From contig PABD01000143.1 of assembly GCA_002702685.1 (NCBI GenBank), positions 1 through 37,443 of the forward strand: a stretch of DNA of 37,443 nucleotides, given 5' to 3'. Below the pieces are notes generated by a model. It was not told the origin of the DNA, did not search any database, and saw nothing but the letters and a program-made list of their open reading frames with translations. How positions within the stretch are numbered: the stretch's first letter is position 1; every line of letters begins with the position of its first letter. Both the position numbers and the translations under genes were made by a program. This document shows, one piece after another, positions 1-37,443 of the stretch. This DNA is from Planctomyces sp. (GTDB taxonomy: Bacteria; Planctomycetota; Planctomycetia; Planctomycetales; Planctomycetaceae).

Positions 1-36
1 AGAATACGCAGGCGACTGACGCCGAGGTGTCGTCCC

Positions 37-1686
37 TTATTCACTCGGGACTGCTGGTGGTTTCGGACTGGTAATCTTTATCGGCAAGCCGGTCGAGCGT
101 TCGATGAACGTCGTCACCGAGACCGTATAGTCGTAGGAATCCTGGTACAGAAAATAGGCGTGCTCGAATTCTTCTGTTCGACTATCCGCGTGCCGTTCGA
201 TTTCGAGATTGGTTAATGCGAAGTCGTAGAACGCGACATCGTCCAGGATCCCATGGAAGGGCTCATCCGCGCCTTCGCCCGGTGGGGCGATGTTGCCAAT
301 GACGACCTCTCCCGGGCCTCCTGTAAGCGGGCGGGTCCCCGGCGGGTACTGATGACAGGCGACCTGTTTGCCATCGATGTAAATCTCTTTAAGCCCCGAC
401 GACGTTCGATAAGTAGCGGCCACATGATGGGTTTCGCCATTCTTGAGTTCGTCCAGCGTGATCGGCGCGGCTTCTCCTTCCAGCGGAACCTCCAGTTCCT
501 GGTATCCCTCGCCAATCAGATAGAGGCCGAACGCGAGCACTGGTCCCGGCTTTCGCTTGGGGAATGAATAATCGTTGACGGCGGGATCATCATTCTGAAA
601 CGACAGTAAGAATCGCAATTCGCCGTCCCCTTCCTTGCGAATGATTTCGTCGTAGTCGGGTTCGTCTCCGGTGGTGTAGCCTTTACCCGACCAGTAGGGG
701 CGCATGTATGCTTCCAACGTGATGCCGTCGCTGACGGCGAACGTTCCTGTGCCGAGTGCATCGCCCCCTCCACTGCCGACCGCGATCGCGGCATCCGGCG
801 TGTTGTCGAATTCGATAGCGCCGCCTGTGGGAACGAGCCCACCTACTCTTCGAGTCCCTTTTCCGAGAACTCCATCCGCGTTTCCGTATTTGTCCTGCAC
901 ACGCGAGCCCTTGCCGGAGAATTGCCAGAAATGTCGCGGTCTGGCCCGGGAGGGATTAACGTTTACTGATCCCGTGAGAATTCGCAGTTCCAGCATTTCG
1001 GGGTCAGCCGTTGTCCGGATTTCAAAGTTGCCATGTCCTTTGAACTCAATCTCATCGTAGGTGATGTAGATTTCGTTCCTGGATTTTGCGCTTACGCTCA
1101 TGTCACCTTCAACAACGGCGAGTTGGTCGTCCATCTCAATTTCGATGGTCCCCGGCCCGTTCAGCGTGACTAACGTTCCGTTGCCCATTTTCAATTGCAA
1201 TTCTCCCGTCGGCAATTCGTACTTGCCGAACCGCAATTCCGCCCCCGGTTTCCAATTGGAAAAAACCGAACGCGGTTCCATTGATTCCACAACCGCCAGG
1301 ACATCGCCTTGCCCTTGGAATAAGTCGGAGAAGAACCAGCTGAGTACAGGGATGGCGACGATCACCAACAATAGAAGAGCCAGCAGCCCTTTCCGCATCG
1401 GTTTCTGTGGCCCCGTCAACCTGCGCTGACCTGGGTGTGTTGGCGAGGAACCGTCATGGCCGAACTCAACGGTCATCTGTTTGAGTGTGACCGATTTGAC
1501 CGGTGGCAGCGCAGGTACCTGTTCCGCCTGCATGCGCGCGTGGAGATCGATGTATTGCAGGTATTCCCTTTGCCGTTCGGGCGAACCTTCGAGCAGTTCC
1601 GCCAGACGACTTTCCTGTTCGGCCGTCAATTGACCATCGCAGACCAGATCGAGCAGTTCCTGAAACTCATCATCGGTTGAGGCCAT
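37..1686 (-). CDS. FecR-like / LamG (concanavalin A-like) domain membrane protein, partner of the adjacent ECF sigma factor
   Basis: 549-aa ORF. N-terminal anti-sigma-like segment (FQELLDLVCDGQLTAEQESRLAELLEGSPERQREYLQYIDLHARMQ), one TM helix (GLLALLLLVIVAIPVLSWFF), a FecR-like middle (LPTGELQLKMGNGTLVTLNGPGTIEIE) and a C-terminal LamG-like region (HHVAATYRTSSGLKEIYIDGKQV...GILDDVAFYDFALTNLEIERH). Confidence 0.85.
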   Translation of the reverse strand: MASTDDEFQELLDLVCDGQLTAEQESRLAELLEGSPERQREYLQYIDLHARMQAEQVPALPPVKSVTLKQMTVEFGHDGSSPTHPGQRRLTGPQKPMRKGLLALLLLVIVAIPVLSWFFSDLFQGQGDVLAVVESMEPRSVFSNWKPGAELRFGKYELPTGELQLKMGNGTLVTLNGPGTIEIEMDDQLAVVEGDMSVSAKSRNEIYITYDEIEFKGHGNFEIRTTADPEMLELRILTGSVNVNPSRARPRHFWQFSGKGSRVQDKYGNADGVLGKGTRRVGGLVPTGGAIEFDNTPDAAIAVGSGGGDALGTGTFAVSDGITLEAYMRPYWSGKGYTTGDEPDYDEIIRKEGDGELRFLLSFQNDDPAVNDYSFPKRKPGPVLAFGLYLIGEGYQELEVPLEGEAAPITLDELKNGETHHVAATYRTSSGLKEIYIDGKQVACHQYPPGTRPLTGGPGEVVIGNIAPPGEGADEPFHGILDDVAFYDFALTNLEIERHADSRTEEFEHAYFLYQDSYDYTVSVTTFIERSTGLPIKITSPKPPAVPSE

Positions 1687-1689
1687 GAC

Positions 1690-2319
1690 TCATTCCTCTC
1701 CCCGGGCGTCGGTACGTCGATTGACGCATTGAAACAGTAACCGGCGGATCTTCTGGATCGATTTCCGAATGGCATACACCGAACGTGATTCTTTCTTCGC
1801 CAGTTCTTCGGCGGTCAGGCGTGTCGTGTAATAGGTTTTATACAACTGTTGATCCACGGGGCGCATTTTTCCCATACAGACGGAGAATCGTTCCCAACGT
1901 TCTTCAAGCTCCGGTTGCAGCTCTTCCTGCTGAGTGGCGAGTTCCTCGAGCAACTTCGGTTCGAAGAGGACGACGGTATCGCGATGCTGCTGATGTCGAT
2001 AGTCGCGTACGCGATTGAACGCCACCGCCCGCGCCCAATGATAGAAACTCGAGCCGGGTTCAAATTGTCCGAATTCCTTCCACAGGTAGAGCGCCGTTTC
2101 CTGCAAGATTTCCTCGGCGGCATCGTGACGCGGCACCAGGGCGAAAATGAATGCGTACAGCGACCCTCGCGACTCTTCCATCAACTGTGTAAACCGGGAA
2201 ACCCGCAGTTGATCAGCAGGGTCGTGTTCCGAATGAGGCAAGAGAGATGAAGATGGGCCGGGATCGGTCACGGCGAGGAGCGTACTCTTAACGAGAATCA
2301 GGGAGAATGTACCTGTCAT
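1690..2319 (-). CDS. ECF-type RNA polymerase sigma factor (planctomycete/verrucomicrobial family)
   Basis: 209 aa with sigma-70 region 2 (FTQLMEESRGSLYAFIFALVPRHDAAEEILQETALYLWKEFGQFEPGSSFYHWARAVAFNRVRDYRHQ) and a region 4-like C-terminus. It lies 3 nt upstream of the FecR/LamG gene. Confidence 0.88.
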   Translation of the reverse strand: MTGTFSLILVKSTLLAVTDPGPSSSLLPHSEHDPADQLRVSRFTQLMEESRGSLYAFIFALVPRHDAAEEILQETALYLWKEFGQFEPGSSFYHWARAVAFNRVRDYRHQQHRDTVVLFEPKLLEELATQQEELQPELEERWERFSVCMGKMRPVDQQLYKTYYTTRLTAEELAKKESRSVYAIRKSIQKIRRLLFQCVNRRTDARGEE

Positions 2320-2523
2320 CGTAACCCAAAACCCCCGCGGCGAAACAGGTTGGAAAGCGGGAATTACGCTTTATGGCATAGCTGGAACACAAAACCTGGA
2401 ATATCATTCAAAAAGTTGAATTTTAGGGGTATCAACATCGCCGGGAAGATACCTTAAGTAGTGCGGAAGTGCGTCTTTCGCATTCCTTTCCAGCCGCGTT
2501 TCTCACGTTTCATTCGATCTGTC

Positions 2524-5500
2524 ATGCGCCTGACTCTTCTCATAAGACTGCTCCCCTGTTTCTGCCTGTCGTACTCTGCACTGGCCGACACTTCGTCGCT
2601 GCGGGCCGCGGAGGCCGATGATTTTTTCCGTGCGCAGATCGCTCCCATTCTGCAGACCAAATGCCTTCGCTGTCATTCCACCGAAAAAGCGAAGGGGGAA
2701 CTCGATCTGTCGAGTGCGGCAGGCTGGCGCAAGGGGGGGACGGGCGGGCCTCTGTTTGATGCCGATGACCCCGCCGCGAGTATGCTGCTCGATTATGTCA
2801 CGGGTGACGATCCGTTAATGCCCGAGAGCGGGCCACCGCTGACTCTGGATGAGATCGAACTCGTACGCGCCTGGCTGTCGCAGGGAGCGGCCTGGCCAGA
2901 TGACGTGCAACTGACTCCGCCCGGGGCGGACCTCGACTGGTGGTCGCTCCAACCGCTTGCGGAACCGCAGGTGCCCCAGCTTGATGAAGCAGGATTGAAA
3001 TGGGCACGGACACCGGTCGATCATTTCGTGTACCAGCGACTCCAGGAACAGGGGCTTACACCCAACAGTGAAGCCGATCGCCGTACTTTGTTGCGCCGGT
3101 TGTATTACGATGTGACCGGGCTGCCTCCTTCCTTTGAGGAGGTCGAAGCGTTTGTAAAGGATGCAGATCCACTCGCGTACGAAAAACGCGTCGATCAATT
3201 GCTCGACTCACCTCACTACGGAGAGCGATTCGCGCGGTACTGGATTGACATCGTCCACTGGGGTGAGACACATGGATACGATAAAGACAAACCCCGCCCG
3301 AACGCGTGGCCCTATCGCGACTACCTGATCCGCGCATTCAACAGCGATAAACCGTACGACCGCTTCGTCAAAGAACAACTGGCGGGGGACATTCTCTACC
3401 GGCAGACTCCAGATGGCATTCCGGCTACCGGCTTCATTGCCGCCGGGCCGTGGGACTTTATCGGGCATGCTGAAGTTCCCGAAACCAAAATCGACGGCCA
3501 GGTCGCGCGCAATCTCGATCGCGATGACATGGTGACGACGACGATGAATACGTTCGTCAGCACGACCGTTCAATGCGGACGCTGTCACGACCACAAGTTC
3601 GATCCGGTTTCCATGGAAGATTATTACAGTCTGCAGGCCGTCTTCGCCGCGCTCGACCGGGCGGATCGCGAATACGACGCCGATCCCGAAATCGCCGAAC
3701 AACGCCGTGCGTACTCAGAGGCGATCAGCACGCTCGAACAGCAACTGGCGGCATTGCGGCAAACGGCCATGGAACAAGCCGGGCCGGAATTGAAACAAGT
3801 ACGGGAAAGCCTTGCTGAACTGGAAACAACCTTGCCGACGGCGCAGTCAACCGCCTTTGGTTACCACTCGCAGATCGCCAGTTCTGCCGATCAGGCGAAG
3901 TGGGTGCAGTTGGATCTCGGCCAGGAAGTCGACCTCGCCAGGATCGTGGTGGTCGGAGCGTATGATGACTACAACAACATCGGTGCCGGTTTCGGGTTCC
4001 CGCTTCGGTTCCGCATCGAAGTCGCCGACGATGCCGAGTTCAAAGCGAACATGCGCACGGTTCTGGATCGCACGCAAACGGATCAACCGAATCCGGGTAC
4101 CCGGCCGCAGGTCATATCGCTCGATGAAAGAGCTCGCTATGTTCGCCTCACCGCAACTCGACTGGCGATGCGCTCCAACGACTATATTCTGGCTCTCGGC
4201 GAAATGCAGGTGCAGGACGACACCGGCGCCATTATTCCAGTAAGCGAAGTGACGAGCCTCGACTCGATTGAATCGGGGGAACGCTGGGGACGTCAGAATC
4301 TCACGGATGCCAAATTCTACGGCGCCCCGGAGCAGAGGGAAACGTGGGACAGCTACCTGGCGATGCTCGAGCAGGAAGCGAGTCTCACGGCGTCCCAGAT
4401 TCCAGTCGAAGTACAACAACAGCTTGCGGCGACCGAAGACGCTCTAAATGCCAGGAAAAAAGAGCTCTCCGAATTGCCGCCGAAACAGAAGGTGTACTGC
4501 GGCATGGTTTACACCGGCTCGGGGACGTTTCTCGGCCGGGGTGCAGAGGGTGGAAAACCGCGGGACATCCATGTGCTGGACCGGGGGGATGTCGAGAAGA
4601 AGCTGCAGCTGGTATCGCCGGGGACGATTCCGATTCTGAAAGACAGCGAGGATCCGTTCGATCTCCCCGCGGATCATACGGAGGGAGATCGCCGGGTCGC
4701 GCTCGCCGAGTGGATTGTGCGGAAGGATAATCCACTCACATGGCGTTCGATTGTGAATCGAATCTGGTTGTTTCATTTCGGGCGTGGCATCGTCGACAGC
4801 CCGAATGATTTCGGACGCATGGGACAATTACCGACACACCCGGAACTGCTCGACTGGCTCGCCATTCAGTTTCGCGATAACGGGCAGAGCATCAAGTCAC
4901 TACATCGCCTGATGCTGACAAGCGCCGCGTATCGACAAAGTTCAGCGCATCGTGAAGAGATGGCGGAAATCGATTCCAGCAATCAGTATTACTGGCGGAT
5001 GAACAGGCAGCGTCTTGATGCCGAAGCGGTGCGGGACTCGGTGTTGCTGCTTTCAGGGAATCTGAATCCAGAAATGTATGGTCCCTCTTTTCAGGACTTC
5101 GTGATTCAGAATCCGGAACATTCGCCGCACTATGAATACGATCTTTACGATCCGACCAACCCGGAATCGTTCCGTCGATCGATCTACCGGTTCCTGGTCC
5201 GATCGCAACCGCAGCCGTTCATGGAGACTCTCGACTGCGCCGATCCGTCCGAACGGGTTCCCAAACGGGCGGAGACATTGACCGTGCTGCAGGCATTGGC
5301 GTTATTAAACAATGGATTCATGTTGCACATGTCGGCAACCATGGCCGACACCGTCGCGCAGCAGGCGTCCGAACCAGAGGCACAGGTTCAACTCCTCTTC
5401 CGCAAAGTGCTGCAACGCGATCCGACCGACGACGAACAAAAACTGTTTATGAGTTACCTCGCCGAACACGGGCTGGCCAACTCGGCCCGGTTGATGTTCA

Positions 5501-5529
5501 ACCTGAACGAATTCGTATTCGTGGACTGA
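2524..5529 (+). CDS. PSD1 / DUF1549-DUF1553 protein with planctomycete cytochrome c domain and an inserted discoidin-like (F5/8C) segment
   Basis: The ORF track starts at a GTG at 2461. The ATG at 2524 begins a signal peptide (MRLTLLIRLLPCFCLSYSALA). Haem-binding CLRCH near the N-terminus, a second CGRCH, and DUF1553-like C-terminal text (NPLTWRSIVNRIWLFHFGRGIVDSPNDFGRMGQLPTHPELLDWLA). Confidence 0.9.
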   Translation: MRLTLLIRLLPCFCLSYSALADTSSLRAAEADDFFRAQIAPILQTKCLRCHSTEKAKGELDLSSAAGWRKGGTGGPLFDADDPAASMLLDYVTGDDPLMPESGPPLTLDEIELVRAWLSQGAAWPDDVQLTPPGADLDWWSLQPLAEPQVPQLDEAGLKWARTPVDHFVYQRLQEQGLTPNSEADRRTLLRRLYYDVTGLPPSFEEVEAFVKDADPLAYEKRVDQLLDSPHYGERFARYWIDIVHWGETHGYDKDKPRPNAWPYRDYLIRAFNSDKPYDRFVKEQLAGDILYRQTPDGIPATGFIAAGPWDFIGHAEVPETKIDGQVARNLDRDDMVTTTMNTFVSTTVQCGRCHDHKFDPVSMEDYYSLQAVFAALDRADREYDADPEIAEQRRAYSEAISTLEQQLAALRQTAMEQAGPELKQVRESLAELETTLPTAQSTAFGYHSQIASSADQAKWVQLDLGQEVDLARIVVVGAYDDYNNIGAGFGFPLRFRIEVADDAEFKANMRTVLDRTQTDQPNPGTRPQVISLDERARYVRLTATRLAMRSNDYILALGEMQVQDDTGAIIPVSEVTSLDSIESGERWGRQNLTDAKFYGAPEQRETWDSYLAMLEQEASLTASQIPVEVQQQLAATEDALNARKKELSELPPKQKVYCGMVYTGSGTFLGRGAEGGKPRDIHVLDRGDVEKKLQLVSPGTIPILKDSEDPFDLPADHTEGDRRVALAEWIVRKDNPLTWRSIVNRIWLFHFGRGIVDSPNDFGRMGQLPTHPELLDWLAIQFRDNGQSIKSLHRLMLTSAAYRQSSAHREEMAEIDSSNQYYWRMNRQRLDAEAVRDSVLLLSGNLNPEMYGPSFQDFVIQNPEHSPHYEYDLYDPTNPESFRRSIYRFLVRSQPQPFMETLDCADPSERVPKRAETLTVLQALALLNNGFMLHMSATMADTVAQQASEPEAQVQLLFRKVLQRDPTDDEQKLFMSYLAEHGLANSARLMFNLNEFVFVD

Positions 5530-5587
5530 GTGGCTACTTGTGGTGCCTCATTGATTTCAACCGAAAAATACCTGACAGACCTGAATC

Positions 5588-7096
5588 ATGCAGAACTATT
5601 CTGAACCGATAACTCCGAATTCAATCTCCCGCCGCGAGTGGCTCTGGCAGTCCGGCGGTGGGCTGGGAGGTATCGCGCTCGCTTCGTTGCTCAGTGATCA
5701 ATTTTCTGATCAGGCGCTGGGGGCGACGGCCGCCGCAGCGTCCGGTGGCGTAGTGCAGCCGCTGCATGTCCCGGCGAAGGCGAAGCGGGTCGTGCAGTTA
5801 TTCATGTCGGGCGCGGCAAGTCATATCGATACTTTCGACTATAAACCCGCACTGATTGAACAACATGGACAGAAGTGGGACCCGGGTGAGAAGGTCGAAT
5901 TGTTTCAGAATGGATTGGGGAATACGCTGAAGTCTCCCTGGTCATGGAAGCCGCATGGCGAATCGGGAAAACATCTGTCTGAGATTGTCGCGCCGCTCGG
6001 TAACTGTGTGGATGATATCGCGTTCGTTCACAATATGGTCGCGAAGACCGGGGTGCACAGCCAGTCGACGCTGCTTCAGGCCACCGGTTTTCAGGAGCCT
6101 GGCTTTCCCGGTGTTGGGGCGTGGGTCAGTTATGGCCTCGGGAGTATGAACAAGAACCTGCCGACGTTTGTCGTGCTGCCCGATCATCGCGGGTTCGCTT
6201 CCAATGGCGCCAAGAACTGGAGTTCCGCCTTTCTACCCGCGCATCATCAGGGAACCGTACTTCGACCGGGAACGGAGAACCCGATCAATGATCTCTTTCC
6301 CGCCGACAATGATTTCATTTCCAACCGCAGTGAGCGGGATACGCAGAAGTTGCTCGAGCAACTCAACGAACGGCATCAGGCCGAGCGACCGGGAGACTCG
6401 CGTCTCGAAGCGCGGATCAAATCGTATGAACTGGCGGCGCGGATGCAATTGGCTGCGCCGGAAGCACTCGATCTCTCGGGGGAGCCGGAGCATATCCTGA
6501 AGTTATACGGGCTCGATCACGGCATGTCGTCGTTTCCGAAGGAGATCAACCCGGTCGAGGAGACGGAATACTTCGGGCGGAAGTGTCTCGTCGCGCGTCG
6601 GTTGCTTGAGCGCGGGGTGCGGTTCGTCCAGATCTGGAGTGGCAACGACAACCGGTTCCCGCGCCGCAATTGGGATTCGCATGAGGATATCGCCCGTGAT
6701 CATGGTCCGCTGGCGATTGGTATGTCGATGGGCGCGGCGGCGTTGATTCAGGATCTCAAACAACGCGGCATGCTCGACGATACGCTGATTCTGTGGACGA
6801 CGGAGTTCGGACGAATGCCCTGCTCGCAGGGATCGACGGGGCGGGACCACAACCCGTTCTGCTTTACGAACTGGCTGTGCGGCGGCGGCATCAAAGGAGG
6901 TGTGACCCATGGTCCTTCCGATGAATGGGGATTTAAACCCCAGGACCGAGAGCACCCGACCACGTGTTATGACATTCACGCGACGCTGCTGCACCTGTTG
7001 GGGATCGATCATACCCGGCTGACATTCCGCTCGAACGGAATTGATCGACGACTGACCGACGTGCATGGGCATGTGATTGACGAATTGCTGGCGTAA
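5588..7096 (+). CDS. DUF1501 domain protein (sulfatase-like fold, Tat signal)
   Basis: 502 aa. Twin-arginine start (SRREWLWQSGGGLGGIALASLL), VVQLFMSGAASHIDTFDYKPAL, TLILWTTEFGRMPCSQGSTGRDHNPFCFTNWLCGGGIKGG. Directly follows the PSD1 gene, the usual planctomycete pairing. Confidence 0.92.
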   Translation: MQNYSEPITPNSISRREWLWQSGGGLGGIALASLLSDQFSDQALGATAAAASGGVVQPLHVPAKAKRVVQLFMSGAASHIDTFDYKPALIEQHGQKWDPGEKVELFQNGLGNTLKSPWSWKPHGESGKHLSEIVAPLGNCVDDIAFVHNMVAKTGVHSQSTLLQATGFQEPGFPGVGAWVSYGLGSMNKNLPTFVVLPDHRGFASNGAKNWSSAFLPAHHQGTVLRPGTENPINDLFPADNDFISNRSERDTQKLLEQLNERHQAERPGDSRLEARIKSYELAARMQLAAPEALDLSGEPEHILKLYGLDHGMSSFPKEINPVEETEYFGRKCLVARRLLERGVRFVQIWSGNDNRFPRRNWDSHEDIARDHGPLAIGMSMGAAALIQDLKQRGMLDDTLILWTTEFGRMPCSQGSTGRDHNPFCFTNWLCGGGIKGGVTHGPSDEWGFKPQDREHPTTCYDIHATLLHLLGIDHTRLTFRSNGIDRRLTDVHGHVIDELLA

Positions 7097-7185
7097 ACAG
7101 GCCGAGGTCCCCCTTGGAAAAATACCTGTGGGCAAACTTCGCTTTGATTCCCTGACGGATTAAAATATGAACAAGGGACCAGTGA

Positions 7186-9273
<2,088 letters not shown>

Positions 9274-9376
9274 GAAAAGGTACCGGACGGGGGCTGGGGA
9301 ATCGGCTTTCCGCAAGTGGCGAAATCGGGTAAAAGTCCTGCCCACATCAGCAAGGATGTTGTGAGCCGGATTTTGC

Positions 9377-10648
9377 ATGTCTGATAAAGTTTTCAACCAC
9401 GCCCCCCCGAGTACCGTTCCGCTGCGGAGCTCGTCCTCGGAACATTTGCCAGCATTCGACCATATTCGCGTGGCCGGAGTGCTGCTGGTATTGCTGCTCC
9501 ACGCGCTCACCCCGTACGTGACGCACAAGATGCCGCTGCTTGTCTGGCCGGTACTCGAATTCCCAGGTGACGAAATTCTCGACGCCATCTTCTGGTGGAT
9601 CGAATGTTTTGTAATGCCGCTCTTTCTGCTGTTGTCAGGTTATGTGACGGGACGGCTGTTGCTCCGCCATTCCCGTATCGAGTTTTTCCGGCATCGGAAG
9701 CGGCGTCTGCTGTATCCACTGCTGTTGGGAATGGTCTTCGTTCTGCCGTTCGACCTGTATTCCTGGGGATTGGGCTTCGTGGTGCATGGTGATGCCAGCT
9801 GGGATAACCTGCGGGCGCTCAAATTCGGCGATCCGATCGACGACAACCTGTGGGGACTGTCCCACCTGTGGTATCTGCAGTACGTTTTTCTGTACTGCAT
9901 GTTGCTTACGGCGGGGCTCTGGCTGCTGGAGCGGTATCCGCGTCTGGATGCTTTTCTGCGGCGGATCGAACCAAAAAATCACTGGCTGAAAATCAGTTTT
10001 CTAGCTGTTGCCGGAGTGCTCTTGCTGCACTGGGAACCCGCGGTGGTCGTTGGTTTTCAGCACCGATTCTGGCCCGTTCCGTCCAAGTTCCTATACAGTG
10101 GTTTGTTCTTCCTCGGGGGATTCTGGCTCCAGCGCGCGGAGGGAAGTCTCGACTGGCTGAACAAGTGGGGGCCGGCCTGTGCTGTCGGTGCCGGTGGCGT
10201 CTTCTTCTGCGCCCTGCCGCTCATTCACCAGGAAATCCGTGCGGTGATTTCAACCGATGAACGGTGGTTGATGTGCTCTTCGATCGTCATTACGGCGTGG
10301 TTCAGTTGCCTCGGCCTGATGGGGTGTTGTCTCCGCTGGTTCGATCGGGATGTGACGTGGATACGCTATTTCGCCGCCGCCTCCTTCTGGATGTACCTGG
10401 TCCACCACCCGATAATTGGGGCGATTCACACAGGACTTGCTTTTGTTTCGCTGCATCCAATGCTAAAAGGAGTGTTGGCCTGGTTACTCATTGTGGGGGT
10501 GACCGTCGGCAGCTACGAACTGTTTGTCCGCCAGACGGCGCTCGGCGCGTGGTTGAACGGAAAACCGAAACGGCGCGCCAGACAGGAGCCCTCCGAAGCG
10601 AAACCGCGTGGGGAATCGGCTCCCGCTCCGCTCTCGGAAGCTGCCTGA
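9377..10648 (+). CDS. Acyltransferase-3 family integral membrane protein (OpgC-like)
   Basis: 423 aa, about 10 hydrophobic segments. N-terminal FDHIRVAGVLLVLLLHALTPYV and FVMPLFLLLSGYVTGRLLLRHSRIEFFRHRKRRLLYPLLLGM are typical of the family. Confidence 0.8.
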   Translation: MSDKVFNHAPPSTVPLRSSSSEHLPAFDHIRVAGVLLVLLLHALTPYVTHKMPLLVWPVLEFPGDEILDAIFWWIECFVMPLFLLLSGYVTGRLLLRHSRIEFFRHRKRRLLYPLLLGMVFVLPFDLYSWGLGFVVHGDASWDNLRALKFGDPIDDNLWGLSHLWYLQYVFLYCMLLTAGLWLLERYPRLDAFLRRIEPKNHWLKISFLAVAGVLLLHWEPAVVVGFQHRFWPVPSKFLYSGLFFLGGFWLQRAEGSLDWLNKWGPACAVGAGGVFFCALPLIHQEIRAVISTDERWLMCSSIVITAWFSCLGLMGCCLRWFDRDVTWIRYFAAASFWMYLVHHPIIGAIHTGLAFVSLHPMLKGVLAWLLIVGVTVGSYELFVRQTALGAWLNGKPKRRARQEPSEAKPRGESAPAPLSEAA

Positions 10649-10727
10649 AACGCTTGCCGTTTGATGCTGCTTCGATTCATCCTTTATTGTTGCTTTTTCG
10701 ACCCGTGGTCGAAATTGGTTCGCTCCC

Positions 10728-11363
10728 ATGGTGTACGCCGTCAAAGAAATCTATTTCACGCTTCAGGGTGAAGGCGCGCATACAGGTCGGCCGGCGATCT
10801 TCTGCCGGTTTGCGGGATGTAATCTCTGGACGGGACGCGAAGCGGATCGCGCGAAGGCGATCTGTCAGTTCTGCGATACCGATTTCGTGGGGACCGACGG
10901 ACCGGGAGGAGGCTCATTTGCCTCCGCCGAAGACCTTGCCCGAACATTGCGGACCTGCTGGCCGGGTGATAGCAGAACTACACCCTATATCGTGTTCACC
11001 GGTGGAGAGCCGTTGCTGCAGATTGACCGTTCTCTGGTCGAGGCGGTGCATGCGCACGGAATTATCATGGCGATCGAGACAAATGGGACCCGGCTGCCGC
11101 CAGAGGGGATCGACTGGATCTGTGTCAGCCCCAAAGCGGGGAGCGATTTCAAACTGAAATCGGGGAATGAGCTCAAGCTCGTGTACCCGCAACCGGGGGC
11201 GATGCCGGAGGTATTTGCAGATCTCGACTTCGAGCATTTCTACCTGCAACCGATGGATGGTCCCGATGCGGAAGCGAACACGCGCGCCGCACTTAAATAC
11301 TGCCTCGAACATCCGCAATGGAAACTGAGTTTGCAGACACACAAGTTTCTGGGGATTGATTGA
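10728..11363 (+). CDS. queE: 7-carboxy-7-deazaguanine synthase (radical SAM)
   Basis: 211 aa. KEIYFTLQGEGAHTGRPAIFCRFAGCNLW, extended CX14CX2C cluster loop (CNLWTGREADRAKAICQFC), DTDFVGTDG, YIVFTGGEPLLQ. Confidence 0.9.
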   Translation: MVYAVKEIYFTLQGEGAHTGRPAIFCRFAGCNLWTGREADRAKAICQFCDTDFVGTDGPGGGSFASAEDLARTLRTCWPGDSRTTPYIVFTGGEPLLQIDRSLVEAVHAHGIIMAIETNGTRLPPEGIDWICVSPKAGSDFKLKSGNELKLVYPQPGAMPEVFADLDFEHFYLQPMDGPDAEANTRAALKYCLEHPQWKLSLQTHKFLGID

Positions 11364-11400
11364 GGCAGCCCTTAAGTTGCCAAGCTCGCGCAAAAAAAGA

Positions 11401-11429
11401 AACCCGCACCGAACGAGTCGATGCGGGTT
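11401..11429. terminator. Stem-loop, likely bidirectional terminator between convergent queE and the oxidoreductase
   Basis: AACCCGCA (11401-11408) pairs with TGCGGGTT (11422-11429). Flanked by an A-run upstream (aaaaaaaga, 11392-11400) and ctgttta downstream. Confidence 0.75.
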
Positions 11430-11457
11430 CTGTTTATTGATAACGAGATCAATTCGA

Positions 11458-12828
<1,371 letters not shown>

Positions 12829-13065
12829 AGTCTGTTCCTTTATGAAAGCTTGCGTGTATGGGGAAGGGTCGGGTTGAGCCAGATCGATCAACAAATCTGG
12901 ATATGTCAGTGTAACCCGTCCCCGAGGGGCAGAGCCAGCCTCTAATCAAGCTTTTTGCAGGCAGAGAGTGAGGTTTTGACGCGAAGAAAATCGCTGAAAT
13001 TCGCAATCAGCGCTGAAGGACTCCTCGAGTTCAAAGCCACAGTCAGCTACACGGAGTGGTGTGGC

Positions 13066-14247
13066 TTAACGAGGTTCGGGAGGGGGTTCCGGCTTCGGTT
13101 TGGGTGGCGCTTCCCGTTCAGGTTTGGGAGGGGGCTCGGGGCGTTCTCCAGCCGGACGATCGTCATTGGGACGACGTCCGCGCCCGAAATCTCCGCGACC
13201 CGAATCGGGACGCGAGAATCCGCGATGTTTTCCATCGTGCCGGTCGCGATTGCGGCGATAGTCCCGTTTGCGCTGCGAGATCATCATCCGTTCGATTTCC
13301 CCCAAATCCTGATTCAACCAGTATTGGGTCAGGAGTCGTTTGAATCGGTCGGGGGAATCGTTGATCGCGCCGATTTCGGTTTTGGCCTGTTCATTCAACT
13401 GGTCAAACACTACCTGCAATTCGTCGACGCTGGGGTCTTTCCCCTTCTTCTCGTAGTCGCGGAAGTACTTTTCAAGTTGCAGTTTCACGTAATGGACCAG
13501 GCCGATTCCGTGGGCCTGCGGCGGGAATCGTTCAATGGAATTGCGCCCCTCTTTACTCGAAATCTGCCGCACCATTTCATTCACGAGTTCCGGAGTGAAG
13601 ATAAGCGGGTCCTGCTTCCCTTCGCGCGACATCGACTGGAATTCCTGTTCGAGGGCGATCCGGAATACGCGGGCGACCCGTTCGGCCTGATCGAGTGACT
13701 CCAGTTCCTGCTGAACCTCCGGACTCAGTTCCAGTTTCAACTGCAGCGGTTTGAGGATCTGGGCGAGTTGATCCGGCAACTGTTCCAGTTCTTCCTCTTC
13801 CTGACGTTCACTTTTTTGAACTTCATTCCACCAGTCATTGAACGCTTCACGCTGTTTTTCCTGAGAGCGGTTTTCCTCGAGGAATCTGTTCACGAGGTCG
13901 AGACGATCATAAGTCGTAGATGCTTCAGCGAGTTCTCTTCGCTGCCAGGCGGTCAGGGTATTCAGCCACTCGGTATACAGGTTGAACATCGCGCGGCGGT
14001 CGCTGTCCCCCTGGATCGCCTCGTGCGTATCCCGGAGGGATTTCTGCTCGGCTGGGGAAAGCTTCTGAAAATAAGCGAGGTTCTTCTGAACCTGCAGTTT
14101 CTCGGAGTGCGTCATCGCCTCGACCGTTTGATCGGCGCGGGGATCGGCCGCGTTCGATTGACGCTGCAGTAGCATTCCGCCGCCCACCAGCAGCGACAGG
14201 ACCGCAGTCACGACAACCAGTTTCATTTTTCCGGAAAGCCGCATCAT
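13066..14247 (-). CDS. Uncharacterised exported protein with low-complexity Pro/Arg/Glu/Lys C-terminus, third gene of a sigma/anti-sigma operon
   Basis: 393 aa, N-terminal signal or TM (MKLVVVTAVLSLLVGGGMLL), helical charged body, C-terminal RPDSGRGDFGRGRRPNDDRPAGERPEPPPKPEREAPPKPKPEPPPEPR. Its start overlaps the anti-sigma stop by 4 nt (ATGA, 14244-14247). Confidence 0.75.
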   Translation of the reverse strand: MMRLSGKMKLVVVTAVLSLLVGGGMLLQRQSNAADPRADQTVEAMTHSEKLQVQKNLAYFQKLSPAEQKSLRDTHEAIQGDSDRRAMFNLYTEWLNTLTAWQRRELAEASTTYDRLDLVNRFLEENRSQEKQREAFNDWWNEVQKSERQEEEELEQLPDQLAQILKPLQLKLELSPEVQQELESLDQAERVARVFRIALEQEFQSMSREGKQDPLIFTPELVNEMVRQISSKEGRNSIERFPPQAHGIGLVHYVKLQLEKYFRDYEKKGKDPSVDELQVVFDQLNEQAKTEIGAINDSPDRFKRLLTQYWLNQDLGEIERMMISQRKRDYRRNRDRHDGKHRGFSRPDSGRGDFGRGRRPNDDRPAGERPEPPPKPEREAPPKPKPEPPPEPR

Positions 14248-14780
14248 GGTTGGGCCTCCTCGGTTACGTTCCCCTCGTCCGGGAATTCCCCTCGAAGCGG
14301 CCCCTCCAATTGTCGCTGTTCCAATTGGTCGAGAAATTCGACGTCCCCGATCTCCCGGTAGAGATGGAGATTTTCATAGAGGGGGAGGTCTTCGAGGATC
14401 AGTTCGGAACTGGAGGGCCAGACCTGCTGTCCGACGACGTATCCTCCGAAACCGGCGACTCCGAGGACGGTCACCCAGAGCAGAATCGCGAGCCCGCGCT
14501 GCAGCCAGCCGAACCAGCGGCGATGTACAAGCGGAATATGTTTATCGAGCGCGGCAACCGAGGCCATGGTCTGCTGCGTGAACGTATCCGACGCTTTTTC
14601 CCGCGGCAGCATGTCGAGCAGGTCGAAACTGCGCGACAGCATTTCGACGTCATGCCGGGCCACTTCGCTTTGAGCGAGAAGCATCTCGACCTGGCGCGAT
14701 ACGTCTTCCTCCAGTTCCCCATCGAGATAGGCAACCAGATTCGATCGCAGATCAGAACTGACTCGAACGATTTTTTTCAT
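14244..14780 (-). CDS. Anti-sigma factor-like single-pass membrane protein, no cysteines
   Basis: 178 aa. N-terminal LRSNLVAYLDGELEEDVSRQVEMLLAQSEVARHDVEMLSR resembles the anti-sigma domain, followed by a TM helix (GLAILLWVTVLGVAGFGGYVVG). Located between an ECF sigma factor and an exported protein. Confidence 0.75.
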   Translation of the reverse strand: MKKIVRVSSDLRSNLVAYLDGELEEDVSRQVEMLLAQSEVARHDVEMLSRSFDLLDMLPREKASDTFTQQTMASVAALDKHIPLVHRRWFGWLQRGLAILLWVTVLGVAGFGGYVVGQQVWPSSSELILEDLPLYENLHLYREIGDVEFLDQLEQRQLEGPLRGEFPDEGNVTEEAQP

Positions 14781-14847
14781 GTGAGGACGCGTTTACGAAT
14801 GACGTTGACTAGTGTGTGAGGTGGTTGATCCGGTTCAGAAGATCGAT

Positions 14848-15462
14848 TTATCGGATGAGGGGTTCCAGAATGATTCGCAGCTTTTCACGCGTGCGCGCGA
14901 GCAGCGACTTTACGGCGGGCTCGGTCATATCCATGGAAGCGGCGATATCCTGGTAACTCATTCCTTCGAACTTGTGCAGCAGGATGGCGGTTTTCTCCCG
15001 GTCGTTCAGTGATTCGAGAGATTCCCGGACCTGACTGCGCAATTCCTCGCGAGTCAACTGGCGGGTGGGCATCAATGCCGATTTTTCGACGGCGATTTCT
15101 TCCTCGGGACGGACACCGAAGGTCGTCGTATTTCCCTGAGGCATCTCCACCTCTTTGCGGCGGCTTTTCTTCCGTCGACTGTTACTCGCGAGGTTATTCG
15201 TGATGTGAAAGAGGTAGGTCGAAAATTTGGCGGTCGGCTGATATCCCCGGCGTGTGCGGTAAACGCGCAGGAAAACCTCCTGGGCGAGATCTTCGGCCGC
15301 TTCATGATCACTCAGGATGTGAGAGAAAATCCCCACGATACGATCCTGATAATTTTCGACGAGCTGGCTGAAGGCCTTCTCATCCCCGTCGCGCACGCGC
15401 AGCATCAACCGCACATCGGGGTCTCTCAGATATTTCAGATCAAGGGAAGAGGTCGTAACCAC
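14848..15462 (-). CDS. ECF RNA polymerase sigma factor
   Basis: 204 aa. Region 2 (DEKAFSQLVENYQDRIVGIFSHILSDHEAAEDLAQEVFLRVYRTRRGYQPTAKFSTYLFHITNNLASNSRRKK) and region 4 (LESLNDREKTAILLHKFEGMSYQDIAASMDMTEPAVKSLLARTREKLR). GTG start as drawn; the true start may be slightly internal. Confidence 0.95.
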   Translation of the reverse strand: MVTTSSLDLKYLRDPDVRLMLRVRDGDEKAFSQLVENYQDRIVGIFSHILSDHEAAEDLAQEVFLRVYRTRRGYQPTAKFSTYLFHITNNLASNSRRKKSRRKEVEMPQGNTTTFGVRPEEEIAVEKSALMPTRQLTREELRSQVRESLESLNDREKTAILLHKFEGMSYQDIAASMDMTEPAVKSLLARTREKLRIILEPLIR

Positions 15463-15886
15463 GAAATTCTTGTCTCGAAACGGATATGTTCATCATCTGG
15501 GGGGAACGCCCGTTTCCGGAGGCCCGTCCGATGATTGGCTGATTCGTCAGTTCCTGGTGAAACCGGGCGCTTCCCGACAGCGGGAATTACCGCTAATGCC
15601 CATCAGTAAACTGGTTGTGACGATAAGGAACGTGCTTTTCAGCGCCTTAAGCACTGTCGGCAATCTATTTTTTCATTATGCCGCATCGTCACTGTGAATT
15701 GAACAACAATCACGGGAAAATGTAGCGGCAGAAATGGGAGAATCTGAACGTCGGCCCAGTCCGGGTTGCGGCGGTTGATGTGAGGGGGAGTTCCGTCTGC
15801 TATCATACGAGACAGCACAGCCCCTGTATGAATACGTAATCTCTCTCCGGCATTGCCTCCTGAAATTAGATTCTTTTGAGTTTTCC

Positions 15887-17080
15887 ATGTCTCTGAGTAC
15901 CCTGCCACTCTGTTATTGCACCAACGTGCACGCCGCCCAGTCCGTAGAGGAAGTTCTTGCCGGCCTGACTCGGTACACCGTCCCGGTCAAACAAAATTTC
16001 GGTGGTGATCTCGCCGCTGGCCTGTGGTTGGCGAAATCGGTAACCGACGAAATCCTGGCAGAGGCCGATGGAATCTCCCGCTTCGCTGAGGAGTTACAGA
16101 CGCGCGAACTCACCTGCCACACGCTCAATGCGTTTCCCTACGGAAATTTTCACAGCAGTCGCGTGAAAGAACAGGTTTATTTGCCCGACTGGGCCAGTCA
16201 GGAGAGGCTCGATTACACCCTCGACTGCGCGCGCATTCTGGCCGGCCTTGTTCCCGATGGTCGCGAAGGTTCGATTTCGACGGTCCCGCTGGGTTTCAAA
16301 GAATTTGAATACACTGACGATTTTGAAACCAGCGCCATCGCCCGGTTACTCGAACTGGTGCGGAAACTCGATGACCTGCATGACGAGACGGGCCGCGTCA
16401 TTCGCCTCGCCATCGAACCGGAACCGTTCTGCCTGCTCGAAACAACGGCCGAAACGATCGCTTTCTTCGACAAACTGTACGCCGCCGCCGCTGCCGCAGA
16501 CTTGCTGGATGAAACCAAACGGCACATCGGTGTCTGTTACGATGTCTGCCATCAGTCGATCGAATTCGAAGATGTCGCCGCCTCGATCGCTCAACTGGAA
16601 CGGCAGGAGATTCGCATCAACAAAGTGCATATCACCTGTGCGATCGAAATTCGCCAGCCAGGCGCTCATCCTGAATTGCGGGAGGTCCTCAGTCGTTATG
16701 TTGAACCGCGATACCTGCACCAGACGATGGCGCGAAGTGCGTCGGGCGAAATACGCAGACTCGTCGATCTGACCAAAGACTTTGCCCAGACGCCCCCGGA
16801 AGCCTTCGCTGAGGCAGACATCTGGCGCGTCCATTATCACGTCCCGGTCAACGCGGAGCAGGTCGGTCCCCTCGGGACCACACGCGCCGATATCCGGCGC
16901 GCCGTCGAGGCCGTCCACAAGCTGACCTACGCGCCGCATCTCGAAGTGGAGACGTACACGTGGGATGTGATGCCGGAAGAGCAGGTTGATCTCGTTGAAG
17001 GATTGACGGCAGAGTTGAACGCCACCCGCAAACTGCTGGGTTCGATCCGATTGGCGCAGACGAATATGATTATCAGTTAG
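15887..17080 (+). CDS. eboE: EboE-like metabolite traffic protein (TIM-barrel sugar isomerase-like)
   Basis: 397 aa. LPLCYCTNVHAAQSVEEVLAGL, CHTLNAFPYGNFHSSRVKEQVYLPDWASQERLDYTLDCARILAGLVPDGREGSISTVPLGFKEF matches the EboE pattern as I remember it. Confidence 0.8.
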   Translation: MSLSTLPLCYCTNVHAAQSVEEVLAGLTRYTVPVKQNFGGDLAAGLWLAKSVTDEILAEADGISRFAEELQTRELTCHTLNAFPYGNFHSSRVKEQVYLPDWASQERLDYTLDCARILAGLVPDGREGSISTVPLGFKEFEYTDDFETSAIARLLELVRKLDDLHDETGRVIRLAIEPEPFCLLETTAETIAFFDKLYAAAAAADLLDETKRHIGVCYDVCHQSIEFEDVAASIAQLERQEIRINKVHITCAIEIRQPGAHPELREVLSRYVEPRYLHQTMARSASGEIRRLVDLTKDFAQTPPEAFAEADIWRVHYHVPVNAEQVGPLGTTRADIRRAVEAVHKLTYAPHLEVETYTWDVMPEEQVDLVEGLTAELNATRKLLGSIRLAQTNMIIS

Positions 17081-17090
17081 GTGGCGTTTT

Positions 17091-17106
17091 ACTCTTCAGT
17101 AAGAGT
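17091..17106. terminator. Short stem-loop between eboE-like gene and transporter gene (weak terminator candidate)
   Basis: ACTCTT-cagt-AAGAGT followed by ttgtgt, in the 88-bp gap. Only a 6-bp stem and a poor T-tract. Confidence 0.3.
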
Positions 17107-17168
17107 TTGTGTCAGGATGGGTCTGGTACAATCAGACAGCAGGATCTTTTTCCAGGTTGAAATAACGC

Positions 17169-19484
17169 GTGAGCGAACCGCACGGACAATCAGATGAGTC
17201 GCCCGGGATGCTGAAGAGGATCGTCCGCTTCCTGATTTCCCTTCGCGCCGTGCTGTTGATGTGCGGCATTGCGTTGATCGCCATCTACTGGCCGGTCGCC
17301 AATCGCATCAGTTTCGATCAGTCGATCGAATCCATGTACGCCGAAGAGAACGCCTATCTGCGCGACTATGTCCGCAGCCGCGACTGGTTCGGCGGCGACG
17401 AGTTCGTAATCCTGGTGAACCGAAACCCCGAGTTGTTCACCAGCCCGGAGGACCTCGAGCTCAACGACGATGCGATCGAAGAGATCCATGCGCTCGTGAA
17501 AGAATTGACGGGGCGAAGCCCGGATGAGTTTCTGGAAGAGGTTCCGGAGGGGGAGGAAGAACAGACGGGCGTACCCGGGGTGCAGGCTGGCTCGGTGCAG
17601 AATCTCGCGACCGCTCTCGATTTCAAACATACGCGTAAGCGGGTTACCAACCTGATCGAAGGAATCCTCATCGGTGAGGATCGCGAGACGAATGCCGTGG
17701 TCCTGCGGCTCGAACCCGAGCAGAAAACAGAGGTTCCCCGATCGCAGACGATCGAAGCGATCAAAGAGATCGCGGAACGGCAACCCCGCACGACCTACGT
17801 CGTCGGCGAACCTGTTCAGATCCACGAGATGTTTACCTATGTCGAAGAAGATGGCCGTACACTGTTTTACGCATCTCTCGCGCTGCTGGGCGTCATTCTG
17901 CTGTCGTTTTTTCGCAGCATCCGCTGGGTGCTGTTGCCGGTCACCATGTGTCTCTTTTCGATCAAAGGGACGGAGGCGCTCCTCGTGATGAGCGGCGCGC
18001 AATTGAGCATGGTCAGCTCGATGCTCAACTCGCTGGTGATGATTATCGGTATTGCCACCATCACGCACATCGCCGTTCATTACCTCGCCGCCCGCGAGCG
18101 TCTTCCGGCGTTCGAGTCGCTCGCCGAGACACTGGAAAAACTGTTGCCGGCGATCATCTGGACGTGTGCCACCACCGCGGTCGGTTTCGGCGCTCTGCTC
18201 TCCAGCCAGATCCGACCCGTGCAAAGCTTCGGCATCATGATGGCACTGGCCACCCTGCTGGTCTTTTTTTCAGTTCTGTTGTTCGTGCCGGGGGGCGTCC
18301 TCCTTCGCGCAAGGAATGAAAATCGCTCTACAGGCGATCAAGGGGAGGGAGTAAATACATCCTCTCGACTGGGATGGATATTGTCCCATCAGGCCGAGAT
18401 ACTGGAACGGCATCCCTGGAGAGTCATCCTCACCTTCACGGGCTTGCTGATCTTTGCGGGGATCGGGTTTATGCGGCTGAAGGTGGAAACGGACTTCAGC
18501 AAGAACTTCCGCGAATCGAGCCCGATCATCCAGTCACTCAACTTTGTAGAGGATCACCTGGGGGGAGCGGGAAACTGGGAAGTGAACTTCCCCGCCCCTG
18601 CAGAAATCGACGAAAAGTTCCTCGATCGTGTGGCCAAGGTGTCTGACCAGTTACGGGACTTGCGCATCGACGAAGAGACGTACCTCACCAAGGTCGTCTC
18701 GCTGGCGGATGGTGTCGCGGCGATTCCTAAAATTCCGATCGTCGCCAGTTCGCTTGAGCAACGGCTCGGCCTGCTGAATGGCTTTCAGAAAGACTTCGTC
18801 ACCTCCCTTTACAATGCTGACGAGGGGAGAATGCGCATCGTGCTGCGGGCGAAGGAACGACAACCATCCGAGAACAAACTCGCCCTGATTCAGCAGGCGC
18901 GGGAGATCGTGGCCGACGAATTCGGGGAAGCAACCCCTACCGGTCTGTATGTACTGCTTGCGTACCTGATTGAAAGCCTGCTGAGCGATCAGCTCATCAG
19001 TTTTCTGCTGGCGGGCGCGGGCATCTTTCTGATGATGAGCCTCGCCTTTCGCAGTCTGGCGATCGGCCTGATTTCTCTGGTTCCCAACCTGTTTCCGATT
19101 GTCGTCGTGATCGGGTTCATGGGGTGGAGTGGTCTGCCGATCAATATCGCCACCGCCATGATTGCGTCTGTTTCACTCGGGCTGACGGTCGATTCCAGTA
19201 TTCATTATCTCGCCTCCTTTCGGCGAGAGCGCGCCGCAGGGGCGGGTTTTCAGGAGGCAATTGAACGGACGCATCAGGCCACGGGCAAAGCTCTCGTCTT
19301 TGCCAATTTCGCGTTGATCGCCGGTTTCAGCGTATTGACCCTTTCTCATTTCATTCCGCTCATTTACTTTGGAATTCTCGTCAGCCTCGCCATGCTCGGG
19401 GGCCTGGCCGGAAATCTGTTTCTGCTCCCCGTGCTGTTGAAGGCCGTCGAGCGATTCGCTCCCACGTCGGCCAAATCGCCGTAA
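17169..19484 (+). CDS. RND/MMPL family transporter
   Basis: 771 aa, GTG start. Two MMPL-type blocks of TM helices flank a periplasmic loop, e.g. LSMVSSMLNSLVMIIGIATITHIAVHYLAARERL and LPINIATAMIASVSLGLTVDSSIHYLASFRRER. Confidence 0.88.
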   Translation: MSEPHGQSDESPGMLKRIVRFLISLRAVLLMCGIALIAIYWPVANRISFDQSIESMYAEENAYLRDYVRSRDWFGGDEFVILVNRNPELFTSPEDLELNDDAIEEIHALVKELTGRSPDEFLEEVPEGEEEQTGVPGVQAGSVQNLATALDFKHTRKRVTNLIEGILIGEDRETNAVVLRLEPEQKTEVPRSQTIEAIKEIAERQPRTTYVVGEPVQIHEMFTYVEEDGRTLFYASLALLGVILLSFFRSIRWVLLPVTMCLFSIKGTEALLVMSGAQLSMVSSMLNSLVMIIGIATITHIAVHYLAARERLPAFESLAETLEKLLPAIIWTCATTAVGFGALLSSQIRPVQSFGIMMALATLLVFFSVLLFVPGGVLLRARNENRSTGDQGEGVNTSSRLGWILSHQAEILERHPWRVILTFTGLLIFAGIGFMRLKVETDFSKNFRESSPIIQSLNFVEDHLGGAGNWEVNFPAPAEIDEKFLDRVAKVSDQLRDLRIDEETYLTKVVSLADGVAAIPKIPIVASSLEQRLGLLNGFQKDFVTSLYNADEGRMRIVLRAKERQPSENKLALIQQAREIVADEFGEATPTGLYVLLAYLIESLLSDQLISFLLAGAGIFLMMSLAFRSLAIGLISLVPNLFPIVVVIGFMGWSGLPINIATAMIASVSLGLTVDSSIHYLASFRRERAAGAGFQEAIERTHQATGKALVFANFALIAGFSVLTLSHFIPLIYFGILVSLAMLGGLAGNLFLLPVLLKAVERFAPTSAKSP

Positions 19485-19523
19485 TGTCACCTCCCGCTAT
19501 CACCCGACCTTAAGCAACATCGG

Positions 19524-20912
19524 ATGGCCGCCAAACGACTGCGTAACTGGGATTCGCTGGTGTCGGAAAGCCACACCCCCTGCTTCGCGCTGAATGCACA
19601 GCGGCGGATTGTGCTGTTCAATCGGGGATGTGAAGATCTTCTGGGTTGGACGTTTCGGGAATTGCGCGATCAGGAATGCCGGTATGTCACCGAGCCCGAT
19701 CCACGGCAGGCGCAATCCGTGACATCGCTGCTGGCACCGCCGGAGGAAGTCTGGCAGGGAGAGACGGTCGCCGTCCCGGCATTCGTGCGACATCGCACGG
19801 CTGCGGAAAAGCCAAAGTCGAAACTGATTCGCTTCACTCCCCTACTCGATGATGACGGCACCTGTCTCGGTGTCTGGGGAACGATCAACGAACTGTCGAC
19901 CACCAACCGCCCCGAACGGCCCCGTCTGTCCCATACGATTCACACGGAACTGGCGGCGCTCCGTATTTCACTGCGTCAGCGATTTGCGTTCGACCGATTG
20001 ATCGCAAAATCGACCGCCATGCATTGCGTGCTCGAGCAGGTGCAACTCGCCATCGGGAAACGGCAGCCTGTATGTCTGATTGGTGAGAGAGGATCGGGGA
20101 AACAGCATCTGGCGAGTACGATCCACCACGCTCACAACCCGACCGGCCGGGCGTTCGTTCCCCTCCGATGTCACAACCTGTCGGATTTTCAACTCGACGA
20201 AGAACTGCGCGAGTTATTCTTCGCGAGCGGAGACGAACAACTTCCGACCGGCCTGCAACCGGGCACACTTTACCTGGATGAGGTCGAGCATCTCCCCCGG
20301 GAACTGCAACAGTGGATCGTATCGCAGTATAAGGATGCGGCACCCCAACAGCCGCGTCCCCGCATTATGGTCGGTTCGCGTGTTCCACTGTCGGAACTGC
20401 GCGAAATGGAAACATTCACGAAGGAGTTCTACTACCTCCTCGCGCCGCTGCAGATACAGGTCCCACCCCTCCGCGAGCGCGCCGAAGACTTGCCGCTTCT
20501 GGCTCAGTATTTCCTGGAAGAATGCAATCGGTTATTCGAGATCGACCAGCAGATCACCAGCTTTAATTCTGACGTCTGGGAACAACTGCAGCTGTATCAT
20601 TGGCCGGGCAACCTGGATGAACTCTCTTCCACCGTGCGGGAAGCGTATGCCAACTGCCTCGGCAGTGAAGTCTCGCTGGACGATCTTCCCTTCGCATTCC
20701 GGACGGGACGCGATGCACAGCAATTGACGGAACCACTCAAACAGCAGGAACCCCTCGACGCGGCGCTCGAGCGGATTGAACGCGAGTTGATCGAAGAGAC
20801 CCTCGCCGATTGCCGTCAGAATAAGACCAACGCCGCCAAACGCCTGGGGCTGACGCGGGCGAAGTTGTATCGCCGCATGGAAAACCTGGGGATTCCGCTC
20901 GAAGAGGAGTAA
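19524..20912 (+). CDS. PAS - AAA+ (sigma-54 activator-like, GAFTGA-less) - Fis-type HTH regulator
   Basis: 462 aa. PAS-like N-terminus (SLVSESHTPCFALNAQRRIVLFNRGCEDLLGWTFRELRDQECRYV), Walker A GERGSGKQ, Walker B GTLYLDEVEHLP, VPPLRERAEDLPLLAQYFL, C-terminal Fis HTH (LIEETLADCRQNKTNAAKRLGLTRAKLYRRMENLGI). Confidence 0.88.
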   Translation: MAAKRLRNWDSLVSESHTPCFALNAQRRIVLFNRGCEDLLGWTFRELRDQECRYVTEPDPRQAQSVTSLLAPPEEVWQGETVAVPAFVRHRTAAEKPKSKLIRFTPLLDDDGTCLGVWGTINELSTTNRPERPRLSHTIHTELAALRISLRQRFAFDRLIAKSTAMHCVLEQVQLAIGKRQPVCLIGERGSGKQHLASTIHHAHNPTGRAFVPLRCHNLSDFQLDEELRELFFASGDEQLPTGLQPGTLYLDEVEHLPRELQQWIVSQYKDAAPQQPRPRIMVGSRVPLSELREMETFTKEFYYLLAPLQIQVPPLRERAEDLPLLAQYFLEECNRLFEIDQQITSFNSDVWEQLQLYHWPGNLDELSSTVREAYANCLGSEVSLDDLPFAFRTGRDAQQLTEPLKQQEPLDAALERIERELIEETLADCRQNKTNAAKRLGLTRAKLYRRMENLGIPLEEE

Positions 20913-20994
20913 TTTTACTCGACTTTCGAGGCTGATCCCTGGAATTACGGCAGTCTTCGTCCGTTTATCTGGCCTCAATGATTCATCTCCCGAG

Positions 20995-21234
20995 ATGTTC
21001 ACCCGACTATTCATACATTCGATCGTTCTATTCTCCTTCGCCACACCCCTGTTCGCCGCCGAGGTCGATATTTCGCGGATCGGTACGATCGAGGGAGCGA
21101 CCGTCACCCTGCATCCCGGGGAACAGGTTCTCAATGGGCAGGTGATCATTCCGGAGTCCATTTCGCTGATCCGGACTTTTCGCTGGCGGGAGATCATGAC
21201 GGATCCCCCATCGGGCTCGAACCTCAACTGCTGA
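20995..21234 (+). CDS. Possible small exported protein
   Basis: 79-aa ORF beginning with a signal peptide-like MFTRLFIHSIVLFSFATPLFAAEVDIS, in an otherwise unassigned gap of about 450 bp. No family recognised. Confidence 0.35.
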   Translation: MFTRLFIHSIVLFSFATPLFAAEVDISRIGTIEGATVTLHPGEQVLNGQVIIPESISLIRTFRWREIMTDPPSGSNLNC

Positions 21235-21360
21235 GTGGCATCGGGATTCGGAAGGTCATGAAACTTTCCATTATCAAAGTGACCGTGCGGAATGTTGCGG
21301 GACAATGTGATTGAGCGGACACGTCTCCCGTATCCGGAACGGGAAAAGTAGCGGTCGTTG

Positions 21361-22884
21361 TTATTGCTTCGCGAGGTCGAGGCAGATAATGCGGTTTTCC
21401 GCCCGCAGGTACAACCGTTTTCGGGACAACACCGGCGCGGCCCAGGTCGGGTAATTCATCCCTTCGATGTAGGCGCGAGAGAGCTCCTGATACTCCTCCG
21501 AGTTAACCTCCACCAACGCCAATGTGCCACGCTCTCCCAGCACGATAAACTTGCCATCGGCCAGGATCATCGATCCGCGACCGTAAAACGGCCAGGGGGC
21601 CTGGAGCCCCGTCTCTTTGTCGGTTAAGGCCCGCGTCTCGGGATCCTGCTCGTACTTGACCAGCGGATTGCCTTCGAATCCTTCCGTCTGCCAGACGGTG
21701 CGTCCCGATTCGACGTCGATGCATTTGAAGCGGGCTTCGTTTTCATGGCGTCCGCTGAAACCGTAGATAAAACCATCGACATGGATGGCGGTCGACCAGT
21801 GCGTCTCCATGTTGTTGCGATCACGCCAGACGACATCAAATGATTTTCCATCTTCATGCACCTGCAGCAGCGCGGAACCGACGCGATAGGCGGCAGAGAT
21901 GAAGATTTTGTCGTCGATCACGATCGGTGTCGCCGCGTTGACCGACTCGTACGTGCGGGACATGAACCAGTATTTGAAGTTTTCTTCTCCAGTCTCGGGA
22001 TCAATCGAGACGAGTCCCTGTCGCATCAGGCAGAGCAGGTGCCGTTTCCCGTGAATAGTGGCGATCGTCGGGGAGGCATAACTGACGAGCATTTCTTCGC
22101 CGGTCCAGGAATAAGTCTGATTGCGCTGATCGGTCGAGACACCGTCCCAGGTTTTCTTTCCGACGGATTCCCACAGGATGTCTCCCGTCTCTTTGTGAAA
22201 GGCGACCACGCCGGAATCGGTTTGTCCACCGACGAGAACGATGAGCTTGTCGCCATCCAGAATCGGATTGCAACCGACGCCGAAGAAACCATCGGGAACA
22301 TTGAATTTCTGTTTGAGTTGGTGCTCCCAGACTTTTTCGCCCGTGACGAGATCGAGACAGAGCAGCATCCCTTCGGGACCGAACGTGTAACAGCGTTTCT
22401 CATCCAGCACGGGAGAGCAGCGTGGCCCTTCGTTGTAACCGTACGGATCGGAAAAACTGCTCGGATACTCATACTTCCAGATCGACTCACCGTCGGTGGC
22501 CTGCATGCATTCCACGACTTCCACAGGCCCGGGGTTCCGTCCATCGCGCGGCCGATGATGTACGATCATGCGATTACCGAGGATCGAAGGTGAGCTGTAA
22601 CCGATTCCGGTCTCTTTTGACCAGACGACGGGGGGGCCGGCCGCGGGCCATTCCTCCAGCAGGCCCGTCTCTCCGGAGACGCCTGTTCCGCGTGGACCGA
22701 GGAATGTGGACCAATCCTCTCCTGCCCGCGTCACCGGTTCGACCTCAAACCGGGAGGGTGCAGCCGCATCCTGAGCGCTGACCTCCGCGCAGATCGCTAC
22801 GAATAAAAGAAGCGAGAGGAAGTAGAGAGTGGTCCGGGTCAACTGTTTGCCCGGTCTTGCGAAACAGGTAAAATGAGAATTCAT
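21361..22884 (-). CDS. PQQ-like beta-propeller repeat protein, exported
   Basis: 507 aa, signal peptide, then repeats: WSTFLGPRGTGVSGETGLLEEWPAAGPPVVWSKETGIGYSSPSI, YTFGPEGMLLCLDLVTGEKVWEHQL, VVAFHKETGDILWESVG, FKCIDVESGRTVWQTEG. Confidence 0.9.
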   Translation of the reverse strand: MNSHFTCFARPGKQLTRTTLYFLSLLLFVAICAEVSAQDAAAPSRFEVEPVTRAGEDWSTFLGPRGTGVSGETGLLEEWPAAGPPVVWSKETGIGYSSPSILGNRMIVHHRPRDGRNPGPVEVVECMQATDGESIWKYEYPSSFSDPYGYNEGPRCSPVLDEKRCYTFGPEGMLLCLDLVTGEKVWEHQLKQKFNVPDGFFGVGCNPILDGDKLIVLVGGQTDSGVVAFHKETGDILWESVGKKTWDGVSTDQRNQTYSWTGEEMLVSYASPTIATIHGKRHLLCLMRQGLVSIDPETGEENFKYWFMSRTYESVNAATPIVIDDKIFISAAYRVGSALLQVHEDGKSFDVVWRDRNNMETHWSTAIHVDGFIYGFSGRHENEARFKCIDVESGRTVWQTEGFEGNPLVKYEQDPETRALTDKETGLQAPWPFYGRGSMILADGKFIVLGERGTLALVEVNSEEYQELSRAYIEGMNYPTWAAPVLSRKRLYLRAENRIICLDLAKQ

Positions 22885-23068
22885 CGGCGGGATTCCGGAC
22901 TGGAATGGATTCGGAAGGAAATTGGGTTTGGGTGGGTCACGGCACAGTGTATCAGCCCATCAGGCTCGACGCGAGGTGGAAGTATTCCCGTACCCGTTGC
23001 GCTTCAGTATCAATTTACCTTCGTCTTCTTTATCCGCGTTCCCCCTTCCTCACTGAATCGATCGACTC

Positions 23069-24265
23069 ATGATTCTGCATGTCGATATGGATGCTTTTTA
23101 CGCGTCGGTCGAGGAACGCGATGCGCCGGAACTACGCGGAAAACCGGTGATCGTGGGGTATTCCTCTGAAGGGCGCGGAGTGGTCTGCGCAGCGAATTAC
23201 GAAGCGCGAACGTACGGCGTGCATAGCGCCCAACCAATGGTCGTCGCCCGGCGACTCTGTCCGAACGGCGTCTACATTCGCCCACGACATCAACATTACG
23301 CAGTAGTCTCCCGGCAGATCCGCGCGATCATGGAAAGCTTTACGCCACTCGTCGAACCGCTTTCGCTCGATGAGGCTTTTCTGGATGTGACGGGGTCGGA
23401 GAAACTGTTCGGCAGTGCGATTGAAATTGGTCAACAGATCAAACAGCGAATTTGCGATGAAGTGCAGCTGGTGGCCTCCGTGGGCGTCGCCCCCAATAAA
23501 TACCTGGCAAAGATCGCCAGCGATCTCAATAAACCGGATGGGTTCTGCGTCGTCGATTCCGCACGTGTGCAGGAGTTTCTCGATCCGCTGGCCGTCAGCC
23601 GGTTGTGGGGCGTCGGTAAGGTTTCGCAGGAGACCTTCAAGCAGCTTGGAATCAAAACGATCGGCGAACTGCGGCAGGTACCGGACAGCTATCTTTCGCG
23701 GAAGTTCGGCAAGTTCGGCGAGCACCTGTGGCGCCTGGCGCATGGAATCGATGAACGTCGTGTCGAACCCGACCATCAGGCCAAGTCGATCTCACACGAA
23801 ACAACGTTCTCTATCGACATTCGCGATCCGGAAGTCCTCAAGATGTGGCTGCTGGAACAGACAGAGCAGGTCGCGCGCCGACTTCGGCGCCACGGACTGT
23901 TCGGCAAAACGGTTAATCTCAAGATCCGGTTCTCCGACTTTCAAACCTTCACCCGGGCGCAGTCACTTGATCACGCTACCCAGACGACACAGGAGATCTG
24001 GGAAACGGCCGTCGAGTTACTCGAACAGAAGGCTCCGCGACGCGCACTTCCTGTCCGCCTGCTGGGAGTGGGGATGAGTCATCTGCGGGGAGATTCCGAA
24101 CGGCAGCTCGATCTCTTTGCGAATCACGATCACGAGAAACTGAACCGTCTCGATCAAACCACCGATGCGATCCGCGATCGCTTCGGTACGGGAGCCGTTC
24201 AACGGGCGCTGGGACTCAGGCAGTCTCGAAATCCGGATAAACCAAACGACAATAAGGGACCGTGA
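23069..24265 (+). CDS. dinB: DNA polymerase IV (Y-family)
   Basis: 398 aa. ILHVDMDAFYASVEERDAPELRGKPVIVG, PLSLDEAFLDVTGSEKLFGSA, SVGVAPNKYLAKIASDLNKPDG, LWGVGKVSQETFKQLGIKTIGEL. Confidence 0.96.
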   Translation: MILHVDMDAFYASVEERDAPELRGKPVIVGYSSEGRGVVCAANYEARTYGVHSAQPMVVARRLCPNGVYIRPRHQHYAVVSRQIRAIMESFTPLVEPLSLDEAFLDVTGSEKLFGSAIEIGQQIKQRICDEVQLVASVGVAPNKYLAKIASDLNKPDGFCVVDSARVQEFLDPLAVSRLWGVGKVSQETFKQLGIKTIGELRQVPDSYLSRKFGKFGEHLWRLAHGIDERRVEPDHQAKSISHETTFSIDIRDPEVLKMWLLEQTEQVARRLRRHGLFGKTVNLKIRFSDFQTFTRAQSLDHATQTTQEIWETAVELLEQKAPRRALPVRLLGVGMSHLRGDSERQLDLFANHDHEKLNRLDQTTDAIRDRFGTGAVQRALGLRQSRNPDKPNDNKGP

Positions 24266-24322
24266 AATGACTCCGATCAGCTCGAGTGTACCGGTGCATG
24301 CTTTTTCCAGGCGGGATAATAC

Positions 24323-24596
24323 TCAAATCTCTTGCTGCGTCGAGGTGGCGACCTCCAGGTCAGCAAAGGTCGCTAACTTGCCCTTCAGCCAGTCGGTGGC
24401 GTCCGGCGCGACACGTTCATGAATCTACACCATGATGAGGAAATGGCGGCTGGCTTTGTAACCGAGTATAACGCCAGCGGCAAGCACGATAAGCCAGATC
24501 GCCGCTCTCCTCGCGGGCCTCGATCTGATCTTTGCTCGCCGTCATGCGGGCGCCGTTCAACCAGACTGAGTTGGCAGGCAGGATGTTCTGTTTCAC
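24323..24596 (-). pseudogene. Frame-broken small membrane protein remnant (hypothetical)
   Basis: Minus-strand segments that read like protein in shifting frames: VKQNILPANSVWLNGARMTASKDQIEAREE (24594 leftward), then +1 frame AAIWLIVLAAGVILGYKASRHFLIMV-TAG(24425-24427)-IHERVAPDATDWLKGKLATFADLEVATSTQQEI-TGA(24323-24325). No intact start-to-stop frame covers them. Confidence 0.3.
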
Positions 24597-24686
24597 GGCG
24601 ATCAGCTCCGGCTGGCGAGTCGGGTGCGGGTATCGGATACCCCTTTTCCACCGTACTCAGGTCGGAGCAACCACGCAAGCGTTGTG

Positions 24687-24836
24687 CTACTTTTTCTTCG
24701 AACTCGATTCGTCGCGCCGGTCCTTGCCTGTGCGGCGCTCGCGCGCGACATGCACTTTGCGCTTGCGCCGGTCCTTGCTGTCGCGTTTTTCGAGAAGATG
24801 TTCGAGTTCCGCCGGGATGTCGTTGCCCTTAGTCAT
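24687..24836 (-). CDS. Small basic protein, 49 aa, overlapping the secretin stop codon
   Basis: MTKGNDIPAELEHLLEKRDSKDRRKRKVHVARERRTGKDRRDESSSKKK*. Preceded by GGAGGTGATTCGCCATG (near-perfect Shine-Dalgarno) and overlaps the secretin end by 8 nt (ATGACTAA). Below the length cutoff of the supplied ORF track. Confidence 0.7.
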   Translation of the reverse strand: MTKGNDIPAELEHLLEKRDSKDRRKRKVHVARERRTGKDRRDESSSKKK

Positions 24837-27297
24837 GGCGAATCACCTCCGTGACCGGTTTCAATTCGAAGTCATGGTACAAGGGTTGTATGTACGTTTC
24901 CTGGAACAACTGATCGGGGCCGATCAACCCGCCAGACGGCTCTTCTCGGTGGGGCCGGTATCGTGACGGTTCCTGGTACGCGACTGGCTGAACAGGCTCG
25001 GTGCTCGTCGGCCCAGTGATGGCTGGTTCCATGATCGTCGGTTCAACCCGAGGCTCTGTCGTGGCGTACTTCGTTTCGTTGGGAACAGGTTGCAATTGCC
25101 ACGATTCCGGACGAATGCTCTCCACCGGCACGTTATTCACGGGCGTGTCATCGTCGCAGATGGGAGGGTACTCAGGATAAAAGACCGGTCCCGAATACGG
25201 TTGCAGACCATATTTCTCCTGAATGCTCGGCACGTAATATTCGATCGGTTTCGGATAGGGTTGCTTCAGATCTTGTGGAATACCTTTGAGCCGCTTCCAG
25301 TCAATGATGCGCGGGTCATAGATTGCGTCCGGCAATTCCGGTTCCCATGGTCGCTCGACCGGTTGCAATTGTCCCTCGAGAAGTGGCGTCATCACCCGTT
25401 CCACCTCAACCTGATGTTCGCAGTATTTGTCGTACGTGTAGGGGAGAATGTGCGGTGTCAGCACAATGATGATCTCGGTCCGACGACGTTCCGCGCGACG
25501 ACGCTGGAAAAATCGCCCGACACCCCACAGGTCCCCGAGAATGGGAATCTTGTTCTGCACATCGTTGTCGACTTCCTTGATCAGTCCACCAATCACCATC
25601 CCTTCGCCGCTGCCGACCATCACCGATGTCTCCACTTCTGTGGTTTCCTCCTCCGGCAGACCGGTAATCAGGTTGATCTGTCCTTCGGAGACTTCCGGTT
25701 TCACGGTCATCATGACGCGGCGATCATCACTGATCCGGGGAACGACGGAGAGTACGACACCGACATCGAGGAACTGCACGTTCTGCAGCGTACTCGTCTC
25801 GGTAGTGGTCGTCACGAGGAAGCCGAGTTGAGCACCGATCTGAATGCGGGCTTCCTGACCGTTGAGGACCAACAGCTTGGGATTCGCCAATGTTTTGGTG
25901 TCAGTCGTGGTCTGCAGCGCCTCGAGCAGGGCGTCGAGGTCGGTACCATCAATTCCAAACAGGAATGCGGGAGACTTGAGCGGACTGGCAAAACCCTGTG
26001 TTTTGAAACTGACTTCCGCCCCGGCAATATCCGCGAGCGCCGTCAGGTTCACACCGTGGGAAAGTTCATCCCGCAGATCGACCTCGAGAATGCGTGCTTC
26101 GATCAAGACTTGTCGCGGTGGAATGTCCGATTGCTGAATATAGGCGGCAATCCGGTCGACGTACTCCGGCAGGTCTTCAACAACGATGGTTTCCTGCGTC
26201 CGTCGATTGTCATCTGCCGAGGTTTCATTCACGAAGGATGAACCGATCGGAGAGAGCAGACCCTGCACCGTCTTGTCGACATCGATGGCGGAGAGAAAGT
26301 TGAGGTTAAAGACCCGTAGAATTTTACCGTGCACCTGGCTGGTGGAATTCTCTCCCCCGGTCAGGGGACTGATGATGATGATGCCGTTCTTGCGAATCCA
26401 GGTGTAGCCGGTGCTGGCCAGGATGGCGTTGAGTGCATCCTCCAGGCTCACGTGACTGAGGGTCACGGATATGCGTGTACTCACCTGTCCGGCCGTGATG
26501 ATGTTGATACCCTGGTTCTCCGCAATCAGGCTGAGTACGGTACCGACCGGGGCATCACGAACGATCAGTGAAATCGTATCGTCTTCATTGGTGATTTTCA
26601 CATTGTCAGATTCCGGCGCTTCCTCGAGTGGCACGCGAGTCGGTTCGAAATCGGTCGGCGGAATGAAGACGGGATCGCCGTTTGGAATCGGTGGATCAGC
26701 AAACTCCGCCGGAGGTTCGGCGGGCGGGACTTCGGTCTGCACATTGAAATTGGCCTGATCGACGTAGGCCTTACGGAGATTCAAATCACCATGGCTGGCA
26801 GGTGGGATGGAGCCGGAGGTCTTGCCCGATTTTTCCAGCATGAAGTCGCGTGATCCGAGCGGGATGGCCTGGGGCTCCGGCGGTCGACGGTAAGAGTTCC
26901 GAACAATCGGGTTCTCCGAAGCGGGCTCTGCGCCGAGTGTTCCTGTCGAAGTACGATTCCACAAATACTCGGGTGTCTCTGTCAATTCCGTACGCGATGA
27001 TGTCTGATCGGTCGACCTGTCGCTGAAGTTATCGTGTCCGTGCCCGAACCGGGTTGGATTGGGCTGGGGTTGTTTGTCACGCGAGAAGAAGCCTTTGACC
27101 TTCTGCCCCAGAGAGAGGTCCTTGGAATCGCCGGTATTCTTCAGCCCCGTCGTGCTGGGATAGCGGGGAGGTTCAGCTGCGTTCAGTTCACCGACCAGCG
27201 CGCAGCAGTTGACCACAAACAGGAACATCATCACCAATGAAGAGGCGATATTCCCGGGCAGGCAGCGTTTCCCGATATGTGTCGGAGACAAAGTCAT
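24829..27297 (-). CDS. Secretin (type II/III secretion or type IV pilus-like outer-membrane channel) with long C-terminal extension
   Basis: 822 aa. STN/secretin N-domain-like ISLIVRDAPVGTVLSLIAENQGINIITAGQVSTRISVTLSHVSLEDALNAILASTGYTWIRKNGIIIIS and secretin core VLIEARILEVDLRDELSHGVNL...VVPRISDDRRVMMTVKPEVSEGQI...GMVIGGLIKEVDNDVQNKIPILGDLWGVGRFFQRRRAERRRTEIIIVLTPHIL. Confidence 0.92.
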   Translation of the reverse strand: MTLSPTHIGKRCLPGNIASSLVMMFLFVVNCCALVGELNAAEPPRYPSTTGLKNTGDSKDLSLGQKVKGFFSRDKQPQPNPTRFGHGHDNFSDRSTDQTSSRTELTETPEYLWNRTSTGTLGAEPASENPIVRNSYRRPPEPQAIPLGSRDFMLEKSGKTSGSIPPASHGDLNLRKAYVDQANFNVQTEVPPAEPPAEFADPPIPNGDPVFIPPTDFEPTRVPLEEAPESDNVKITNEDDTISLIVRDAPVGTVLSLIAENQGINIITAGQVSTRISVTLSHVSLEDALNAILASTGYTWIRKNGIIIISPLTGGENSTSQVHGKILRVFNLNFLSAIDVDKTVQGLLSPIGSSFVNETSADDNRRTQETIVVEDLPEYVDRIAAYIQQSDIPPRQVLIEARILEVDLRDELSHGVNLTALADIAGAEVSFKTQGFASPLKSPAFLFGIDGTDLDALLEALQTTTDTKTLANPKLLVLNGQEARIQIGAQLGFLVTTTTETSTLQNVQFLDVGVVLSVVPRISDDRRVMMTVKPEVSEGQINLITGLPEEETTEVETSVMVGSGEGMVIGGLIKEVDNDVQNKIPILGDLWGVGRFFQRRRAERRRTEIIIVLTPHILPYTYDKYCEHQVEVERVMTPLLEGQLQPVERPWEPELPDAIYDPRIIDWKRLKGIPQDLKQPYPKPIEYYVPSIQEKYGLQPYSGPVFYPEYPPICDDDTPVNNVPVESIRPESWQLQPVPNETKYATTEPRVEPTIMEPAITGPTSTEPVQPVAYQEPSRYRPHREEPSGGLIGPDQLFQETYIQPLYHDFELKPVTEVIRHD

Positions 27298-27562
27298 AAC
27301 TGAACAGTCGTGCGTAGAGCATCTTGAGTTGGAAGTGCACTCCTATTCGGTATCGGTTGCAGATTGTCTGAATAATTGGAATTCTCCCTCCAAACCGCAG
27401 AATCGGAACAGTTTGGACTAGCGTTCCGGGAAAATATTCGTGACCGCACGGGATCATTTAAAGTTCAACTCCCGCCCCTCGTGCAAACGACGATTGTGGC
27501 CCATTGTTTCGCCGAGCCGAAAAGAATTCCGCGCGCTATCGAAATTCTTGATGCGGTCGAGG

Positions 27563-28666
27563 TCACGTCAGAATGATGTCCGCGACCTGCCGCGCGGCGT
27601 CCGGGCGGGCGAGTTGGAGCATGGCCTGGCTCATAGTGGTAAGCCGTTCCGGGTCACGGAGGAGTTGCCGTAACTGTTCGCCGAGCGTGTTCTGGTTGCG
27701 GGCGACATCGAGTCCGTCGGTGAAATTGAGCCTTCGATCACACATCAGGATGGCCCCACCCGCGTCCGCGTAATAGCGGGCGTTGGCCGTCTGGTGATCG
27801 TAGATGGCACCCGGGTACGGATACAGAATGGCGGAACAACCGACGCAGGCGAGTTCCGCCAGGGTTGTCGCTCCGGCGCGGCAGATCGCCAGCGTGGCGT
27901 TCGCATAGACTTCATCCATCGCATCGAAGAATGGCGCCGTCCGCACCTCCAAGTCCGCCTTCTCATAGAGTGTCGCTATTCGATCGATTTCTTCCGGCCC
28001 CGTCTGGTGGACGATTTCCCATTCTTTCAGTTCCTCGCCCAACCAACTCAATGCGGCGACGACCTCCACGTTCATGCTCCGCGCGCCTTGGCTGCCCCCC
28101 AGCACAATCAGCTTCGGACGGCCGTCATTTGCACCACGAACTTCACTGATATTGCGAATGAATTTTCGCACGGGGTTGCCGGTGATTGTTCGCTGCGGGC
28201 GACGGGAAATTCTTCCGCCCGTATCCGGAAAGGAGAGGCACAGTTCGTCGGCCAGGTAACTCCCAAACCGGGTTGCCCGTCCGGCGATGCTGTTCTGTTC
28301 GAGCAACACAACACGTCGGCGTTGTCGCCTCGCCGCCAGGATGAAGGGGAGACTGGCAAAACCTCCGAGACCGACGACGACATCGGCATTGAAGCGGGAC
28401 AGCTCAACCGAGGCGAGTTGACAGGACTTACGAAATCGGGAAAGAAACCGGAGCGGGTGGCGTTTGAAGCTCGTCGAGGACTCCATCTCCAGGGGGAGAT
28501 GTCGATAGCCGCTGCGATCGATAATCTCTTTTTCAATGGGGCGATTGGAACCGGCGAAAACGAGTTCGATTTCTCTGTCCCGCGCTTCCAGTTCCTCGGC
28601 CACCGCGATTCCGGGAAAGAGGTGCCCCCCTGTTCCGCCACCGGCTAAGAGGACGCGCAAGCCCAT
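27563..28666 (-). CDS. murG: UDP-N-acetylglucosamine--N-acetylmuramyl-(pentapeptide) pyrophosphoryl-undecaprenol GlcNAc transferase
   Basis: 367 aa. RVLLAGGGTGGHLFPGIAVAEEL, VVGLGGFASLPFILAARRQRRRVVLLEQNSIAGRATR, VLGGSQGARSMN, CRAGATTLAELACVGCSAILYPYPGAIYDHQTANARYYADAGGAI. Confidence 0.96.
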   Translation of the reverse strand: MGLRVLLAGGGTGGHLFPGIAVAEELEARDREIELVFAGSNRPIEKEIIDRSGYRHLPLEMESSTSFKRHPLRFLSRFRKSCQLASVELSRFNADVVVGLGGFASLPFILAARRQRRRVVLLEQNSIAGRATRFGSYLADELCLSFPDTGGRISRRPQRTITGNPVRKFIRNISEVRGANDGRPKLIVLGGSQGARSMNVEVVAALSWLGEELKEWEIVHQTGPEEIDRIATLYEKADLEVRTAPFFDAMDEVYANATLAICRAGATTLAELACVGCSAILYPYPGAIYDHQTANARYYADAGGAILMCDRRLNFTDGLDVARNQNTLGEQLRQLLRDPERLTTMSQAMLQLARPDAARQVADIILT

Positions 28667-29844
28667 CAGGCTGCCCCTCGTTCGGGCTTGCTGACGGCAA
28701 CGGGCTTCGATGATTTCTTGTCGGTTGACTCCGTGTCCGCGAGAGAAATCGATTTGTGCTCGGGGCGCGCGAGGTTAACGATGAGACCGAGCGTCATCAG
28801 GCTGACGATCAGGTTCGTCCCGCCGTAACTGAGCAGCGGAAGTGGAATTCCTTTCGGCGGAACAAGCGAAGTGACGACCGCCATATTGATGATGGCCTGC
28901 ATGACCAGCTGACAGAGGAACGTCAAAGCCACAATCTGTTCGAAGCTGCGTGTCTCAAGATGGCGTACAAGTTTAACGCCGACGAAGAACAGGCCGAGCC
29001 AGAGCGCGACAACCGTCAGTGTTCCCATCAAACCGAGTTCTTCCCCAATGACGGCAAAGACGAAGTCGGTATTCGCTTCGGGAAGAAAACTCAGCTTCTG
29101 CCACCCTTTGCCAAGTCCCGTACCCCAGGTACCGCCGGAGCCGAGCGAGATGAGTGACTGTTTCAACTGATACGGCGCCGCCTCGAAGTTATTCCACGAT
29201 TCGACGAACCCGGTGATTCGCTGGAGCTGGTACGGTTTCAGAATAAACAGATACCCGACAGCGGGAACGACGAGCGATCCGCTCACGATAAAGTACTTGA
29301 GTGGCCAACCGCCCGCGAACAACAGGATCGCGCAGCCGAGCAGCAGGAACAGACTCGTTCCCAGGTCAGGCTCGACGACGACAAGTGGTACAAGCAAAAG
29401 CGGTGGAAGCATCAGCGGGACGGTACCCCGTATCCAGTGGTTCAACCGGTCTCGTCGACGGCAGAGCATGCGAGCCATCAATAATGGGAGCGCGATCTTC
29501 GCGAGGTCAGACGGTTGAAACCGCAGCGGCCCGAGTTGTAGCCAGCGCTGGGCACCGTTGACTGTTTTTCCCAGCCCCGGCGCAAGCACCATCGCCAGGA
29601 GCAGTAGCGTAAACACAAAGATGGCGGGGGCGAGTTGATACCAGATGCGCGGGGGGATGAGGTAGCAGACATACGCGAGGCTGACGCCGATCGCCAATCG
29701 CACCAGATGACGCGAAAGATAGATCTGTTCGAATTCGGTCGGCCACGATGTGATGCTGGCGCTGTAGACCATGACGATGCCGAAGCAGACAAGCGCGCCG
29801 GCCAGTGAGAGAAATAAACCGCGATCTCGTTCGTAGTTCGACAT
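28666..29844 (-). CDS. ftsW: Peptidoglycan polymerase FtsW (SEDS family)
   Basis: 392 aa polytopic. VMVYSASI, PPRIWYQLAPAIFVFTLLLLAMVLAPGLGKTVNGAQRWLQLGPLRFQPSDLAKIALPLLMARML, LPEANTDFVFAVIGEELGLMGTL, PKGIPLPLLSYGGTNLIVSLMTLGLIVNL. Stop overlaps the murG start (TGATG). Confidence 0.95.
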   Translation of the reverse strand: MSNYERDRGLFLSLAGALVCFGIVMVYSASITSWPTEFEQIYLSRHLVRLAIGVSLAYVCYLIPPRIWYQLAPAIFVFTLLLLAMVLAPGLGKTVNGAQRWLQLGPLRFQPSDLAKIALPLLMARMLCRRRDRLNHWIRGTVPLMLPPLLLVPLVVVEPDLGTSLFLLLGCAILLFAGGWPLKYFIVSGSLVVPAVGYLFILKPYQLQRITGFVESWNNFEAAPYQLKQSLISLGSGGTWGTGLGKGWQKLSFLPEANTDFVFAVIGEELGLMGTLTVVALWLGLFFVGVKLVRHLETRSFEQIVALTFLCQLVMQAIINMAVVTSLVPPKGIPLPLLSYGGTNLIVSLMTLGLIVNLARPEHKSISLADTESTDKKSSKPVAVSKPERGAA

Positions 29845-29905
29845 CGTTCGAAACGTTTATGAAGCAGATGCGGGCGGAGGAGAAAAGCGGCAGCCGTTTT
29901 GAACC

Positions 29906-29940
29906 ACCAGGGCGTCGAATAAAGCGTCATTTACCCTGGT
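29906..29940 (-). promoter_or_regulatory. Stem-loop in the ftsW leader
   Basis: ACCAGGG (29906-29912) pairs with CCCTGGT (29934-29940), 21-nt loop, between the mraY-end hairpin and the ftsW start. Confidence 0.35.
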
Positions 29941-29945
29941 CTATA

Positions 29946-29992
29946 AAAGGGGAGAAGCCGATCCGATTGAGGTTATCAACCGAATCGGCTTC
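29946..29992 (-). terminator. Probable rho-independent terminator after mraY
   Basis: GAAGCCGAT (29954-29962) pairs with ATCGGCTTC (29984-29992). On the minus strand the stem is followed by TCCCCTTTTATAG. Lies about 50 nt past the mraY stop. Confidence 0.6.
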
Positions 29993-30042
29993 CCAAATCC
30001 CTCTCTCCCTAACGCTGCCTGGTATAAGCCTTCTAAGTTATC

Positions 30043-31146
30043 TTATCTGATTTTCAGGCTGGCGAGAGCGAGGATGGCAAGCAGTGCTGCTGTGATCCAA
30101 AAGCGTGTGACGATTTTTATCTCATGTTGGCCTTTGAATAAATAGTGATTATGCAGTGGAGAGCAGGCAATCAATCTTTTTTTCGAAATTTTATACCAAC
30201 CGACCTGCAGGATCACACTGACTGTTTCCACGACGAAGACACCACCGGCAATCACCAGCAATGCTTCCTGCCGCGAAGTCAACGCGGCCAATCCGATCAG
30301 GCTACCAAGGGATAACGAACCGGTATCTCCCATGAAGACCTGGGCGGGATAACAGTTGAACCAGAGAAAGCCCATCACGGCACCCACCAGGGCTCCCATG
30401 ATGACGGCGAATTCTCCGCATCCCGGTATGAACGGAATACTCAGGTATCCAGCGAGTACTTTATGGCCGGCCAGATAAGTGAGCGCCACAAATGTCGCTC
30501 CGCACATGATCAGGCAACCGCTGGCGAGTCCGTCGAGTCCATCCGTCAGGTTGACTGCGTTCGAACTTCCTACCAGTACCAGTACTCCCCAGGCAATCAG
30601 GCCGACACCGAGTGGTATCGCGAAATTACCGACGGGAGAGAGAAGTGAAGTTCCTCCTTCAATTTCTCTCAGCTCCAGATACAGGAGCGGCAGGGTTATA
30701 GAGGAAATCAGAATTTGAGCCAATAGCTTTTGTCGTGCTTTCAGCCCATTTTTTTTGGAACTCAATTTCGTCCAGTCGTCATACGCGCCGAGCAGTGCAA
30801 ATGCCGTCGCGGAGAAGAGTCCCAGTTGTACAAATCGATTGGTAAGATCGCCCCAGGCAAGGACGGCGATGAGAATCGCACCCACCACAAACAGGCCGCC
30901 CATGGTGGGCGTGTCCTGTTTCGCGGAATGTAATTCATTCAATTTTTCGGAATCACTTTTGATCGGTTCGCGAAACCGGTTCTGCAACCAGCGAATCGCC
31001 AATGGCCCGAGCAATATCGCCATCAGAAACGCCGTGAGACTGGCAAGCGCCGTGCGCGCGGTAAGAAAAACGCGCGAGTCTCCCGTTGAATAAAACTCGA
31101 GTCGTTCGAGCAGTGGTCCGAATTGATCGAGTAACCAGATTAACAT
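30043..31146 (-). CDS. mraY: Phospho-N-acetylmuramoyl-pentapeptide transferase
   Basis: 367 aa. HSAKQDTPTMGGLFVVGAI, LLGAYDDWTKL, NAVNLTDGLDGLASGC, CYPAQVFMGDTGSLSLGSLIG, CSPLHNHYLFKGQHEIKIVTRFWI. Confidence 0.97.
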   Translation of the reverse strand: MLIWLLDQFGPLLERLEFYSTGDSRVFLTARTALASLTAFLMAILLGPLAIRWLQNRFREPIKSDSEKLNELHSAKQDTPTMGGLFVVGAILIAVLAWGDLTNRFVQLGLFSATAFALLGAYDDWTKLSSKKNGLKARQKLLAQILISSITLPLLYLELREIEGGTSLLSPVGNFAIPLGVGLIAWGVLVLVGSSNAVNLTDGLDGLASGCLIMCGATFVALTYLAGHKVLAGYLSIPFIPGCGEFAVIMGALVGAVMGFLWFNCYPAQVFMGDTGSLSLGSLIGLAALTSRQEALLVIAGGVFVVETVSVILQVGWYKISKKRLIACSPLHNHYLFKGQHEIKIVTRFWITAALLAILALASLKIR

Positions 31147-31196
31147 CCAGAGTCCGGAAGAAATCGTTCAGGCGGGAGTAGTTATCGATAGCAGTA

Positions 31197-32612
31197 CTAA
31201 GCAGCGGGACGCCAGAAGTGGAAGCCGTAGTCGTCGCGGTCGTCCGCAAGATGTTGGGCGAGCCACTGCGTGATGCGTTCCATCTGCATTCCGCGCGAGC
31301 CTTTGACGAGGATGGCGTCCCCATGTTCGACAAAACACGAAAGGACAGCGAGCAGCGAATCGAAGTTGGTGCAGACGGCGGTTTGATGAGGCGTCATTCC
31401 ATACTGTTGCGCGCCGGCGATTACCGCGGGGGCGAATTCACCATAGCTGATCAGCATTTCAATGTGACTGTTGGCAACCAGTCCGCCGACCTGATGATGG
31501 AAGAAGATTTCTCCCGGCCCGAGTTCGAGCATATCACCCACCACCAGGATCCGTTTCCCGGCAACCTGCATCAGTTCGAGTGTTTCAATAGCGGCTTTCA
31601 TCGAAGCGGGATTGGCGTTGTAGCTGTCGTCGATCAGGTAGACCTGACCGACCTGTTGCCACTGACAGCGACCCGACATCGGTTGGAAATCGGCGATGCC
31701 ATCCCGTAATTGCGCCAGGGTCAGTCCCAGTTCGCGACCGATCGCAATTCCTGCGAGGGCTGAGCGAACGTGATGTGCGCCCATCGCCGGAAGGAAATAA
31801 TCATCACCATCGACTTCAAACCAGATCTTACCATTTTCGGTCTGGATATTTGTCGCGCGGAGATCGTTGTCCTCATTGAAGCCGATATAAACGACGTTGC
31901 AGCAGGCGACCTCGTGCATGCCGCGCACCTTGGGAGAATCGCCGTTGAGAATCGCAAGTCCCGTTTCCGGCAGCGCTGCGATCAGCTTCTGTTTTTCCGT
32001 AACGATGTTATCGAGTTGCCCGAACGTCAGCAGGTGCGCGGGGGCGACCTCGGTCACAATGCCGATCTCGGGGCGAATCATCGCGAGCAGACTGTTCAGA
32101 TCATTCGTACGCGCGGCGCCGAGTTCCAGCACGGCGAACTCATCGGTCGGTTGTACGTTCAGCAGGCTCAGCGGCACGCCGTATTCGTTGTTGAAATTTC
32201 TGGGAGACCGCGTCCCCTGAAAGCCTGTCCGCAGCGTCGAGTAGACCATCTCCCGCGTCGTTGTCTTGCCGACAGATCCCGTAATGCCGATCACCAGCGT
32301 GTCGAGTTCTTTTCTCCACGCGGTGGCGTATTGAGTCAACGCGAGGTAAGTATCTTCCACGGCGACACAAGGCAGCGGACAGTCTTCGGCGCGATTCCGT
32401 TGGACGACCGCGGCCACGGCTCCTTTTCGGGCGGCGTCCGCGAGGTATTGATGCCCATCGTGGTTCTCGCCACGGAGCGCCCAGAAGAGCGAGCCGGAAG
32501 CAAGAGTGCGCGAATCGATCGAGATCTCCGTGAAGTCCATTTCGAGCGACTCGAAACGATGGGGAGTTCCAGCGGTGGCATTCAGGATGTGTTGCAGTGA
32601 GAAGCGATTCAT
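31197..32612 (-). CDS. murF: UDP-N-acetylmuramoyl-tripeptide--D-alanyl-D-alanine ligase
   Basis: 471 aa. FTEISIDSRTLASGSLFWALRGENHDGHQYLADAARKGAVAAVV, IGITGSVGKTTTREMV, RNFNNEYGVPLSLL, YLIDDSYNANPASMKAAIETL. Confidence 0.95.
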   Translation of the reverse strand: MNRFSLQHILNATAGTPHRFESLEMDFTEISIDSRTLASGSLFWALRGENHDGHQYLADAARKGAVAAVVQRNRAEDCPLPCVAVEDTYLALTQYATAWRKELDTLVIGITGSVGKTTTREMVYSTLRTGFQGTRSPRNFNNEYGVPLSLLNVQPTDEFAVLELGAARTNDLNSLLAMIRPEIGIVTEVAPAHLLTFGQLDNIVTEKQKLIAALPETGLAILNGDSPKVRGMHEVACCNVVYIGFNEDNDLRATNIQTENGKIWFEVDGDDYFLPAMGAHHVRSALAGIAIGRELGLTLAQLRDGIADFQPMSGRCQWQQVGQVYLIDDSYNANPASMKAAIETLELMQVAGKRILVVGDMLELGPGEIFFHHQVGGLVANSHIEMLISYGEFAPAVIAGAQQYGMTPHQTAVCTNFDSLLAVLSCFVEHGDAILVKGSRGMQMERITQWLAQHLADDRDDYGFHFWRPAA

Positions 32613-32729
32613 CAGCGCGGCGTGCGTTCAGAGCGAACGTTCATTTCTCAGACAGTTTGACTACCGACAGACGGGCCCACAGTCTGTCACAACAAAACTT
32701 GATGTTCTTCGGGCGGAACTGTATTGCAA

Positions 32730-34277
32730 TCAATGATTCACGGTAAGACCGGTTTTCGACCAGGCGAACTGTTCCAGATGTTGTCGTACTATGGCGACAT
32801 CATCGAACGGGATTTCCTCGCTACCATAAATCTGCACTTTCTCATGGCCTTTCCCGGCGATGAGGATCGTGTCCCCCGGTACGGCCTGTTGCAGCGCCCA
32901 TTGGATCGCCAGTTCACGCGATGGTGCCTGGTGAACTTCGGGATCCGCGTCGGCTTCGTACAGTCCGGCGGCAATCTCTTCCATGATCTGATGCGGATCT
33001 TCGCTACGAGGGTTGTCGCTCGTCAGCACGACGACATCAGCTTCGGCAGCGGCGCGTCCCATCAACGGACGTTTGCTGCGATCACGATCTCCTCCCGCTC
33101 CGAAGAGACAGAAGAGTCGACCGGAGGTAACAGGCTGAAGTGCGGCAATAGCATTGGCAATCGCATCAGGTGTGTGGGCGTAGTCGACGACGACGTTCGG
33201 ACCCTCGTCGGTTGGAACTTTCTGCATCCGTCCGGGAATGGTGTCGAGTCGCTGAATACCGGTGATGACCGCTTCGAGGGAGATGCCGCAGGCAAAGGCG
33301 AGCGCGGCGGCGGTCAGGCAGTTGATCAGGTTGTGTCGGCCGAGTAACTGCGATTCGATCGGAATCGTGTCGCCCGCGTAATGCAGGATGAACCGGGTTC
33401 GCTCAAAGCTTTCGTCGATGATCTCGGCATACAGATCAGCTGACGGAGTTTCCAGGCTGACGGTCAACAGGTTCTGGCGGGAACTGACCCGCTCCCCGAT
33501 CTGGCAGCTGCCTTCGTTATCGAGATTGATAACGACTGTCGCACTGGAACTGCAGTGTTCGAGAATTCTGCTTTTGGCGGCGATGTAAGCTTCGAAAGTC
33601 CGATGATAATCGAGGTGATCGTGGGTCACATTCGTGACCGCGACGGCTCGGAACTGCGAACCGGCGATGCGGTGCTGGTCGAGGGCGTGGCTTGAGACTT
33701 CCGTTACCGCGAATTCACATCCGTTGCGAACCATCCGCCGGAGCAATCCCTGAAAGGCGGCGGGATCCGGCGTCGTGAGCGTGGCGGGAGTGGTTTCCGC
33801 GCCGTCGAAATTTTGAATGGTGCCGATCAATCCCGTTTTGTGAGCGGCCGCTTCGCAGATGGCGCGTGTCATCCACGAAACAGATGTTTTGCCATTCGTG
33901 CCGGTAACGCCAATCAATGATAACTGGCGGGAGGGGTGACCGTTGAGGGCCGAACACAACTGCGCGTAGGCCTTGCGGACATCGGGAACGACGCACTGTG
34001 GCATGGTGACGTCGGGGCGCGGACGATTCACGAGGAAGGCGGTGGCCCCGTTGGACTGGGCTTCCGGAATGTAGGAGACGCCGGCCTGCTTTGTTCCCTC
34101 GATGGCCGAGAAGAGCGATCCGGGACGACAACGGCGGCTGTCATCAGTGGCGTGCTGCACCCAGATATCAGCGCAGCTGACGAAACTCGCGGAGGGGAAC
34201 AGCTTGCGGAGGCTGACGGGGAACATCGCTCCCGCTTCGGACATCAGGTTGGTCATCGTGTTCACTCGAGCATCCAT
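32730..34277 (-). CDS. murE: UDP-N-acetylmuramoyl-L-alanyl-D-glutamate--2,6-diaminopimelate ligase
   Basis: 515 aa. IGVTGTNGKTSVSWMTRAI, AVTEVSSHALDQHRIAG, NVTHDHLDYHRTFEAYIAAK, VVDYAHTPDAIANAIAAL, LTSDNPRSEDP (meso-DAP DNPR motif), AGKGHEKVQIYG. The exact start is uncertain because several in-frame ATGs lie near the N-terminus. Confidence 0.95.
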   Translation of the reverse strand: MDARVNTMTNLMSEAGAMFPVSLRKLFPSASFVSCADIWVQHATDDSRRCRPGSLFSAIEGTKQAGVSYIPEAQSNGATAFLVNRPRPDVTMPQCVVPDVRKAYAQLCSALNGHPSRQLSLIGVTGTNGKTSVSWMTRAICEAAAHKTGLIGTIQNFDGAETTPATLTTPDPAAFQGLLRRMVRNGCEFAVTEVSSHALDQHRIAGSQFRAVAVTNVTHDHLDYHRTFEAYIAAKSRILEHCSSSATVVINLDNEGSCQIGERVSSRQNLLTVSLETPSADLYAEIIDESFERTRFILHYAGDTIPIESQLLGRHNLINCLTAAALAFACGISLEAVITGIQRLDTIPGRMQKVPTDEGPNVVVDYAHTPDAIANAIAALQPVTSGRLFCLFGAGGDRDRSKRPLMGRAAAEADVVVLTSDNPRSEDPHQIMEEIAAGLYEADADPEVHQAPSRELAIQWALQQAVPGDTILIAGKGHEKVQIYGSEEIPFDDVAIVRQHLEQFAWSKTGLTVNH

Positions 34278-34617
34278 TCAAGAGCAGGAACGCGACTGGT
34301 GGGCAGTCGATACCGATTTCCGAACATCAGTGCGGAATCAAACAGGGTGTCGGGTCATCGGTGGGTATCGGTGGGCGGGATGTTCCATCTTTTCCACATC
34401 GCCGCGATATCAATCGAGGCAAAATCGGGATGGAACGCTGTTCAAAGTGGTTCGCCAGACGCTTCCTTGCGACAGAATCAAACCGAAGAACGGCAAGGGA
34501 TTTTCCCGATTCTGCCGAAACGGTCAACATCTCTTTATTACATACGTCAGGATTGTAATTCTTACAAAAGGGATTCACGCTTTACCCGCCCCGCGCTGCG
34601 CCTACAGGGAAAATCCC

Positions 34618-34648
34618 TTCTCATGGAAAGCGACTTTCGGCGTATAAT
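34618..34648 (+). promoter_or_regulatory. Candidate sigma-70 promoter for the ArgZ-like gene
   Basis: Exact TATAAT at 34643-34648 with TTCTCA (34618-34623) 19 nt upstream, about 85 nt before the ATG at 34734. Confidence 0.35.
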
Positions 34649-34733
34649 GGAATGAACGTGAATCGCCGGAACAGATTCCGTCGCGAGCGTTTAGTCTCAG
34701 TCGACCCCTCCCGTCCTGCATCGGAATCGCCTC

Positions 34734-35543
34734 ATGAGTGCGCGCACACGACCACGCTTTCTGATGTGTCCGCCCGATTACTTTCGGATTGAATACGAAA
34801 TCAATCCGTGGATGAACAAAGCGGTGCAGAATGACCGGGCGAATTCCGTCGCCCAGTGGCGTGGCCTCAAGACGTTGCTGGAGGAACTCGGTTGTGAGGT
34901 CGCCGAGGTCACGCCGGTGGAAGGGTTGCCCGACCTCGTTTTCACAGCCAACGCCGCAATGGTTTTTGGAAACCGGGCATTTATCTCCCGCTTTCGACAC
35001 GGCGCGCGGCAGGGAGAGGAACCGATCTTCGCGGACTGGTTCGAACAGGACGGCTGGGACGTGATCCGGCTCGCGGACGATATGTCATTCGAAGGCGCGG
35101 GGGACGCGCTGTTCTGTGGAGAGACCCTCTTCGCCGGTTACATCTTTCGCTCTGAGGTGAGGGCCATCAACTGGGTCGCGGACCAGATCGAGCGGCGCGT
35201 CATTCCCCTGCAATTGACAAGCGAGCAGTTTTATCATCTCGATACCTGCTTCTGCCCGCTCAGCGATGAAAGCGCGATCTATTATCCGCCCGCATTCGAT
35301 CAGTACGCCCAAGCAGCGCTACGCGCTCATATCCCGGAATTGATCGCCGTCGAAAAGGATGAGGCGGACCGTTTTGCCTGCAACGCGGTCGTGATCGACA
35401 GGCATGTGGTCCTCAATACCGGCTGCCCGGTACTGGAGACTCAACTTCGCGACCGGGGTTACATACCACACGCGACCCCGCTCGATGAGTTTCTGAAATC
35501 AGGTGGCAGCGCGAAGTGTTTAACGCTCCGCCTGAATTCCTGA
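34734..35543 (+). CDS. Amidinotransferase/arginine deiminase superfamily hydrolase, similar to the N-terminal catalytic domain of cyanobacterial arginine dihydrolase ArgZ/AgrE
   Basis: 269 aa. RFLMCPPDYFRIEYEINPWMNKAVQNDRANSVAQWRGLKTLLEE, LPDLVFTANAAMVFGNRAFISRFRHGARQGEEPIFADWFE, FEGAGDALF, FYHLDTCFCPLSDESAIYYPPAFDQYA, DRFACNAVVI, GGSAKCLTLRL. Confidence 0.85.
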   Translation: MSARTRPRFLMCPPDYFRIEYEINPWMNKAVQNDRANSVAQWRGLKTLLEELGCEVAEVTPVEGLPDLVFTANAAMVFGNRAFISRFRHGARQGEEPIFADWFEQDGWDVIRLADDMSFEGAGDALFCGETLFAGYIFRSEVRAINWVADQIERRVIPLQLTSEQFYHLDTCFCPLSDESAIYYPPAFDQYAQAALRAHIPELIAVEKDEADRFACNAVVIDRHVVLNTGCPVLETQLRDRGYIPHATPLDEFLKSGGSAKCLTLRLNS

Positions 35544-35596
35544 ATGCGGTGTCTGCTCGCAGTATGGTTCGCCGTATCGGTGAACGAAATGCCAAG

Positions 35597-37300
35597 TTAA
35601 TCCAGCGAAATTACTTCGTTGTCGCCCGCTTCCTTTATAAAAACCGGCGCGATGACCTTCGAGGCGTAGCGGCGATCATGGTGGATCTGGTTCGTCGCCA
35701 CGAATTGTTTTTCCGGAGTCTCAATGGTGAGCGGTTCGCCGGTATTCGGATTCGGTTCGTAGAACGGGGCGCCGGTGCTGGCAACCGTCACGCGAATGCG
35801 GTGTCCCTTGTTGAAGATCTGACTGAGCCAACCGACATTGTATTTGACGGGATAGATCTCCCCCGGTGCCATCAGCTTTTCGGATTCGAACCCATCGCGA
35901 AACCGGGCGCGACGAACCATGTCGACCAGCAGGATCGACCGTCCATCGGGATAGACGTCGGAAACCCGCACGATAAAATCGGTGTCGGGCGCATCGGACG
36001 AAACATACAGTTCCGCCTCGACATTCCCCGTCCATTCCACCGATTCATCGAGGACGTCGGTCGTGAAAGTGAGCACGTTCTCCTGTTCTTCGAAAGGACG
36101 CGCGTCGCGTGCGCCCGGAAAGGCCGTCCCCGGAATCGTAGCAGGGTGATACGGATCGGCTTTGATCGTGGAAGTATCGGCATCCGACTCCGGAGCCGCT
36201 GTCGTCAGTTTCGCATCCTTACTGAGATAGTAGTCGGTCGAAGTCGTTTTGACGGGCCAATCGGCTGCCGTCCGCCAGATGTTCCCCGGCGCGCCTTCTT
36301 CGTCGAAAGCGCCCATCACGTAGTATTGCACCGCCGGTGCCGTGGCGAGATCATTGTTGATTCCCTTGAGCTGAAAATCGAACCACGCGAGCATATGCCG
36401 CATTACGTCGACATGCGCGTTCTCGGGATAATTCACGTCGCTGAATTTATTGGTCTTGTTGAAACGACCATGCAGCCAGGGCCCGATCAACAGATGCTGC
36501 TGGCCGCGCGAGTTCGGTCCCCCCGCATGTTGCCGACCGATGTAACTGTTGACCGAACCGACACACATGAAGTCGAACCAGCTGCCGATGGTGAAGCAGG
36601 GGACGTTCATCTTGTCAAAGTGCCGTGTGCAGTCTTCGTCCTGCCAGTACTCATCGTAGGTCGGGTGCTCGTACCATTCGACCATCAGATCGTGATTGTG
36701 TTCCGGGACCCGACAGGCAGCGGCCATCCCTTTGAACCGCTCGGGCCGCGTCGTTCCGCCGATCCGATAACCTTCGTGATACAGGCTGAGCCCCGTATCG
36801 ATCATGTACTGACAGACGAGATGCGGCGGTTGCGTCACGGCGAGAAAATTTTGCGCGTACCCTGCCTGCGAACTTCCGAAGGTTCCCACCTTGCCGTTCG
36901 ACCAGGGCTGCACCGCGAGCCATTCGACGATGTCATAACCATCTTTCTGTTCTCCCCAGCCGAGAGCCCGGTATCCGACGTATCGTCCCTCAGATTCCTG
37001 GGTACCACGAAAGTTTACCCCGGCGACGACATATCCCGCCGCCGCCATTTCGGCCATCGACGTCCGTGTGCTCTCGCCGGTCAGGCTCGCGTACCGTTGT
37101 TCGAGCAATACGGGCCATGGTCCCTCTCCCTCCGGAATATAAACATACCCCGACAACCGCACGCCATCCCGCATCGGAATCATCACGTGCGATTCGGTCA
37201 CCGGCCCGAGATTGATTTCCGCGGCCCGGGAGAATGAAGTTAATTCAATGAGGGCGATCAACAATGCCGAAAAACTGAGCTTAAAGATAATTAGTTTCAT
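35597..37300 (-). CDS. CocE/NonD family hydrolase (X-Pro dipeptidyl-peptidase-like), exported
   Basis: 567 aa, signal peptide (MKLIIFKLSFSALLIALIELTSFSRA). MIPMRDGVRLSGYVYIPEGEGPWPVLLEQRY, VGTFGSSQAGYAQNFLAVTQPPHL (nucleophile region), C-terminal beta domain (VEWTGNVEAELYVSSDAPDTDFIVRVSDVYPDGRSILLVDMVRRARFRDGF). Confidence 0.9.
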   Translation of the reverse strand: MKLIIFKLSFSALLIALIELTSFSRAAEINLGPVTESHVMIPMRDGVRLSGYVYIPEGEGPWPVLLEQRYASLTGESTRTSMAEMAAAGYVVAGVNFRGTQESEGRYVGYRALGWGEQKDGYDIVEWLAVQPWSNGKVGTFGSSQAGYAQNFLAVTQPPHLVCQYMIDTGLSLYHEGYRIGGTTRPERFKGMAAACRVPEHNHDLMVEWYEHPTYDEYWQDEDCTRHFDKMNVPCFTIGSWFDFMCVGSVNSYIGRQHAGGPNSRGQQHLLIGPWLHGRFNKTNKFSDVNYPENAHVDVMRHMLAWFDFQLKGINNDLATAPAVQYYVMGAFDEEGAPGNIWRTAADWPVKTTSTDYYLSKDAKLTTAAPESDADTSTIKADPYHPATIPGTAFPGARDARPFEEQENVLTFTTDVLDESVEWTGNVEAELYVSSDAPDTDFIVRVSDVYPDGRSILLVDMVRRARFRDGFESEKLMAPGEIYPVKYNVGWLSQIFNKGHRIRVTVASTGAPFYEPNPNTGEPLTIETPEKQFVATNQIHHDRRYASKVIAPVFIKEAGDNEVISLD

Positions 37301-37443
37301 CGTGTTCTTTCAGATGCGCGGGTAGCCTGTTGATGCCAGCCTACCCCCTTCACCACAGTGGCGCGAATAGATTTCGATGTCGAAACGTGTAATAAATCAG
37401 AAAGAGCACACTGATGGTTACCAGCGGAAATCAGAGTGAAAAG

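Follow-up and report, generated by a model that had tools for sequence, protein, structure and literature searches.

Genes and features of the locus

The window, i.e. the whole stretch of DNA that was analysed (37,443 nucleotides, contig PABD01000143.1 of the Planctomyces sp. assembly GCA_002702685.1), carries on its minus strand a PilQ/GspD-type secretin gene followed by a 49-codon open reading frame (ORF), the start of which overlaps the secretin stop (table 1). The best NCBIfam model for the secretin is PilQ (TIGR02515), with 189 bits, under the cut-off of 284; as this curated model is not passed, the gene is referred to here as 'PilQ-like' rather than PilQ. On re-reading of the sequence, the frame, peptide and coordinates reported for the small ORF in a preliminary description were recovered exactly, and so was the ATG within the end of the secretin gene, behind the strong Shine–Dalgarno sequence that had been claimed.

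Table 1. Features of the small-protein locus in the window.
Feature	Position	Strand	Remarks
Small-protein gene, 49 codons	24687..24836, stop included	minus	Homologues elsewhere and purifying selection
Product of the small ORF, 49 residues: MTKGNDIPAELEHLLEKRDSKDRRKRKVHVARERRTGKDRRDESSSKKK	24836-24687	minus	
Conserved N-terminal segment DIPAELEHLLEKRDSKDRRKR, consensus LPDELxxLIEKRExxxRR	24759..24821	minus	Alignment A3
C-terminal Arg-Arg motif ERRTGKDRR, family DRRxGxDRR	24714..24740	minus	Alignment A3
Overlap of small-ORF start and secretin stop, ATGACTAA, 8 nt	24829..24836	minus	
Shine–Dalgarno sequence GGAGG	24846..24850	minus	Inside the secretin gene, 9 nt before the small-ORF ATG
Secretin stop TAA	24831-24829	minus	
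PilQ/GspD-type secretin gene, 822 aa	24829..27297	minus	Pfam Secretin 6.4e-40, STN 2.7e-9
murG-like gene	27563..28666	minus	Upstream of the secretin; ends the murF-mraY-ftsW/rodA-murG cluster

The murG-like gene marks the site to which the secretin and the small ORF are relocated, and precedes the secretin in both congeners (G001 and G002) too. In the window (positions 24829-32612), the PilQ-like secretin ends a murF-mraY-ftsW/rodA-murG cluster, away from the other genes of its pilus set (G000:C154), a neighbourhood that recalls Pseudomonas, where pilus machinery is recruited to division sites in a PilQ-dependent manner (PMC5285504). Downstream of the small ORF, no intrinsic terminator was found and the RNA fold is unremarkable (z = -1.2). 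The interval up to a dinB-like gene (24266-24686, about 420 bp) holds no clear gene; in both congeners this place is taken by a convergent gene for some 148-169 aa, which by eye looks SRPBCC-like and of which the window holds no trace.

Coding evidence

ORFs of this size are abundant in the region (115 ORFs of at least 45 aa overlap the 14 kb around the small ORF), so that its size and start alone are no evidence, and it is conservation that raises the small ORF above chance. Indeed, both congeners possess it at the same site, 55% identical to that of the window in global alignment; their overlaps with the secretin stop measure 8 and 14 nt, and GGAGG/AGGAG precedes the start. A non-circular profile, built from 15 members all outside the window's family, places the small-ORF frame at the top of the 953 frames of the window (E = 7.6e-10, against 0.13 for the runner-up) and retrieves the congeners' frames with E = 2.3e-8 and 1.1e-10.

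Synonymous change exceeds non-synonymous change in every informative pair of homologues, with dN/dS of 0.06-0.42 where dS could be estimated and pN/pS of 0.24-0.40 where dS was saturated, the protein-guided alignment pushing all such values slightly downward. Three near-identical copies differ by synonymous changes only. The GC3 of the small ORF (0.74) resembles that of the secretin (0.66), unlike that of the overlapping antisense ORF (0.48). These comparisons demonstrate, at the level of sequence, that the small ORF is a genuine gene for a small protein under selection, and we regard a real pilus-linked protein as close to certain. A chance ORF, or an RNA-level element with no protein product, would agree with the frequency of similar ORFs in the region; the conservation of both amino acids (over seven families) and gene position, together with purifying selection, makes this extremely unlikely, and in effect it is already refuted.

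Distribution of the small-protein family

A search with the secretin core through 398 genomes of the class gave a match at E <= 1e-60 in 53, and the DNA behind 56 secretins, those from earlier searches included, was read. At 26 of these 56 loci, belonging to seven families of one class, an orthologous PilQ-like secretin is followed on the same strand by a homologue of the small protein, so that the synteny proposed for the window extends well beyond its genus. The gaps between the two genes range from -14 to +122 nt, except for 421 (G352) and 518 (G392). Stop overlap with a strong Shine–Dalgarno sequence is peculiar to the window's genus; elsewhere the two genes are mostly +9 to +122 nt apart and the Shine–Dalgarno sequence is weak or absent.

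A profile of the 26 members, run on 348 genomes of the class, 294 of the phylum and seven chosen genomes, added ten copies. Three adjoin a secretin (G163, G054 and G275, the secretin frame being broken in the last), three lie behind PilP (G212, G359 and G394), and the other four (G193, G246, G048 and a second copy in G201) are orphans that do not neighbour pilus genes; pilus linkage therefore holds for 32 of the 36 members found. A regular-expression match in G023 was discarded as false. Scanning GTDB contigs with the secretin yielded one weak relative only, and a search of plasmid records gave no match.

About half of the secretin orthologues have no small ORF nearby, and the secretin tree counts 11 gains or losses of the small ORF versus 18.9 in shuffles, which is consistent with an old gene repeatedly lost or moved. 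Together, these two observations imply that the protein is dispensable or replaceable; the absence counts are upper bounds, since a first-pass search may miss diverged copies, and come from an even but partial genome sampling in which G000 is 66% complete.

Two minor observations concern the added copies. Some of the orphan paralogues (loci L209, L208, L207 and L206) bear a C-terminal NYRDLL/FRDLL acidic tail, which is common to them and to secretin-linked members of genus g53. In G275 (L181, 453-955), secretin matches fall in two separate frames upstream of an intact small ORF; this broken secretin may be a pseudogene or stem from faulty assembly.

No credible match of the family was found in Pfam, NCBIfam or PHROGs; PDB sequences gave nothing usable, and a literature search for the motif letters returned no paper. 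By sequence comparison, then, the small proteins are an undescribed and ancient family.

Setting in the pilus operon

Most members stand in the order STAS-PilB-PilC-X-PilM-PilN-PilO-PilP-PilQ-ORF, the small ORF typically closing the type IV pilus operon at its 3' end. The order PilM-PilN-PilO-PilP-PilQ is that of the type IVa pilMNOPQ operon of Pseudomonas aeruginosa and Thermus, and the upstream position of PilB and PilC and the Pfam PilM_2, PilN and PilO matches are shared too, whereas here an extra small gene comes last and an STAS gene first (joined in G002 by a sensor kinase and a response regulator). The PilQ and PilM models stay below their NCBIfam cut-offs, so that the pilus could be of the T4aP, MSHA-like or T2SS-like type.

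PilM, PilN, PilO, the assembly ATPase, the PilC platform and the secretin are thus encoded together in related genomes, and in the window's genus the PilBC-MNOPQ gene set is divided between two loci. In the complete congener G002, the pilus cluster begins with genes for a prepilin, a response regulator and a sensor kinase, includes Pfam T2SSE with MshEN, T2SSF, PilM_2, PilN and PilO matches, and ends at a PilP-like gene, without a secretin, about 325 kb from the latter. The same secretin-less cluster occurs in G000 and G001, and in all three genomes secretin and small ORF sit together behind murG, apart from the pilus operon. The opposite split is seen in genus g42, where the small ORF lies 48 nt behind PilP (G212 and G359) or beside PilP (G394), the secretins of G212 and G394 being on other contigs.

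Adjacency to PilQ in most members, and the joint displacement of secretin and small ORF in the window's genus, speak for a secretin-specific helper, such as a chaperone, a pilotin-like protein or an assembly factor for PilQ, kept in proportion by coupling. Against this, no signal sequence or lipobox was seen, which would put periplasmic PilQ out of reach unless the protein were exported otherwise, and in G212, G359 and G394 the small ORF follows PilP instead of the secretin; we consider such a helper rather unlikely. The two opposite splits imply that the small ORF accompanies the pilus module, not only one gene, and constitute a natural experiment on the partner that the small protein needs. 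Judged from these gene neighbourhoods, the family is linked to the type IV pilus machinery and not to the secretin alone. The link to the secretin proposed in the preliminary description therefore stands as synteny in seven families, and its partner has to be widened to the whole module.

Sequence plan and predicted structure

Members of the family are 49-84 aa long and share one plan (alignment A3): PxELxxLIEKRExxxRR, a variable linker and DRRxGxDRR. E16, R18 and R23 are invariant; P8, L14 and K17, as well as R35, R40 and R41 in the second motif, occur in at least 90% of members. Net charge varies between -9 and +14 (median -1), and the linkers are often acidic; basicity is thus not a family trait, the conserved features being PxELxxLIEKR and the Arg-Arg motif.

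This bears directly on the binding to nucleic acids or membrane surfaces that had been suggested from the basic composition of the window's peptide. A protein of this kind, serving for example in DNA uptake, would suit the abundance of arginine and the charges of +8 in the window and up to +14 in G344; the charge range of the family withdraws the basis of the suggestion, and Glu16 and PxELxxLI are conserved as much as the arginines, so that we find this function unlikely.

The absence of a hydrophobic core, also noted earlier, extends to the family: none of the 26 members has a hydrophobic stretch (maximum 19-residue Kyte–Doolittle mean 0.21), and no lipoprotein or export signal was seen, the conserved N-terminus MPNxLxLPDEL having no hydrophobic stretch. 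The AlphaFold model of the small protein has a mean pLDDT of 66, with its longest helix at residues 9-15, from which we infer a mostly disordered protein.

The PilB of the pilus gene set has an MshE-type N-terminus, itself a predicted cyclic di-GMP receptor. The small protein might accordingly be a second-messenger sensor in which RRxGxDRR binds a phosphorylated ligand, e.g. cyclic di-GMP, and which signals to PilB. MshEN and cyclic di-GMP-motif matches in this PilB, and an Arg-rich repeated motif that recurs in other proteins of the phylum, are in keeping with such a sensor. However, no PilZ, MshEN or other known receptor domain was matched (Pfam and NCBIfam gave no PilZ or MshEN match in any of the 26 members), and RRxGxDRR lies in a low-confidence stretch of the model; a sensor is likewise unlikely.

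Still less probable is a PilN mimic the N-terminus of which would fill the PilN groove of PilM in competition with PilN. By eye, MTDRLNLPSELNSLIEKRELEERR resembles KDRLNLLPLAFQRNTLRR of PilN, but the hhalign profile comparison with the NLLP segment, i.e. the PilM-binding end of PilN, is out of register and leaves the likeness unsupported (probability 0.8%, E = 0.066).

A putative cytoplasmic accessory of the pilus machine

Since no export signals are present and PilB, PilC, PilM and PilN are encoded alongside, a cytoplasmic accessory or regulator on the PilB/PilM side of the pilus machine is the most economical reading, one to which we give slightly less than an even chance. Having neither signal nor membrane segment, the small protein would act in the cytoplasm; mostly disordered, it would bind through short motifs, namely its one short conserved segment (PxELxxLIEKRExxxRR) and the Arg-Arg motif. 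It would dock onto the machine from the cytoplasmic side, with either the PilB motor or the actin-like PilM as the likeliest target, and serve as an accessory or regulator of pilus assembly. Coupling to the secretin in the window's genus, or a position after PilP/PilQ elsewhere, would let the level of the small protein track that of the machine. While the family and its pilus linkage are established, the binding partner is deduced from context. Among the loci examined, no fusion between the small ORF and a pilus protein, of the kind that would identify the partner, was found, and the four orphan copies, together with the half or so of secretin orthologues without the small ORF, count against a PilB/PilM-side role.

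Several known systems offer parallels. Among PilB cofactors and phage peptides, small cytoplasmic proteins such as PilZ, CpiA, Tip and Aqs1 regulate PilB (PMC11656802), and the protein described here may similarly tune the extension motor from the cytoplasm; it differs in being mostly shorter, with a low-confidence model, in being encoded in the pilus operon itself, and in that no member has a usable match to Pfam, NCBIfam or PDB sequences. A short cytoplasmic PilN peptide is clamped by PilM (PMC5285504), and an FtsN peptide binds FtsA, a relative of PilM (PMC7613929). These cases and ours have in common a short cytoplasmic peptide with Arg residues close to an actin-like protein of the pilus or of division, whereas the small protein has no membrane anchor and no profile similarity to PilN was found.

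More speculatively, and in our view doubtful though possible, the small protein may be an unrecognised cytoplasmic part of a distinct type IV pilus lineage, disordered and built on a pair of short linear motifs, that acts between the motor and the alignment complex as adaptor or brake, predates the families of its class and belongs to a wider DRRxGxDRR system of the phylum.

Type IV pili are among the best-studied bacterial machines, and planctomycete pili have been the subject of few studies. An operon-encoded pilus part absent from every profile library searched is unusual; the family, short enough for gene callers to skip, has been overlooked in annotation, and the small protein is a candidate for a new component or regulator of the type IV pilus machine. 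Three putative pilQ genes have already been deleted in Planctopirus limnophila (PMC11958385), which brings direct testing in a laboratory strain within reach.

Related motif proteins in the phylum

A second uncharacterised family of the phylum combines a repeated DRRxGxDRR with a C-terminal domain like CERDYTPEEIEFMNALDxYKRRSGRMFPTCSEVLEVLxSLGYxK. It occurs at L042 (1354-1908), an example without Pfam or NCBIfam match, and also at L041, L052, L080 and L213. These longer proteins share the Arg-Arg repeat with the small protein, and that of G269 has in addition an N-terminal VIVEQRLKSDRR segment and is a weak match to the A3 profile (E = 1.5e-5); they differ by their extra domain and, in the one case inspected (G269), by not lying beside pilus genes.

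Finally, on the reverse strand of L079 (reverse-complement frame 739-3102), a long open frame holds ERRSGKDRR...DRRKGGDRR within a Pro-rich linker, along with repeats like the PilB N-terminus and a zinc-ribbon-like segment, both seen by eye; this arrangement suggests that the DRR-type motif is a modular linear motif.
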